Positions 1 through 64,000 of a stretch of DNA of 64,000 nucleotides are shown one piece after another. Source of the DNA: Lachnospiraceae bacterium (GTDB taxonomy: Bacteria; Bacillota; Clostridia; Lachnospirales; Lachnospiraceae); contig JAFSTN010000025.1 in assembly GCA_017450485.1 (NCBI GenBank), positions 124,001 to 188,000 of the forward strand. The letters are read 5' to 3'. Position 1 is the stretch's first letter; the number at the start of each line of letters is the position of its first letter. Below the pieces are notes generated by a model that did not search any database, had not been told where the DNA came from, and saw only the letters and a program-made list of their open reading frames with translations. Position numbers and translations under genes: made by a program.

Positions 1-1221
1 GTTAAACAGTTCGTTAAGTCCGTTGAGGAAAAGGCCGTCGGTGAAGATGTTTTGAACGGTCTGAATCCGGCACAGATGGTCATCAAGATCGTACGCGATG
101 AGATGACCGATCTGATGGGCTCCGAGGTTACCGATATCAGATATGAGCCCGGTAAGAGCCTTACGGTCATCATGATGTGCGGCCTTCAGGGCGCAGGTAA
201 GACCACCACCGCCGCCAAGCTGGCAGGCAAGATGAAGCTCAAGAGCAAGAAGGTTCTTCTTGCAGCCTGCGATACGTACAGACCGGCTGCCATTACGCAG
301 CTGGAGGTCAATGCGAAGAAGCAGGAAGTTGACTGCTTTTCAATGGGCGATCAGGTCAGCCCTGTAGAGATCGCAAAGGCAGCTTATGATAAAGCCGCAT
401 CCGGGAACTATAATGTTCTCATCATAGATACAGCCGGCCGTCTTCATATTGACGAGGAGATGATGGATGAACTCAAGGCCATCAAGAGAGAGGTCCCTGT
501 TCATCAGACGATACTTGTTGTCGATGCGATGACCGGTCAGGATGCCGTAAATGTAGCCGGAGATTTTGATACACAGATCGGCATAGACGGTGTCATCCTC
601 TCCAAGAGTGATTCCGATACCAGAGGCGGCGCGGCGCTATCTGTTAAAGCCGTTACCGGCAAGCCGATACTGTTCGTCGGTATGGGTGAGAAGCTCTCTG
701 ATCTGGAGCCTTTTTATCCTGACAGGATGACGAGCCGTATACTCGGCATGGGTGATGTGCTCACACTGATAGATAAGGCCCAGGAGAATATTGATATAGA
801 TGAGGCCGCATCCAAAGACATGGCCGATCGTATGAAGAAGGGCAAGTTCGACTTCAACGATTATCTTGAGAGCATGAAGCAGATGCGCAATATGGGCGGT
901 CTGTCATCGATCCTCGGGATGCTGGGTATGGGATCACAGATGAAGGGCGTGGACCTGGAGTCAGTAGCCAATGAGAAGCAGATGAGTCATATGGAAGCCA
1001 TAGTGCTGTCCATGACACCTGACGAGAGATCGGATCCCAAGCTCCTCACTCCTTCACGCAAGCATCGTATAGCAAGGGGCGCAGGACTGGATATAAGCGA
1101 GGTCAATCGCTTCATCAAGCAGTTTGAACAATCTCAGAAGCTGATGAAGCAAATGGGCGGAGCAGGAAAACGCGGATTTAAACTGCCGGGCGGTTTCGGC
1201 GGACTTGGCGGTTTATTTTAA
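1..1221 (+). CDS. ffh: Signal recognition particle GTPase Ffh (5' end outside window)
   Basis: Ffh binds signal sequences and SRP RNA and delivers ribosome-nascent chains to FtsY at the membrane. The frame is open from base 1, so only the C-terminal 406 residues are present and the first part of the N domain is missing. Visible motifs are the P-loop GLQGAGKTTT (about base 181), DTYRPAA, the G3 motif DTAGR, and an M domain rich in Met ending in a Gly/Phe-rich tail. The G4 motif reads SKSDSDTRGG, whereas the family usually has TKLDGDARGG; the Asp needed for guanine contact is kept. It is the first visible gene of an operon with rpsP only 21 bases downstream. Confidence 0.97.
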   Translation, partial: VKQFVKSVEEKAVGEDVLNGLNPAQMVIKIVRDEMTDLMGSEVTDIRYEPGKSLTVIMMCGLQGAGKTTTAAKLAGKMKLKSKKVLLAACDTYRPAAITQLEVNAKKQEVDCFSMGDQVSPVEIAKAAYDKAASGNYNVLIIDTAGRLHIDEEMMDELKAIKREVPVHQTILVVDAMTGQDAVNVAGDFDTQIGIDGVILSKSDSDTRGGAALSVKAVTGKPILFVGMGEKLSDLEPFYPDRMTSRILGMGDVLTLIDKAQENIDIDEAASKDMADRMKKGKFDFNDYLESMKQMRNMGGLSSILGMLGMGSQMKGVDLESVANEKQMSHMEAIVLSMTPDERSDPKLLTPSRKHRIARGAGLDISEVNRFIKQFEQSQKLMKQMGGAGKRGFKLPGGFGGLGGLF

Positions 1222-1242
1222 TAAATCATATGGAGGTAAAAT

Positions 1243-1485
1243 ATGGCAGTAAAGATCAGATTAAGAAGAATGGGTAAGAAAAAGGAGCCTTACTACAGAG
1301 TAGTGGTTGCTGATTCAAGATCACCCCGTGACGGAAGATTCATTGCTGAGATAGGTACTTACAATCCCAATACCGATCCTTCCACATTCAAGGTAGATGA
1401 AGAAGAAGCCAAGAAGTGGATCGCCAACGGAGCTCAGCCCACCGAAGTGGTATCCAAGCTGTTCAAAGTTGCCGGGATCATATAA
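1243..1485 (+). CDS. rpsP: 30S ribosomal protein S16
   Basis: This is an 80-residue protein with the family N-terminus [19 protein letters not shown] and the conserved stretch around [18 protein letters not shown]16 is an assembly protein of the 30S subunit body. A ribosome binding site (ggagg) lies 8 bases before the ATG. Its place between ffh and a KH-domain gene, followed by rimM and trmD, is the standard Firmicutes order, so identity and co-transcription are both secure. Confidence 0.98.
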
Positions 1486-1497
1486 GAGGTGACCGGT

Positions 1498-1728
1498 ATG
1501 AAAGAATTGGTAGAAGTAATTGCCAAGGCGCTTGTAGACAAGCCCGATGAAGTGGTGGTTACGGAAGAGGAGTCGGGTAAGAATCTGACTGTCAAACTTC
1601 ATGTAGCCGAAACCGATATGGGTAAAGTCATAGGCAAACAGGGCAGAATAGCTAAAGCGATACGTTCTGTTGTGAAAGCGGCTTCTACTTCCGACAACAG
1701 AAGGGTGGATGTGGAAATAGTCGAATGA
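1498..1728 (+). CDS. khpA: KH-domain RNA-binding protein KhpA
   Basis: This small 76-residue protein is made of a single KH domain with the GxxG loop seen as GKQG inside VIGKQGRIAKAIR. In Firmicutes KhpA pairs with KhpB/Jag and binds many RNAs. The ATG at 1498 was chosen over an upstream GTG at 1489 because gaggtga sits just before it and family members begin with MKELVE-like sequence. Its stop overlaps the ATG of rimM by four bases (atga), which implies translational coupling. Confidence 0.95.
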   Translation: MKELVEVIAKALVDKPDEVVVTEEESGKNLTVKLHVAETDMGKVIGKQGRIAKAIRSVVKAASTSDNRRVDVEIVE

Positions 1729-2228
1729 CAGACAGATTTCAGATAGGAGTCATCACATCGACTCACGGTATACGCGGCGAGGTAAAGGTATATCCAACTA
1801 CGGATGATGCCCGCAGGTTTAAAAAACTGAAAACCGTGACCGCCGATACCGGAAAAGAAAAGCTCGAACTTCATGTAAAGAGTGTCAAGTTCTTCAAGCA
1901 GTTCGTTATACTCAGTTTTGAAGAATATGATGATATCAATGAGGTCGAGTTTCTGAGAAAGGCATCACTCACCATAGATCGTAGCGACGCGGTAGCGCTC
2001 GGAAAAGACGAATATTTCGTAGCCGATCTGATAGGCCTCAAATGTATTTCCGATACGGGAGAGGAACTCGGTGAGATCAAGGATGTGCTTGAAACAGGTG
2101 CCAATGACGTGTATGTCATAGATCAGGGAAAAAACGAACTGCTTATCCCGGCCATAAAAGACTGTATTATTGACGTTGATATGGAAGCGGGGGTCATGCG
2201 GGTCCACCTTATGGAGGGACTGATATGA
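1725..2228 (+). CDS. rimM: 16S rRNA processing protein RimM
   Basis: RimM binds S19 and helps maturation of the 30S head. The protein has 167 residues, the usual length, with the N-terminal RimM barrel (QIGVITSTHGIRGEVKVYP) followed by a PRC-barrel domain (about residues 95-167, DLIGLKCISDTGEELGEI). It overlaps khpA upstream and trmD downstream by four bases each, so the three are probably translated in a coupled way. Confidence 0.96.
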   Translation: MTDRFQIGVITSTHGIRGEVKVYPTTDDARRFKKLKTVTADTGKEKLELHVKSVKFFKQFVILSFEEYDDINEVEFLRKASLTIDRSDAVALGKDEYFVADLIGLKCISDTGEELGEIKDVLETGANDVYVIDQGKNELLIPAIKDCIIDVDMEAGVMRVHLMEGLI

Positions 2229-2938
2229 TCAGATTCAGTGTTATGACCCTTTTCCCTGAGATGATAGAAGCGGGTGTGAATGTATCTATACTGGCCAGAG
2301 CCGCAGCGAATCACCTTCTGGATATACGTGCTGTGAATATCCGCGATTATACCGATAACAAGCACGGCAGAGTAGATGATTATACATACGGCGGCGGCGC
2401 AGGGATGCTGATGCAGGCGCAGCCCATATATGACTGTTATCAGGCGCTGGTTAATGAACAGCCCGCGGACCGTGTCATTTATCTGACGCCGCAGGGCAGA
2501 ACATTTGATCAGGAAATGGCATGTGAACTGGCAGGAGAAAAGCATGTGGTTTTTCTCTGCGGTCACTACGAGGGAGTGGACGAGAGGGTCCTTGAGGCCA
2601 TAGTTACGGATTATGTATCGATCGGTGATTATGTCCTTACGGGCGGCGAGCTTCCCGCCATGGTCATGATAGACGCTATCTCGAGGCATATACCGGGAGT
2701 TTTGCATAATGAAGACAGTACCGATGCGGAGAGCTTCTCGGATGGCTTGCTGGAGTACCCTCAGTACACCAGACCGGAAGAGTGGATGGGGAAAAAAGTA
2801 CCCGAGATTCTCCTTAGCGGTGATCATGCAAAGGTCGATGTGTGGCGGCACAACGAATCGCTGAAAAGGACTAAATCAAGACGGCCGGATCTGTATGATG
2901 CATATATTTCATTACATCCGGAAGAAACGTTTCAATAA
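2225..2938 (+). CDS. trmD: tRNA (guanine-37-N1)-methyltransferase TrmD
   Basis: TrmD methylates G37 of tRNAs that read CNN codons, preventing +1 frameshifts. The 237-residue protein shows the SPOUT trefoil-knot SAM site: [13 protein letters not shown] and, further on, [19 protein letters not shown]. The family signature [11 protein letters not shown] is present near residue 178. It starts on the last bases of rimM (atga overlap). Length and motifs are normal. Confidence 0.97.
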
Positions 2939-2952
2939 CAAGGAGGAGCATT

Positions 2953-3300
2953 ATGAGCGAGATTATAAGAGAGATTGAGAACGAGCAGCTTAAAGCGGAT
3001 GCGCCCGAGCTCAATGTAGGTGATACCGTTAAAGTACACGGTAAGATCAAAGAGGGTAACCGTGAGAGGATCCAGGTATTCGAGGGAACGATCATCAAGG
3101 TTCAGGGTACCGGTGCAAGAAAGACCTTTACCGTACGTAAGAATTCCAACGGTGTAGGCGTTGAGAAGACATGGCCCGTACACTCACCCCTCGTGGAGAA
3201 GGTTGAGATCGTAAGATCCGGTAAAGTCCGCAGAGCTAAGCTGACATATCTGCGCGGCAGAGTCGGCAAGGCTGCCAAGGTTAAAGAGAAAGTTAAATGA
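2953..3300 (+). CDS. rplS: 50S ribosomal protein L19
   Basis: This 115-residue protein has the L19 KOW-like core ([26 protein letters not shown]) and the conserved tail [21 protein letters not shown]19 sits at the 30S-50S interface. A strong site aaggagg precedes the ATG. A strong intrinsic terminator follows 18 bases after the stop, so this ends the ffh-rplS unit. Confidence 0.98.
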
Positions 3301-3318
3301 TCGAATGATCAGGCGAAG

Positions 3319-3343
3319 AGGCACCCGTTCGGGTGCCTTTTTT
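3319..3343 (+). terminator. Intrinsic terminator after rplS
   Basis: A perfect 8-bp stem aggcaccc/gggtgcct with a 4-base loop (gttc) is followed directly by six T residues. It separates the ribosomal-protein operon from lepB, which has its own -10 box just downstream. Confidence 0.93.
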
Positions 3344-3353
3344 GTATGGTTTA

Positions 3354-3362
3354 TGGTATAAT
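3354..3362 (+). promoter_or_regulatory. Extended -10 promoter before lepB
   Basis: The sequence tggTATAAT is a TGn-extended consensus -10 box. No good -35 is visible, because that position falls in the terminator arm, which fits an extended -10 promoter. A start about seven bases downstream would fall near 3369, only a few bases before the ATG of lepB at 3372. Confidence 0.6.
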
Positions 3363-3371
3363 AAATTAGTT

Positions 3372-3956
3372 ATGGCCAAGACTAAAGGACTCACTTTCTA
3401 TCGAAAAGAAAGGAAACTGAATAAGGAATCGGTCAAAGGGATGATCGAGCTTTTGGCGGCTACTCTTATAACCGTTTTTCTGGCATTTGGCATAACTTAT
3501 GTATTCGGCAGCCGGACCGGAGTTATCGGTGATTCCATGGAGGAAGCGCTTCCGGCATCCAGTCAGATACTGATCAACAGATTCATATATATGGTTTCAT
3601 CTCCCAAGCGCGGTGATGTGGTGGTCTTTCTTCCGTATGGCAATACAAATACCCACTACTATACCAAGAGAGTTGTGGCTCTCCCGGGAGAGACCGTTCA
3701 GATCATGGATGGCAGACTGTATGTAGACGGCTATGTCGCAGAATCCCAGGATGCATATGACTATATGGAGGATGCGGGTATGGCAGAGACTCCGATCGTG
3801 CTGGGGGAGAGAGAATACTTCGTTTTAGGCGATAACCGGAACAGTTCGGAGGATTCCAGATCGGGCAACATAGGTCCCGTGAACAGGGCCGACATCATTG
3901 GCAAGGCATGGCTGGTCATACCCGGTAAAGACGGGCGTGTCAGCCTGGTGGAATAG
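3372..3956 (+). CDS. lepB: Signal peptidase I (first copy)
   Basis: This membrane serine protease removes signal peptides from exported proteins. One N-terminal TM segment (about residues 25-45) precedes the catalytic Ser55 in GDSM, Lys99 in TKRVVALPGE, and the conserved box GDNRNSSEDSR. At 194 residues it is a normal Gram-positive SipS/LepB size. ATG 3372 is the first ATG in frame; upstream in-frame codons overlap the terminator and the promoter. No Shine-Dalgarno is visible, so translation may be close to leaderless. A second signal peptidase gene lies one gene downstream, with rbgA between. Confidence 0.93.
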   Translation: MAKTKGLTFYRKERKLNKESVKGMIELLAATLITVFLAFGITYVFGSRTGVIGDSMEEALPASSQILINRFIYMVSSPKRGDVVVFLPYGNTNTHYYTKRVVALPGETVQIMDGRLYVDGYVAESQDAYDYMEDAGMAETPIVLGEREYFVLGDNRNSSEDSRSGNIGPVNRADIIGKAWLVIPGKDGRVSLVE

Positions 3957-3959
3957 ATC

Positions 3960-4781
3960 ATGAATATACAATGGTACCCCGGTCATATGACCAAAGCTCT
4001 GAGACAGATGAAGGATGATATGAAGCTCATCGACCTGGTCATAGAGCTTCTGGATGCCAGAGTACCCTTAAGCTCTCGCAATCCGGATATAGATACGCTG
4101 GCTTCGGGTAAAGCGAGGATCGTGATACTGAATAAGTCCGATCTGGCCGATCCCGATGCGGTACAGGGATGGAAGTTCCACTTTGAGGAAAAGGGTATGA
4201 TATGCATACCTTTGGATTCGCGTGTAAACCGGAATATGGATAAGATCCGGGCACAGTGCCGGCAGGCGTGTGCAGCCAAGATAGAGCGCGACCGGGCCAG
4301 AGGAATAAAGAACAGACCTGTCAGGGCTATGGTTGCCGGTATTCCGAATGTCGGCAAGTCCACATTTATCAATTCCTTTGCCGGCAAAGCCAGTGCCAGA
4401 ACCGGGAATAAACCGGGCGTGACCAAGGGGGCGCAGTGGATCCGCATAGATAAGCAATTGGAACTTCTGGATACCCCCGGCATACTGTGGCCCAAATTTG
4501 AAGATCAGGCCGTGGGGCGATCTCTGGCGCTGATCGGTTCGATCAATGATGAGATCTTGAGCATGGATGAATTGTGCGGGATCTTGCTTGATTATCTGCA
4601 AACGAATTACCCCGATGCCCTGGAAGAGCGCTACGGTGGTCAGGACATGGACTCGATAGCCGCCCGGCTGGGCTGCGTCGGAAAGGGCGGAGAATATGAT
4701 TATACAAGAGCCTGTAAAGGGCTGCTTGATGATTTCAGATCAGGAAGGCTTGGGAAAATAAGCTTGGAGGTAGCACCATGA
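3960..4781 (+). CDS. rbgA: Ribosome biogenesis GTPase RbgA (YlqF)
   Basis: RbgA is a circularly permuted GTPase needed for late assembly of the 50S subunit. The permuted order is visible: G4 (LNKSD, about residue 58) comes before G1 (GIPNVGKST, about residue 126) and G3 (DTPG). The N-terminal QWYPGHMTKALRQM is diagnostic of YlqF. The protein has 273 residues. It starts 3 bases after lepB and its end overlaps the next lepB by 4 bases, so it is part of one operon from lepB to rnhB. Confidence 0.96.
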   Translation: MNIQWYPGHMTKALRQMKDDMKLIDLVIELLDARVPLSSRNPDIDTLASGKARIVILNKSDLADPDAVQGWKFHFEEKGMICIPLDSRVNRNMDKIRAQCRQACAAKIERDRARGIKNRPVRAMVAGIPNVGKSTFINSFAGKASARTGNKPGVTKGAQWIRIDKQLELLDTPGILWPKFEDQAVGRSLALIGSINDEILSMDELCGILLDYLQTNYPDALEERYGGQDMDSIAARLGCVGKGGEYDYTRACKGLLDDFRSGRLGKISLEVAP

Positions 4782-5326
4782 GTGGAAATGAGAAGCTGAA
4801 GGAATTTTTGTCGATATCGGTCTATCTGCTGATAGTTCTGTTCCTGTCATATATGTTTGTGCATTTCGTAGGACAGAGAACACTGGTCAACGGAGTTTCA
4901 ATGGAAGATACATTGCAGGACGGTGATAATCTGCTGGTTGATAAGCTTACTTACCGGTTTAATGATCCCGAGAGATTCGATGTCATAGTGTTTAAATACA
5001 CACATAAGGACAATACCTACTATGTTAAGCGCATCATCGGTCTGCCCGGAGAGACTGTTCAGATAGACAATACGGGAGCCATATATATAAACGGCAATCA
5101 GATCGAGGAGCATTACGGATACGAAACGATCAAAGATCCCGGAATAGCGGCAGCACCGATAACATTGGGTGAAGATGAATTCTTTGTGCTCGGAGATAAT
5201 CGTAATAATTCAGCCGATTCCCGTGTTGCTCAGGTTGGCAATATAGACCGGGATATCATAGTTGGCAGAGCCTGGGTACGGATATGGCCGCTGCACAATG
5301 CCGGAAAGGTTGCGGATATCAAATGA
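4778..5326 (+). CDS. lepB: Signal peptidase I (second copy)
   Basis: This is a second signal peptidase I of 182 residues. It has an N-terminal TM segment (about residues 9-27), catalytic Ser41 in NGVSMEDTL, Lys84 in VKRIIGLPGE and the box GDNRNNSADSR. It overlaps rbgA at its start (atga) and rnhB at its end. Paired signal peptidases are common in Firmicutes with many exported proteins. The two copies here are clearly diverged in sequence, so this is not a recent duplication. Confidence 0.94.
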   Translation: MSGNEKLKEFLSISVYLLIVLFLSYMFVHFVGQRTLVNGVSMEDTLQDGDNLLVDKLTYRFNDPERFDVIVFKYTHKDNTYYVKRIIGLPGETVQIDNTGAIYINGNQIEEHYGYETIKDPGIAAAPITLGEDEFFVLGDNRNNSADSRVAQVGNIDRDIIVGRAWVRIWPLHNAGKVADIK

Positions 5327-6081
5327 GTCTGTCACTTGCCGATATAAAAAAGGAGCTAAAAGCAACGGATCCGGCAGGACTGCCCGAAATAATAAGCCGG
5401 TATGAGTTCGATGAGCGTGCATCCGTTCAAAAAGAACTGGAGAGTGCCCGGAAAAGATACGATAAATACATTAAAGAACTCGACAGGCTTGAGACGATGG
5501 CTCAATATGAGGAGAAGTACTCCGAATATGAGTATATATGCGGTATCGATGAAGTGGGCAGAGGCCCGCTTGCAGGACCCGTGGTTGCAGGCGCGGTTAT
5601 TCTTCCGCGAGGGGCCAGGATCCCTTATATCAATGACTCCAAGCAGCTCTCCGAGGCCAAGAGAGAGGAACTCTATGATGTGATCATGGATCAGGCCGTA
5701 AGCGTCGGCATCGGCCAGGCATCCTGTGAAAGAATAGACGAGATAAATATCCTGAATGCCACATATGAAGCGATGAGAGAGGCCATTTCAAAACTTGATC
5801 CGAAACCCGGTCTGTTGCTTAATGATGCGGTGACCATTCCCGGGGTGGATATCAGACAGATCCCGATCATAAAAGGCGATGCAAAATCGATGAGCATAGC
5901 CGCAGCCAGCATAATAGCGAAAGTCACCAGAGATCGCATAATGGTCGAATATGACAGTGTATATCCGGGATACGGTTTTGCATCCAACAAGGGATACGGG
6001 GCAGCAGCGCATATCGAGGCGCTTAAAACGCTGGGGCCTACTCCGATCCACAGGAGAAGCTTCATAGGTAATTTTATATAA
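5323..6081 (+). CDS. rnhB: Ribonuclease HII
   Basis: RNase HII cuts the RNA strand of RNA/DNA hybrids and removes single ribonucleotides from DNA. The core begins at YICGIDEVGRGPLAGPVVAG with the catalytic Asp-Glu pair, followed by NDSKQLSE, the third acidic residue in LLNDAV, and the IIKGDAKSMSIAAAS box. About 70 residues precede the core, a helical N-terminal extension typical of Firmicutes RnhB. ATG 5323 overlaps the lepB stop (atga), giving 252 residues; a longer frame would run back into lepB and is not needed. Confidence 0.95.
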   Translation: MSLSLADIKKELKATDPAGLPEIISRYEFDERASVQKELESARKRYDKYIKELDRLETMAQYEEKYSEYEYICGIDEVGRGPLAGPVVAGAVILPRGARIPYINDSKQLSEAKREELYDVIMDQAVSVGIGQASCERIDEINILNATYEAMREAISKLDPKPGLLLNDAVTIPGVDIRQIPIIKGDAKSMSIAAASIIAKVTRDRIMVEYDSVYPGYGFASNKGYGAAAHIEALKTLGPTPIHRRSFIGNFI

Positions 6082-6109
6082 ACTTGCATCCCCGCACGGA
6101 TCATAAAGT

Positions 6110-7996
6110 ATGTTTATTAATGGTATAAGCCCCACTCAACTGAATACTCAGCAGGGCATAGGTGCTCAGATATCATCTCAGACCGGTGGTCAGTCTTCTC
6201 CTCAAACCTCTACCGGTGGCTCTATGTCGCAGCTAAGCGGTGGCGATACGATTACCGGACAGATCGTCTCCCGATCGGAGGGAGAGGTACAGATATCCAT
6301 GGGCGGTGATTCCGTGATCACTGCTAAAATGGATATAGCCGCAGATCTGCCTGTCGGCAGTACAGTAACATTTACTGTCCTGAGCTCTGATAATAACGGG
6401 GTCACTCTGTCCCCGCTACTCACCAATACCGATACAAGCAGTTCGTTGAATACCGCATTGATGAATGCAGGTATGCAGATCGATGCCCGTAATCTGGAGA
6501 TGGTCAATTCCATGATGGAGAGGGGACTGTCGATCGGCAAAGAAGAGCTTATGCGTATGTCGCAGTCTCTGATGGGTATTTCCGATGCGGATATCAGTGA
6601 CGGAGTCATGCTTAAGTCGCTGGGGATTCAACCGACTCCCGATAATATACAGCAATTCCATGCATATCAGGGATACGAGCATCAGGTGAGTGCGGCTGTG
6701 AATGAGATCATGGATATGGTTCCCCAGACGGTTCAGTCCATGATCGCGGAAGGAGATGTTTCCGCCGCAATCGATATGACCAGGGATCTGTTGGATATAT
6801 TTACCGGTCAGGGCGCTATAGAGCAGATGACCGACTCGGAACTCGCCATGAGCGGAATGGAAGCTCCCATCAATACAGTATTGAACGGAAACGAGTTGAA
6901 TGAATTGGCCAGCCTGCTTTCGGAGAACGGTATAGATCCGGCTTTTGCACAGAGCATGGCAAACGGAGAAGTATCACTCAATGACGTGATGTTCATTATA
7001 GATGATCTGGTAAATACCGCTGCCGGAGCCAGGGAAGCCGCGGCCGATACGGAGATTGCCACTGAAACCGGTGGACAGGGACAGGACACAGCTCAGGTTA
7101 CGGTTCTTCAGGACGGCAAGGTTGTGATCTCGGATATGCCGGAAGGAGCCGAAGGTAAAGTTCAACCACAGGAACAGACTCCGGATAAGACGGTGGCAGC
7201 ACATCCTGAAAATGAACAGGCACAGCCTCAGAGTACCGGCTCTGCGGGACTGGATTTTCTGAATGCGCTTAAGTCCGGCTCCGTAAATGCTCAGACATTG
7301 AAGGATGCGCTTGATACCGCGCAGAATGTAAACGTTCGTGCGCATATAGAAGGTGTTCTTAAACTCATTCAGTCCAAACCCATGAGTACGATCATGCAGA
7401 CTGCCCTGAATAACCAATGGAAGCTGACTCCCGGACAGGTGGGTGAGGATAAGCAGGTAGCCGATCTGTATCGTCGTATGACAGAGCAGACGGGCAGGAT
7501 ACTCAACGCTCTGAATGCTCAGGCCAGATCCGATACCCCCCTGGCCGAAAGCGTGAATGACCTGTCTAAAAACATGAACTTCATGAATGAGCTTAATAAT
7601 ATGTTCAATTATATCCAGCTGCCCATGAAGCTGTCAGGAAATGACGCTCACGGGGAATTGTATGTATACAGTAACAAGAAGCATATGGCGTCACCTGACG
7701 GACAGGTCAGTGCATTGCTTCATCTGGATATGGATAATCTCGGACCGACTGATGTATATGTGACCATGAACGCATCCAATCATGTGAATACACATTTCTA
7801 TCTGCCGGATGAAGAGGCGCTGGAGCTGATAGCAGCACATATAGACGAATTGAATGAACGTATCGAACGTCGCGGTTACTCGTGCACATCAGAGATATCC
7901 AAACGTGAAGAAATGACAAATATCATGAAAGAGATTGTGGAAGATAATAAATCCACAGTCCCGGTGTCAATATCCAATTTTGATGCGAGGGCTTAG
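6110..7996 (+). CDS. FliK-like hook-length control domain protein (YlqG type)
   Basis: This 628-residue protein has a Ser/Gln/Gly-rich N-terminus, a low-complexity middle rich in Met, Gln and Ala, and a C-terminal domain (about residues 490-620: QLPMKLSGNDAHGELYVYSN, then VYVTMNASNHVNTHFYLPDE). The C-terminal domain resembles the FliK C-terminal domain. The next gene is the small FlhB-like protein, as in the B. subtilis pair ylqG-ylqH downstream of rnhB. FliK and FlhB cooperate in substrate switching of flagellar export, so these two may be partners; that function is inference. No signal peptide or TM segment is seen. Confidence 0.75.
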   Translation: MFINGISPTQLNTQQGIGAQISSQTGGQSSPQTSTGGSMSQLSGGDTITGQIVSRSEGEVQISMGGDSVITAKMDIAADLPVGSTVTFTVLSSDNNGVTLSPLLTNTDTSSSLNTALMNAGMQIDARNLEMVNSMMERGLSIGKEELMRMSQSLMGISDADISDGVMLKSLGIQPTPDNIQQFHAYQGYEHQVSAAVNEIMDMVPQTVQSMIAEGDVSAAIDMTRDLLDIFTGQGAIEQMTDSELAMSGMEAPINTVLNGNELNELASLLSENGIDPAFAQSMANGEVSLNDVMFIIDDLVNTAAGAREAAADTEIATETGGQGQDTAQVTVLQDGKVVISDMPEGAEGKVQPQEQTPDKTVAAHPENEQAQPQSTGSAGLDFLNALKSGSVNAQTLKDALDTAQNVNVRAHIEGVLKLIQSKPMSTIMQTALNNQWKLTPGQVGEDKQVADLYRRMTEQTGRILNALNAQARSDTPLAESVNDLSKNMNFMNELNNMFNYIQLPMKLSGNDAHGELYVYSNKKHMASPDGQVSALLHLDMDNLGPTDVYVTMNASNHVNTHFYLPDEEALELIAAHIDELNERIERRGYSCTSEISKREEMTNIMKEIVEDNKSTVPVSISNFDARA

Positions 7997-8305
7997 ATGG
8001 CTAAGGATAAATCATCCAAGATCAAAACAGCCATAGCGCTTGAATATGATCCCGAACAGGAGGCTCCGGTCGTCCTGGCCTCCGGTCGCGGTCAATTGGC
8101 CGAGAAGATCATAGAGAAGGCCAAAGAGAACAAGGTTCCCGTCCATCAGGACGGAGAACTGGCCGAGACACTGTCCAAGCTGGAAATAGGAGAGATGATC
8201 CCTCCCGAGCTCTATGAAGTAGTGGCTGAGATCCTTGTATTCGTCGATTCGATGGATAAGATCAAAAAGAAGATCGATGCTGCTCATTCCGTTAAGCTCA
8301 GGTGA
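7997..8305 (+). CDS. FlhB-like small protein (YlqH type)
   Basis: This 102-residue protein matches the cytoplasmic C-terminal domain of FlhB/YscU (AIALEYDPEQEAPVVLASGRGQLAEKI, ... ENKVPVHQDGELAETLSKLEIGEMIPPELYE). It has no membrane domain and no N-P-T-H autocleavage motif. It starts directly after the stop of the FliK-like gene, with gagg about 8 bases before the ATG. Free-standing FlhB C-terminal homologues next to rnhB are conserved in Firmicutes; their exact role is not known from the sequence. Confidence 0.88.
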   Translation: MAKDKSSKIKTAIALEYDPEQEAPVVLASGRGQLAEKIIEKAKENKVPVHQDGELAETLSKLEIGEMIPPELYEVVAEILVFVDSMDKIKKKIDAAHSVKLR

Positions 8306-8349
8306 TCCGAGACGCAGCAGAAAGACGATCCGGAGCACAGCAGAAAGAC
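8304..8349. repeat. Imperfect 23-bp tandem repeat before yraN
   Basis: Two adjacent 23-bp units (8304-8326 and 8327-8349) both begin with gatccg and both end with cagcagaaagac. They fill the space between the ylqH stop and the ATG of yraN. The unit length is not a multiple of three, and no Shine-Dalgarno is evident in it. Confidence 0.7.
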
Positions 8350-8712
8350 ATGAACAGGAGAAAGACCGGAACCAGACATGAGGCGCAGGCGGGAGTTTTC
8401 CTGCATGCGAATCATATAACAGGTATTACATATAACTACAGAACCCGATACGGTGAAATAGATATCATCGGATACGACGGTGATGTACTGGTTTTCTTTG
8501 AAGTGAAATACAGATCCGGTGCGGCTGCCGGGTATGCGGCGGAAGCGGTGGATATGCGTAAACAGTATCGCATATGCCGAGTCTCTGATTATTACATGAT
8601 GGAGCATCATATCGGCACGGACAGACAGGTCAGGTATGATGTGATCGCGATAGACGGCGATAAGATAGACTGGATAGAGAATGCATACGACTACATTCCC
8701 AGACAGAATTAG
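8350..8712 (+). CDS. yraN: YraN family endonuclease-fold protein
   Basis: This is a UPF0102 protein with a restriction-endonuclease-like fold. The motifs GEIDIIGYDGDVLVFFEVKYR (Glu-Asp...EVK) are the family signature. From ATG 8350 it has 120 residues, the usual length, and the conserved region begins at once (NRRKTGTRHEA). An alternative GTG at 8302 overlaps the ylqH stop and would add 16 residues coded by the tandem repeat; it is less likely but could allow coupling. The function in cells is not settled; it may process DNA or RNA. Confidence 0.88.
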   Translation: MNRRKTGTRHEAQAGVFLHANHITGITYNYRTRYGEIDIIGYDGDVLVFFEVKYRSGAAAGYAAEAVDMRKQYRICRVSDYYMMEHHIGTDRQVRYDVIAIDGDKIDWIENAYDYIPRQN

Positions 8713-9540
8713 ATGATAGAACACAATTCGGGTACAATCAAATATCTTACATTTGAGTCTCTCGATAAGCTCGGTTGCGTGACGGATGTATTTACCACGC
8801 GTGAGGGCGGTGTCAGCACCGGATATCACAGCTCGATGAATCTGTCCTTTACGAACGGTGACGAACCTGAGAAAGTGGAAGAAAACTACAGGCTCATAGC
8901 TCCCGTGATAGGCGTGGGTGTGGATCATATTGTGCGTACTCATCAGACACACACGACCAATGTCATGAGAGTGACCGGTGATATGGTATATGATGACGGG
9001 TGCCTCCATGATCAGGAGTATACCGATGTGGATGGGCTCATAACGGATATCCCGGGTATCGCTTTGGCTACGTTCTATGCGGATTGTGTACCGCTGTATT
9101 TCGTTGACCCGGTCAGACGCGCGATAGGGTTGTCGCATTCGGGATGGCGCGGTACCGTAGCAGGTATGGCAGGAGTGACTGTCCGTGCCATGTCCGAAGC
9201 TTATGGCACGGACCCTGCTGATATATATGCAGCGATCGGTCCGTCGATCAGCAAGGCGAATTATGAAGTAAGTGAAGAAGTCGCACATGAATTTGCCCGG
9301 GCTTTCGGCGAAGATACGGACCGGATATGTGAAGCCGGTGTTAAGCCCGGTAAATACCAGCTCGACCTGTGGGAAGCTAATCGTATCATGATGCTTCGCG
9401 CAGGTATAAGTGATGACCATATAGAATTGTCAGGCTTATGTACATATGAACATTCCGATATCCTGTTTTCGCACAGAGCATCAGGCGGTAAAAGAGGTAA
9501 TATGGCGGCATTTCTGGTACTGAAGGAAGATGGGACATGA
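8713..9540 (+). CDS. pgeF: Multicopper-oxidase-like purine nucleosidase/peptidoglycan editing factor (YfiH/YlmD family)
   Basis: This 275-residue protein belongs to the laccase-domain YfiH family, members of which act as purine nucleoside phosphorylase/adenosine deaminase or in peptidoglycan editing. Metal-site residues are visible: His in VRTHQTHT, Cys in YADCVPLYF and His in LSHSGWRG. The family GPCI box reads GPSIS here. The C-terminal SHRASGGKRGNMAAF is typical. It follows yraN directly and overlaps the first glycosyltransferase by four bases, so the glycan cluster downstream may be co-transcribed. Confidence 0.92.
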   Translation: MIEHNSGTIKYLTFESLDKLGCVTDVFTTREGGVSTGYHSSMNLSFTNGDEPEKVEENYRLIAPVIGVGVDHIVRTHQTHTTNVMRVTGDMVYDDGCLHDQEYTDVDGLITDIPGIALATFYADCVPLYFVDPVRRAIGLSHSGWRGTVAGMAGVTVRAMSEAYGTDPADIYAAIGPSISKANYEVSEEVAHEFARAFGEDTDRICEAGVKPGKYQLDLWEANRIMMLRAGISDDHIELSGLCTYEHSDILFSHRASGGKRGNMAAFLVLKEDGT

Positions 9541-10556
9541 CAGTATCGGTATGCATGACAGTATATAATATAGAGTCATATATGCGCAGGAGCATAGAAT
9601 CCGTGCTCGCACAGACTTATCGAGATCTTGAGATAATCATGGTCGATGACGGTTCCACCGATTCATCCGGAGCCATATGCGACGAGTATGCGGCAAAGGA
9701 TGACCGCATCAGGGTTATACATAAATCTAACGGCGGAATACCTTCAGCGAGAAATGCCTGCCTGGATGCCGTGACAGGATCGTATATCTGCTGGATAGAC
9801 GGTGACGATGCGATGGAACCCGAGATGATAGGGGCAATGGTCAGCGCATTGGAGGAAACAGGCGCCGACTTGTGCGCATGCAGATACAGGCAGGTGTTTG
9901 ACGATCATATCATTGACGGTTCTACAGGACAGAGGTACGAATATGAAGGCCGGCAGCTGATGGAACAGTTCCTCAAGGAGGATGAACGTTTCCTGATCCA
10001 GAATGCGGTATGGAACAAGCTCTATAAAAAAGAGCTGACCGAAGGTTTACGCTTCCCGGAAATGTGGTATGAGGATATGGTCTATACCTTTTATCTCATA
10101 GACAGATCTGCGAAGAGCGTATATCTGGATACGGCATATTATAACTACACGCGGGATCGCAGTGATTCCCAGACCAATGCGGGTATCAATCCTCATACAT
10201 ATACGGATCTGATCCCCAATTTGTTCGACAGATCGCGTTATCTCGAAGAACAGGGGCGTCATGATCTGGCACTTATATCGGACTATCTGCTGTATAAGAG
10301 ATTACTTGTATACTATACGGCCGTATCACGCAGTAATGATCCCGACAAGGACGAACACCGTAAGTTACTTGATAAGCATATCAAGAGCGGTGTCGGCAGA
10401 TTTGAAGAGATTTATTCCTGTCCGATAGCGAAAAAGAACGAATACCGCAAGTTGAAGATATACCTGCGGTCTGCCGGGCTCTATCTGGTTACGATGTGGA
10501 TCAACGACAGGTATATCATCCCCGTAAAAGAAAGAAGAGCGGCAAAAGGGAGATAA
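9537..10556 (+). CDS. Family 2 glycosyltransferase
   Basis: This 339-residue GT-A fold enzyme has N-terminal VSVCMTVYNIESYMRRSIESV, the nucleotide-binding VDDGSTDSSG, SNGGIPSARN and the metal-binding acidic triplet in WIDGDDAMEP. It transfers a sugar from an NDP-sugar; donor and acceptor cannot be read from the sequence. The C-terminal part carries basic and aromatic residues without clear TM segments. It opens a five-gene surface-glycan cluster and overlaps pgeF by four bases. Confidence 0.93.
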   Translation: MTVSVCMTVYNIESYMRRSIESVLAQTYRDLEIIMVDDGSTDSSGAICDEYAAKDDRIRVIHKSNGGIPSARNACLDAVTGSYICWIDGDDAMEPEMIGAMVSALEETGADLCACRYRQVFDDHIIDGSTGQRYEYEGRQLMEQFLKEDERFLIQNAVWNKLYKKELTEGLRFPEMWYEDMVYTFYLIDRSAKSVYLDTAYYNYTRDRSDSQTNAGINPHTYTDLIPNLFDRSRYLEEQGRHDLALISDYLLYKRLLVYYTAVSRSNDPDKDEHRKLLDKHIKSGVGRFEEIYSCPIAKKNEYRKLKIYLRSAGLYLVTMWINDRYIIPVKERRAAKGR

Positions 10557-10559
10557 CAT

Positions 10560-12320
10560 ATGCTTCAGATACTCAAAAAAGTTTTTCATATACTGACCAG
10601 AGATCAAAGACGTAAGATATACGGACTGTGTGTTCTGATATTCATAGGGGCTTTGCTTGAAATGCTGGGTCTGAGCCTGATAATGCCCATAGTGGAAGGT
10701 GTCATGTATCCGGACCTGCTGATGAAGAACACATACATAGTTCTTCTGGACAGATTCGTTCACTTCGAGTCACCGAATGAATGCATATTGTTCCTGATCG
10801 GCACGATCATAGTCATCTACTTTGTGAAAAACGGATACCTCCTCATGGAGACTTATATCCAGGCGAAGTTCGTAAACAATAACCAGTCCATTACCATCAG
10901 CTACATGCTGGAAGAGTACTTGAACCGTCCCTACGAATTCTATCTGAATGCGGATATACCTACTATTTTCCGTGTTATAGACGGTGATGTTCCCAAGGTG
11001 TTCACCGTGATCCTGCAGTTCATAATGCTCTTCACCGAATTGATGGTATCCGTGGTCCTGTTTATGTATCTGCTGATCTCGAACCCCTCGATGACGCTGC
11101 TCCTGCTGGGCATCATGCTTGTCCTGACTTTGATCATCACGAAGGTATTCAGGCCGATCCTCAACAGACTCGGATCCAGGACTCAGGAGCTTCAGAGCCG
11201 TATGGGCAAGTGGAGACTCCAGTCCATATACGGTATCAAGGATGTCAAGATCCTGCATAAAGAACACTATTTTGCATCGAGTTTCGGAGAGTATTCCGAC
11301 ATTAATGCGGATATACTGTGTAAATACATGGTGTTGAACAACACCCCCAGACTTTTCCTTGAGACTTTCTGCATATCCGGGATATTGGCATATATAGCCG
11401 GATGTATCATCCTTGGTTCGGACATGACGACACTTGTTCCCGCGATCAGTGCTTTTGCGGTAGCAGCCATGAGATTACTCCCGTCGGTGAACAGAGTAAA
11501 TACCTATCTGAGCAATATCGCATACTATGAGCCGAGTGTGAACTACGTATACGATAATGTGGATTTCTCCGCTTACAGGAAGCACGGTCATTTCGTGTCA
11601 GCCGATGATACCACCGGTCCCGAGATCACCCTGGAGAAAGAGATACGCATGGAGGATGTTGTATATAAATATCCCGGGTCCGATAAGTTGATACTCGATC
11701 ATGCCGGAATGACAGTACCAAAGGGCGCATCCGTGGGTGTTATGGGCCCGTCCGGAGCCGGTAAATCCACTGCGGTTGATGTTCTTCTCGGCCTGCTTAA
11801 GATGCAGAGCGGACGTATCACATGTGACGGCAGGGATATATTCGAGAATTATCCGAGCTGGCTTTCACACATAGGATACATACCTCAGAGTATATATCTG
11901 ACGGATGATTCCATACGTGAGAATATAGCCTTCGGTGTTGCCCCTGCGGATATAGATAACGACCGGGTATGGCAGGTGCTTAAGGAGGCACAGCTTGATG
12001 ATCTGATCCGCGAGATGCCCGAGCAGCTGGAAACCACGATCGGAGAGCGCGGGGTGCGACTATCCGGAGGGCAGAGACAGAGGCTGGGTATAGCCAGAGC
12101 TCTTTATCATGATCCCGAGATACTCGTATTCGATGAAGCGACATCAGCGCTTGATACCGATACCGAATCAGCCATCATGGAAGCTATCGATTCCTTCCAC
12201 GGGCGTAAAACACTGATCATTATCGCTCATCGCCTGCGTACGATCGCAAACTGCGATATCATTTACAGAGTAGACGGAGGCAAGATAGAGCAGACCACAT
12301 TGGATAAAGAGCAGGTATAG
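10560..12320 (+). CDS. ABC transporter, fused membrane and ATPase domains (lipid-linked glycan flippase type)
   Basis: This 586-residue half-transporter has six predicted TM helices in residues 1-330 and a nucleotide-binding domain in 345-580. Walker A is GPSGAGKST, the signature is LSGGQRQRLGIARAL, Walker B is ILVFDEATSALD, and the H-loop is AHRLRT. The organisation matches MsbA/PglK-like exporters. Being surrounded by glycosyltransferases suggests that it flips a lipid-linked oligosaccharide; that substrate is inferred from context only. Confidence 0.9.
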   Translation: MLQILKKVFHILTRDQRRKIYGLCVLIFIGALLEMLGLSLIMPIVEGVMYPDLLMKNTYIVLLDRFVHFESPNECILFLIGTIIVIYFVKNGYLLMETYIQAKFVNNNQSITISYMLEEYLNRPYEFYLNADIPTIFRVIDGDVPKVFTVILQFIMLFTELMVSVVLFMYLLISNPSMTLLLLGIMLVLTLIITKVFRPILNRLGSRTQELQSRMGKWRLQSIYGIKDVKILHKEHYFASSFGEYSDINADILCKYMVLNNTPRLFLETFCISGILAYIAGCIILGSDMTTLVPAISAFAVAAMRLLPSVNRVNTYLSNIAYYEPSVNYVYDNVDFSAYRKHGHFVSADDTTGPEITLEKEIRMEDVVYKYPGSDKLILDHAGMTVPKGASVGVMGPSGAGKSTAVDVLLGLLKMQSGRITCDGRDIFENYPSWLSHIGYIPQSIYLTDDSIRENIAFGVAPADIDNDRVWQVLKEAQLDDLIREMPEQLETTIGERGVRLSGGQRQRLGIARALYHDPEILVFDEATSALDTDTESAIMEAIDSFHGRKTLIIIAHRLRTIANCDIIYRVDGGKIEQTTLDKEQV

Positions 12321-12345
12321 ATCCCTGTCCCGGGAAGAACTTTTT

Positions 12346-13083
12346 ATGGAGTATGTAAACGGCAGATTACAATTAAAGAATGTCACTTTGGTCGCCATGA
12401 CGAGCGTGAATGTATATGAGACCGTGCAGGCCATGAAGTACTCGATGCGAGGGATCGATTTCGGTGATGCTGTTCTCGTGTGTCATTTCAGGCCCATTTA
12501 TCTGCCGCAGAATATCAGATACGATCATACGAGCAAGCTCAGGACTATAGATGATTTTAATTACAAGATGCTCTATGAACTTGGGGATCATATACACACG
12601 GATTTCGCGATGATCGTGCACTATGACGGATTCATAGTTCATCCGGAGTGTTTCAGGGATGAATTTCTGGATTATGATTATATAGGCGCTCCGTGGCCGG
12701 ATCCGCATGACGATTTCACATACAGGGATATAAACGGCACGCTGCGCAGAGTCGGTAATTCGGTCGGATTCAGGTCCAGGAGGCTTATAGATTTCCCGCG
12801 TATCGCAAACCTGCCTTTTGAGGCTGATCACGGATACTTTCACGAGGACGGGTTTCTGTGTGTGAAGAACAGGCATCTGGTCGAAGAAGCCGGTATGCGG
12901 ATAGCCCCTTTGGAAGTGGCGAAGTATTTCTCGCATGAGACCATGATCCCCGAGATAGAGGGTATTACACCTTTCGCGTTTCATAAATGGGCAGGTACCA
13001 ATGCCGGATATCCGAGATTCAAGGGCAAACCCGATATCATCAGACGTATAGAGAAGAAAATCAAAAAGATGACCGGCGGATGA
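12346..13083 (+). CDS. DUF5672 family putative glycosyltransferase
   Basis: This 245-residue protein matches the DUF5672 pattern: VTLVAMTSVNVYETVQAMKYS at the start, then IVHYDGFIVHP, YDYIGAPWP, and a Gly-rich segment VGNSVGFRSRRL, ending with FAFHKWAG. Such proteins occur in glycan clusters and are thought to be glycosyltransferases with a GT-A-like core; the reaction is not known. It lies 25 bases after the ABC transporter with no terminator between. Confidence 0.8.
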   Translation: MEYVNGRLQLKNVTLVAMTSVNVYETVQAMKYSMRGIDFGDAVLVCHFRPIYLPQNIRYDHTSKLRTIDDFNYKMLYELGDHIHTDFAMIVHYDGFIVHPECFRDEFLDYDYIGAPWPDPHDDFTYRDINGTLRRVGNSVGFRSRRLIDFPRIANLPFEADHGYFHEDGFLCVKNRHLVEEAGMRIAPLEVAKYFSHETMIPEIEGITPFAFHKWAGTNAGYPRFKGKPDIIRRIEKKIKKMTGG

Positions 13084-13105
13084 AGCCGGTCGGAGAGGAT
13101 TCGAT

Positions 13106-13972
13106 ATGGTATACGATTGTTTTCAGTTTTTCAATGAGTTGGATATCCTGAAGATGCGCATGAATGTGATGAATGACATCGTTGATAAGTTTGTGATCAG
13201 CGAGTCGACAGTCACATTTTCCGGAGATCCCAAGAAACTGTATTATGCCGAAAACAAGAAGCGTTTCGCAGACTTCGAGAGTAAGATCATACATAACGTG
13301 ATCGATGATACGCCTATGGACTGTACTCCGTTCGTGAGGGACTCGCATCAGAAATGCGCTGTGGCCAGAGGCCTTAAAGATGCCAGACCCGATGATATAA
13401 TCATATTCTCCGATGTGGATGAGATCCCCAATCCCGAAGCAGTAAAGAAGGTCCTGGCTGATTTTGATCCGACTAAGATATATGCTTTGGCTCAGAGAAA
13501 CTTCTACGTGTATGTGGATATGGAGGAAAAGTCCGGTAATCTGCTCTCCATAACCGGTGAATTCCCGGGAGTGGAGGGGACCGACCGCAGATGGCTGGGC
13601 ACCAAGATCTGTGCTTACTCGATGCTTGAGAAATACACCACGGAGCAGCTGCGTGATAAAGAACAGCAGCCCATTATGATCAGGGTACCCGACGGCGGAT
13701 GGCATTTCTCATATATGGGCGGAGAGAAAAAGAGATCCGCTGCAAGCCGTGCGAGATATAAGATCAAATCGGCAGCACATCAGGAGTACAATAAACGGCG
13801 GGTTCTGTGGAGTGTCGGTAAGAATATCAAATCTCACAGCGACATACTCGGAAGAGATGCCGATTTTCAGATTGTACCCATAGATGATACTTATCCCGAG
13901 TATCTCAGGACACATCTGAAGGAATACAAGCATCTGATCTATCCCAAGCATGGGTTACGATTCATGATCTGA
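13106..13972 (+). CDS. Family 17 glycosyltransferase
   Basis: This 288-residue protein is similar to GT17 (the beta-1,4-N-acetylglucosaminyltransferase GnT-III family). It has YDCFQFFNELDILKMRMN at the N-terminus, FVISESTVTFSGDPK, then IIIFSDVDEIPNPEAV holding the DxD-type acidic motif, and GGWHFSYMGG near residue 200. Bacterial GT17 proteins are found in capsule and exopolysaccharide loci. A good ggagagga ribosome binding site lies before ATG 13106. Donor and acceptor are unknown. Confidence 0.85.
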   Translation: MVYDCFQFFNELDILKMRMNVMNDIVDKFVISESTVTFSGDPKKLYYAENKKRFADFESKIIHNVIDDTPMDCTPFVRDSHQKCAVARGLKDARPDDIIIFSDVDEIPNPEAVKKVLADFDPTKIYALAQRNFYVYVDMEEKSGNLLSITGEFPGVEGTDRRWLGTKICAYSMLEKYTTEQLRDKEQQPIMIRVPDGGWHFSYMGGEKKRSAASRARYKIKSAAHQEYNKRRVLWSVGKNIKSHSDILGRDADFQIVPIDDTYPEYLRTHLKEYKHLIYPKHGLRFMI

Positions 13973-13990
13973 CAGTATCGGGGAATCAAA

Positions 13991-14932
13991 GTGGCCAAAG
14001 TATCCATATGCATACCCGCATATAAAGATGCGCGGGGAGTTGAGAGATTATTAAAATCCATAGAGGAGCAGGATTACAGGGACTTCGAGGTGATCATCAC
14101 GGATGATACTCCCGATGATTCAGTGCGCGATGCGGTCAGGAGATCAGAGACTTCTGTTGATGTGTCATATCATCACAATGATAAACCTCTGGGACCGGGC
14201 GGTAACTGGAACAGATCCATTGACCTGTCATCCGGAGAGTATATCAAGATCATGCATCAGGATGACTGGTTTACCTTTCCGGATTCACTTAAGAAATTCG
14301 CAGATATGCTCGATCAGCATCCGGATGCGGTACTCGCATATTGCGGATCCAGACAGGTGACTATCCCTACGGATCCGGAGGATAACGATCTGAGTAACTA
14401 TTACGACAGATGTATCACGGATGAGAATCAGACGCTTATAGAGGATGACTGGCGCAACATCTATGTCGGACAGTATATAGGAGCTCCGTCGGCGACCATT
14501 TACAGGCGTTCCGACTTAAGGTTTGATCCTAACCTTAAGTGGCTGATAGATGCCGATTTCTATATGGGACTGCTTAAGAACGGCGGAAATATGGTATGCA
14601 GCCGTGAGCCTCTTATATGTATAGGCGTAAGTGCAGGGCAGATGACCAATGAATGTGCCGAAAGCCGGGAAGTCAATCTCAGAGAATACAAGTATGTGTA
14701 TAATAAGTTTTCTCTGGGTGAATATGAGTTCTGCAGAAACAAACTGACGGATATATGTGTTACTTACAGAGGCAGGTACAGGGATATAGCAGATTGCGGT
14801 ATTACCAGGCAGGAATATGATGCTGTATATAAGCCTTTCAGACGTGATCTCATAGAGTATTATTTTGATCTGATACTCAGGAAGACACATATCCGCAAGA
14901 GCGATCATACGTCCGTACAGAGATTCGCCTGA
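13991..14932 (+). CDS. Family 2 glycosyltransferase
   Basis: This 313-residue GT-A enzyme starts with VSICIPAYKDARGVERLLKSI, with the nucleotide-binding ITDDTPDDS, then GPGGNWNRSI and the acidic metal site HQDDWF in place of a classical DxD. The start is GTG 13991; no clear Shine-Dalgarno is seen before it. It lies 18 bases after the GT17 gene in the same run. Sugar specificity cannot be read. Confidence 0.9.
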   Translation: MAKVSICIPAYKDARGVERLLKSIEEQDYRDFEVIITDDTPDDSVRDAVRRSETSVDVSYHHNDKPLGPGGNWNRSIDLSSGEYIKIMHQDDWFTFPDSLKKFADMLDQHPDAVLAYCGSRQVTIPTDPEDNDLSNYYDRCITDENQTLIEDDWRNIYVGQYIGAPSATIYRRSDLRFDPNLKWLIDADFYMGLLKNGGNMVCSREPLICIGVSAGQMTNECAESREVNLREYKYVYNKFSLGEYEFCRNKLTDICVTYRGRYRDIADCGITRQEYDAVYKPFRRDLIEYYFDLILRKTHIRKSDHTSVQRFA

Positions 14933-14961
14933 CATATGTCTTCCTGCCAGAGGCTGGTTTA

Positions 14962-17226
14962 ATGAATGAGAGAATAACCGGCAGACTGATGTCTGTATAT
15001 AATCGCATATATACTCCTAAGGTTCGCGAGATTGGGCGTGTGTTCTTCTACATAGCCCTTTTTTGTGAGATCGTCATATTCATTTTGGATCGGGCTGACT
15101 GGATCAATCCTTATCAGAGTATGATGTTTCGCGTTACTTTCGTCTTATTCCTGGTCAAGTGTGTTTGCACGAAATATACTCCGCGTGAATGGGCTTTCAT
15201 TATCCTGACAGCCGCATTCTGCATTTTTGCATATTCGATCAGCATTAAAGACGAGATCATCCGTGCCATGGTATTCATTATAGCCATGAAGGACATGGAT
15301 GTTAAAAGGACGCTGAAATTCAACTATATCCTGACGATGACAGGTACGATCGTGCTGGTGCTTTTGGCTGCACTGGGAGTTATTGGTGAGCTTGTGGCAC
15401 CGTACGGATACGGTGAAAAAGCGGATCTTTTCATGCTCAGCCTGGGACTGGGAAGCTCTAATACACTGGGCATCCAGATATGGCTGTTCGTTGCACTGGG
15501 CATATATCTGTATCATGACCGGTTAAGCTCGTTCAGCTACGTCCTGATAGTGGCGTTGGGTATAGTCGTTTATCTGACCACTCATTGCCGCACGGCTGTT
15601 TTGATGATCTTTTTCAGCGCCATGCTTGGTTTTGTGTTCAAAAGGTTTCCGGGTCTGGCCAAACGTGCATGGGTCTATGCTTCCGGTGGCCTGATCACAC
15701 TTGTGTGTCTGGGACTTTCCATATATGCTGCCAAGGTTTCAGTCTGGTGGGAAGAGCAGACTGAGTTTCAGCAGAAACTTAACCTCATATTTACCGGCAG
15801 GATAGAAAGCCTGTATGCTTTTGAAAACGGCGGGGCCGTATTGAGTAACTGGAGCTTATTTTCATCACCCGATTTCAACAGATATATTGATATGGGTATC
15901 GTACGGCTTTTCTGGTGGTATGGTATCATTCCGGGTGCCCTGGCTGTTCTTTCTGTCCTGATTCTGTTTATATATCAGTACAGACGAAGGGATCATGCTG
16001 GTTTTGTGCTTACACTTTCCGTCATCGTATTCTCCTTGATCGAAGCTCATTTCATTTCTCCTTTCATATCCAGAGCCTATATTCTTTTCCTGACAGGCGG
16101 AGCCTGGGTGCGTATACTGGGATCGCCGCACAGGGAACCCCGACATATCGCATTTTATATCGGCTCGCTTGCCAAAGGGGGTGCAGAGAGAGTATTTGTG
16201 AATCTGGCTGAATATTTCCTTTCGGTCGGATATGCGGTAACTTTCATTACCCAGTATAAATATGAGGATGAATACGAGCTTCCGGCAGGCGCGGACAGAG
16301 TTATATCCGATATCGGCGAGGCCGAATGTAAAGGGAGAATATATAACTTCTGTGCACGAATACTTAAGCTTCATCGCATCATTCGTGAGACGGATGCGGA
16401 TCTGCTTATGACCACGGCCGGTAAATCAAATTTCATGGCTGTGACCTGTGCCGTATTTCTTCCAACCAGAGTGGTGGTTTCGATCGTAGCTGATCCGCCG
16501 CTCGAGTACCCTACCCGGGTCATGCGTATTTTGATGCAGATCCTGTTCGGGGAGGCTGACGGTATCATTCTGCAGACGCACAGACAGCAGTCGTTTCTGC
16601 GCAAAGGGCTTAGACGTGTATCTGTTATCCTGCCCAATTCCGTGAGTCCCGCGTTTGTGAAAGAACGTTTTGAAGGTGAGCGCAAACATGATATCTATGT
16701 GGTGGGACGCATGGATGAAAACAAGAACCAGGCTATGGCCATTTCGGCTTTCGGTAAGGCGGCGGTGGACAGACCGGGATTCAGATTGGTGGTATGCGGT
16801 GACGGTCCGGATAGAGTAAAACTGATCGAACTGGCCCAAAACTGCGGAATAGCGGATCGTGTGGATTTCCCGGGGGTTGTATCCGATGTTCCGGACAGAT
16901 TATATGATGCTTATGCTTTTTTGCTTACATCCGACACGGAGGGCATGCCGAATACCCTGCTCGAAGCCATGAGTCTCGGATTGCCGTGCATATCGACCGA
17001 CTGTCCCTGCGGAGGGCCGGCTGAGCTTATCGTGGACGGAGAAAACGGTATACTGACAGGTGTTCGTGATACCGATGCATTGGCAGGGGCCATGCAGCAT
17101 ATCATGGAAGATCCTGAATATGCGGATCGCCTTGGGAAGGCGGCATATGAGACCATGCGGGATTACCGGCCGGATGTGGTCAACCGTAGATGGCGCGGGT
17201 ATTATGATTCCATCATTGACAGATGA
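14962..17226 (+). CDS. Fused polysaccharide polymerase-like membrane domain and family 4 glycosyltransferase
   Basis: This 754-residue two-part protein has residues 1-385 holding about ten hydrophobic segments in an O-antigen ligase/Wzy-like pattern, including a long outer loop near residues 255-310. Residues 390-750 form a complete GT4 (GT-B fold) enzyme, starting with IAFYIGSLAKGGAERVFVNL. It includes YVVGRMDENKNQ and the E-x7-E motif EGMPNTLLEAM. The join is in frame with no gap. The fusion would couple polymerisation or ligation to a sugar transfer at the inner membrane face. It is the last gene of the glycan cluster. The polymerase role is inference from topology. Confidence 0.82.
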   Translation: MNERITGRLMSVYNRIYTPKVREIGRVFFYIALFCEIVIFILDRADWINPYQSMMFRVTFVLFLVKCVCTKYTPREWAFIILTAAFCIFAYSISIKDEIIRAMVFIIAMKDMDVKRTLKFNYILTMTGTIVLVLLAALGVIGELVAPYGYGEKADLFMLSLGLGSSNTLGIQIWLFVALGIYLYHDRLSSFSYVLIVALGIVVYLTTHCRTAVLMIFFSAMLGFVFKRFPGLAKRAWVYASGGLITLVCLGLSIYAAKVSVWWEEQTEFQQKLNLIFTGRIESLYAFENGGAVLSNWSLFSSPDFNRYIDMGIVRLFWWYGIIPGALAVLSVLILFIYQYRRRDHAGFVLTLSVIVFSLIEAHFISPFISRAYILFLTGGAWVRILGSPHREPRHIAFYIGSLAKGGAERVFVNLAEYFLSVGYAVTFITQYKYEDEYELPAGADRVISDIGEAECKGRIYNFCARILKLHRIIRETDADLLMTTAGKSNFMAVTCAVFLPTRVVVSIVADPPLEYPTRVMRILMQILFGEADGIILQTHRQQSFLRKGLRRVSVILPNSVSPAFVKERFEGERKHDIYVVGRMDENKNQAMAISAFGKAAVDRPGFRLVVCGDGPDRVKLIELAQNCGIADRVDFPGVVSDVPDRLYDAYAFLLTSDTEGMPNTLLEAMSLGLPCISTDCPCGGPAELIVDGENGILTGVRDTDALAGAMQHIMEDPEYADRLGKAAYETMRDYRPDVVNRRWRGYYDSIIDR

Positions 17227-17275
17227 GCATATATGATCTGTGAGAACCGGAGTCAGGTCCGGATTAGCGGGATTT

Positions 17276-17316
17276 AAGCTTAAGAGAATCTTCATAATTG
17301 TCTTAAGCTTTTCTTT
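17276..17316 (+). terminator. Inverted repeat after the glycan cluster, possible terminator or regulator site
   Basis: The perfect 10-bp arms aagcttaaga (17276-17285) and tcttaagctt (17301-17310) enclose a 15-base loop and are followed by ttcttt. It could end the glycan operon. Alternatively, as the only marked dyad in the 148-base leader of the response-regulator gene, it could be an operator for autoregulation. The AT-rich stem makes it a weak terminator. Confidence 0.5.
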
Positions 17317-17374
17317 ATATTCAAATGTTTTAATGTCTAGTGTGAGGTCGTTTAAACGGTCCGGAAAGGGTGCT

Positions 17375-18079
17375 ATGTCAAATATACTGGTATGTGATGA
17401 TGATAAGACCATAGTGGATGCCATAGAGATCTATCTTACACAGGAAGGCTACAGCGTCTATAAAGCATATGACGGTGTACAGGCTATTCAAGTACTCGAT
17501 GAACAGGATATTCATCTGCTGATCATCGACATAATGATGCCGAAGCTGGATGGGATACATGCAACACTCAAGATAAGGGAGAAGTATTCGATCCCGATCA
17601 TCATCCTGAGTGCGAAGTCGGAGGATGCCGATAAGATCCTGGGACTGAACATCGGAGCCGATGATTATGTGACCAAGCCTTTCAATCCGCTTGAGCTCGT
17701 AGCGAGAGTCAAGTCGGCACTCAGGAGATACACTTCGCTGGGCAGTATCACCGGAGATGAGTCATCCAATATCTATACTACCGGAAGTCTTGTGATCAAC
17801 GACGATACCAAGCAGGTATATGTGGATGAGGATGAAGTAAAGCTGACCCCCATTGAGTTTAATATCCTGAAACTACTGGTCGGCAATGCAGGCAAGGTTT
17901 TTTCCTCGGATCAGATATATGAGAGTATCTGGAATGAGGAGGCATACGGTTCGGATAATATCGTAGCCGTACACATCAGACATATCAGAGAAAAGATAGA
18001 GATAGACCCGAAGAACCCCAGATATATCAAAGTCGTATGGGGGATAGGCTACAAAGCCGAGAAATATGAGGGAAACTAA
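17375..18079 (+). CDS. OmpR/PhoB-family response regulator
   Basis: This 234-residue regulator has a receiver domain (residues 1-120: acidic pocket CDDD, phosphoacceptor Asp52 in LLIIDIMMPKLDG, KPF switch) and a C-terminal winged helix DNA-binding domain (VKLTPIEFNILKLLVGNAGKVFS ... VAVHIRHIREKIE). ATG 17375 with a ggaaaggg site was chosen; a longer frame upstream would run through the inverted repeat. It overlaps the region just before the kinase gene, so the two are one operon and a cognate pair. Target genes are unknown; the neighbouring glycan cluster is a possible one. Confidence 0.93.
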   Translation: MSNILVCDDDKTIVDAIEIYLTQEGYSVYKAYDGVQAIQVLDEQDIHLLIIDIMMPKLDGIHATLKIREKYSIPIIILSAKSEDADKILGLNIGADDYVTKPFNPLELVARVKSALRRYTSLGSITGDESSNIYTTGSLVINDDTKQVYVDEDEVKLTPIEFNILKLLVGNAGKVFSSDQIYESIWNEEAYGSDNIVAVHIRHIREKIEIDPKNPRYIKVVWGIGYKAEKYEGN

Positions 18080-18080
18080 G

Positions 18081-20555
18081 ATGTTAAAAAAAGACAAAAA
18101 CAGTGTTCCGAAGAAGGAACGTGAACCCAAAGCACCGAAGAAAATCGTAAAGACAGGCTTTCTGAAATTTCTGCAGCATGTGCTTATAACCGGTGCGGCA
18201 GTGATGCTTCTCATGTATGTAGCCAGTTCCATCGTGGTAGTCAGTTCATATGATAAGAATGAGATATACCATCTGAGCGCGAGCGATCAGGGACGTGCAT
18301 ATGAGGATTCTGTATTCTTTAATACCATTCTGGGCAAGGAAACCGAGGGAGTGCTTAAATATGTGACGATCAGAACGCAGATGGAGACAGACGGCAAGTA
18401 TGATCCGGATAAGATAATAGATGTGGCTTCATACAATGCCAGACAGGAGAACGGCTACAGCGGGATAGAAGATGTTACCGCACAGTATCATCTCGGGGAT
18501 CTGCTTAAATGGACAAAATACGGTTTCGAATACAAGGAAGCACAGGTTAATTCCGATACCGTATCCGGAAATTATTTAAGCTACAGTGACGGCAGTGATA
18601 CCCATTCCATGCTTATCAACAGATATACGACAGTTGAAGGACTCGGCATAGAGAATCTTACGGATAACTGGGATGATTATGACGCTTTGGCCGGAAGTAT
18701 TCAGGCATGTTCCGAGGATCTGTACTATAACTATACGGATTATCTGAGCATGACTGATTACTACGATGCCCTCAACAGCAATATCAGATACTGGATAAGG
18801 ATGGGTGAAGGGCCGGATGCGGTCGTATATACCAACACTGCCCTGAAACTGAAAGACGAACCCAAGGTCGCCAGTACTTTTATGAATTACGGGAAATACA
18901 TCAGCTATGATGCTGATCGTATGGTTTATGATACGAATACCGCAATCAATGAATCCGCATTTAATGCTCTGATGTCCAGATACAGGTATGCTTATCCCGA
19001 TGACTGCAGGATATTTATCGGGGCGGATATGTCCATGCCCGCCAATGATGCGATCAGAGCAGCCAGAGCCGGATTCTTGTCAACATTCCTGCCCGATGCA
19101 GATATAACATATGGGATCATAATCCTGTGTCTGATAGGGTATCTGATCCTGCTTGTGATATGTACGATACATGAAGGTGTTGTACGTAATGAAGATGGTA
19201 CTAAAAGCATCAGATTCACCGACTTTGACAATACTCCGATAGAACTCTGGTTTATCATATTAGCAGTTATCGTGGTACTGTTTATCGGGATCCCCGCTAC
19301 TATTGCTTCAACTTATTTTGACAGCTTCAGGTACGAAGCAATGAGTATCCTTAAGGATATATATGTCTATGTCATCTTCGGTGTAGTAGTATTCCTTTTC
19401 GATGTACTGACACTCTGGCTGTACTATTCGCTTGTCAGACGTATCAGAGGCCGTCATATATGGAAACAGAGTTTCCTCTATAGAGTTCTGACCGCGATCG
19501 GACAGGGAGCGGTCAAGATTTATGATAACGGTAACCTGCTGCTTAAGAGCGTGGTTCCGTATGTGGGGCTGATGCTGTTCAATCTGTTCATGATAATTCT
19601 GACTGCGGTTTCGGATGATAATCTGGTGCAGTTTGTGATAATCGGCATACTCATAGTTATCGATGCTTTAGTCGGATACTTCATATTCAAGCAGGTGAAA
19701 GATCGTGATGAGATCATGAGCGGCATGAAGAGGATCATATCCGGAGATCTGTCATATAAAGCCGATATAGACTCTGTCCATGGTGATAACAGAGAGCTTG
19801 GAGTATATGTGAATTCGATAGGTGAGTCGGTACGAAACGCAGTCGAACAGAGTATGAAGGATGAACGCATGAAGACCGAGCTCCTGGCAAATGTCAGTCA
19901 TGATATACGCACACCTCTGACGAGTATCATCAACTATGTGGATCTGATCAAGCGCGAGAACATCGATGATATGAAGATCGCAAGCTATGTGGATATTCTT
20001 GATGAGAAATCACAGCGGCTGAAAACACTTACAGATGATTTGATCGAAGCCAGCAAAGTCTCAAGCGGTAATGTGGAACTTGAGCTTATGAAGATGAACC
20101 TGCCGGAAATGGTAACCCAGGCATTGGCGGAATTTGATGAGAAATTATCCGAAAAGGCCCTTTCTGTGGTCACACGAACGGATAATCTGACGATCCCGAC
20201 CATGATGGCTGACGGTCAGAGCCTGTGGAGAGTGATGGAAAACCTGCTGGGCAATGTATGCAAATACGCTATGCCGGGTACGAGAGTTTTCGTTGATATG
20301 TTTAATCGCGAGAACGCGGAGACGGGTATGGATATAAGCCTCAGGATCACGAATACATCCGAGAATCCTCTGCCGGCCGATCTGACTGATCTGACCGAGA
20401 GGTTCAGCAGGGGCGATGCATCTCGGACGACCGAAGGGTCCGGACTGGGCTTGTCCATTGCGAAATCGCTGACCGAATTGATGGGTGGTACTTTCTGCCT
20501 ATATTCCGAAGCTGACCTCTTTAAAGCGGAGATCACTTTTAAAACCGTACAGTAA
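18081..20555 (+). CDS. Sensor histidine kinase with multiple membrane segments
   Basis: This 824-residue partner of the preceding regulator has one TM segment near residues 30-52 and an extracytoplasmic sensor region of about 290 residues rich in Tyr and Asp. Five more hydrophobic segments follow (about residues 345-545). A short linker leads to HisKA with His607 in NVSHDIRTPLTSI, and the HATPase domain has ENLLGNVCKYA and GSGLGLSIAKSL. ATG 18081 has gagggaa at a good distance; an ATG at 18066 inside the regulator gene is less likely. The ligand is not evident. Its stop is followed within eight bases by structured element 1. Confidence 0.92.
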   Translation: MLKKDKNSVPKKEREPKAPKKIVKTGFLKFLQHVLITGAAVMLLMYVASSIVVVSSYDKNEIYHLSASDQGRAYEDSVFFNTILGKETEGVLKYVTIRTQMETDGKYDPDKIIDVASYNARQENGYSGIEDVTAQYHLGDLLKWTKYGFEYKEAQVNSDTVSGNYLSYSDGSDTHSMLINRYTTVEGLGIENLTDNWDDYDALAGSIQACSEDLYYNYTDYLSMTDYYDALNSNIRYWIRMGEGPDAVVYTNTALKLKDEPKVASTFMNYGKYISYDADRMVYDTNTAINESAFNALMSRYRYAYPDDCRIFIGADMSMPANDAIRAARAGFLSTFLPDADITYGIIILCLIGYLILLVICTIHEGVVRNEDGTKSIRFTDFDNTPIELWFIILAVIVVLFIGIPATIASTYFDSFRYEAMSILKDIYVYVIFGVVVFLFDVLTLWLYYSLVRRIRGRHIWKQSFLYRVLTAIGQGAVKIYDNGNLLLKSVVPYVGLMLFNLFMIILTAVSDDNLVQFVIIGILIVIDALVGYFIFKQVKDRDEIMSGMKRIISGDLSYKADIDSVHGDNRELGVYVNSIGESVRNAVEQSMKDERMKTELLANVSHDIRTPLTSIINYVDLIKRENIDDMKIASYVDILDEKSQRLKTLTDDLIEASKVSSGNVELELMKMNLPEMVTQALAEFDEKLSEKALSVVTRTDNLTIPTMMADGQSLWRVMENLLGNVCKYAMPGTRVFVDMFNRENAETGMDISLRITNTSENPLPADLTDLTERFSRGDASRTTEGSGLGLSIAKSLTELMGGTFCLYSEADLFKAEITFKTVQ

Positions 20556-20562
20556 AACTGGA

Positions 20563-20718
20563 TAGAAAGGGCCGGTGCGACAATACATCCACCGCAGGCA
20601 CGCTCTCGCTGCTAGCCCCCTCGTCACGTTACTAAGCTCGTGAAATACCTCGCTAAGTAACGACGGGGCTGCTAAGCACCTGCTTGTGGATATATTATCG
20701 CGCCGGCCCTGCTTTCTA
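20563..20718 (-). ncRNA. Structured element, copy 1 (candidate new RNA)
   Basis: This 156-bp near-palindrome lies between the convergent kinase and prs genes. The outer arms tagaaagggccggtgcg and cgcgccggccctgctttcta are complementary. They continue into the shared core (atccaccgcagg against cctgcttgtggat). Inside are a hairpin cgttact/agtaacg and, on the minus strand at 20598-20612, a hairpin gcagc-GAGA-gcgtgc with a GNRA loop. The prs stop codon (20716-20718) lies in the outer arm, so on the minus strand it would be the prs 3' UTR. The strand is inferred from the GNRA loop and from G-U pairs that favour minus. Its function is unknown; a bidirectional terminator is possible. Confidence 0.6.
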
Positions 20719-21903
20719 GAAAGTGAACTCCTCGCGATTGTTGTATCGATCGAGTATCTTGCGGATCTTCTCGGTAGGAGTATTTAAGTCTGACATAGGC
20801 GCATCGTGATTCATGAAATCTATGATGGATGCGATGAACTTGCCCATGTCGGCCTGAAGATAGTAAGGCCTCGTATAGAGATCGGGATCGATATAATTCA
20901 GATTCGTGGTCACGATCCTGTCGAAATAGCATTTCTCATATGCTTCGTCGAATGCGGCGAGTCCATCGGTGAAGAGACCGAAGGTAGTGCATATATATAC
21001 GCGTTTGGCATTCATTTCCTTGAGCTGTCTGGCCGTATCGATCATCGAACCGCCGGAAGAGATCATATCGTCTATGATGATGCAGTCTTTGCCGTCTATA
21101 TTGTCGCCGAGGAATTCGTGGGCGACTATAGGATTCTTTCCGTTCACCATCTTGGTATAATCACGTCTCTTATAGAACATACCGGCATCCAGTCCAAGCA
21201 CCGATGCGAAATAGATGGATCTGTCCAGAGCGCCTTCATCGGGAGATATGATGATGGTGTGCTCCTTGTCGATGATCATATCGCGCTCATTGCTCAAGAG
21301 AGTGCGAGCGAACTGGTACATTGCATTGAAGTTATCGAATCCGGTGAAAGGAGCCGAGTTCTGGATACGGGGATCATGTGCATCAAAAGTGATGAAATTC
21401 GTGATGCCCATATTGGACAGTTCTTTGAACATATAAGCCGCATCCAGGGATTCGCGGCCACTGCGTTTATGCTGTCTGCCCTCATACAGAAAAGGCATGA
21501 TCACATTTATGCGATGTGCTTTGCCGTCTATGGCAGCAAGTATACGCTTCAGATCCTGGAAGTGGTCATCGGGAGAGTAGTGATTCTCGAACCCCTGCAT
21601 CGTATATGTGAGGGAATGGTTGGTCACATCGGTGATTATGAATATATCATCGCCTCGTATAGAGTCGAGCAATGTACATTTGCTTTCACCGCTGCCGAAT
21701 CTGGGCAGATCTATGCGTGCTATGTAATTATCTTTGATATATCCCTGAAAAGCAGGATCGGCTTTGAATTTATTGTGGAGATCCTGTCTGAATTCGATCA
21801 GATACCGGTTGACACTGCTCCCGAGCTTCTCGGCACAGGGAGGTATGATGAGTTTGATGGGTGCAACAGCCATCAGCTGCTCTAATTTCTGTAGATTTGC
21901 CAT
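20716..21903 (-). CDS. prs: Ribose-phosphate pyrophosphokinase (long form)
   Basis: This enzyme makes PRPP from ribose 5-phosphate and ATP for nucleotide, His and Trp synthesis. The PRPP-binding loop is IIDDMISSGGSM, and the earlier motif SPDEGALDRSIYFAS replaces the common SPDxGGxxRA. At 395 residues it is longer than the usual 310-320; the extra length is mainly an N-terminal part before RIDLPRFGSGE and inserts such as the KRSGRESLDAAYMF region. This resembles a divergent clostridial branch. It is a single gene on the minus strand with its own promoter (TTGACG-17-TAAAAT) and cggag before the ATG. Confidence 0.9.
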   Translation of the reverse strand: MANLQKLEQLMAVAPIKLIIPPCAEKLGSSVNRYLIEFRQDLHNKFKADPAFQGYIKDNYIARIDLPRFGSGESKCTLLDSIRGDDIFIITDVTNHSLTYTMQGFENHYSPDDHFQDLKRILAAIDGKAHRINVIMPFLYEGRQHKRSGRESLDAAYMFKELSNMGITNFITFDAHDPRIQNSAPFTGFDNFNAMYQFARTLLSNERDMIIDKEHTIIISPDEGALDRSIYFASVLGLDAGMFYKRRDYTKMVNGKNPIVAHEFLGDNIDGKDCIIIDDMISSGGSMIDTARQLKEMNAKRVYICTTFGLFTDGLAAFDEAYEKCYFDRIVTTNLNYIDPDLYTRPYYLQADMGKFIASIIDFMNHDAPMSDLNTPTEKIRKILDRYNNREEFTF

Positions 21904-21944
21904 ATAAATGCTCCGTATAAAAGCAGACTATATTTACGTGTCAT

Positions 21945-21973
21945 ATTTTATTATCCGACAGATAGCACGTCAA
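21945..21973 (-). promoter_or_regulatory. Sigma-A promoter of prs
   Basis: On the minus strand, TTGACG (21968-21973), a 17-base spacer and TAAAAT (21945-21950) are found. The expected start is about 35 bases before the prs ATG. It lies in the 95-bp gap between the divergent prs and DUF512 genes. Confidence 0.7.
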
Positions 21974-21998
21974 GGCGATTTGGGGTAAACTTAAAGAT

Positions 21999-23357
21999 AT
22001 GAGATCCGATAAGCGTGTAGTAAAAGACATAATACAGGGGTCCCCCGCGGACGGTTCAGGGATATCGGGCGGTGATATTCTGATCTCGGTCAACGGTGAA
22101 CCCGTAGAGGATATATTTGATTATCAGTATCTGACGCTGGAGGAAGAACTGGATCTTGTTTTGACAAACAAGGACGGAGAGGAGTTCTGTGTACACATCT
22201 CCAAGATGTCTGACGAGGATCCGGGACTCGTGTTTGAGGCCGGACTCATGGACGAGTACAGATCATGTACGAATAAATGCGTGTTCTGCTTTATCGACCA
22301 GATGCCTCCCGGCATGCGCGAAACCCTCTATTTCAAGGATGACGACTCGAGACTGAGCTTTCTTCAGGGGAACTATGTGACACTCACCAACATGTCCGAT
22401 CATGATGTCGAAAGGATATGCCGATATCATCTTTCTCCGATCAATATATCATTTCATACCACCAATCCCGAACTCAGATGCAGAATGCTCAATAACCGGT
22501 TTGCCGGTGAGTCTCTTAAGAAAGTATATAAACTTAAGGAAGCCGGGATCACCATGAACGGCCAGATCGTTCTGTGCAAGGGCTTAAATGACGGAAAAGA
22601 TCTTGAACGCAGCATATCGGATCTGTCGAAGCTGATGCCGGAGCTGCAGAGTGTGTCGGTTGTTCCCGTTGGCCTGACCAAATACCGTGACGGTCTGTAT
22701 CCGCTTGAACCTTTCGGGCCGGATGACGCACGTGAGGTACTGGGCACCATTCATAAATGGCAGGACAGGATTAAAGAAGAGTTCGGCTCTTATTTCGTAC
22801 ATGCATCGGATGAATGGTATCTGACTGCCGGATTGCCCCTCCCTGATGAGGATAGATATGAGGGATATGTACAGCTTGAGAACGGTGTGGGCATGGTCAG
22901 ACTGATGCTTAATGAGTACGAGGATGCGCTTAAGCACATCCATTTCCTGAAGAAACCTCATGAAGAACTGTCGGTAGTGACCGGTAAGCTCATGTATCCG
23001 ATCATATCCGATATGGCGGCACGACTGATGGGGATGTATCCCGGATTGAATATACATGTATATGAGATCGTTAATCATTTCTTCGGAGAAATGATCACCG
23101 TATCAGGCCTGCTGACCGGCCGGGATATGGCGGAACAATTACGGGGTAAAACTTTGGGCAGACGAGTGCTGATCCCCGAGAATACACTTCGTGCGGGAGA
23201 GGATTATTTTCTGGATGACATGACGCGCACGCAGTTGGCCGAAACTTTACAATCAGACGTGCAGATTGTAAAATCAAGTGGATATGATTTTGTAGAAAAA
23301 CTAACATCTTCGGGCATCCGCCTGGGGATCCGGAGCAAGTATGAGTCACACAGATAA
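21999..23357 (+). CDS. DUF512 protein with PDZ-like and radical SAM-like domains
   Basis: This 452-residue protein has an N-terminal PDZ-like domain (about residues 1-65, IIQGSPADGSGISGGDILISVNGEPV), then an iron-sulfur motif CTNKCVFCF (CxxxCxxC) in a radical SAM-like barrel, and the C-terminal DUF512 domain (about 250-450). It matches the conserved family of putative FeS oxidoreductases found just before der in Clostridia. The substrate is unknown. The end overlaps der by 17 bases, so the two are coupled. Confidence 0.88.
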   Translation: MRSDKRVVKDIIQGSPADGSGISGGDILISVNGEPVEDIFDYQYLTLEEELDLVLTNKDGEEFCVHISKMSDEDPGLVFEAGLMDEYRSCTNKCVFCFIDQMPPGMRETLYFKDDDSRLSFLQGNYVTLTNMSDHDVERICRYHLSPINISFHTTNPELRCRMLNNRFAGESLKKVYKLKEAGITMNGQIVLCKGLNDGKDLERSISDLSKLMPELQSVSVVPVGLTKYRDGLYPLEPFGPDDAREVLGTIHKWQDRIKEEFGSYFVHASDEWYLTAGLPLPDEDRYEGYVQLENGVGMVRLMLNEYEDALKHIHFLKKPHEELSVVTGKLMYPIISDMAARLMGMYPGLNIHVYEIVNHFFGEMITVSGLLTGRDMAEQLRGKTLGRRVLIPENTLRAGEDYFLDDMTRTQLAETLQSDVQIVKSSGYDFVEKLTSSGIRLGIRSKYESHR

Positions 23358-24678
23358 TCGTCCCATAGTAGCAGTGGTGGGACGTCCGAATGTAGGTAAA
23401 TCCACCTTTTTCAATGCAATAGCCGGTGAGATGATATCCATAGTCAAGGATACACCCGGCATAACCAGAGACCGTATATACGCTGATGTTGAGTGGCTGG
23501 ACAGGACGTTCACCATGATAGATACCGGAGGTATAGAGCCGGACAGCTCTGATGTGATCCTGTCGCAGATGCGTGAACAGGCACAGATCGCTCTCGATAC
23601 CGCAGATGTGATCATATTCATGGTCGATGTTAAACAGGGGCTCGTGGATGATGATATGCGTGTTGCGGATATGATACGCAGATCCTCCAAGCCGGTAGTG
23701 CTGGCAGTTAATAAGGTTGACAGCTTTCAGCGGGATATGGTTGATGTATACGAGTTCTATAATCTCGGCATCGGTGAACCTTATCCCATATCAAGCGTGA
23801 ACAGGCTCGGCTTCGGTGAATTGCTTGAGGCGGTCAGCGAATACTTCCCGGAAGGGGCGGATACGGATGCCGAAGATGATGCCGTCAAGATCGCTATCGT
23901 GGGCAAGCCCAATGTAGGCAAGAGCTCCATTCTGAACAAGCTTGCAGGCGAAGACCGTGCGATCGTGTCGGATATAGCAGGAACCACCCGTGATGCCATA
24001 GATTCACGTATCATGCATGACGGTAAGGAATATCTGCTCATAGATACCGCCGGACTCAGACGCAAGAATAAAGTCAAAGAAGAACTTGAGAAATATATGA
24101 TCATCCGCACCGTAGCTGCGGTGGAACGTGCAGATATAGTCCTGCTGGTCATAGATGCTACGGAGGGTGTTACCGAGCAGGATGCAAAGATCGCCGGCAT
24201 AGCTCATGACCGCGGTAAAGCGATCATCATTGTCGTAAATAAGTGGGATGCCATTGAAAAGAACGATAAGACAGTCAATGAGTATACCGCGGACATCCGC
24301 AATACGCTAAGTTTCATGACCTATGCGGAAATCGTATTCATTTCGGCCAAGACAGGCCAGAGACTGAACAAGCTATACGAGACCATAGATGCGGTCAATG
24401 AGAATCATTCAATGAGAGTAGCCACGGGCGTATTAAATGAGATCATGGCTCAGGCTACGGCGATGAAGCAGCCGCCTTCCGACAAGGGCAAGAGACTGAA
24501 GCTGTTCTATATTACCCAGGTTGCCGTGAAACCGCCGACATTTGTTATATTTGTAAATGACAAAGAACTGATGCATTTCTCATATACGAGATATATAGAA
24601 AACCAGGTCCGTGAAACATTCGGCTTCATGGGTACTCCGCTTAGGTTTATCATACGTGAGAGAAAGGACGACAAGTAA
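23341..24678 (+). CDS. der: Ribosome-associated GTPase Der (EngA)
   Basis: Der has two GTPase domains in tandem and is essential for 50S assembly. Domain 1 has GRPNVGKST, DTGG and NKVD; domain 2 has GKPNVGKSS, DTAG and NKWD. The C-terminal KH-like domain (about residues 350-440) ends in a basic RERKDDK. The protein has 445 residues, the family length. It overlaps the DUF512 gene, and plsY begins on its stop codon. Confidence 0.97.
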   Translation: MSHTDNRPIVAVVGRPNVGKSTFFNAIAGEMISIVKDTPGITRDRIYADVEWLDRTFTMIDTGGIEPDSSDVILSQMREQAQIALDTADVIIFMVDVKQGLVDDDMRVADMIRRSSKPVVLAVNKVDSFQRDMVDVYEFYNLGIGEPYPISSVNRLGFGELLEAVSEYFPEGADTDAEDDAVKIAIVGKPNVGKSSILNKLAGEDRAIVSDIAGTTRDAIDSRIMHDGKEYLLIDTAGLRRKNKVKEELEKYMIIRTVAAVERADIVLLVIDATEGVTEQDAKIAGIAHDRGKAIIIVVNKWDAIEKNDKTVNEYTADIRNTLSFMTYAEIVFISAKTGQRLNKLYETIDAVNENHSMRVATGVLNEIMAQATAMKQPPSDKGKRLKLFYITQVAVKPPTFVIFVNDKELMHFSYTRYIENQVRETFGFMGTPLRFIIRERKDDK

Positions 24679-25379
24679 TGCTTGAGAGGATATTGTGTCT
24701 GGTCATAGGCTATGCTTTCGGACTGATTCAGACAGGATTCATATACGGCAAGATGCATGGGATCGATATCAGAGAACATGGGAGCGGTAATTCGGGAGCG
24801 ACCAATACATTGCGTACTCTGGGAACGAAAGCCGGATTCATTGTTCTGTTCGGAGATGCGATCAAATGTATCGTGGCGATAGTCATCACATATTTTCTTT
24901 TTGGCAAAGCAAATCCCGAGTATCTGTTCCTGTATCGTATGTATACGGCTCTCGGAGTCATCCTCGGTCACGATTTTCCGTTTTATCTGCAGTTCAAGGG
25001 CGGAAAAGGAATAGCGGCGACTGCAGGTGTTATCGTCAGCTTCGGACCTGTTTCTTTTCTTATACATTTACTGGTTTTTGCACTCGTTTTCCTTACGACA
25101 CATTATGTATCTCTTGGCTCGATTTTGATATATATCACGTTCTTCGTGTATATTCTGGTATGCGGTCAGACAGGGACTTTGGATATGCGAGCCGGAGTGG
25201 ATATACCGCAGCCGGTGATGTATGAGATGTATGCGGTGGTTCTGGTCATGACTGTCATGGCTGTATGGCGTCACAGAGCCAATATCAAACGTCTGCTCAC
25301 TCACAGCGAGAGCAAGGTTTACTTAAGCAAACGCGGTAAGGAGAAATCCGGTAAAAAAGACAATGACGATCTGGTGTAG
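24678..25379 (+). CDS. plsY: Glycerol-3-phosphate acyltransferase PlsY
   Basis: PlsY moves an acyl group from acyl-phosphate to glycerol 3-phosphate, the first step in phospholipid synthesis. Five TM segments are seen, with motifs GSGNSGATNTLRTLG and FKGGKGIAATAG. At 233 residues it is slightly longer than usual because of a charged cytoplasmic tail after the last TM (LLTHSESKVYLSKRGKEKSGKK). It is followed 42 bases later by gpsA, which supplies its substrate. Confidence 0.95.
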   Translation: MLERILCLVIGYAFGLIQTGFIYGKMHGIDIREHGSGNSGATNTLRTLGTKAGFIVLFGDAIKCIVAIVITYFLFGKANPEYLFLYRMYTALGVILGHDFPFYLQFKGGKGIAATAGVIVSFGPVSFLIHLLVFALVFLTTHYVSLGSILIYITFFVYILVCGQTGTLDMRAGVDIPQPVMYEMYAVVLVMTVMAVWRHRANIKRLLTHSESKVYLSKRGKEKSGKKDNDDLV

Positions 25380-25421
25380 TGTTACGACGGACCGGAATAA
25401 TCAGACAACAGGAGAAGACAA

Positions 25422-26432
25422 ATGGCTAAAATAGGCATAATCGGAGCAGGCAGCTGGGGCACAGCCCTTGCATGGCTCCTTAACAATAACGGACATGAAT
25501 GTATCATGTATTCGGCTCTGCCCGATGAGATAGATATGTTCAGGACATATCACGAGAATAAGGATAAACTTCCGGGAGTCATTCTGTCGGAGGCCACAAC
25601 CTATACAACCGATATATCCGAGGCTATCAGCGGACGTGATGTGATCGTGATGGCTGTACCGTCCAAGTTCGTCAGAAGTACGGCTAGACTGATGTCACCT
25701 CACGTGGCTGACGGACAGAAGATCATAGACGTAGCTAAAGGCATAGAAGAGGGCACCTCATATACCATGTCACAGATCATCAACGAGGAGATACCTCAGG
25801 CGGATGTATCCGTTCTTTCGGGACCTTCACATGCCGAAGAAGTAGGCAAGGGAATCCCCACTACGATCGTGGTCGGCTCCAAGTCCAAAGACACTGCTAA
25901 ATATCTTCAGGATGTATTTATGAGCGATGTGTTCCGGGTTTATATAAGTCCGGATATCCTCGGAATTGAGATCGGCGCCGCACTTAAGAATGTGATCGCA
26001 CTTGCTGCCGGAGCAGCTGACGGACTGGGTTACGGAGACAACACCAAGGCAGCGCTTATCACCCGCGGTATAGCTGAGATATCCCGTCTGGGTGTCGCCA
26101 TGGGCGGAAATGTGCAGACATTTGCAGGTCTGACAGGAATGGGCGACCTGATAGTTACATGTGCTTCGATGCATTCCAGAAACCGCAGATGCGGCATCCT
26201 GATCGGTCAGGGCAAGAGCCTCGAGGAGGCTCAGGCAGAGGTCAAGATGGTTGTAGAGGGTGTATACTCGGCCAAGGCAGCCATGGAGCTCTCTAAGAAG
26301 TACGATGTCGAGATGCCTATCATCACAGAGGTCAATCGTGTCCTGTTTGAAGGAAAGAACCCCTCCGAGGCGGTGAAAGACCTCATGATGCGTGACAAGA
26401 AGATCGAGAACCCGCTGATACCCTGGGATTAA
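25422..26432 (+). CDS. gpsA: Glycerol-3-phosphate dehydrogenase [NAD(P)+]
   Basis: GpsA reduces dihydroxyacetone phosphate to glycerol 3-phosphate. The Rossmann motif IGIIGAGSWGTALAWLL opens the protein, SGPSHAEEV follows, and the catalytic Lys lies in ALKNVIALAAG. The protein has 336 residues, the family length. Together with plsY it gives a glycerolipid pair downstream of der. The ribosome binding site is aggag, about 8 bases before the ATG. A hairpin and structured element 2 begin right after the stop. Confidence 0.97.
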   Translation: MAKIGIIGAGSWGTALAWLLNNNGHECIMYSALPDEIDMFRTYHENKDKLPGVILSEATTYTTDISEAISGRDVIVMAVPSKFVRSTARLMSPHVADGQKIIDVAKGIEEGTSYTMSQIINEEIPQADVSVLSGPSHAEEVGKGIPTTIVVGSKSKDTAKYLQDVFMSDVFRVYISPDILGIEIGAALKNVIALAAGAADGLGYGDNTKAALITRGIAEISRLGVAMGGNVQTFAGLTGMGDLIVTCASMHSRNRRCGILIGQGKSLEEAQAEVKMVVEGVYSAKAAMELSKKYDVEMPIITEVNRVLFEGKNPSEAVKDLMMRDKKIENPLIPWD

Positions 26433-26464
26433 GCTTGACATTTTAATGATCGGGAATGTCAAGC
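26433..26464 (+). promoter_or_regulatory. Hairpin after gpsA that competes with structured element 2
   Basis: The perfect 10-bp arms gcttgacatt (26433-26442) and aatgtcaagc (26455-26464) have a 12-base loop. There is no T-run, so it is a poor terminator. The second arm is also the outer 5' arm of structured element 2, where it pairs with gcttgccatcccc at 26575-26587. The two folds exclude each other, an attenuator-like arrangement. Confidence 0.5.
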
Positions 26465-26587
26465 ATACATCCACCGCAGGCACGCTTTCGCTGCTATCAC
26501 CTCGTTACGTTACTAGGCTCGTGAGATACCTCGCCAAGTAACGACGGGCTCTAAGCACCTGCTTGTGGATATATGCTTGCCATCCCC
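26452..26587 (-). ncRNA. Structured element, copy 2 (candidate new RNA)
   Basis: This 136-bp copy shares the core and inner hairpin with copy 1. Its outer arms are different in sequence (gggaatgtcaagcat against atgcttgccatcccc) yet complementary. The inner stem changes AGC/GCT of copy 1 to GGC/GCC, a compensatory pair. The minus-strand hairpin at 26480-26494 has the loop GAAA where copy 1 has GAGA; both are GNRA. A weak minus-strand promoter (TTTAAA-16-TATGAT, 26598-26625) would start a transcript at its edge. It lies between gpsA and moxR, both on the plus strand. Its function is unknown. Confidence 0.6.
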
Positions 26588-26636
26588 TTACTATGTGATC
26601 ATAGATTAACACTTATTTGTTTAAAAAGGAGTAGAA

Positions 26637-27461
26637 ATGTCTGATAATAAATTTGCGTCCACAAATACATACGTCGCTTCTCAGGAACTGCTTGACGCCG
26701 TAAACGTGGCTATGGTCCTGGAGAAGCCTCTACTCATAAAGGGGGAGCCCGGCACAGGCAAGACCATGCTGGCTGCAGCGGTTGCTGAAAGCCTGGGCAA
26801 GCGCCTAATCATATGGAACATCAAGTCGACCACCAAGGCGCAGGACGGTCTGTATATGTATGATACGATCCAGCGACTCTATGATGGGCAGTTCGGTGAA
26901 GAAGGCGTGGATGATATCGCCAGATATATCAAACTCGGCAAGCTCGGAGAGGCTTTCAAGTCTGATGAACAGGTCGTTCTTCTTATCGATGAGATCGACA
27001 AGGCTGACCTGGAGTTCCCCAATGACCTGCTGTGGGAGCTTGATCAGATGGAGTTCTATATCCACGAGACCAGGGAGACGGTCAAGGCAAAGACACGCCC
27101 TGTGGTTATCATTACATCCAATGCGGAGAAGGAGCTTCCGGATGCTTTTCTCCGGAGATGTATATTCCACTATATCGACTTCCCGGATGCACCGCTTATG
27201 GAAGAGATAGTCAGGACACATTTCCCCGATGTTGAGGCCAATCTGCTTAAAAATGCCATGGATGTATTTTACTGGATCAGAGGGCTCAAGGACGTGCGTA
27301 AGAAACCTTCCACATCGGAACTTATCGACTGGGTCAACGCCCTTCAGATAGGAGGCATGGATCCGGCTTTGATCAAAAAGAATCTGCCCAATCTCGGCGT
27401 TGTCATTAAAAAGGACGAGGATATGGCAGTGGTCAAGAGCAGGACCAACGAACTGAACTGA
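26637..27461 (+). CDS. MoxR-type AAA+ ATPase
   Basis: This 274-residue AAA+ protein has Walker A GEPGTGKT (about residue 37), Walker B VVLLIDEIDKAD, sensor-1 VVIITSNAEKELPDAFLRR and an arginine finger region. MoxR ATPases work with VWA-domain proteins as chaperones in metal insertion or in assembly of enzyme complexes. The next gene codes for such a VWA protein, 20 bases downstream, so they form a pair. The start has a strong aaaggag site. The client is not evident nearby. Confidence 0.92.
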   Translation: MSDNKFASTNTYVASQELLDAVNVAMVLEKPLLIKGEPGTGKTMLAAAVAESLGKRLIIWNIKSTTKAQDGLYMYDTIQRLYDGQFGEEGVDDIARYIKLGKLGEAFKSDEQVVLLIDEIDKADLEFPNDLLWELDQMEFYIHETRETVKAKTRPVVIITSNAEKELPDAFLRRCIFHYIDFPDAPLMEEIVRTHFPDVEANLLKNAMDVFYWIRGLKDVRKKPSTSELIDWVNALQIGGMDPALIKKNLPNLGVVIKKDEDMAVVKSRTNELN

Positions 27462-27481
27462 ACCATACGTCAGGAGTATAG

Positions 27482-28690
27482 ATGTTCACAAGCTTCTACA
27501 ACAATCTCAGAGAATTCGGACTGGATGTGACACTCAAGGAGTGGCTCACATTGCAGGATGCACTCGATAAGGATCTCGCAGGCTCTTCGCTTACGAGATT
27601 CTATTATCTGTCGCGCATGATCCTCGTTAAATCCGAGACCGAATACGACAAGTTCGATATGGCTTTTGAGAATACGTTCAAGTCTGCGAAGTACGAGCCC
27701 GATATAACCAAGACCATGCTGGCATGGCTGGACAAGCCCGAGGCATATGAGCAGTGGCTTGAGGAAAAGAAGTTTGAGATGAATCAGGATCCGGGCGATA
27801 ACGCTCAGATCGACCGTGATGATGTCGAGAAAAAGTTCAGGGACAGGCTCAAAGAACAGGATTCGGAGCATAACGGCGGATCCTACTGGATAGGTACACA
27901 GGGAAAGACTTCGTTCGGTAATATGGGTGGACATATGGGCGGTATCAGAGTCGGCGGATCGACAGGATATCAGTCTGCTTTTGAGGTTATAGGTGCCCAT
28001 AAGTTTCAGGATTTCAGAGATGATAAAGTGCTGACATCCAGACAGTTCATGGCGGCACTTAAGAGCCTCAGACAGTTTTCAACCAAGCTTGATGTCCCCA
28101 AGACCGAGCTGGATATAGACGGTACGGTACACAAGACATGTAACAACGGCGGATATCTGCAGATCGTGATGGAGAAGCCTCGTAAGAATTCGGTCAAGCT
28201 GCTCCTTCTCATGGATTCCGGCGGAACCATGATCCCATACAGTACACTCCTGAACGAGTTGTTTCAGGCTGTAGATAAGATGGATCATTTCAAGGATGTT
28301 AAGACCTATTATTTCCATAACTGCATTTATGCGAAGGTCTATAACACTCCCGAATGTGAGAACGGTGACTGGGTTGATACGGACTGGCTTTTCAAAAATC
28401 TGGATTCCGATTATAAAGTGATGATTGTCGGAGATGCCGCCATGGCGCCGGAAGAACTGTATTCCACTACAGGAAACTACCGCGGTCCCAACAACGGTCT
28501 GTCCGGATGGGACTGGCTGCATCTGATGAAAAGCCATTATAAGCATATCGTATGGCTTAATCCCAAGATGGCTCCCGGAGATGCTCCGTGGAGAGAAGCG
28601 GAGACCGCCATCAAAACGATGTTTCCCATGTATAAGCTGACAGTGGCGGGACTTAAAGCCGCAGTTGCCAAACTTATGGTTAACAGGTAA
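27482..28690 (+). CDS. VWA-domain protein (CoxE-like), partner of MoxR ATPase
   Basis: This 402-residue protein has an N-terminal helical region (residues 1-150), a Gly-rich linker (GGSYWIGTQGKTSFGNMGG) and a C-terminal VWA domain from about residue 235. The metal-ion site that is usually DxSxS reads MDSGGTM here, so the middle Ser is replaced by Gly. It contains no signal peptide or TM segment and so acts in the cytoplasm. CoxE-like proteins pair with MoxR ATPases; that pairing is supported by gene order. The specific process is unknown. Confidence 0.85.
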   Translation: MFTSFYNNLREFGLDVTLKEWLTLQDALDKDLAGSSLTRFYYLSRMILVKSETEYDKFDMAFENTFKSAKYEPDITKTMLAWLDKPEAYEQWLEEKKFEMNQDPGDNAQIDRDDVEKKFRDRLKEQDSEHNGGSYWIGTQGKTSFGNMGGHMGGIRVGGSTGYQSAFEVIGAHKFQDFRDDKVLTSRQFMAALKSLRQFSTKLDVPKTELDIDGTVHKTCNNGGYLQIVMEKPRKNSVKLLLLMDSGGTMIPYSTLLNELFQAVDKMDHFKDVKTYYFHNCIYAKVYNTPECENGDWVDTDWLFKNLDSDYKVMIVGDAAMAPEELYSTTGNYRGPNNGLSGWDWLHLMKSHYKHIVWLNPKMAPGDAPWREAETAIKTMFPMYKLTVAGLKAAVAKLMVNR

Positions 28691-28694
28691 CGAC

Positions 28695-29984
28695 ATGAGC
28701 ATACTTATATTTCTCATCATCATACTGGCATTCATTGTTTTCATAGGTATCTTCAATGAGAAAGCGTTTCATATACAGAGTGATATAGCTTTGATAATGT
28801 TCTCGCTGATCATAGCATTGATACTCGCGATCATCAGCAGACTGACCTCCATTCCCTGGCTGGATGTGTTTGTGAACAGGATAGGAGATTTCGGATTCGA
28901 GGAGTACCTGCTTGACGGAGTGCTGTGCTTTATGCTTTTCGCCGGCGCGAGCAAGGTCAACATGGGGAAGTTCAGACAGAATATCCGCCCCATCCTGCTT
29001 CTCGCTCTGCTTACAACGGTTGTATCGTCTTTTCTCTATGGCTTATTGTTCTATATCATAGTGATGATCTTCGGCATCCCCATGGATATATGGATGTGCA
29101 TTTTGCTCGGGTGCGTGGTTTCACCGACTGACCCTATCGCGGCTACGGGCATACTCAATAAGATCGGTTTATCGAAGAATGTATGCTCCGTTATCGAGAA
29201 TGAATCGCTTTTTAATGACGGTACCGGTGTGGCTCTGTTCGTTTTCGTACGTTCCATAATCATTCAGAGCGGAAACAGCCATTTCATGATACTTATGTGT
29301 AAGGAGATCTTCGGAGCCATAGCAGTGGCTTTGGTCGTTTCATTTCTGCTGTTCAAGCTTATGGAGATCACCAAGGATCCTGTCAGGTATATCCTGATAT
29401 CACTTCTCGATGTATCGCTTGTTTATGTTATATGTGAGCATATGGGATTCTCGGGTGTTATAGCGTCGGTCGTATGCGGAATGTATTTCTCATATGCGAT
29501 GGATAAGATGGAACGAAGAGTAAAGGTGATAGATCCGTCCGAGTATTATAAGGACTTCTGGGAAATACTTGAGAGTATCCTGAATGCAGTTCTTTTTGTG
29601 ATGATAGGACTCATGCTCCTGGATGTGGAGATAAGTAGATACGCCCCCGTAGTCATACCGGCCGGCATTGTGATTCTGCTTGTTTCCAGGGCGGGAGGTG
29701 TGTCTCTGAGCTCGTGGCTTACAGGACGCAGCATACCGGGCAATTATGATCTTAAGGAATTCGTGATCCTGATGACATGGTCGGCGCTCAAAGGCGGGTT
29801 GTCTCTGGCACTGGCAATGGGGACTGCCGGGTATCTGGATCCGGCGATATATAAACTGTTCATAAACGTGACTTATGTGACGATATTTTTCACCGTTCTG
29901 GTTCAGGGACTTACTGTCAAAAAAGTATATTTCAAACTGGAAGACCATAAATCAAAGCGGATAAGACCCGGGGGTAATGTATGA
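28695..29984 (+). CDS. CPA1-family cation:proton antiporter
   Basis: This 429-residue membrane protein has 12 or so hydrophobic segments. The CPA1 signature SPTDPIAATG (about residue 142) and the ND motif in ESLFNDGTGVALFVF mark it as a NhaP/YjcE-type Na+(K+)/H+ exchanger. ATG 28695 was chosen; the longer frame starts inside the VWA gene and lacks a binding site. Its last four bases overlap the next gene, a TrkA-like regulator, so the exchanger is probably controlled by nucleotide binding. Confidence 0.92.
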   Translation: MSILIFLIIILAFIVFIGIFNEKAFHIQSDIALIMFSLIIALILAIISRLTSIPWLDVFVNRIGDFGFEEYLLDGVLCFMLFAGASKVNMGKFRQNIRPILLLALLTTVVSSFLYGLLFYIIVMIFGIPMDIWMCILLGCVVSPTDPIAATGILNKIGLSKNVCSVIENESLFNDGTGVALFVFVRSIIIQSGNSHFMILMCKEIFGAIAVALVVSFLLFKLMEITKDPVRYILISLLDVSLVYVICEHMGFSGVIASVVCGMYFSYAMDKMERRVKVIDPSEYYKDFWEILESILNAVLFVMIGLMLLDVEISRYAPVVIPAGIVILLVSRAGGVSLSSWLTGRSIPGNYDLKEFVILMTWSALKGGLSLALAMGTAGYLDPAIYKLFINVTYVTIFFTVLVQGLTVKKVYFKLEDHKSKRIRPGGNV

Positions 29985-31132
29985 AGATAATAGTAGTCGG
30001 ACTCGGAGAAACAGGCAGATCACTGATCAAACTTCTGGACGGATCGGATCATGACATAACCGTCATCGATAAGGATCGTGCATGCGTTGACATGATCACC
30101 GATAAATACACGGTCAACGGAGTATGCGGGAGCGGTGCGTCAATCGAGACGTTAAAGAAAGCCGGAGCGGATACAGCGGATGTGCTGGTTGCCCTGACAC
30201 ATACCGATGAGATTAATCTGCTCGCATGCATGCAGGCCAAAGTCGTAGGCACGAGGGCGACATGTGCACGCGTACTCATGCCCGATCTGGCAGATGAAAA
30301 GGAGAAGCTGAAAGAGGAATATAATATAGATTATCTGATCAGCCCGAAAGAGGATCTGGCCAAAGAGATATACAGAAATATCGGTCTGCCCGGATATGTA
30401 AAGATCGAGAATTGTCTTAATGACGAAGTATATGTCCTGGACTTAAATGCTGTAGGTGATTCTCCTTTGATAGGCAAGAGCATAGCTGAAATACAAAACA
30501 GCATCAGTGAGAACATGTTTATAGGTGTGATCGTCAGAGGTAAAAAGACTATAGTTCCCAGGGATACCGAAGTGATCGCAGAGAATGACAGTCTGTATAT
30601 AGTGGTATATAAGGAGCATCTGGGTGAGGTCTTTACGGCCCTTGGTATAAAGAGGTGTAAAACAGGCAATATAGCAATAGTGGGTGGGGGTATCACAGGC
30701 GCGTGCCTGGCCGATATGCTGACCGAAGACAAAAAGAAACTCACCATACTTGATGATAATCTGACCAGATGCAGGGAATTGATGGAGAGATATCCGAATG
30801 CACGGATTGCTTATGCCGAGGGTGATATTACGGAAGTACTCGATGAGGAACATCTGGACAGATCCGATGCCATCATATCTCTGACGGATAATGATGAGAT
30901 CAATCTGGTAATAAGTATGTATGCATGGTCCAAGGGTGTTAAGTCCGTTATAACCCGTGTGGACCGGCAGGTACATGTCAAACTTCTGCACAGAGTTAAT
31001 ATCGACATTACTGTATCGCCTACGGAACTGTGTGTTTTCTCTATCATGCGATTCATCAATACAGTCGGCGGCCGGAGTACGGATGAGCATGCGGATGTTC
31101 TGGAGTTTATAGGTGACCTCAGGAGATTTTAA
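29981..31132 (+). CDS. TrkA-like RCK-domain regulator
   Basis: This 383-residue cytoplasmic protein has two Rossmann NAD-binding RCK domains (IIVVGLGETGRSLIKLL at residue 3 and IAIVGGGITGACLADML near 228) and a TrkA-C region between them. TrkA normally gates TrkH/KtrB potassium channels, but no channel gene is nearby and the start overlaps the CPA1 antiporter. It may therefore control that exchanger. At 383 residues it is shorter than the usual double TrkA (about 450) because the second TrkA-C domain is missing or very short. Confidence 0.85.
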   Translation: MKIIVVGLGETGRSLIKLLDGSDHDITVIDKDRACVDMITDKYTVNGVCGSGASIETLKKAGADTADVLVALTHTDEINLLACMQAKVVGTRATCARVLMPDLADEKEKLKEEYNIDYLISPKEDLAKEIYRNIGLPGYVKIENCLNDEVYVLDLNAVGDSPLIGKSIAEIQNSISENMFIGVIVRGKKTIVPRDTEVIAENDSLYIVVYKEHLGEVFTALGIKRCKTGNIAIVGGGITGACLADMLTEDKKKLTILDDNLTRCRELMERYPNARIAYAEGDITEVLDEEHLDRSDAIISLTDNDEINLVISMYAWSKGVKSVITRVDRQVHVKLLHRVNIDITVSPTELCVFSIMRFINTVGGRSTDEHADVLEFIGDLRRF

Positions 31133-31174
31133 GACAGAGGCTTGTATTTATGAGGCTTGCGGAGACGTTAATTT

Positions 31175-33544
31175 ATGATCGATAAGATCGGTTCTGATAA
31201 AATCAATAAGATCATCGGTACCATAATGACGATATTCGTACTGTGCATTATCGCACTGTACGTGTATGGACAGGGTTTTGTACATCATGAAAGACTCTTT
31301 GATGACCATTGTGAAGAGTATACCGCTGCGTGGTATTACACCGATGAGAATGGAGAGACATGGGAATACCATGCCCCGGATTCCTTCGATATAGTCAATA
31401 CCGGCACCCTGACCGTTGAAACACGCCTGCCCGATGATCTCGGCACAGGCAGCTGTTTCTTCTACAGAACAGGCAAATCATTCAAAGCCTATATTGACGG
31501 TGAACTCCGTGAAGAATACGAGATCTCTGTATCGGAATTCGGCAGAAATGTTAAGTCTCTCTGGACAAAGATCGATCTGAATCCCTCGGATTCCGGCAAA
31601 GTTCTGGCCATAGTGAAGGAAGAGTATCCGCTGGATTATTGTATTATTCCCGTTTCTTATATAGGAGACCGCACGGGATTCTTACATGTGATCTTTGATG
31701 ATAACAAGGTCATACTTTCGGTTGCTTTTTCGCTGGTCATTCTCGGACTGGTGGTTTTCGTGATCTGCCTGGTTCAGCGCATACAGACACGTAAACCGTT
31801 TGCACTCTGGTATATGAGTATAGGAGTGCTGGCAGGAGCCATCTGGATCATATTGGATAATTTCATGTATCCGATCATTTTCGGAAACTATTATATTGAC
31901 GGTATATGTGAATACCTTGTTGTCTTTCTGATGCCGTTCCCTTTCCTTGCATATCTTAATCTGCTTCAGGAACGCAGGTACCAGTTTTTGTATAATCTGG
32001 CCGAAATTGTTCTTATCATCAATTTCATTGTATATACGTTCCTGCATTTTGGCGGCATTCTGGATTTTGACCTGAGCATGGATTACAGCATCATTGCGAT
32101 CGTTCTGGCTGCGCTGGTCTGTCTGTATACCATGATCAGGGATATCATGGATCATAATAATAAGATCACCCATTCGGTCATGATGGCAGGATTCGGCGCA
32201 ATGATCATAATGGCTCTGCTGGAAGTCATACACATCAATCTGCCGACACATAATAACGACGGCGTATTCGTAGCTGTCGGCATGATACTGTTGCTGGGAT
32301 GCGCGATCATACACGAGATACTCATGTTCAATGCACTGAATGTCAGGACCGCCAAGGCTCAGGAAGCCAACCGGGCCAAAACCACCTTCCTTGCAAATAT
32401 GTCGCATGAGATACGAACTCCGATCAATGCCATCATGGGCATGGATGAACTGATACTCAGAGAGGACATAAACGAGGAAACCCGTGGGTATGCCGTGAAT
32501 ATCAAGGAAGCCAGCCTGACACTCCTTGACCTCATCAATGATATACTGGATTTCTCCAAGATAGAGCAGGGCAAGATGGAGGTGACCGATGAGGAATACG
32601 ATATCCGTCAACTCATCAACTCCGTTCTGATCATGATAAGCGTAAAAGCAGAAGAGAAAAAGCTGAAGCTGATCCCGCATATCTCTTCAGATCTGCCTAG
32701 GGGACTTAAGGGTGACGAGAAACGCATACGTGAGATCATGATAAACCTGCTGAATAATGCCGTTAAGTATACGCATGAAGGCAGTATCACTTTCTCTGTT
32801 ACTCATGAAAAAGGGGATGAAGGAAGTATTGTTCTGATCATAAAAGTCTCCGATACCGGTATCGGCATCAAAGAATCGGATATGGACAGGCTTTTCAATC
32901 AATTTGAAAGGCTGGATCACAAACACAACAGAAATATAGAGGGTACCGGACTTGGTCTGGCCATCACGGCCAATCTGATACGGATCATGGGCGGAACCAT
33001 AGATTGTGACAGTACTTACGGTGTGGGAACAACCTTTACGGCTCGCATCCCGCAGATCGTGACGGACTCTTCGTCTATAGGCGATATAAACGTGTATATG
33101 AACGGGGCTGCGGCGGACAAGGAGAAAGACGATCCTTCCGCTGATGATAAATACTCCTGCCATGGAGCCCGTATTCTCGTGGTCGATGATAATGCACTCA
33201 ATCTTAAGGTCGCGGTCAGATATCTGGAGGCTCTGGAAGCTGTCCCGGTATCATGTACGGATGGATATTCAATGCTCGATATCATCACCAGAGAGAAATT
33301 CGATCTGATACTGCTGGATCATATGATGCCCGAGATGGACGGAATAGAGACATTGCAGAAAGCCATGGAAATGCCGGATAACCTGAATAAGGGTGTTCCG
33401 GTGATCGCTCTGACGGCAAATGCCATAAGCGGTGCACGGGAATTGTATCTGGAGAACGGTTTTACTGATTATCTGAGCAAACCCATGACCATCAAAGATC
33501 TGACTGATATACTTAAAAAGCATCTGTCGGGAAAGACAGGTTAG
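31175..33544 (+). CDS. Hybrid sensor histidine kinase with receiver domain
   Basis: This 789-residue protein has a TM near residues 12-32, an extracytoplasmic domain of about 145 residues, then seven hydrophobic segments (about 170-390) like a 7TM-DISM sensor. It continues with HisKA carrying His411 in NMSHEIRTPINA, HATPase with GTGLGLAI, and a receiver with DDN at about 670 and Asp715 in LLDHMMPEMDG. No HPT domain follows, so a separate phosphotransfer protein is needed. The ligand is unknown. recU starts 3 bases after its stop. Confidence 0.92.
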   Translation: MIDKIGSDKINKIIGTIMTIFVLCIIALYVYGQGFVHHERLFDDHCEEYTAAWYYTDENGETWEYHAPDSFDIVNTGTLTVETRLPDDLGTGSCFFYRTGKSFKAYIDGELREEYEISVSEFGRNVKSLWTKIDLNPSDSGKVLAIVKEEYPLDYCIIPVSYIGDRTGFLHVIFDDNKVILSVAFSLVILGLVVFVICLVQRIQTRKPFALWYMSIGVLAGAIWIILDNFMYPIIFGNYYIDGICEYLVVFLMPFPFLAYLNLLQERRYQFLYNLAEIVLIINFIVYTFLHFGGILDFDLSMDYSIIAIVLAALVCLYTMIRDIMDHNNKITHSVMMAGFGAMIIMALLEVIHINLPTHNNDGVFVAVGMILLLGCAIIHEILMFNALNVRTAKAQEANRAKTTFLANMSHEIRTPINAIMGMDELILREDINEETRGYAVNIKEASLTLLDLINDILDFSKIEQGKMEVTDEEYDIRQLINSVLIMISVKAEEKKLKLIPHISSDLPRGLKGDEKRIREIMINLLNNAVKYTHEGSITFSVTHEKGDEGSIVLIIKVSDTGIGIKESDMDRLFNQFERLDHKHNRNIEGTGLGLAITANLIRIMGGTIDCDSTYGVGTTFTARIPQIVTDSSSIGDINVYMNGAAADKEKDDPSADDKYSCHGARILVVDDNALNLKVAVRYLEALEAVPVSCTDGYSMLDIITREKFDLILLDHMMPEMDGIETLQKAMEMPDNLNKGVPVIALTANAISGARELYLENGFTDYLSKPMTIKDLTDILKKHLSGKTG

Positions 33545-33547
33545 GAT

Positions 33548-34081
33548 ATGAGCACACATAAAACGAGAGGCCTCCGGGGTTCCATTCTGGAGGATATGAT
33601 CAATCAGACCAACGATATATATCTGGAAAAGGGTCTTGCATGTGTTCAGAAGATCCCTACCCCCATCACACCCATAGAAATGGATAAAAAGACCAAGCAT
33701 ATCACGCTTGCCTATTTTGACCAGAAATCCACGGTGGATTATATAGGTGCGGTTCAGGGGATCCCTGTATGCTTTGATGCCAAGGAGTGTGCTCAGGACA
33801 CATTCAGCCTGCAGAACATACACGAGCATCAGGTTGACTTTATGGTCAATTTTGAAAAACAGGACGGGATCGCCTTTTTTCTGATATACTATACACATCG
33901 CGATGAATTCTATTACCTGCCGCTTGAGATGCTTCTGTTCTTCTGGAACAGGGCGAGGGAAGGCGGACGCAAAAGCTTCAGGAGGGAAGAACTTAATCCC
34001 GCCTATATACTTCCCAGGCATCCCGGGATACCGGTTCCGTATCTCGATATGATGCAGCAGGATCTGTATGATAGAGAGTGA
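33548..34081 (+). CDS. recU: Holliday junction resolvase RecU
   Basis: RecU cuts Holliday junctions in Gram-positive bacteria and modulates RecA. The 177-residue protein shows RGLRGSILEDMINQTNDIYLEKGLA, KIPTPITPI and the nuclease motifs STVDYIGAVQGIPVCFDAKE, with Asp and Glu-Lys-type residues, followed by HQVDFMVNFEKQDGIAFFLI. RecU is usually next to ponA; here it sits between a hybrid kinase and hisZ, an unusual place. Confidence 0.9.
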   Translation: MSTHKTRGLRGSILEDMINQTNDIYLEKGLACVQKIPTPITPIEMDKKTKHITLAYFDQKSTVDYIGAVQGIPVCFDAKECAQDTFSLQNIHEHQVDFMVNFEKQDGIAFFLIYYTHRDEFYYLPLEMLLFFWNRAREGGRKSFRREELNPAYILPRHPGIPVPYLDMMQQDLYDRE

Positions 34082-34119
34082 GCAGGTATCATCGGCAGGT
34101 TTCGGCTAGTGAGGATGAT

Positions 34120-35232
34120 ATGAGTAAGAGATTGTTACATACTCCTGAGGGAGTCAGGGATATATACGGCGATGAGTATAAGCGCAAGCTGAAGGTCGAG
34201 GCGCTTATACGCGAGAAGATCGGTGAGTTCGGATATGATGAGATAGAAACACCTACCTTTGAATTCTTTGATGTTTTTTCGAATGAGATAGGTACGACTC
34301 CCAGCAGGGAACTGTATAAGTTCTTTGACAAAGAGGGAGATACCCTGGTACTTCGTCCCGACTTCACACCTTCCATAGCGAGATGTGCGGCCAAGTATTT
34401 CATGGAATCCGATGAACCCATCAGGTTATCCTATGCGGGTAATACTTTTACCAATAATTCTATGCTGCAGGGCCGCCTGAAGGAGTCCATGCAGATGGGA
34501 GCGGAGCTTATAGGTGATGCTTCGGTACAGGCCGATGCCGAGATCATAGCACTGACCTGTGAGTCACTGTTCCATGCCGGTCTGTCGGATTTCCAGATAA
34601 GCGTTGGCAATGTCGCTTTCTTCAAGGGATTGTGCGCGGCCTGCGGTCTGGACGAGGAGACTGAGCTTGAACTCCGTGATTATATATCCGGTAAGAATTT
34701 CTTCGCTGCACAGGATCTGCTGGAGGCCAAATCCATAGATCCCGATGCGGCATCCAGACTTCTGTCGGTATCCGATCTGTTCGGTCAGGAGGATATACTT
34801 GATAAAGCCATGGAGACCGCCGATAATGCCAGGTCACGGGACGCTGTTGAGCGCCTGCGCGCTCTGGTCGATGTATTGAAGCTGTACGGGGTGGATAAAT
34901 ACATCTCATTCGATCTGGGCATGCTGTCAAAGTACAATTACTATACCGGTGTGATCTTCAAGGGATTCACATACGGTGTGGGAGATGCGATCGTAAAAGG
35001 CGGACGGTATGACAGACTGCTTAAGCAGTTCGGCAAGGATGCGCCGGCAGTCGGTTTTGTCATATTGGTGGATGACCTGCTTAATGCCATGCATAGACAG
35101 GGTATTCCGGTTACGATCAAAGATGATTTGGTGACCCTGGAATACACCGATGATACTTACGAGAGTGTTCTTAAGGAAGCACTTAAGATGAGACACGTCG
35201 GCGGCAGCCACGTGAAGCTCATCAGAAAATAG
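34120..35232 (+). CDS. hisZ: ATP phosphoribosyltransferase regulatory subunit HisZ
   Basis: HisZ is a histidyl-tRNA synthetase-like protein without aminoacylation activity that completes short-form HisG. It has 370 residues, with motif 2-like [17 protein letters not shown], and [11 protein letters not shown] and the C-terminal [28 protein letters not shown] 34120 has a gtgagga site; the longer frame would overlap recU. It is the first gene of a short his operon. Confidence 0.92.
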
Positions 35233-35258
35233 ATCACAGATTCGTTTGGGATAAGACA

Positions 35259-35900
35259 ATGGAAGACAGATATCTTACATTTGCCCTGGGAAAAGGGCGT
35301 TTGGCAAATAAAACAATGGAACTTCTCGAGGAGATCGGCATACATTGCGAGGAGATGAAGGATAAGGATACCCGCAAGCTGATCTTTGCAGATGAGAAGC
35401 ATAAGATGCGATTCTTTCTCGCCAAGGGGCCTGATGTCCCTACATACGTAGAGTATGGTGCAGCCGATATCGGTGTGGTGGGTAAGGACACTATCATGGA
35501 GGAAGGCCGCAGAGTATATGAAGTGTTGGATCTCGGATTCGGAAAGTGCAGGATGTGCGTATGCGGTCCCGAGACATCACGTGAGCTTCTCGAGCATCAC
35601 GAGATGATCAGGGTTGCTACGAAATACCCTCATATAGCGAAAGATTATTTCTACAACCATAAGCATCAGACTGTCGACATCATCAAACTGAACGGCTCCG
35701 TGGAGCTGGGCCCCATAGTTGAGCTGTCGGATGTGATCGTGGATATAGTTGAGACCGGTGGTACACTCAAAGAGAACGGTCTGACGGTACTCGAAGAGAT
35801 ATGTCCCTTAAGTGCCCGGATGATTGTGAACCAGGTGTCCATGCAGATGCAGACCGAGAGGATCAGGGAACTGATCGGTGCCATTAAAAAAAGATTGTAA
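35259..35900 (+). CDS. hisG: ATP phosphoribosyltransferase, short form
   Basis: HisG joins ATP and PRPP in the first step of histidine synthesis. The 213-residue length is the short form that needs HisZ, which lies directly upstream. Motifs include [32 protein letters not shown], and the PRPP loop [14 protein letters not shown]. The last part lacks the regulatory domain seen in long HisG. The stop is followed by a 12-bp perfect palindrome gccgcatgcggc (35901-35912). Confidence 0.96.
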
Positions 35901-35929
35901 GCCGCATGCGGCATAAACAGAGGTGTAAT

Positions 35930-37225
35930 ATGCGTATAATCAAGTTAAATGATGAATCCAGGGGAGAGCTGATAGAGAGTCTTCTCAAGAGGAGCCCGAA
36001 TAATTACAGAGAATATGAAAATACCGTTAACGAGATCATCGAAGATGTACGTGATCGCGGTGACCTCGCGGTTATAGAGCTTAATCGGAAATTTGATAAA
36101 TGGGACTGTTCGGCAGATAAGCTGCGCGTGACCGATGCGGAGATCGATGAAGCCTATAAGGCTGTGGATGAATCCTTCGTCAGGGTCATAAGGAAAGCCG
36201 CCGATAATATACGTGAATTCCATGAGAAACAGGTGCGAAATACCTGGATAGACATGAAGGATAACGGTACGATACTCGGACAGCGTATCATGCCCATCGC
36301 AGTATCGGGCGTATATGTGCCCGGCGGTAAGGCAGCTTATCCCAGTTCGGTACTTATGAATATCCTCCCCGCGAAGGTTGCCGGTGTAGGACGCATCATA
36401 ATGTGTACGCCTGCAGGAGCTGACGGCAGGGTGACACCGGGGACTCTGGTAGCTGCGGATATAGCCGGCGTGGATGAGATCTACAAGGTCGGCGGAGCAC
36501 AGGCCATTGCAGCCATGGCTCACGGAACACAGACTATTCCGAAGGTGGATAAGATCACAGGCCCCGGTAACATTTTTGTGGCTCTGGCCAAAAAGGCATG
36601 CTTCGGCTATGTATCGATCGATTCGATAGCAGGCCCCAGCGAGATACTGGTTTTGGCTGATGAAACCGCTAATCCCAGATTTGTAGCCGCAGATCTGCTC
36701 AGTCAGGCAGAGCATGATGAACTGGCCAGTGCGATACTGATAACTACATCGGAGAAGCTTGCACATGATGTCAATAAAGAGGTTGAAGGGTTCCTGGAGG
36801 TTCTGACACGTCGCGAGATCATAGAGAAGAGCCTTGAGAACTACGGATACATATTTGTGGCCGATGATATGCAGGATGCTTATGATGCTGTCAATGCCAT
36901 AGCAAGCGAGCATCTGGAGATAATCACGGCTGATCCCTATGAGTCCATGACGCATATCAGAAACGCCGGTGCCATATTCCTCGGTCATTATTCGTCCGAG
37001 CCTCTGGGGGATTATTTCGCAGGCCCCAACCATATACTTCCGACGAATGGAACAGCGAGATTCTTTTCGCCACTGTCGGTTGATGACTTCATCAAGAAGA
37101 CGAGTATCATATCATACTCGGAGGAAGCTCTCAGAGCCGTACACGAAGATATAGAGCTGTTTGCACGTAATGAAGGCCTTACGGCTCATGCCAATTCGAT
37201 AGCTGTACGTTTTGAGGAGAAATGA
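35930..37225 (+). CDS. hisD: Histidinol dehydrogenase
   Basis: HisD oxidises histidinol to histidine in two NAD-dependent steps using zinc. The protein has 431 residues from ATG 35930, which has agaggtg before it. It carries the signature PGKAAYPS-type stretch (VPGGKAAYPSSVLMNILPAKVAG), KVDKITGPGNIFVALAKK, SIAGPSEILVLAD and the catalytic QAEHDELA region, followed by GPNHILPT. All conserved residues seen are intact. Confidence 0.97.
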   Translation: MRIIKLNDESRGELIESLLKRSPNNYREYENTVNEIIEDVRDRGDLAVIELNRKFDKWDCSADKLRVTDAEIDEAYKAVDESFVRVIRKAADNIREFHEKQVRNTWIDMKDNGTILGQRIMPIAVSGVYVPGGKAAYPSSVLMNILPAKVAGVGRIIMCTPAGADGRVTPGTLVAADIAGVDEIYKVGGAQAIAAMAHGTQTIPKVDKITGPGNIFVALAKKACFGYVSIDSIAGPSEILVLADETANPRFVAADLLSQAEHDELASAILITTSEKLAHDVNKEVEGFLEVLTRREIIEKSLENYGYIFVADDMQDAYDAVNAIASEHLEIITADPYESMTHIRNAGAIFLGHYSSEPLGDYFAGPNHILPTNGTARFFSPLSVDDFIKKTSIISYSEEALRAVHEDIELFARNEGLTAHANSIAVRFEEK

Positions 37226-37233
37226 GGTAAATA

Positions 37234-37821
37234 ATGAGCAGAAAAGCTGAAATAACCAGAACGACCAAAGAGACAGATATAAGGGTCAGTCTGGACATAG
37301 ACGGATCGGGCAAGGGCGAGATCAGTACCGGGATCGGATTCTTTGATCACATGCTCGAAGGATTTGCAAAGCACGGTTTCTTCGACCTGACATGCAATGT
37401 AAAAGGCGATCTGAACGTGGACGGGCATCATACTGTTGAGGATACCGGCATCGTGATCGGCTCAGCTATAAAGGATGCTATAGGAGATAAGGCGGGTATA
37501 CGCAGATACGGTCACTTCACACTGCCGATGGATGATGCCCTCATAACCGTAGCCGTGGATCTGTGCGGCAGGCCGTATTTCAATTATGATCTGAAGTTTG
37601 ATGTTGAAAAGATCGGCGATCTCGATACCGAACTCATACGTGAGTTCTTCTATGCGGTAAGCTACAGCGCTGGCATGAACCTGCATATCAAGATGCTTGA
37701 TGGTATCAACGGACATCACATCGCAGAGGCTGCTTTCAAGGCTTTCGCCAAAGCCCTGGATATGGCCACTCAGACCGATCCCCGTGTTGAGGGCGTGCTC
37801 ACTACCAAGGGGAGTCTGTGA
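37234..37821 (+). CDS. hisB: Imidazoleglycerol-phosphate dehydratase
   Basis: HisB dehydrates imidazoleglycerol phosphate. The protein has 195 residues, the monofunctional form without the phosphatase domain. The metal-binding repeats are seen: GFFDHMLEGFAKHGFFDL and DGHHTVEDTGIVIG in the first half, and INGHHIAEAAFKAFAKAL in the second half. A gaggtaa site precedes the ATG. The next gene hisI starts two bases after its stop. Confidence 0.97.
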   Translation: MSRKAEITRTTKETDIRVSLDIDGSGKGEISTGIGFFDHMLEGFAKHGFFDLTCNVKGDLNVDGHHTVEDTGIVIGSAIKDAIGDKAGIRRYGHFTLPMDDALITVAVDLCGRPYFNYDLKFDVEKIGDLDTELIREFFYAVSYSAGMNLHIKMLDGINGHHIAEAAFKAFAKALDMATQTDPRVEGVLTTKGSL

Positions 37822-37822
37822 T

Positions 37823-38185
37823 ATGGATTACGATAAGAGCAGAGTGACGATGTCAGGACATAAGCCTGCATTCGCCTTCTCTGAGGTGAAAACCGACGAT
37901 AAAGGTCTGGTTCCCGTGATAGTTCAGGAAGACTCCACAGGTGAGATCCTGATGCTCGCCTATATGAACGAAGAGGCCTATAACCTCACACTTGAGCGTG
38001 GTGTGATGACGTACTGGAGCCGCTCCAGACAGGAACTGTGGCTCAAGGGCGATACGTCAGGACATTTCCAGTATGTGAGGAGTCTTTATCTTGACTGTGA
38101 TAAGGACACGATCCTCGCCAAAGTCGATCAGGAAGGTGTTGCATGCCACACAGGAGCACATTCGTGCTTCTTCAATGAGATATGA
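37823..38185 (+). CDS. hisI: Phosphoribosyl-AMP cyclohydrolase
   Basis: This 120-residue protein contains only the cyclohydrolase domain; the HisE pyrophosphohydrolase domain often fused to it is missing. Motifs are QEDSTGEILMLAYMNEEAY, YWSRSRQELWLKGDTSG, and the zinc site residues in DQEGVACHTGAHSCFF with CDKD before it. ATG 37823 follows hisB by one base. It is the last gene of hisZ-G-D-B-I; hisC, hisH, hisA, hisF and hisE are not in the window. Confidence 0.94.
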   Translation: MDYDKSRVTMSGHKPAFAFSEVKTDDKGLVPVIVQEDSTGEILMLAYMNEEAYNLTLERGVMTYWSRSRQELWLKGDTSGHFQYVRSLYLDCDKDTILAKVDQEGVACHTGAHSCFFNEI

Positions 38186-38325
38186 AACGACGGATTAGAC
38201 ACGTAAACGACCGAATAGACAAAACGGGCTGAATCCGGTATCATAAACCGCTACTGTTGATGATACTGAAAATGAATAAGATATAGACGTAGATAATTGA
38301 TCTGTATATACCAGCCACTATAACT

Positions 38326-38408
38326 GTATTGAAATCATCCCCACTTTAAGGGTAAAATTGGAAGGACACTCCTTCCACCCTGAAGTGGGGATTTTTCTGC
38401 GCAGATTA
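38326..38408. repeat. 83-bp direct repeat A with hairpin, left edge of cassette
   Basis: This repeat is identical to 39307-39389 except for about seven bases. It folds into a long hairpin: an outer stem aaatc..ccccactt with aagtggggattt, agggt with accct, and an inner stem ggaagg/ccttcc, then ttttt. The changes between copies fall mostly in the inner loop, so the fold is kept. The right end reads ctgcgcagatta where repeat B has atgcgtagatta, the first codons of the radical SAM gene. Confidence 0.85.
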
Positions 38409-38430
38409 TTCATCTTTTCAAGACATCCAG

Positions 38431-38507
38431 CATTTGTGCCATAAACCTTATTGACACAAATGTTCGATATTAGTATAATGGTGACAGAAAGCGAGATGGC
38501 ACAAATG
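38431..38507. promoter_or_regulatory. Three CACAAATG half-sites around the HTH gene promoter
   Basis: The 8-mer CACAAATG occurs at 38455-38462 and 38500-38507 on the plus strand and as CATTTGTG at 38431-38438. The outer two extend to a 10-bp inverted pair (catttgtgcc/ggcacaaatg) that brackets the promoter. This is the layout expected for autoregulation by the HTH protein. Binding is inference. Confidence 0.45.
38451..38479 (+). promoter_or_regulatory. Exact consensus sigma-A promoter of the cassette
   Basis: TTGACA (38451-38456), a 17-base spacer and TATAAT (38474-38479) match the consensus at every position. The start is expected near 38486, about ten bases before ATG 38496. Such a perfect promoter without control would be very strong, so repression is likely. 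Confidence 0.85.
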
Positions 38508-38777
38508 GTTATTTCAAGCCTTGATGATGCTCTTAATAGAATAAATGAATTGGAAAAAGAAGTATCTGAGCTTCGAGCAGAAAATGAAAAACTTCGAAAT
38601 CGAAACTTTGGCGGACGCAAGAAACATGATAAGGCCTGGATGTCTTCATATAATGATTTTATTGCAAAATATGAGAGTGGCATGTCGCTTATGGAAATAG
38701 TCGCTGATGGGGAAATCAGCAGGAGAACCGCGTACCGCTATTTAGCATATTATAGGGATACGTTAGATATGCTATAA
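38496..38777 (+). CDS. Small coiled-coil and helix-turn-helix protein
   Basis: This 93-residue protein from ATG 38496 begins with a coiled coil (about residues 8-32, ALNRINELEKEVSELRAENE) followed by a basic stretch GGRKKHDK. A C-terminal resolvase-type HTH follows (about 45-88, FIAKYESGMSLMEIVADGEI then SRRTAYRYL). It looks like a dimeric DNA-binding protein, perhaps the repressor of its own promoter or a remnant of a mobile-element protein. Codons upstream of 38496 are inside the promoter, so earlier starts are unlikely. No Shine-Dalgarno is evident. I do not recognise a named family. Confidence 0.7.
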   Translation: MAQMVISSLDDALNRINELEKEVSELRAENEKLRNRNFGGRKKHDKAWMSSYNDFIAKYESGMSLMEIVADGEISRRTAYRYLAYYRDTLDML

Positions 38778-38778
38778 T
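38770..38778 (+). promoter_or_regulatory. Extended -10 promoter before the 78-residue ORF
   Basis: TGcTATAAT lies over the stop codon of the HTH gene, with ttatag 17 bases upstream as a weak -35. It could give the next small gene its own transcript, separate from the HTH gene. Confidence 0.5.
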
Positions 38779-38797
38779 AATCCTACAAAGAAATAAT

Positions 38798-39034
38798 ATG
38801 AGTAAGAACATTAGATGTGACATTAACGGAGTGCCATATTCATATCCCAGTCTAGAGTTAGAAAACGCTGAGATTGCTAAAATCTGTCAAGAAATAAGCA
38901 CCAATTACGAGAAGTATAAGGGAAGAGATTTCATCATGCATAGATCAAAAGATTTAGACAGAAACTGGTGCATCTATTATGTGGAGATTCGTGGATACGG
39001 AGACTACAACATTATTGAGAAATACTTTGATTAA
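38798..39034 (+). CDS. Small protein of unknown function in the cassette
   Basis: This 78-residue acidic and aromatic-rich protein has NGVPYSYPSLELENAEIAKI, then DLDRNWCIYYVEIRGYGDYN. No signal peptide, TM segment or known motif is seen. The ribosome binding site is weak (aaagaaa). It sits 20 bases after the HTH gene. Whether it works with the next ORF is unknown; I do not recognise the family. Confidence 0.55.
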   Translation: MSKNIRCDINGVPYSYPSLELENAEIAKICQEISTNYEKYKGRDFIMHRSKDLDRNWCIYYVEIRGYGDYNIIEKYFD

Positions 39035-39048
39035 AAGGAGTTTGGCGT

Positions 39049-39273
39049 ATGAAAGAATTGATTCAGCAGTTGACAAATATACCGGATGCATATGATGACT
39101 TTATTTTGGGTACGATTAATTACGCTAAGAAAGATCCTACGCATATAGAAATCCTAAAGAAATATTTGTGCAGTGAAAGCAATTTAACTTCAAGCGATGT
39201 GATTGCTTTTATTATGAGTCAGCCGGATTTTCATAGTTTCAGTGCAACTAGACAAATACAGTGTGTTGTATAA
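39049..39273 (+). CDS. Small helical protein of unknown function in the cassette
   Basis: This 74-residue protein is largely helical by composition (MKELIQQLTNIPDAYDDFIL ... THIEILKKYL). It is preceded by a strong aaaaggag site 7 bases before the ATG. It lies 14 bases after the previous small ORF, so the two form a pair. The size and pairing resemble small two-gene modules such as toxin-immunity or toxin-antitoxin pairs, but nothing in the sequence proves that. Confidence 0.6.
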   Translation: MKELIQQLTNIPDAYDDFILGTINYAKKDPTHIEILKKYLCSESNLTSSDVIAFIMSQPDFHSFSATRQIQCVV

Positions 39274-39306
39274 ATAAGAATCATCAACCCTACTGACATA
39301 GCATCA

Positions 39307-39389
39307 GTATTGAAATCATCCCCACTTTAAGGGTAAAATCGGAAGGACGGAACTTCCACCCTGAAGTGGGGATTTTTATGCGTAGATTA
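39307..39389. repeat. 83-bp direct repeat B with hairpin, right edge of cassette
   Basis: This is the second copy of the cassette repeat. It folds in the same way (outer stem ccccactt/aagtgggg, inner ggaag/cttcc). The hairpin ends directly before ATG 39378 of the radical SAM gene, and the last 12 bases of the repeat are the first four codons of that gene. The only purine-rich segment that could bind the ribosome (gtgggga) is in the 3' arm, so the stem could mask it. Confidence 0.85.
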
Positions 39390-41243
39390 GCTTTAAGTGA
39401 TGACATACTTTTAAAGATCGATAAGCCTGCCAGGTATATCGGTGGCGAGATCAATTCCTGCATGAAGGATGCGGCTTCGGTCGACATCCGTTTCGCCATG
39501 TGCTTTCCCGATGTATATGATATAGGCATGTGTCATCTGGGCATTCAGATATTGTATGACATGTTCAACTCCTGGGATGATGTGTGGTGTGAGAGAGTGT
39601 ACTCCCCGTGGCCTGATCTGGATGCCATCATGCGTCGCGATAATTTCCCTCTTTTTGCACTTGAGAGTCAGGAACCGGTCGGAAACTTCGACTTTCTGGG
39701 TATCACCCTCCAGTATGAGATGTGTTATACGAATATACTGCAGATACTGGATCTTGCAGGTATTCCTCTGCTCGCAACCGAGCGCAGCGATGATGATCCG
39801 ATCATCATAGGCGGCGGTCCTTGCTCATATAATCCCGAACCCATAGCAGATTTCTTTGACATCTTCTATATCGGTGAGGGTGAGACCAGATACCGTGAAC
39901 TGCTCGATACATATAAAGAATGCAAAGCGGGCGGGTATGGAAGACTTGAGTTTCTAAGAAGAGCATGTCGTATCCCCGGTATGTATGTTCCACAGTTCTA
40001 TCGGGAGACGTATAATCCCGATGGCACCATCAAAGAAAGGGTTAAACTCTATGACGAAGCCCCTGATACTATCCGAAAGGAAGTAGAGATGAACCTGTCG
40101 GATACCTATTATCCGACGAAACCTCTGGTTCCTTTCATGCAGACGGCTCAGGACCGTGTGACTCTGGAGATACAGAGAGGTTGTATCAGAGGATGCAGAT
40201 TCTGTCAGGCTGGACAGCTGTACAGACCTGTACGCGAGAGAAGTGTGGAGTATCTTAAGTCCATAGCGCTCGAGATGCTTGATTCCACAGGCCTTGAGGA
40301 ACTGACATTAAGTTCACTCAGTTCCAGTGACTACAGCGGCCTCGAAGAACTGCTGGAATTCCTGATAGATGAGTGTAACAAGAGACATGTGAACATATCG
40401 CTTCCGTCATTACGTATAGATGCTTTTTCTCTTGATGTGATGAGTAAGGTCCAGGATGTGCGTAAGTCATCCCTGACATTCGCACCCGAGGCCGGAACTC
40501 AGAGGATGCGTAATATAATCAATAAAGGCCTGACCGAAGAAGTGATATTGAAAGGCGCTTCCGAAGCCTTCCACGGCGGATGGCGCAGAGTCAAGCTGTA
40601 CTTCATGCTCGGACTTCCGTTTGAGACGGATGAGGACATCGAGGGTATAGGAGAGCTGTGCAACAATGTTGCCATGACATTCTTCGATGAGATCCCAAAG
40701 GAAGAACGCCGTGAGCCGGTTCAGATCGTAGCATCGACGTCCTTCTTTATCCCGAAGCCCTTCACACCACTGCAGTGGGCTCCGATGGGCACCAGGGAAG
40801 AATTCGTCCGCAAAGCTCATGTATGCTTAAACGGCATACATTCCCAACTTAACCAAAAGCGTATCAAGTATAACTGGCATGATACCGATACCAGTGAACT
40901 TGAAGGTGTGCTCGCCAGAGGTGACAGACGTCTCGCCCCCTTGATCCTTGAAGTATATAAGCGCGGACAGATCTATGATGCCTGGACCGAGTACTTCAAC
41001 TACCAGACATGGCTGGATGTCATGGACGAAATGGGTATCGACAAGGATTTCTATACTACGAGAGAGCGCGCCGATGATGAGATATTCCCGTGGGACTTCC
41101 TGGATATCGGTGTGACCAAGCGCTTCCTGCTTAACGAGTGGCACAACGCCCGTGCAGGCATAGTCACTCCCAACTGCCGCGATAAATGCTCCGGCTGCGG
41201 CGCCGCCGTATTTGGCGGAGGCATATGTTTCAGTGAGAGATAG
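39378..41243 (+). CDS. B12-binding-like radical SAM protein (TIGR03960 family)
   Basis: This 621-residue protein begins with a B12-binding-like domain (about residues 1-240: PARYIGGEINS, FAMCFPDVYDIGMCHLGIQ, IIGGGPCSYNPEP) followed by a radical SAM barrel with the cluster motif RGCIRGCRFCQAG (CxxxCxxC). The C-terminus ends in CRDKCSGCGAA. It always pairs with the DUF2344 protein, the gene that follows. The function is not known; a link to RNA or ribosome modification is suggested by its neighbours rng and rplU. ATG 39378 lies inside repeat B; an in-frame GTG at 39366 is an alternative. Confidence 0.9.
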   Translation: MRRLALSDDILLKIDKPARYIGGEINSCMKDAASVDIRFAMCFPDVYDIGMCHLGIQILYDMFNSWDDVWCERVYSPWPDLDAIMRRDNFPLFALESQEPVGNFDFLGITLQYEMCYTNILQILDLAGIPLLATERSDDDPIIIGGGPCSYNPEPIADFFDIFYIGEGETRYRELLDTYKECKAGGYGRLEFLRRACRIPGMYVPQFYRETYNPDGTIKERVKLYDEAPDTIRKEVEMNLSDTYYPTKPLVPFMQTAQDRVTLEIQRGCIRGCRFCQAGQLYRPVRERSVEYLKSIALEMLDSTGLEELTLSSLSSSDYSGLEELLEFLIDECNKRHVNISLPSLRIDAFSLDVMSKVQDVRKSSLTFAPEAGTQRMRNIINKGLTEEVILKGASEAFHGGWRRVKLYFMLGLPFETDEDIEGIGELCNNVAMTFFDEIPKEERREPVQIVASTSFFIPKPFTPLQWAPMGTREEFVRKAHVCLNGIHSQLNQKRIKYNWHDTDTSELEGVLARGDRRLAPLILEVYKRGQIYDAWTEYFNYQTWLDVMDEMGIDKDFYTTRERADDEIFPWDFLDIGVTKRFLLNEWHNARAGIVTPNCRDKCSGCGAAVFGGGICFSER

Positions 41244-41246
41244 TAA

Positions 41247-41399
41247 GGTATAGCGGTATATATCCATAAGCAGGTACGTAGGAGCGGCCGGTCCTTAGAT
41301 CGCGTTTCTCAGCGATCTTAGTACCGCTGCACGCGATCTCGTAGCCGGACGTAAAGAACACGTCCAAGCGTGCCTGCGGTGGATATATGCCGATATACC
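41247..41399 (+). ncRNA. Structured element, copy 3 (candidate new RNA, diverged)
   Basis: This 153-bp element is in the opposite orientation to copies 1 and 2. The outer arms ggtatagcggtatatatcca and tggatatatgccgatatacc are complementary and differ from the outer arms of the other copies. The core (ataagcagg with cctgcggtgg) is shared. The inside is different: two perfect hairpins, gatcgc/gcgatc and ggacgt/acgtcc, and a possible gcacgc/gcgtgc stem. It lies between the radical SAM gene and the DUF2344 gene, only four bases after the first stop, so it is in the transcript. Its function is unknown. Confidence 0.6.
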
Positions 41400-41410
41400 G
41401 AGGACTTTGC

Positions 41411-42154
41411 ATGAAATTAAGGATACAGTTTACCAAACACGGTTCAATGAAGTTCATAGGACATCTCGACACGATGCGGTACTTCCAGAAAGCGATACGC
41501 CGTTCCGGTATCGATGTCACGTATACCGGCGGATATTCGCCTCATCAGGTCATGGCTTTCGCCCATCCTCTCGGAGTAGGCGTGGAAAGCGATTCCGAGA
41601 TCATGGATATAGAAGTTGGTTCGTTCGATCTGATCGGCGGTCCCGATGCAGGCAAAAACACCATCGGGAATGAGAGGGAATGCCTTTTAAAGGCTCTGAA
41701 TGATCAGATGAGTGAAGGCTTTACTATCCGTGACATCCGTTTGCTTCCCGATGATGCCGGTAATGCCATGGCGTCAGTGGCCGCAGCCTCATATGAGATA
41801 TATGGTCTTCCCGCCGATAAGTATGATGTGATCGTTGATGCAATAGATCAGATCATGTCAGCAGATGAAGTCATGATCATGAAGAAGACCAAGAAGAGCG
41901 AACAGCTTGTGGATATCCGGCCGGGCCTGTATGAGTTGGGTATCAGGGACGGAGTGTTGTGCATGAGAGTAGATGCCAGTTCCGCCGGGAATATAAAGCC
42001 GGATACGGTTGTTAAAACACTTTGCGAGAAAAGTAATACAGACCCCGAAACATTTTCCTATACCGTGACACGTACTGAGATTTACGGCCGGGAAAAGAAC
42101 GGTGAGCTGAAACCACTCATTGAATTCGGGTTTAAGACGGATTGGTTAACATAA
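41411..42154 (+). CDS. DUF2344 protein (TIGR03936 family)
   Basis: This 247-residue protein opens with LRIQFTKHGSMKFIGHLDTMRYFQ and GYSPHQVMAFAHPLGVGVES, the marks of the radical-SAM-linked DUF2344 family. It is always found with the TIGR03960 protein and is sometimes fused to it. ATG 41411 was chosen because an upstream ATG (41387) lies in the arm of structured element 3. No enzyme motif is clear. rng follows after two bases. Confidence 0.88.
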   Translation: MKLRIQFTKHGSMKFIGHLDTMRYFQKAIRRSGIDVTYTGGYSPHQVMAFAHPLGVGVESDSEIMDIEVGSFDLIGGPDAGKNTIGNERECLLKALNDQMSEGFTIRDIRLLPDDAGNAMASVAAASYEIYGLPADKYDVIVDAIDQIMSADEVMIMKKTKKSEQLVDIRPGLYELGIRDGVLCMRVDASSAGNIKPDTVVKTLCEKSNTDPETFSYTVTRTEIYGREKNGELKPLIEFGFKTDWLT

Positions 42155-42156
42155 CT

Positions 42157-43341
42157 ATGTCATCTTCTAAACGTATAGTACTTACAACAGCATATAAAAG
42201 ACCGGTTCTTGCCTATTTGGAGGACTCCGATCCTGTCCGTATCAGGGCTGTCGGAGACGAACCTTGTTATCCTATCGGAACCGTTGTAATGGCACGTGTG
42301 AAAAAAATGATGCCGTCATCTGGTGCGTGTTTTGTTGATATAGGTGATGACACGGACTATTTTCTTCAGATTCCGGCTGATGTATCGAGCCTGCATTTTG
42401 CAGACGAGAAACAGCATTCAAAGGTAAAGCCCGAAGATATTATCATGGTCCAGGTATCCAACGAAGCGGTCAAGCTCAAAAGCCCCTGTGTGACCGGCCG
42501 GATATCGATCCACTCAAGGCATCTTGTCATAGAAGAAGGCCGTGGAGTCTCTTTCTCGTCGAAGATAGGACAAAATGACCGAAGAAATATCATTTTGCCC
42601 GAAAATATTAGTACATATTCGTCAAAATATCATATAATAGTAAGGACGGAATCAAAGGACGTGGACGATCCTGCCGTATTCACGGAGGAGCTTGTCCGAC
42701 TGTCTGAAATCTATGAGCATATAATATCGCGATCCGGAACAGCGCTTGTCGGAAACGTGTTATATCACACCCCCGGATATTTGGAATCTACTCTGCTTGA
42801 CTGGCTTAAATACGGATGCGATGAGATCGTGACGGATATGGTTCAATACAGACAGTTACTGACTGAGATATCCGAAGTGAGAGAGGTCGCTTTCCGCTTT
42901 TATGAGGATGAGCTTCTGCCTCTGGGGAAGCTGTATAAGCTCGAGACCTGTGTTGATGAATGCCTCAGCCGTAAGGTATATCTAAAGAACGGTGCTTTTC
43001 TCGTTATAGAGCAGGGAGAGACGCTGACGGCAATAGATGTTAATTCCGGTCATAATATCCGCGGGAATAAAGAGGAGACCTCTTTCGAAATAAACATGAA
43101 TGCCGCCGATGAGATCTTGAGACAGTTACGCTTGCGGAATATCAGTGGGATGATACTCATAGATTACATCAACATGAGAAGCGCCGAACATGTCACTGAA
43201 CTGATACGCAAGACATCCTCGGTTTTAAAAAACGATGATGTTTTGTGCAGGTTTATAGATACGACTGGCCTCGGCCTGTTCGAGATCACACGAAAGAGAG
43301 TATTTAAGAGTTTTAAGGAGCAATGGAAGGGTTCAGATTAA
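42157..43341 (+). CDS. rng: Ribonuclease E/G family protein
   Basis: This endoribonuclease takes part in rRNA and mRNA processing. The 394-residue protein has an S1 domain in the first 120 residues (PIGTVVMARVKKMMPSSGACFVDIG), then the nuclease core with metal-binding Asp in TAIDVNSGHN and in MILIDYINM (family IDFIDM). The zinc-link Cys pair of RNase E is not present, which fits a short RNase G-like form. Ribosome binding at ATG 42157 looks weak, so coupling to DUF2344 is likely. Confidence 0.9.
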   Translation: MSSSKRIVLTTAYKRPVLAYLEDSDPVRIRAVGDEPCYPIGTVVMARVKKMMPSSGACFVDIGDDTDYFLQIPADVSSLHFADEKQHSKVKPEDIIMVQVSNEAVKLKSPCVTGRISIHSRHLVIEEGRGVSFSSKIGQNDRRNIILPENISTYSSKYHIIVRTESKDVDDPAVFTEELVRLSEIYEHIISRSGTALVGNVLYHTPGYLESTLLDWLKYGCDEIVTDMVQYRQLLTEISEVREVAFRFYEDELLPLGKLYKLETCVDECLSRKVYLKNGAFLVIEQGETLTAIDVNSGHNIRGNKEETSFEINMNAADEILRQLRLRNISGMILIDYINMRSAEHVTELIRKTSSVLKNDDVLCRFIDTTGLGLFEITRKRVFKSFKEQWKGSD

Positions 43342-43904
43342 ACAGCATACAAAAAACCGGAGGCGGCAGATATCTCCGGAATTATGAGTTGAATTACACA
43401 AATAAAAAGGGCGATCCGAAGGTTTACGAGATGGTATCCTACAGAGATATCGGAGGCCCCGAAGATCTGGGCTCCAGATTAGGCGGAGCCGTTATAGTCG
43501 CTCTTAAAGGAGACCGTTTACTTCTGCTCAGAGAATTCAGGATGGCCGTAAACAGATATGTATATAATCTTTGTGCCGGTTTTAAAGAAGAAGGCGAGAC
43601 TCTGGAGGACTGTGTGAGGCGTGAACTTTATGAGGAATCCGGATTGAAACTTATCCGTATCCGTAAGATGCTTAAGCCCGCATTCGCAGCCGTATCGCTG
43701 TCTGATGTTTCCAATCAGCTTGTTATTGCAGATGTTGACGGAGAGATATCCGATCATTCCGAAGATGATGAACTTATCGAGGCGGCATTCTACAACAAGG
43801 AAGAGGTAGGCAGGCTGGTCGCAGAAGAAACATTTACCGCACGGGCCCAGTTTATTGCTTATGCATTCAGTCATGGTTTTTTTGATGCTAAGGAGAATCT
43901 ATGA
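43323..43904 (+). CDS. NUDIX hydrolase (ADP-ribose pyrophosphatase-like)
   Basis: This 193-residue protein has a complete NUDIX box (GFKEEGETLEDCVRRELYEE then SG, pattern Gx5Ex7REUxEExGU) near residues 80-103. The N-terminal half (YEMVSYRDIGGPEDLG, then LRLL-type LLLLREFRMAVNRYVYNLCAGF) matches ADP-ribose pyrophosphatases. It overlaps rng by 19 bases. It is the first of four genes that separate rng from rplU, which are normally adjacent. Confidence 0.88.
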   Translation: MEGFRLNSIQKTGGGRYLRNYELNYTNKKGDPKVYEMVSYRDIGGPEDLGSRLGGAVIVALKGDRLLLLREFRMAVNRYVYNLCAGFKEEGETLEDCVRRELYEESGLKLIRIRKMLKPAFAAVSLSDVSNQLVIADVDGEISDHSEDDELIEAAFYNKEEVGRLVAEETFTARAQFIAYAFSHGFFDAKENL

Positions 43905-44752
43905 AAGACAATAGGATAGGTATTCTGTACGCCGATCAACTTGAGAGCGGTCTTACACATGAGTTCTTCGCGAAGGTCCTGGATTCATTTAAGTCTTTTT
44001 GTGAGCAGGAAGGCTTCATTATTTCTTTTTTGAATGCACAGCCGAAGTATATCATGACTCATACATTTGTTGATCAGGTGAAGGAAGATGAGTATGCGGG
44101 AGTATTTATTCCCAATATTCTGTTCGATATGCCCGAAGTGGTTGCATTGTTCAAGTCCGATATTCCTGTAGTCAACATTGATTATAAAACCGAAGGAGCG
44201 ATATCCATTTCTTCCGATAATGTCAACGGCATCAATGATCTGATCAATTATGTATGCATTGAGAAGAAACATACCAGAGTTGCCTATATATCCGGGGATC
44301 CCGACAGTGAAGTGAGTAAGATCAGATTGCGTGCCTTCAAAGAGGCCTGCGAGAAGAACGGAGTCAGTGTTGTCCCCGAATATATACGTCAGTCCAGATT
44401 CAGGGATATCCGCGACGTTACCCGTAAAACAGAGGAGCTTCTTAACCTTCCTTATCCTCCGACATGCATATTATTCCCAGATGATTATGCAGCGATAGGC
44501 GGTATCAATGTTATTCATAACAGGGGATTGGAGGTTCCCAAAGATATATCTTACTGCGGATATGACGGGATCAGCATGGTAGGCTTATGGGATCCTCAGC
44601 TAGCCACTGTGGTGCAGGATACAGAGACCATGGGAGTGACAGCTGCCCGCGAATTGATCCGAATGATAAGAGATCATGAGATCGGAGACGGAAGTGAGAT
44701 TGTTATACCCACCAAACTTCAGATAGGCCATACCGTTGCTCAGATGGCTTGA
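43901..44752 (+). CDS. LacI-type periplasmic-binding-like sensor domain without HTH
   Basis: This 283-residue protein has the two-lobe sugar-binding fold of LacI/GalR regulators (IGILYADQLESGLTHEFFAKVL, VFIPNILFDMPEVVALF, RVAYISGDPDSEVSKIRLRAF, ISYCGYDGISMVGLWDPQL, ARELIRMI). The N-terminal DNA-binding helix-turn-helix is absent, and there is no signal peptide or lipobox, so it stays in the cytoplasm. It overlaps the NUDIX gene (atga) and is 19 bases before a hybrid kinase. It may be a ligand sensor that acts on a protein partner. Confidence 0.85.
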   Translation: MKDNRIGILYADQLESGLTHEFFAKVLDSFKSFCEQEGFIISFLNAQPKYIMTHTFVDQVKEDEYAGVFIPNILFDMPEVVALFKSDIPVVNIDYKTEGAISISSDNVNGINDLINYVCIEKKHTRVAYISGDPDSEVSKIRLRAFKEACEKNGVSVVPEYIRQSRFRDIRDVTRKTEELLNLPYPPTCILFPDDYAAIGGINVIHNRGLEVPKDISYCGYDGISMVGLWDPQLATVVQDTETMGVTAARELIRMIRDHEIGDGSEIVIPTKLQIGHTVAQMA

Positions 44753-44771
44753 TCGGGTCTAGTTTACTGAT

Positions 44772-47920
<3,149 letters not shown>

Positions 47921-47927
<7 letters not shown>

Positions 47928-50221
47928 AAAGATTCTCTATTGATGACCGTTATATAAAAGTCAATCTTACTCTGAGTATCATCGTATACTCACTGGTTGT
48001 TCCCTTTTGCGTCTATCTGTGCATAGATAATTATATTCACGGAGATTACCGCGTGGCTGACTATGCTCTGTTCTGTGCACTGATGACGGCTGTAGCTGTA
48101 ATTATTCTGGCAGTGTGCAAATTCGGGCGGAAAGAACGTCCGTGGCTGATGCATATCGCGTTGAATATCCAATGTATCGTATACTGGATCACTTTTTTGT
48201 TTTTTCTGTACACGGGCGGAACTGACGGATCGAGTATCTTTCTCTTTTTCCTCGCACCACCGGTTGTTTTCTTCTTTTTTAATCTGTTCTACGGACTTTA
48301 TTTTTGTCTTGTTTTCTTCGTGATCATGGCATTATATATGAACATGCCTATTCGTGAGATCGGATATGTTTTTCCGGATGTCTATTATTCGCGTCTGCCC
48401 ATGATGTATCTCGTGGATGTTGTTATGTGTGCTGTAGCACAGTATGAAGTGGTGAAAGCGCGTATCAAACAGGAATCTGCACTTGAAGATGCAAGAAGGG
48501 CAAGCGAAGCTAAGACAGATTTCCTGGCAAATACATCTCATGAAATCCGGACTCCCATTAATGCCGTATTGGGCATGAATGAAATGATACTCAGAGAATC
48601 GGCCAGAGCCGAAAAAACAGCTGATGCAGATCCGGAATCATATCGTGAAGTCTTTAAGAACATCAAGTACTATTCCGGGAATGTAAAAAGTGCAGGAAGT
48701 AACCTGCTGTCGATCATAAACGATATACTCGACTTCACGAAAATAGAAGAGGGCAAAATGGATATTGTTGAGGTTGATTATCAACTCAGCTCTGTCCTCA
48801 ATGATGTATCCAATATGATATACTTCAGATCCAAAGAGAAAAATCTGCTTTTTGAGACCGATATAGACGGAGAGCTGCCGGATGGTCTGTACGGTGATGC
48901 TGTCCGAGTCCGTCAGATCATGACGAATATCTTAGGTAATGCCGTGAAATACACTGATGAAGGCAGAGTATACTTTAAAGTGACAGGAACTGAAGCCGGC
49001 AAAAATGCCGACGGAAAGGATGTTATTAATCTTGAGATCACTGTAAGTGATACGGGAATCGGAATTTCCGAGGAGGATATGGGTAAACTCTTTGCCAAAT
49101 TTGAACGACTTGATCTGGAAAGGAACAGTACAAAAGAAGGTACGGGCCTGGGACTTGCCATCACAAAGCGTTTGCTTGAGATGATGAACGGTGATATAGA
49201 TGTTCAGAGTGAATACGGTTGGGGATCGACATTTACCATAACGATCCCTCAGGTCGTGACATCACGGGAGCCGGTAGGGAATTTCAAGGAGAAATTTGAG
49301 AAAAGTCTTGTTGAGAAAGCGGATTATCAGGAAAGCTTCCGTGCTTCGGATGCGAGAATACTTATCGTTGATGATACCAGGATGAACCTGATAGTTGCTA
49401 CGGAGTTTCTCAAGGATACCGGTCTTACGATAGATACTGCCGGAGGAGGCAAAGAAGCAATAGAACTTGCACTTGTCAATAAATATGACGTGATCCTGAT
49501 GGATCAGCGGATGCCCGAGATAGATGGTGCAGGTGCACTCAAAGAGATTAAGGCGCACGCAGAAGGCCCGAATATCGATACGCCGGTTATATGTCTTACC
49601 GCAGATGCAATTATAGGAGCACGTGAGAGGTATCTGGCTAAGGGCTTTAATGACTATCTTACCAAACCTATTGATTCGGTTTCGCTTGAATCCATGCTCA
49701 GGAAATATCTGCCTGCGGATAAGGTGATCAATGTGAAGGCTGCCGATAACAAGGACGAGTCACGGGATATGCCCGAAGCATTCGGTAAACTGTCCGGACT
49801 GGTAAATGCCGGAGTGGATGTTGCTCAGGGGATCGCTCATTGCGGAGGTGATATCGTTTTATATAATGAGATGCTCATAGAGTATCTGAATACTTATCCC
49901 GATAAAAAGGAGATACTTGACGATTCACTTAAGAGATGTGATATGGAACTGTACGGCGTAAAAGTCCACAGTCTTAAGAGTACCTCAGCAGTCATAGGCG
50001 TTGAAAGTGTGCGTGCTTTAGCCTGTAAACTTGAACAGGCCGCAATGTCCGGATCCTGTCAGGATATCAAAGCTGATCATGAAGAACTGATGAAGCGGTA
50101 TGACGGAATAGCAGAGGTCATAAGACAGGTCGTGGCTGATGCCGGGATAACCGGAGAGGCAGACATCAATACAGATGTGGATGATGACGTTTTGGAATTT
50201 GAGCCGGATTTAAAGCCTTGA
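47921..50221 (+). CDS. Hybrid sensor kinase with receiver and HPT domains
   Basis: This 766-residue protein has about six hydrophobic segments (residues 15-175), HisKA with His207 in NTSHEIRTPINA, HATPase with GTGLGLAITKRL, a receiver with Asp528 in LMDQRMPEIDG, and an HPT domain with His in VHSLKSTSAVIG. It ends in an acidic tail DDVLEFEPDLKP, nearly the same as the tail of the kinase at the right end of the window, so these two are paralogues. Its stop codon overlaps the -35 box of the rplU promoter. Confidence 0.93.
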
Positions 50222-50246
50222 CATGAGTTGATTTTTTATATATTAT
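50218..50246 (+). promoter_or_regulatory. Sigma-A promoter of rplU
   Basis: TTGACA (50218-50223) overlaps the stop codon of the upstream kinase, and TATTAT (50241-50246) follows after a 17-base spacer. The start is expected near 50253, leaving an 82-base leader before rplU. Confidence 0.85.
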
Positions 50247-50252
50247 ATTACG

Positions 50253-50334
50253 GTATGCCGCTTGACTAGGTATAAGTGTGCCCATACAGGGGACCACCGA
50301 AGTCGGCGAGATTAGTAGGACAGGAGGGATAGAT
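50253..50334 (+). promoter_or_regulatory. Probable ribosomal protein L21 leader
   Basis: This 82-base 5' UTR lies between the promoter and the rplU start. It has paired segments (taggtat/..cccata, and ccgaagtcgg) and an aggaggg site at its end. Firmicutes carry a conserved L21 leader in this place that allows autoregulation by L21. Assignment rests on position and partial fold, not on a covariance search. Confidence 0.55.
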
Positions 50335-50640
50335 ATGTACGCAATCATTGAAACAGGTGGTAAGCAGTACAAGGTGTCTGAAGGTGAAGAGATCAAGGTC
50401 GAGAAGCTTGAAGCCAATGTCGGCGACGAAGTGACTTTTGACAAGGTCATTGCAGTATCTGACGGTTCTCTTAAGGTAGCCGATGATGTTGCATCATCCA
50501 GTGTTAAGGCTACAGTACTTGATCAGGGACGCGGCCGTAAGGTTATCGTTTACAAGTATAAACCCAAGAGCGGATATCATAAGAAGAACGGTCACAGACA
50601 GCCTTTTACCAAGGTTCGCATTGATTCCATCAATGCATAA
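50335..50640 (+). CDS. rplU: 50S ribosomal protein L21
   Basis: This 101-residue protein begins [20 protein letters not shown] and carries the conserved [18 protein letters not shown] near the C-terminus. L21 binds 23S rRNA. ATG 50335 has aggaggg 6 bases upstream; the longer frame starts inside the leader. It opens the rplU-prp-rpmA unit. Confidence 0.98.
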
Positions 50641-50643
50641 GTG

Positions 50644-50982
50644 ATGACCGACATCATTTTCACACAGAATGCCGACCATAAGATAACCGGTTTTGAAAGC
50701 AGAGGTCATGCAGGATTCGCCAGAAAAGGCAAAGATGTAGTTTGTGCAGCGATATCCGTTTTGACGATAAATGCTGTTAATTCCATTGAGAAGATAGCCA
50801 AAGCCGAGGCAGATGTGGTTCAGGACGGTAAAGAAGGACTGATAAAGCTCCGGCTGTTATCGGAGCCTGACGTTAAGACCGAGACGATACTCAGAAGTCT
50901 GATATTGGGACTCAAAGGTGTATCGGCTGATTATGGCGGCAGATATTGCAAAGTGACGATTGAGGAGGAAGTACAATGTTAA
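50644..50982 (+). CDS. prp: Ribosomal-processing cysteine protease Prp
   Basis: Prp removes the N-terminal extension of L27 in Firmicutes. The 112-residue protein has the catalytic His in [11 protein letters not shown] and Cys in [19 protein letters not shown]. The substrate gene rpmA overlaps its last seven bases and encodes the matching cleavage site. Start ATG 50644 lies three bases after the rplU stop; a GTG at 50641 is possible. Confidence 0.95.
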
Positions 50983-51260
50983 GAATGGATCTTCAGTTCT
51001 TTGCACATAAGAAGGGCGTGGGCTCTACCAAGAACGGTAGAGATTCAGAGTCCAAGAGACTTGGTGCGAAACGTGCCGACGGACAGATAGTCAAGGCCGG
51101 CAATATTCTTTACAGACAGCGCGGAACACATATTCATCCCGGTGAGAACGTAGGGATCGGCGGAGATGATACATTATATGCTCTGAAAGACGGAGTATTG
51201 AGATTCGAGCGTAAGGGCAAATTCAAGAAGCAGGCTTCTGTTTACCCGGTAGAGAACTAA
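50976..51260 (+). CDS. rpmA: 50S ribosomal protein L27 with Prp cleavage site
   Basis: This 94-residue protein begins MLRMDLQFF before [21 protein letters not shown]. The LQFF-A junction is the Prp cleavage motif known from Staphylococcus and Clostridia, so the first nine residues are removed. The new N-terminus reaches the peptidyl transferase centre. gaggagga lies before the ATG. A terminator follows the stop. Confidence 0.98.
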
Positions 51261-51265
51261 AGTTG

Positions 51266-51302
51266 AGGCTTCGGGCTAGGTTAGTCCGAAGCCTGTTTTT
51301 TA
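51266..51302 (+). terminator. Intrinsic terminator after rpmA
   Basis: The 9-bp stem aggcttcgg (51266-51274) / ccgaagcct (51286-51294) is followed by gttttttt-like T-run. It separates the L21-L27 unit from obgE, for which no strong promoter is seen, so some read-through is likely. Confidence 0.92.
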
Positions 51303-51320
51303 GTAAAAAGGAAAGAGCTT

Positions 51321-52610
51321 ATGTTTGCAGATAGAGCCCGTATCACCGTGATCAGTGGCAAAGGCGGCGACGGACATGTATCCTTCAGAAGAGAAAAATA
51401 TGTACCGGACGGCGGACCGGATGGCGGAGACGGCGGAAACGGCGGAAGTGTTATTTTCAAAGTCGATGACGGGCTGAATACACTAACCGACTATCGCCAC
51501 GTACATAAATACGCTGCAGAACCCGGAGAAGACGGTAAAAAGAGAAACTGTCACGGTAAGAACGGGGCGGATATAATTCTTAAAGTTCCTGAGGGAACAG
51601 TCGTAAAAGATGCGGAAACCGGTAGAGTGATAGTCGACATGTCCGGTGATACCCGTGAGTATGTGATACTTAAGGGTGGTCATGGCGGTAACGGTAATCA
51701 GCATTATGCGACCAGCTCCATGCAGGCGCCGAAGTATGCCCAGCCCGGACAGCCGGCCAGAAGCCTTGATCTGTTTCTGGAGCTCAAGATGATAGCGGAT
51801 GTGGGACTTGTAGGATTCCCTAATGTCGGTAAATCCACTTTTCTCGCAAGGGTTACCAATGCCAAGCCGAAGATTGCCAACTATCATTTCACCACACTCA
51901 GTCCGAATCTGGGCGTAGTCGATCTGGACGGATCGGACGGGTTCGTGATCGCCGATATCCCCGGACTGATAGAGGGGGCATCCGAAGGGGCCGGACTGGG
52001 ACATGAGTTTCTCAGACATATAGAGCGAACCAGAGCTATCATACATATAGTTGACGCCTCCTCGAGCGAGGGCAGGGATCCGGTAGAAGATATATATGCG
52101 ATAAATAAGGAACTCCATGAGTATAATGAGGAGATCGCATCCAGACCGCAGATCATAGCTGCAAATAAGATCGATATCATTACTCCTGACGCCGAGGATC
52201 CGATTGCCGGGTTAAAGGCCGAATTCGAGCCGCAGGGCATAGAAGTGATGCCCATAAGCGCGGCGACCGGAGAGGGAGTGCAGGCCCTTCTCTATAAAGT
52301 TAATGAGATGTTGAACGACCTGCCGAAGGAACGTATCGTATTCGAACAGGAATATGATCCCGAAACAGAGATGAAATTCTCTGATGAGCCTTATACGGTT
52401 GAGTATGATGCGGCAGCGGATGAATATGTCGTCGAGGGCCCCCGTATTGAAAAGATGCTTGGTTATACCAACCTCGAGTCTGAGAAAGGCTTTACGTTTT
52501 TTCAGAAGTTTCTTAAGGATAACGGTATTCTCGATGAGCTTGAGGCACTCGGTATAGGTGAGGGCGACACTGTCAGGATGTACGGACTGTCGTTTGATTA
52601 TTACAAATAG
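51321..52610 (+). CDS. obgE: Obg-family GTPase ObgE/CgtA
   Basis: Obg binds the 50S subunit and links ribosome assembly to the stringent response. The 429-residue protein has the Gly-rich Obg domain (residues 1-158, VSFRREKYVPDGGPDGGDGG), the G domain (GFPNVGKST, DIPG, NKID, ISAATGEG) and the C-terminal OCT domain (about 350-429). All GTPase motifs are intact. Confidence 0.97.
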   Translation: MFADRARITVISGKGGDGHVSFRREKYVPDGGPDGGDGGNGGSVIFKVDDGLNTLTDYRHVHKYAAEPGEDGKKRNCHGKNGADIILKVPEGTVVKDAETGRVIVDMSGDTREYVILKGGHGGNGNQHYATSSMQAPKYAQPGQPARSLDLFLELKMIADVGLVGFPNVGKSTFLARVTNAKPKIANYHFTTLSPNLGVVDLDGSDGFVIADIPGLIEGASEGAGLGHEFLRHIERTRAIIHIVDASSSEGRDPVEDIYAINKELHEYNEEIASRPQIIAANKIDIITPDAEDPIAGLKAEFEPQGIEVMPISAATGEGVQALLYKVNEMLNDLPKERIVFEQEYDPETEMKFSDEPYTVEYDAAADEYVVEGPRIEKMLGYTNLESEKGFTFFQKFLKDNGILDELEALGIGEGDTVRMYGLSFDYYK

Positions 52611-52623
52611 GATGTGAACGATT

Positions 52624-52920
52624 ATGGGATATATCAAGACCAGTAAACAGAGAGCGCATTTGAAGAGTCTGGCGATGAACCTTGATCCGATATTTCAGGT
52701 AGGTAAGTCCAGCCTGACACCCGAGGTAACAGAAGCCATCCGTGAATCTTTTAATACACATGAGCTGATCAAGATCGGCGTATTGAAGAACTGCATGGAT
52801 GATCCCCGCGAACTCGGCGAGATCATAGCGGAGCGTACCGGAGCCGAACTCGTGCAGACCATCGGAAAGAAGATAGTGCTCTACAAGCGCGATGTGAAGA
52901 ACCCGAAGATAGAGTTGTGA
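52624..52920 (+). CDS. yhbY: YhbY-type RNA-binding protein (CRM domain)
   Basis: This 98-residue single CRS1-YhbY domain protein has the start KQRAHLKSLAMNLDPIFQVGKS and the GxxG-like loop region. It associates with pre-50S particles. It lies 13 bases after obgE. In most Clostridia nadD comes next, but here yqeK follows after 46 bases. Confidence 0.94.
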   Translation: MGYIKTSKQRAHLKSLAMNLDPIFQVGKSSLTPEVTEAIRESFNTHELIKIGVLKNCMDDPRELGEIIAERTGAELVQTIGKKIVLYKRDVKNPKIEL

Positions 52921-52966
52921 ATCATTCGGATCGACCAATAATGATCCTGGAATTGCTTAGAGAATC

Positions 52967-53545
52967 ATGTCTGACTATAATTTTCCGAAAATACGACATA
53001 AGCTCGAGGACGCACTCAGCGAGAAAAGGTATGAACATACGCTGGGGGTGGCGGTAACGGCCAGGATGCTGGCCCGTATACACGGCGTTGATGATGAAGC
53101 GGCCTATGCAGCAGGACTTCTGCATGATTGTGCTAAGAATCTGTCTGCCAAAGAGCGTATACATATGTGTAATAAAGCCGGAGTAGAGGTAACTCAGCTT
53201 GAGATTGACAATCCCGAGCTTTTACATGCTAAGGCCGGAGCCATACTGGCCGCAAAAGAGTATGATATAAAGGATCAGGATATCCTGAATGCCATAAGCT
53301 CGCATACTACAGGCAGACCGGGAATGTCAGAACTTGAGAAGATTGTATTTGTGGCGGATTATATTGAGCCCGGACGAGATGAGAGGCCGGGACTTAAAGA
53401 ACTCAGAGCGGAGGCTTTCAGGGATCTGGACGGCTGTGTTCTGCACATACTGGACACTACTCTTAAATATCTGGGAGATACTGCCAAAGCTATTGACCCT
53501 GCAACCAGGGAAACATATGATTATTATAATGGAATTGCTCATTGA
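52967..53545 (+). CDS. yqeK: HD-domain hydrolase YqeK (Ap4A hydrolase family)
   Basis: This 192-residue HD-domain protein has metal ligands seen as His in YEHTLGVAVTA, HD in LLHDCAKNL, and later His in SSHTTGRPGM and Asp in VFVADYIEPGRD. YqeK hydrolyses diadenosine tetraphosphate symmetrically. It is normally preceded by nadD, which is missing here, and followed by rsfS, as here. Confidence 0.94.
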   Translation: MSDYNFPKIRHKLEDALSEKRYEHTLGVAVTARMLARIHGVDDEAAYAAGLLHDCAKNLSAKERIHMCNKAGVEVTQLEIDNPELLHAKAGAILAAKEYDIKDQDILNAISSHTTGRPGMSELEKIVFVADYIEPGRDERPGLKELRAEAFRDLDGCVLHILDTTLKYLGDTAKAIDPATRETYDYYNGIAH

Positions 53546-53587
53546 TGTCTGTTTTGCGGGCGCTGAGCATAAGGAGAACAATAAACA

Positions 53588-53941
53588 ATGAATGAACAGT
53601 CTCGTGAAATGGCGAAGATCGCCATTAAATGCCTGGAAGATAAGAAAGCGGAAAATATCCGGGTTATAGATATATCTACGATTTCGGTCCTGGGAGATTA
53701 TTTCCTGATCGCAAACGGCAATAACCGCAATCAGATACAGGCTATGTCCGATCATGTGGAGGAGACACTGGGCAAAGCCGGGTTTGAACCCAAACAGATA
53801 GAAGGCTATAATACAGCTAACTGGATACTTATGGATTATCGTGATGTGATCATACATATTTTTGATCCTGACAACAGGTCTTATTATGATCTGGACAGGA
53901 TATGGAGAGACGGCACACCGGTTGATCTGAATGAGCTTTGA
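53588..53941 (+). CDS. rsfS: Ribosomal silencing factor RsfS
   Basis: RsfS binds L14 and blocks joining of the subunits in starved cells. The 117-residue protein has the family pattern KAENIRVIDISTISVLGDYFLIANG and NTANWILMDYRDVIIHIFD, then RSYYDLDRIW. An aaggagaa site lies before the ATG. It is the last gene of the obgE run. Confidence 0.96.
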   Translation: MNEQSREMAKIAIKCLEDKKAENIRVIDISTISVLGDYFLIANGNNRNQIQAMSDHVEETLGKAGFEPKQIEGYNTANWILMDYRDVIIHIFDPDNRSYYDLDRIWRDGTPVDLNEL

Positions 53942-53982
53942 CACCGGTAATGTTATTTAGTCAGAAAGGCTAGGGGCAGATT

Positions 53983-54825
53983 ATGGACACAAATATGATG
54001 AACAATAACAATCCCAATACGAATAATGCAGGAGGAGTGATGCCGACGAATTATCCCGTAGGTGTGCGTGAAGGCGCGTCAAAGAACAGAGCGGGTTTCG
54101 CCGGTCCGTTGATTATCGGTCTTGCCATAGTTATCAGTTGCGCGATTCTGGCCGGTGCTTTCCTGAAATATAAGACCAGTGATGTGCGTACTATAAGTGC
54201 TACCGGATCCGCGAGTGTGGATTTCGATGCCGATCTGATAGTATGGAGAGGTTACTTTACCGCATATTCAAACAGTTCAGCGAGGGCCTATGATCAGATC
54301 AAAAAGCAGGCTTCTCTTGTAGAGGATTATCTTGCCGGGAAGGGCTTAAACTCCAGTGAATATGTATTTTCTTCCGTTGATATATCAGAGAGTACCTTGA
54401 ATAATTATGATGAATACGGTAATTATCTCAATTCGACCATAGAAGGCTATAATCTGTCGCAGAACGTTGTTATCAGTTCCTCCAATATCGATCTGGTGGA
54501 AGATATATCCAGAGATATATCCAAGCTGCTCGATAAAGGTGTAGAACTCACTTCCGGTACACCTGAATATTATTGCACAGGTTTGGACGAGATCAAGCTT
54601 GACCTCATTGAGAAAGCAACCGAGAATGCAAAGACCCGTGTCGGCATCATCGCTGATCAGGCCGGAGCCAAGCTGGGCAGGCTGAACAGCTCAAATCTCG
54701 GTGTATTCCAGATCACGGCACGTAATTCGGGTACGTCATATTATTCATATGACGGATATCTGGATACCACTTCGAGACAGAAGACCGCTACGATCACTGT
54801 TAAGCTGGAATATGATATAGAATAA
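53983..54825 (+). CDS. SIMPL-domain (DUF541) membrane-anchored protein
   Basis: This 280-residue protein has an Asn-rich N-terminus (MDTNMMNNNNPNTNN), one TM segment (about residues 42-62) and an extracytoplasmic SIMPL domain (RTISATGSASVDFDADLIVWRG to the end, ATITVKLEYDIE). The domain forms oligomers in known examples; its role here is unknown. It converges with lexA, with only nine bases between the stops and no terminator seen. Confidence 0.88.
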   Translation: MDTNMMNNNNPNTNNAGGVMPTNYPVGVREGASKNRAGFAGPLIIGLAIVISCAILAGAFLKYKTSDVRTISATGSASVDFDADLIVWRGYFTAYSNSSARAYDQIKKQASLVEDYLAGKGLNSSEYVFSSVDISESTLNNYDEYGNYLNSTIEGYNLSQNVVISSSNIDLVEDISRDISKLLDKGVELTSGTPEYYCTGLDEIKLDLIEKATENAKTRVGIIADQAGAKLGRLNSSNLGVFQITARNSGTSYYSYDGYLDTTSRQKTATITVKLEYDIE

Positions 54826-54834
54826 AAATAATAA

Positions 54835-55461
54835 TCAGAATCCGGACTTCACCATGCGGAATACGCCGAATACGCGTCCCAGGATCTGGCAGTCGTTGAC
54901 TATGATGGGATCCATCTCATCATTCTCGGGCTGTAGTCTGATGTGATCGGATTCTTTATAGAATGTCTTGACGGTAGCGGAGTCGTCTACCAGTGCTACG
55001 ACCATATCTCCGTTTTTGGCAGTATCACAGGCATGCACAAATATCTGATCGCCGGAGAAAATGCCGGCATTGATCATGGAATCACCTTTTACATTTAAAA
55101 CAAAACTGTCACCGGCGGGAACCATAGAAGCGGGAACAGGGAAGTAGCTCTCGATATTCTGCTCCGCAAGTATGGGCTCTCCGGCGGCAACTCTGCCTAC
55201 CACCGGTATGGAAACCATCTCGGTCCTTACCTGCTGGAAAGAATCATCAACGATCTCGATGGCACGGGGCTTGGTGGGATCCCTTCTGATATATCCGTTC
55301 TTCTCGAGCCTCTCAAGATGAGCATGAACTGTGGAAGTGCTCTTGAGATTAACGGCTTCGCATATCTCGCGAACTGCCGGAGGATAGCCTCTCTTAAGTA
55401 TTTCTTCTTTAATATAATCCAATATCTGCTGTTGCTTGGCTGAAATCTTATTGGCCGCCAT
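54835..55461 (-). CDS. lexA: SOS repressor LexA
   Basis: LexA represses DNA-damage genes and cleaves itself when RecA is active. It has 208 residues: winged HTH (about 1-70, [20 protein letters not shown]), the cleavage site Ala-Gly in RVAAGEPI, catalytic Ser in [11 protein letters not shown] and Lys in SATVKTF. The ATG at 55461 has aggaggg 7 bases before it; a longer frame to 55482 lacks one. The shared region with the divergent gene has several SOS boxes. Confidence 0.97.
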
Positions 55462-55613
55462 CTGAATCCCTCCTGAAATCAAATAAACAGGTCTGCGAAT
55501 GAGTCCGTTTTATAGGACTTATGATGCTATATGCTTGATATATAAGATACAAATGTATCTACACCATGTATTAAGTTTAGCACATGACGAACGGATATGC
55601 AAACATATTTTCG

Positions 55614-55695
55614 GAACAAATGTTCTAAAAAGTGTTGACAAAGGAATGTATGTTCGATAATATTGAAATAGAACGAACGTTCGGAACACATGTGC
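55614..55695. promoter_or_regulatory. Cluster of SOS boxes between lexA and the YneA-like gene
   Basis: There are two perfect GAAC-N4-GTTC sites: 55614-55625 (gaacaaatgttc) and 55671-55682 (gaacgaacgttc). Two near matches also occur: 55644-55655 (gaatgtatgttc), in the spacer of the promoter, and 55684-55695 (gaacacatgtgc). LexA bound here would block the rightward promoter and probably lexA itself. Confidence 0.9.
55635..55663 (+). promoter_or_regulatory. SOS-controlled promoter of the YneA-like gene
   Basis: TTGACA (55635-55640), a 17-base spacer and TAATAT (55658-55663) form a strong promoter. The spacer holds a near-match SOS box, and perfect boxes lie on both sides. The start is expected near 55670. 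Confidence 0.85.
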
Positions 55696-55715
55696 GGTTT
55701 AATGGAGGCACGGAT

Positions 55716-56114
55716 ATGAAGAACAGCATTAATCAGTTAAGTACATCAGAGTTAAGAGAACTTAAGATCAGACGTAATCGCATACGCAGACAGCGTCAGC
55801 TCCGCAGGCGTGTCGCTATAGGAATAGCAGCAATAATCATAATTCTCAGTTCTTCACTGGGTCTTACTTCATTTTTGTCAAAAGCAGCAGAAACACCTGA
55901 CGAATATAAGGTTAAGACTTATTCAAGCGTTATGGTTCCCTTCGGATCGGGACTTAAAGATTTAGCCAGAGTATATACCGATTTTGATTATTATGATTCA
56001 TATGATGCATACATTAAGGAAGTTATGTTTATAAATCATCTTTCTGATGAAGATGTTCGTCCTGGTAATTATTTGATACTTCCGGTTTATGTGGACAGTA
56101 CAGAGCTGGGCTGA
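55716..56114 (+). CDS. YneA-like SOS cell-division inhibitor
   Basis: This 132-residue protein has a very basic N-terminus (KIRRNRIRRQRQLRRR), one TM segment (about residues 33-54) and an extracytoplasmic LysM-like region (about 64-128: YKVKTYSSVMVPFGSGLKDL ... VRPGNYLILPVYV). This is the architecture of YneA, which halts septation after DNA damage. ATG 55716 has a ggaggc site; frames starting further upstream run through the promoter. The SOS boxes and the divergent lexA support the role. The LysM part is diverged. Confidence 0.82.
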   Translation: MKNSINQLSTSELRELKIRRNRIRRQRQLRRRVAIGIAAIIIILSSSLGLTSFLSKAAETPDEYKVKTYSSVMVPFGSGLKDLARVYTDFDYYDSYDAYIKEVMFINHLSDEDVRPGNYLILPVYVDSTELG

Positions 56115-56145
56115 TTTTAGAGTATGATTATTTGGATGCATTAAG

Positions 56146-56173
56146 AAACGGCAGGTTGTTTAACCTGCCGTTT
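56146..56173. terminator. Bidirectional terminator-like hairpin between convergent genes
   Basis: The perfect 12-bp stem aaacggcaggtt/aacctgccgttt has a 4-base loop and flanking A and T. It lies between the ends of the YneA-like gene and the GlsB-like gene and can serve both strands. Confidence 0.8.
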
Positions 56174-56181
56174 ACTTATGC

Positions 56182-56418
56182 TTATTTCAGGAATTTCTTG
56201 GCAAGCCAGATCAGCAGGCAAGCACCGATTACCGATACGATGATTCCGCCGATGATACCTGTTCCGTGAATGCCGATGATACCGAGTACAACGGAACCGA
56301 TCACGCCACCGATCAGACCGATGATGATGTTCATCCACCATTTCTGAGGACTTCCCATCAGCATTCCGGCAAGCCATCCGGCTATGCCGCCTATTAATAG
56401 AGTTATGATAAATCCCAT
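56182..56418 (-). CDS. GlsB/YeaQ/YmgE-family small membrane protein
   Basis: This 78-residue very hydrophobic protein has three TM segments and Gly-rich helices (GFIITLLIGGIAGWLAGMLMG, IIIGLIGGVIGSVVLGIIGI). The family is annotated as 'transglycosylase-associated' or stress-response membrane proteins; the function is unclear. A strong aaaggag site and a TATAAT box (minus strand, 56456-56461) lie before it. Confidence 0.9.
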   Translation of the reverse strand: MGFIITLLIGGIAGWLAGMLMGSPQKWWMNIIIGLIGGVIGSVVLGIIGIHGTGIIGGIIVSVIGACLLIWLAKKFLK

Positions 56419-56527
56419 AGTAGTTCTCCTTTCATTCTGTTATTACGTAATCACTATTATATCATAAAAAAGTTTGGTAAAATAGACAGGGTGTACCAGA
56501 TAAAAAGTTGGGATGGTTTAACTTAAA

Positions 56528-57874
56528 ATGAACAGATTTATAAAGGACAATAAATACGCAGCTTTGGGGCTTACAGCTTTTTCGGTCATAGTTGCAGGTT
56601 CTTTGGCTGTTTTTATAATTTTCAATTTTGGGTTGGTTCTGACCGGATTAAAAAAGCTCCTTCATATTCTTACGCCCATTATAGACGGAATAGCACTCGC
56701 ATATATACTTACTCCGCTTCTTAATTTTGTAGAAAGAGAGTGGATCGGCAGACTGTATGCACGCAGTAAAAAGCCGCTTACTTATAAACGTAAGAAATCC
56801 AGAAGAAGCTGGTCTATCCTCGTGACATACATTATCTTCATCGGTTTGGTTTATCTGTTTTTCCGGCTGATCATACCGCAGCTGATAAACAGTGTTAAGA
56901 GTATCGTTTATCAGTTCCCCAGACTGATAAATAACCTGGAGAGGTTTATTGCACAGCTTTTTGCCGATAATCCCGATATCGAATCCACGATCAATGAGTT
57001 TATCACCGATTATTCCATACAGCTCAATAATCTGGTACAGACTAAGCTCATTCCCCAGGCAGAGGATCTGATCAAGACTTTCTCTCTGAGTGTGATCAAT
57101 GTCTTCAAAGCTTTGTTTAATTTGATCATCGGTGTGATCATATCCCTATACCTGATGGGTACTAAAGAGCTTCTTGCCGGTCAGGCTAAGAAGATCATAT
57201 ATGCGCTTTATGAGACAAAAGAGGCAAACAGGATCATTTCCGGTATTCGATACACTCATTCGGTTTTTATCGGTTTCCTTAGCGGTAAGCTGATCGATTC
57301 GGTTATCATAGGTGTTCTTTGCTTTATCGTTATCAGCCTGGTGGGTATTCCCTATGCCGTACTGGTCAGCGTGATCATAGGCGTAACGAACATCATTCCT
57401 TTCTTTGGACCGTATATAGGTGCGATACCTTCCATACTCCTGGTATTGATGATCAATCCTGTCAAAGCCTTGTATCTGCTGATCATTATTCTTGTTCTGC
57501 AGCAACTTGACGGAAATGTTATCGGACCTAAGATCCTGGGTGATTCAACCGGACTTTCCAGCTTTTGGGTTATTTTCTCGATCACAGTGTTTGGCGGATT
57601 ATTCGGCATAGCCGGTATGCTTCTGGGTGTCCCCTCGTTTGCTGTTATATATGCACTTGTCAAATACAAGGTCAATCGCAAACTTAAAGCAAAAGCCATG
57701 CCGCAGGATACCGAGCCTTATCTTACTGTCGGGGCTGTGGAGAAGGACGGTACATTTATAGAATATGTTCCGGTGAAGGGGAGAAGTTTTTTGCAGATCC
57801 TCGGTATCGATAAGCGGAAGAGTGAGAAGCAGGAGATAATCACGGATGACCCGGATGACAATGAAGAGGGATAG
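56528..57874 (+). CDS. AI-2E-family permease
   Basis: This 448-residue membrane protein has about eight TM segments, with the family features VRPxxxP-type SLYLMGTKELLAGQ and IPFFGPYIGAIPSILLVL, then GNVIGPKILGDSTGLSSFWV. The AI-2E family includes putative transporters and Na+/H+ antiporters; the substrate cannot be told. The C-terminal 70 residues are a charged cytoplasmic tail ending DDPDDNEEG. The next small gene starts ten bases later. Confidence 0.9.
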   Translation: MNRFIKDNKYAALGLTAFSVIVAGSLAVFIIFNFGLVLTGLKKLLHILTPIIDGIALAYILTPLLNFVEREWIGRLYARSKKPLTYKRKKSRRSWSILVTYIIFIGLVYLFFRLIIPQLINSVKSIVYQFPRLINNLERFIAQLFADNPDIESTINEFITDYSIQLNNLVQTKLIPQAEDLIKTFSLSVINVFKALFNLIIGVIISLYLMGTKELLAGQAKKIIYALYETKEANRIISGIRYTHSVFIGFLSGKLIDSVIIGVLCFIVISLVGIPYAVLVSVIIGVTNIIPFFGPYIGAIPSILLVLMINPVKALYLLIIILVLQQLDGNVIGPKILGDSTGLSSFWVIFSITVFGGLFGIAGMLLGVPSFAVIYALVKYKVNRKLKAKAMPQDTEPYLTVGAVEKDGTFIEYVPVKGRSFLQILGIDKRKSEKQEIITDDPDDNEEG

Positions 57875-57883
57875 GTGATCTCT

Positions 57884-58099
57884 ATGGATATGTATGTGAT
57901 CAAAACGCTTGCTCTTACCACGATCTTGCTGGTGGTCATCTATATCTTTACTTTCAGACGTATCCGAAAGAACCGGGAAAACAAATGGGACAGCGTGCAG
58001 GAATACCGTGATAAATATTTGAAACGCAGAGAAAACCGCCCCGGCGAATCAAATTATGTGACAAAATATAACTCTCAGGAGGATTACAGGGAGAAATAG
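57884..58099 (+). CDS. Small single-pass membrane protein
   Basis: This 71-residue protein has one N-terminal TM segment (about residues 5-24, IKTLALTTILLVVIYIFTF) and a highly charged cytoplasmic tail (RRIRKNRENKWDSVQEYRDK ... QEDYREK). ATG 57884 has aggtga before it. It is probably co-transcribed with the AI-2E permease and may be an accessory subunit, but nothing proves this. I do not recognise the family. Confidence 0.7.
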   Translation: MDMYVIKTLALTTILLVVIYIFTFRRIRKNRENKWDSVQEYRDKYLKRRENRPGESNYVTKYNSQEDYREK

Positions 58100-58130
58100 A
58101 CCGGATGTTAGCCGGCTCCCGACAAAAACA

Positions 58131-58763
58131 ATGAAAACTGTACTATGTTATGGAGATTCAAATACATATGGCTATATTCCCGAGACAGGGATGAGATATC
58201 CACGGAACATAAGGTATCCCGGCGTACTTCAGGAACTGCTCGGCAGTGAATATGCTGTGATAGAAGAAGGCTGTAACGGCCGAACTACGATATATGGTGA
58301 TTCCAATGAGGAATGGAAGACAGGACTTGATTATCTGAAGCCCTGTCTTAATTCTCATAAGCCGATAGATGTGGTTGTGATGATGCTCGGAAGCAATGAT
58401 CTGAAGACGTTCTTTGATCTGACTGCTGAGAAGATAGCATACGGGGCGGGCGTGCTGGTTGATGTCATTCAATCGTTTATGCCCGAAAAACAGGGATATG
58501 TCCCGAAAATACTATTGATCTCACCGCCGGAAATAGGGCCTGATATAAAAAGTTCTCCTTTCTATGGGGAATTTGATGAGCGGTCGATAGAGGAATCTAA
58601 GAGATTTCCGGAGCTTTTCCGAGCATTGGCTGAAGAAAAAGGGTGTTTATTCTTAAATGCTGCGGAGTATATAAGCCCATCGACTTTTGATTCACTTCAT
58701 CTTACACCGGAAAGCCACAGAATACTGGCCGAGAAGGTGGCCAAGGTGATCAAAACGATATAA
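58131..58763 (+). CDS. SGNH/GDSL-family hydrolase
   Basis: This 210-residue protein carries all SGNH blocks: catalytic Ser in CYGDSNTYGY, Gly in the CNGRTT region, Asn in MLGSNDLK, and Asp-His in DSLHLTPESH. It resembles arylesterase/acyl hydrolases of the TesA type and has no signal peptide, so it acts in the cytoplasm. The substrate is unknown. It is followed by an AT-rich imperfect hairpin (58764-58787). Confidence 0.92.
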   Translation: MKTVLCYGDSNTYGYIPETGMRYPRNIRYPGVLQELLGSEYAVIEEGCNGRTTIYGDSNEEWKTGLDYLKPCLNSHKPIDVVVMMLGSNDLKTFFDLTAEKIAYGAGVLVDVIQSFMPEKQGYVPKILLISPPEIGPDIKSSPFYGEFDERSIEESKRFPELFRALAEEKGCLFLNAAEYISPSTFDSLHLTPESHRILAEKVAKVIKTI

Positions 58764-58788
58764 ATTTCGAATAATATTATTTGAAATA

Positions 58789-58818
58789 TTGAAAGTAGAA
58801 ATACGGGTGTGATATTAT
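58789..58818 (+). promoter_or_regulatory. Possible promoter of the surface-protein gene
   Basis: TTGAAA (58789-58794), an 18-base spacer and TATTAT (58813-58818). A second TATAAT at 58889-58894 has TTGATT at 19 bases. The 223-base gap between the hydrolase and the surface protein holds these boxes and the AT-rich hairpin at 58764-58787 and nothing else that I can see. Confidence 0.5.
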
Positions 58819-58986
58819 AAAAATAGTCGGCTGGTTTACATAAAGGTGTTTTATTCAAATCAGTTGATTCTGTGATGTAAAAAGTCGATATAATTTATGT
58901 GCGAGCGTAATATGCGGGCCATAATTTAACGAGCAATTAAAGGAGTGAATTTCGAGTCTGAGGTAATACACAAGGATGTGAATACT

Positions 58987-61900
58987 ATGATGAATAACGA
59001 CATGAATACTTCGACCAGAAAGAAAGTTAATAAGGAATGGGGAATTGAAGAGGAGCGCTACGCACGTACGGCTCCCGGCTTCACCAAGCGCAAACTCAGG
59101 AAACGCGACACACTGCCGATCATTTTTATAATTGCACTGTTGGCAATAGTCGGAATATCTGCATGGAAATCAAATGCACGTGCGGATGAAATCCACCATG
59201 TGGTATTTGACGCTAACGGAGGTGATTGGGGACCTGGTGAGGGAGATGAACCGATCAGGATACAGGCTTTTTCCGTTGATACAGGCACTAATGTATCTGC
59301 ACCGTCACCTGCTCCCGAATATGCCGGATATAATCTTCTTGGCTGGTATGAAGCCCCTGATTCTTCGGCCTATTTTGACTTTACGAATACACCTATAACA
59401 CAGGATACGACTTTTATGGCTGACTGGGAGTTGATCCCTGCTGTGGCTCCGGTTATCACTCACAACCTGTCGGACCTGAATTTGGTATACGGTAATTCTA
59501 CCGGCAATACTTTACGCGTTGAGGTTTCTCCCGTACCCGGATATGATTTTGATTTTCAGTGGTATACCATTTCGGCAGACCCGGAAACGACCGACCTGAC
59601 TTCATGGACACAAGTTGCCTATACCGCTGTTCAGCCTTATTATTCCGAATACTCCGTACCCACTGATGATATAGGGACTGATTTCTATTGTTGCAGGGTG
59701 ACGGCTACCAGACAGGATAATAGAGAGGCTGCATATACTGACAGCTTTTATTCAACGGTTGCGGTGAGCAAGAGAGTTATTACTGTAGACGGAATCAAAG
59801 GTGTTGACCGTTCTTATGTCGAGGGGGATACAACAGCAGAACTGGATTATTCCGATGTACGTTTTGTCGGGGCACTGGATACTGATCTGGATTCTCTGGC
59901 TGTTGAAGGTACTGGAACTTTTGCAAATGACGCCATAGGAAGCAATAAAACGGTTACTATCAGTAACCTGGAGCTGACTAATGACGTTGGCGGCAGATAC
60001 GAACTGAATACAGCGAGCAGTCAGAAGACTGCTACCGCCACTATTGACGGAGGTACCGTAACTCCCGTGCTTACCGTTAATACAGAAAAAACATATACAT
60101 ACAAAGGTTCTGCCATTATACCGGAATATACTGTTACTCTTGACGGCAAAACGTTTCCCACATCAAACTACACTGTAGAGTGCGAGAACAACGTTAATGC
60201 CGGTACGGCAACGATCACTGTATCAAAGGCGGAGGGCAGTCTGTATGATTTTGCGGACCTTGTTGATACTTATACGATCGCCAAGGCACCGGCCACTGTC
60301 GTATCGGTGACTCTCGGTTCATCGCTTACATATGATAAGACCATGCAGACTCAGGAGGTCAGATCGGTCTCGGTCGGCGGTGTGGCACTTGATTCGGAAC
60401 ACTGGACAGTACGCGGTACGACAAACAAGTCTACTGATGCCGGTAACCACGAACTCATCATTGACATAAGCGGAGACAGTAATGTAGATGACGGGATGGT
60501 CAAGAAGGTATTTACCATTGCTCCTAAAGAGGTTACTGTATCCGGTATAACGGCCGGATCCAAACCTTACGATGGCAAGACGGATGCTGTACTTGATTAT
60601 TCCGGTGCATCATTTAACGGCAAGATCGATGGCGATACATTATCAATAGCTTCGGCAACGGGAGAATATACATCCAAGAATGCCGGGACAGGTATCAGTG
60701 TTAAGATAAGCAATATAAGACTCGGTGGCTCCTCTGCCGCCAATTATAAGGTATCTTCCGCAAGCCAGACTTCCACAACCGGCAGTATTACCGCAATAGA
60801 AGCGACTCCTTCTGTATCCGTATCCGGAACTTACGTATATACCGGAAAAGCCATTAAGCCTACCGATATTACTTTGACCGTTTCAGGTCAGACTCTTGAG
60901 AAGACCGATTATTCCATTACCGGTTATGAAGATAATATAAATGCCGGTACGGCAACCGTATATGTTTCTTCAAAAGCAAAAGGAAACTATTCTTTTTCTT
61001 CTGTCGGAGGAACGTTTACAATACAGCAGGCCACATCGCTTTCACCAAGCCCTAAGACAACCCTGACTCTTAAGAGTACCGCAACAGCTACAAAGGTAGG
61101 AGATATATCCGTTACCGCTTTATCTGTCAATGCCGCCAAGTGGGCATGGAGGAGCTCGGATGAAGGGATATCACTGGTATCCGAAACAGCAGCTGCGACT
61201 TCAGGTACGGGCGCATCGACGGCCCAGACAGTAAGCCAGCCTGTTACCGTCAGAGCTACATTGGAGTATATAGGTGATGATGCAGCCAACTATGTTGATT
61301 CTGTTAAGAGCGTAGTGGTAACTATCACTAAAGAGGGGGGTACAGCTGCTAAGGGTACGTCCGTGACCGGATCTGCCGGGACAGGATCGTCAGCTACAGG
61401 TACCAGAACCGGAACTACGGGCACCAGTACCAGGTCGAGCACTACATCAAGCCGTACTTCGAGCAGCTCAGGCTCTACATCCACACGTACCGGCTCAAGT
61501 TCAGGCTCTACGAGCACGCGTTCCGGTTCATCGAGCAGGACAGGCTCCGGCTCGTCAGCGTCTTCAGGCAGCTCGAGTGCAAGTGAGGCTAAACCTCCGT
61601 TTATAGAGGGCGCACCTGATCTGAGCGGATGGGAGGCTATACAGCTTCGCATCGACGGAACAGCTATAGGCGATTCGATTCCGGTATATATGAACGGCTC
61701 TACGAAGGTTCCTTCTGATGTTCTTAACAGCTTTAAGGGCAGAAACGTTACGTTGGTTTTGGATATGGGCAACAGCATCAAGTGGAATATCAATGGTGCG
61801 TGCATATCTCAGGATGTAACTGGTGATCTTGATTTTGCGATCACAACCAATACAAAGGCCATACCGACTGAACTTGTAGACATGGTATCGGCCACCGACT

Positions 61901-62553
61901 ATAAGATGCAGATTCATCTGGAGCACAGCGGTGACTTCCAGGTAGCGCCTATACTTACCCTTAATCTGGGGGCAAATAATGCAGGACTCTATGCGAACCT
62001 GTTCTACTATAACGAATCCGCAAATGCACTTGAGTACATGACTGCAGACCAGATATCCGAGGATGGAACAGCATCGCTTACATTTACCCATGCTTCGGAT
62101 TATGTGATCATCGTTGACAAGGAGATCCTGGCCAATGTGGCGGTTCATCTCGACAAGCCCGAAACGACGACTATCGAGGATAATACAGAGAAAGCGGGTA
62201 CGGCTCCGATAAGCAGCATCGCTGATCCGAACAGTATGCAGGCATATGTACAGGAGCAGCCCATGGAAGAGACACATGAGCCTAAGAGTGCAGCTGTTGC
62301 ACGCAGGATCGTTGCACCCGAAGCCAAGAAAGGATTGCGCGTGTTCTGGATCCTTCTCATACTCATTGCTGCTCTGGTAGGTGTGAATACATATCTGTTC
62401 ATGAATCGTGAGGAGCTGAAGGCGGCTGCGTCCAGCCGGGCATCGAAGAAAGCCCTGTCCAAGAGCTCCAGCAAGGCTGCAGTTTCCAGCGGACAGAAGA
62501 ATCTGAAAAAGATTCAGAAGGCTAATAACAAGAAATTCAAGAAATACCTGTAA
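58987..62553 (+). CDS. Large surface protein with InlB-type repeat, YDG/MBG-like repeats and two membrane anchors
   Basis: This protein of about 1188 residues has a short cytoplasmic N-terminus, TM near 43-60 (TLPIIFIIALLAIVGISAW), a Listeria-Bacteroides-type InlB_B repeat (about 70-149: VVFDANGGDW ... GYNLLGWYEA), and repeated YDG and MBG-like domains (about 150-780; YDGKTDAVLDYSGASF and YKVSSASQTSTT are typical). A Ser/Thr/Gly/Arg linker (about 785-868) and a globular part lead to a second TM near 1116-1140 and a Lys/Ser-rich tail. There is no LPxTG. Both ends would be inside the cell, with the rest outside. ATG 58987 is chosen; GTG 58945 lacks spacing to its site. Confidence 0.8.
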   Translation: MMNNDMNTSTRKKVNKEWGIEEERYARTAPGFTKRKLRKRDTLPIIFIIALLAIVGISAWKSNARADEIHHVVFDANGGDWGPGEGDEPIRIQAFSVDTGTNVSAPSPAPEYAGYNLLGWYEAPDSSAYFDFTNTPITQDTTFMADWELIPAVAPVITHNLSDLNLVYGNSTGNTLRVEVSPVPGYDFDFQWYTISADPETTDLTSWTQVAYTAVQPYYSEYSVPTDDIGTDFYCCRVTATRQDNREAAYTDSFYSTVAVSKRVITVDGIKGVDRSYVEGDTTAELDYSDVRFVGALDTDLDSLAVEGTGTFANDAIGSNKTVTISNLELTNDVGGRYELNTASSQKTATATIDGGTVTPVLTVNTEKTYTYKGSAIIPEYTVTLDGKTFPTSNYTVECENNVNAGTATITVSKAEGSLYDFADLVDTYTIAKAPATVVSVTLGSSLTYDKTMQTQEVRSVSVGGVALDSEHWTVRGTTNKSTDAGNHELIIDISGDSNVDDGMVKKVFTIAPKEVTVSGITAGSKPYDGKTDAVLDYSGASFNGKIDGDTLSIASATGEYTSKNAGTGISVKISNIRLGGSSAANYKVSSASQTSTTGSITAIEATPSVSVSGTYVYTGKAIKPTDITLTVSGQTLEKTDYSITGYEDNINAGTATVYVSSKAKGNYSFSSVGGTFTIQQATSLSPSPKTTLTLKSTATATKVGDISVTALSVNAAKWAWRSSDEGISLVSETAAATSGTGASTAQTVSQPVTVRATLEYIGDDAANYVDSVKSVVVTITKEGGTAAKGTSVTGSAGTGSSATGTRTGTTGTSTRSSTTSSRTSSSSGSTSTRTGSSSGSTSTRSGSSSRTGSGSSASSGSSSASEAKPPFIEGAPDLSGWEAIQLRIDGTAIGDSIPVYMNGSTKVPSDVLNSFKGRNVTLVLDMGNSIKWNINGACISQDVTGDLDFAITTNTKAIPTELVDMVSATDYKMQIHLEHSGDFQVAPILTLNLGANNAGLYANLFYYNESANALEYMTADQISEDGTASLTFTHASDYVIIVDKEILANVAVHLDKPETTTIEDNTEKAGTAPISSIADPNSMQAYVQEQPMEETHEPKSAAVARRIVAPEAKKGLRVFWILLILIAALVGVNTYLFMNREELKAAASSRASKKALSKSSSKAAVSSGQKNLKKIQKANNKKFKKYL

Positions 62554-62595
62554 AGCGGGTTTTTCTCTGATCAAAAAAATGGAGGTATTTTAATC

Positions 62596-62811
62596 ATGGC
62601 AGACGTAAAAGAAATGATTGATAAAGTAGTAGACAAGGCGAAGAGTGATCCTAAGTTTATGGATGAGCTTAAGAAGGATCCGGAGAAAGCCATCGAATCG
62701 GTTATAGGTATGGATATACCCGACGGCATGGTGGATAAGGTTATGGCTGCCGTAAAGAGCAAGGACACACTTGATAAAGTAGGCGGTGTCCTGAATATGC
62801 TTAAGAAATAA
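62596..62811 (+). CDS. Small Asp/Lys-rich protein resembling RiPP leader peptides
   Basis: This 71-residue protein has strong aatggaggta before its ATG. The stretch SDPKFMDELKKDPEKAIESV then IGMDIPDGMVDKVMAAVKS follows the pattern 'DP-x-hydrophobic-LxxDPEKAL ... G-hydrophobic-P-G' of Nif11/NHLP-type leader peptides. No Cys, Ser or Thr-rich core follows and no maturation enzyme is in the window, so a free-standing helical protein is as likely. It sits 42 bases after the surface-protein gene. Confidence 0.65.
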   Translation: MADVKEMIDKVVDKAKSDPKFMDELKKDPEKAIESVIGMDIPDGMVDKVMAAVKSKDTLDKVGGVLNMLKK

Positions 62812-62822
62812 CTATAGCGAAA

Positions 62823-64000
62823 TCAGTAATCAGGATCAAACTCGAGAATATCTTCGTCAGATTCCGAATCCGGTCCTGATGCATTTCCGGATGTGGACGT
62901 TTCGTCGTCGATGATGGATTTGGTTTTTAAAGCTTCCACAACCGATTTATAGAGCTCCAGCATTTTATCATGTTCATTATCAATGGCCGCGGTGTCTGAA
63001 TCATCAGCGGCCTTTTCCATGCGTCTGGCTATATCGGAAAGAGCCGTAGCTCCGATCATTTTGGACGAACTCTTCAGAGCATGGGCAATTATGGCGTAAT
63101 TCTTCCAGTCTTTTGTTGCACGGCTTTCTGTAAGGACAGATTTCTTATGCTCGTAATCGCGGATATATTCAATTATCAATTCCCGGTATAGTTCGGAATC
63201 GCCTTTGCAATAATGCATTGCAGCCGATGTGTCTATAAATTCGCTATCGCTGACTATACTATCGGTGCTTGACTGAACTGTTGGTGTTATATCGCCGACG
63301 GATTCAAAATGTGTATGTATCTTATCGGAAGGGAGATAATTGACCAGTATTTTTTCGAGTGCCCGGGAATCAATGGGCTTTGAAAGATAGTCATCGAAGC
63401 CTTCTGCCAGATATTTATCCCTTGCACCGCTTACAGCATCCGCCGTCAGACAGATAAACGGCGTTGATCCGTTTAAGCTGTTCGTATCGTTTTTGATACT
63501 GTTCATGGCAGTGATTCCGTCCATTCCGGGCATGCGCTGATCCATCAGTATAAGATCATATTGCGTTGATCTACACAAATCGATGGATTCAGCACCGCTC
63601 TCGGCAGTATCGATCTGTATTCCCGTGTTTTTAAGCAGTCCCTTGGCCACAACGAGATTCATTATGGTGTCATCTACAATCAGGATATGGGCATCGGGGG
63701 CATGGAAGGCTTCTTTCTTAGCCTTTTGAGCTCTTATCATTTCCTCAAACTTTTCACGGAAATCACCTATGGGTTCGTCGGAAGTTACTTTTTGAGGTAT
63801 CGTTATGGTAAATACAGATCCCTTGCCGTATTCACTTTCAACTTCGATGGTTCCGCCCATCATATGAAGGAGACTTTGAGAGATAGCCAGGCCAAGTCCG
63901 GTTCCTTCGATGGTACTGTTCTGATTCAGGTCTACACGTTCGAATTTTCCGAAAAGTTTGTCTATATCTTCTTTTTTGATACCTATACCTGTGTCTTTTA
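62823..64000 (-). CDS. Hybrid sensor histidine kinase, C-terminal part (5' end outside window)
   Basis: The frame is open to the right edge of the window on the minus strand. The visible part holds the end of the HATPase domain (TGIGIKKEDIDKLFGKF, GTGLGLAISQSL), a receiver (VDDTIMNLVV; phosphoacceptor Asp in LILMDQRMPGMDG) and an HPT domain (AHALKSSSKMIGATAL). Its tail DEDILEFDPDY closely matches that of the kinase at 47921-50221. Its stop lies 11 bases from the end of the convergent small gene, with no terminator between. Confidence 0.93.
   Translation of the reverse strand, partial: KDTGIGIKKEDIDKLFGKFERVDLNQNSTIEGTGLGLAISQSLLHMMGGTIEVESEYGKGSVFTITIPQKVTSDEPIGDFREKFEEMIRAQKAKKEAFHAPDAHILIVDDTIMNLVVAKGLLKNTGIQIDTAESGAESIDLCRSTQYDLILMDQRMPGMDGITAMNSIKNDTNSLNGSTPFICLTADAVSGARDKYLAEGFDDYLSKPIDSRALEKILVNYLPSDKIHTHFESVGDITPTVQSSTDSIVSDSEFIDTSAAMHYCKGDSELYRELIIEYIRDYEHKKSVLTESRATKDWKNYAIIAHALKSSSKMIGATALSDIARRMEKAADDSDTAAIDNEHDKMLELYKSVVEALKTKSIIDDETSTSGNASGPDSESDEDILEFDPDY

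Follow-up and report, generated by a model that had tools for sequence, protein, structure and literature searches.

A dispersed family of intergenic palindromic elements in Lachnospiraceae with signatures of both a MITE and a structured RNA

The window studied here is a 64-kb stretch of a Lachnospiraceae genome in which an imperfect palindrome recurs between genes, and the question raised by this locus is whether the repeat is a structured RNA, a mobile DNA element or both. A preliminary description, made from the sequence alone, had reported three copies and interpreted them as RNA rather than as a MITE. All three copies (w1, w2 and w3) were found as placed (table 1). The number three proved too low for the genome, in which a covariance model detects 10 copies (E ≤ 1).

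Table 1. Copies of the element in the window and their main features (G, genome; L, locus).
Feature	Position	Strand	Basis and relatives	Flanking genes
Copy w1 (full visible extent of the element)	20563..20718	-	Match to own-genome covariance model; orthologue L137 in G006	Histidine kinase, 18066-20555 (+); ribose-phosphate pyrophosphokinase-like, 20716-21903 (-); convergent
Outer stem P1 of w1, around the core	20569..20709	-	Predicted fold; arms ~20569-20592 and ~20685-20709	
Hairpin P4 of w1, type GCAGC-GAGA-GCGTGC (minus strand)	20598..20612	-	Sequence and loop survey	
Copy w2	26452..26587	-	Match to own-genome covariance model; orthologue L049 in G006	NAD(P)H glycerol-3-phosphate dehydrogenase, 25422-26432 (+); AAA ATPase, 26637-27461 (+)
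Copy w3	41247..41400	+	Covariance model match; same arms in G003 (L073); site empty in G006 (L314)	B12-binding radical-SAM, 39366-41243 (+); radical-SAM-associated, start ~41411 (+)
Enlarged P4 hairpin of w3	41345..41365	+	Also in the G006 orthologue of w1; absent from w1 of the window and from w3 of G003	

The element can be divided into four stems and hairpins. P1 is the outer stem, to which some genomes add further outer complementarity and terminal repeats; P2 is a short stem of the type GCAGG/CCTGC; P3 is a larger hairpin with a conserved T.T (U.U) mismatch; and P4 is a tiny hairpin with a GNRA cap. Each window copy, read on its GNRA-hairpin strand (the minus strand in w1 and w2, the plus strand in w3), shows a long outer stem, an asymmetric internal loop, the GCAGG/CCTGC stem, and a larger and a tiny hairpin. 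The folded strand of w2 is antisense to both flanking genes and that of w3 is sense to both. The internal loop had been described correctly, as had the arms, which in w1, w2 and w3 are specific to the copy and complementary within it, and the GNRA hairpins of the first two copies (GAGA and GAAA). A longer hairpin takes the place of the GNRA hairpin in w3, and the G003 orthologue of w3 has a plain GNRA. The 18-mer ATCCACCGCAGGCACGCT is identical in the three copies, the chance expectation being 0.04 matches at up to three mismatches. Folding on the strand with the ATCCACCGCAGG arm, compared with 200 dinucleotide shuffles, gives z = -8.1 for w1, -6.6 for w2 and -4.8 for w3.

Six copies from this genome, including the three of the window, were examined for covariation. 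Paired cells amount to 91.5% (79.4 ± 1.5 in shuffles) and 18 of the 43 pairs have changed on both sides (8.8 ± 2.0 in shuffles); neither value was reached in any of 500 shuffles, which ignore relatedness, the structure being taken from the same six sequences. The element therefore shows covariation above chance against shuffle controls, and it also carries an RNA-specific motif, GNRA. A P4 loop was found in 193 of 201 distinct copies: 175 are GNRA, none is GNYA and 18 are other loops, the copies being related to one another and thus not independent events. The GNRA loops comprise GAGA (73), GAAA (53), GCAA (20), GGGA (16), GCGA (10), GGAA (2) and GTAA (1), and several of these types recur across different genomes. 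The T.T mismatch of P3 is retained in 90 of 93 aligned copies from named genomes in a model-fitted alignment. By these features the core looks like RNA.

The preliminary description had suggested a comparison with Rfam and a covariance-model search, and both were carried out. No family of Rfam 15 reaches its curated cut-off within the window. Relaxed scans of w1 and of 12 loci gave weak matches, none of them near the cut-off over the element; the best, RT-5 (RF03026), is a local match to w1 alone with 22.8 bits against a cut-off of 45.7 and was rejected. At E ≤ 0.01 the covariance model built from the six own-genome copies matches 23 of the 61 genomes sampled: all seven of the genus, 15 of 30 others of the family (partial in G011 and G019) and, partial and weak, one of the 24 that represent other families in the order. 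The largest number of matches in a single genome is 54, with up to 55 candidates scored. A broader model (E ≤ 1e-4) matches 42 of 294 genomes in a sample of the order and four of 299 in a sample of the phylum, all of them, own genome included, in the window's own family; stricter filters were applied in these samples and at most 11 candidates were scored per genome, so that their copy numbers are lower bounds. A DNA pattern in which the P3 stem alone is specified occurs in at least 117 stretches of genomes of named species. Among the 80 matches listed, the carriers are titled Lachnospiraceae, Butyrivibrio, Eubacterium, Oribacterium and other Clostridia or Firmicutes, and 79 also match the covariance model, the exception being L228. 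Viral contigs contain no match to the P3-stem pattern, and plasmid and phage collections contain no match to w2. In the samples searched these elements were found in one bacterial family, which is Lachnospiraceae judging by how most named carriers are titled.

The way in which paired positions change was followed in two settings. Nine comparisons of P1 between orthologous copies of the genus, three of which share one locus so that not all are independent, contain 16 double Watson-Crick changes. One-sided changes are 14 between Watson-Crick and G.U pairs against three between Watson-Crick and A.C, with eight between Watson-Crick and other mismatches and 11 more of mixed kind. The second setting is the amplified family of G022, where a sequence-only alignment of 20 copies has double changes in 16 of 48 pairs. 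Its outer-arm columns 11-22 (12 pairs, 240 cells) contain 206 unchanged cells, 33 double changes, no one-sided change and one broken pair; the core pair 50-101 is C-G in 10 copies, U.G in six and U-A in four. Paired changes with almost no intermediates are not predicted by RNA selection alone. The evolution of P1 in place thus looks like RNA selection, whereas the arms of the G022 copies look as if they change in concert. The earlier claim that selection acts on the fold finds support in the loop survey, in the covariation beyond shuffles and in the preference for G.U over A.C changes.

These two patterns bear on a DNA-only interpretation, which we consider rather unlikely. The folded single strand or cruciform would be the substrate of a recombinase or transposase, in the style of attC or of IS200/IS605 ends; the tip would be read as DNA, and hairpin-templated copying would keep the arms complementary. 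Integron attC sites also exist in many sequence versions with one conserved folded structure; it is their ends that are conserved and their loop end that is variable. The constancy of the folded structure is common to both, but the Lachnospiraceae element keeps the tip and varies the outer stem. The concerted changes in G022 fit such a foldback element, as do the even gene orientation described below and the weak strand asymmetry of outer-arm mismatches, which number 89 G.U and 64 A.C over all 201 copies when counted without energy bias. A stronger asymmetry in a count that was not restricted to outer arms (115 G.U to 30 A.C) was set aside as raised by conserved inner positions, and G.U counts on model-fitted alignments, which favour G.U by construction, were left out. 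Hairpins of the type GC-GNNA-GC are stable as DNA too. Against this reading, every one of the 175 loops of GNRA or GNYA type has a purine at its third position, which is an RNA hallmark, and orthologous copies favour G.U over A.C changes. Y1 transposases (PF01797) are moreover absent from six of the seven genomes of the genus, all seven of which carry the element; membership of the IS200/IS605 or REP/RAYT groups was rejected on this ground.

Core and arms can differ widely in conservation. Two elements of G006, L049 and L072, have cores 98.8% identical and unrelated arms (33%), and in G014 the loci L124 and L125 have cores 95% and arms 35% identical; the orthologues L043 and L073 share 100% of their arms. 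In these comparisons the arms follow the site and not the core, and the two appear to have separate histories. The distribution of the 21-nt P4 variant of w3 (table 1) points to exchange between loci. At 14-40 nt beyond the model, 20 of 23 copies of G031, 30 of 85 named copies and one of 45 copies of the window's genus have more copy-specific complementarity than the control.

Comparison of orthologous junctions reveals insertion polymorphism. At a junction between gatB, an identity supported by gene analysis, and a gene that we take to be gatA, G000 and G002 carry the element in opposite orientations, their arms being unrelated; in G001, G003, G005 and G006 stop and start are a few nucleotides apart, and the spacer of G004 is longer and lacks the element. 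At a second junction, between genes that are presumably dnaJ and prmA, the element is antisense in G000 and G001, sense in G003, G005 and G006, and absent in G002 and G004. Four more elements of G005 and G006 correspond to element-free sites in the genome of the window, and the w3 site is empty in G006 (table 1); at single sites such comparisons read equally as gain or as loss. The family is thus short, non-coding, multi-copy, dispersed and polymorphic for insertion, as a MITE would be.

Some loci at these junctions have additional hairpins. The G003 copy at the dnaJ-prmA junction has an independent hairpin next to it and may represent an insertion of its own. At L048/L173 in the same genome a free hairpin, AATAACCCGAG...CTCGGGTTATT, adjoins the element at a place where relatives carry it between similar arms; the hairpin is possibly an arm pair without a core. 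Since a free hairpin adjoins the G003 element, insertion of the core into pre-existing palindromes such as terminators was considered as a general rule, and it was rejected because the empty sites contain no palindrome by eye. At L139 the sequence of the empty site is similar to one of the outer arms. At the dnaJ-prmA junction of G006 (L172) the P3 hairpin is duplicated internally, with two further hairpins between.

In G022 the unit is ~310 bp long and is bounded by inverted repeats of the TAGGTAATTGCGAAA type, an end found at 76 places in this genome and at one in the control. Target duplications of ~10 bp were seen by eye at L407, L409, L419, L420 and L422, five among 12 candidate pairings of ends, which were drawn from 19 loci and are in part spurious. 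Three loci of named genomes (L199, L235 and L237) have G022-type ends with duplications of 9-13 bp, and one named genome has a different end, CAATGTCATTAAG, with 10-bp duplications (L183 twice, L231). Terminal inverted repeats that are constant within a genome, with target duplications, are thus seen in G022, in CAJTEN and in a small number of named genomes; where ends are recognisable, the variable stem is inside these putative transposon ends. Six CAJTEN copies (L197, L198, L204, L210, L227 and L246) adjoin GCCGTGAATAGTAAC, apparently a further repeat that serves as target.

Flanking repeats were also counted against cross-pairs. A perfect 10-mer repeat flanks nine of 85 named copies (3/119 cross-pairs), and direct repeats of at least nine letters in 10 flank 32 of the 85 (11/119). 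There is no such excess of direct repeats in the window's genus g1 (3/45 vs 8/120), in G031 (6/23 vs 19/120) or in G014 (2/12 vs 24/120), and the G022 value (9/16 vs 51/102) is set against a control lifted by shared flanks. No terminal repeat or target duplication was recognised at w1, w2 or w3 themselves. The G022 end motif occurs at 11 places in G031 and at 13 in the control, although the G031 outer stems looked similar by eye. No autonomous element or transposase with G022 ends was found in 11 G022 loci inspected.

The preference of the preliminary description for RNA over a MITE is not supported: constant ends with target duplications, the finding that it had named as contrary to its reading, occur in other genomes, and empty orthologous sites, even gene orientation and a junction occupied in both orientations also speak against it. 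An ordinary MITE, its palindromic middle without function and its core conserved only through recent spread and gene conversion, would account for the terminal repeats and target duplications, for the near-identical amplified copies of G022 and for core exchange between loci. We nevertheless regard this as unlikely, given that cores within G031 are only ~75% alike (median) and yet keep the fold, that GNRA recurs with different letters in different genomes and that orthologous copies contain double changes.

The gene context was established for 124 distinct elements, with ORFs predicted by a simple longest-ORF rule. Two ORFs flank 103 of them, with the element sense to both in 35 cases, antisense to both in 35, between convergent genes in 25 and between divergent genes in eight. 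The remainder are at an edge (12), inside a predicted ORF (4) or in loci too short to be classed (5). With four of 119 classed elements inside a predicted ORF, the family is nearly always intergenic. This position would suit a cis-acting mRNA element used by host operons, a terminator or a processing or stability hairpin, and several G031 arms resemble bidirectional terminators by eye (A-run, stem, T-run). Such a role is very improbable: there is no orientation preference (35:35), the neighbouring genes are unrelated, presence differs among congeners at the same junction, and a scan allowing loops of 3-8 found no terminator-like site at w1. The GNRA is kept in 29 of 35 sense and 29 of 35 antisense copies, which counts against selection through the neighbours' transcripts alone. 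A riboswitch or attenuator was considered because the 3' arm of w2, L034, L035 and L037 seemed by eye to pair with a third segment; the idea was dropped, as the orthologue of w2 lacks this pairing and orientation is even.

The explanation that we favour, with somewhat better than even confidence, is a MITE family mobilised in trans that carries a selected RNA module and exchanges cores between its copies. The unit enters intergenic gaps in either orientation, as the comparison of junctions indicates, with duplications of ~10 bp where ends are recognisable. It would be moved by a transposase that acts in trans at the terminal repeats; the folded strand would be transcribed independently of the neighbouring genes, and selection would keep the RNA fold. 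The arms would stay complementary through paired changes while gene conversion exchanged cores between loci, and these two processes would give core and arms their separate histories. Sequence comparison shows the mobility and the folding; the transposase, the transcript and the benefit are what we infer. A more specific and distinctly doubtful variant holds that the identity of the family is its RNA fold and not a fixed sequence: the GNRA core would be kept, and self-templating at or after transposition would rewrite the long terminal stem by copying one arm from the other on folded cDNA or on a single strand, so that each insertion would have its own complementary arms.

Short interspersed repeats are usually sorted either as selfish DNA with constant ends or as functional structured RNA, and the present family has the signatures of both; they occur together in many rumen and gut Lachnospiraceae. 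If the RNA step is true, the family would be a mobile non-coding RNA of bacteria. It would also be a natural laboratory in which to study the co-evolution of paired bases, because one genome contains dozens of versions of the same stem. The family is also a warning that multi-copy candidates for structured RNA can be transposons.

The nearest kinds, judged from the available portions of the sources, are pneumococcal and Bacillus repeats. BOX, RUP and SPRITE of Streptococcus pneumoniae are short mobile repeats that lie between genes in high copy number; they are non-autonomous, have much predicted RNA structure and are likely to be parasitic (PMC3049150). The Lachnospiraceae family has the same intergenic, high-copy, non-autonomous and RNA-structured character in another lineage; it is set apart by description, since the portion available describes no copy-specific outer stem or GNRA three-way core for them. 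The repeats bcr1-bcr18 of the Bacillus cereus group are intergenic, about half of their copies are transcribed, some are MITE-like, and bcr10 and bcr18 have conserved secondary structure (PMC3446304); as described there, MITE-like and conserved-structure families are separate, whereas the Lachnospiraceae element has both signatures. The palindromic candidate structured RNAs from human microbiomes (PMC8040213) are, like the present element, palindromic and predicted on both strands. The four examples shown in the available part of that report are mostly or entirely from Bacteroidetes, and our family may equal an unnamed one of its 250. We found no earlier description of such a Lachnospiraceae family in the part of the literature within reach.

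Some copies lie close together. Among 14 distinct pairs closer than 1 kb, 11 are head-to-head (the folded strands turn their 5' ends towards each other), three point in the same direction and none has the opposite arrangement (close-pair loci: L055, L061, L079, L086, L094, L178, L182, L214, L241, L248 and L253). One close pair in the opposite arrangement occurs among the matches of the order sample (G064:C2, 96004 + and 96908 -). A composite transposon formed by two close copies was considered and rejected, as the intervening DNA looked like ordinary host sequence at the loci inspected; between one such pair it is presumably panB-panC-panD. In L069 of G011, positions 1307-1533 contain three weak partial matches of 33 nt spaced 97 bases apart, a possible tandem array.
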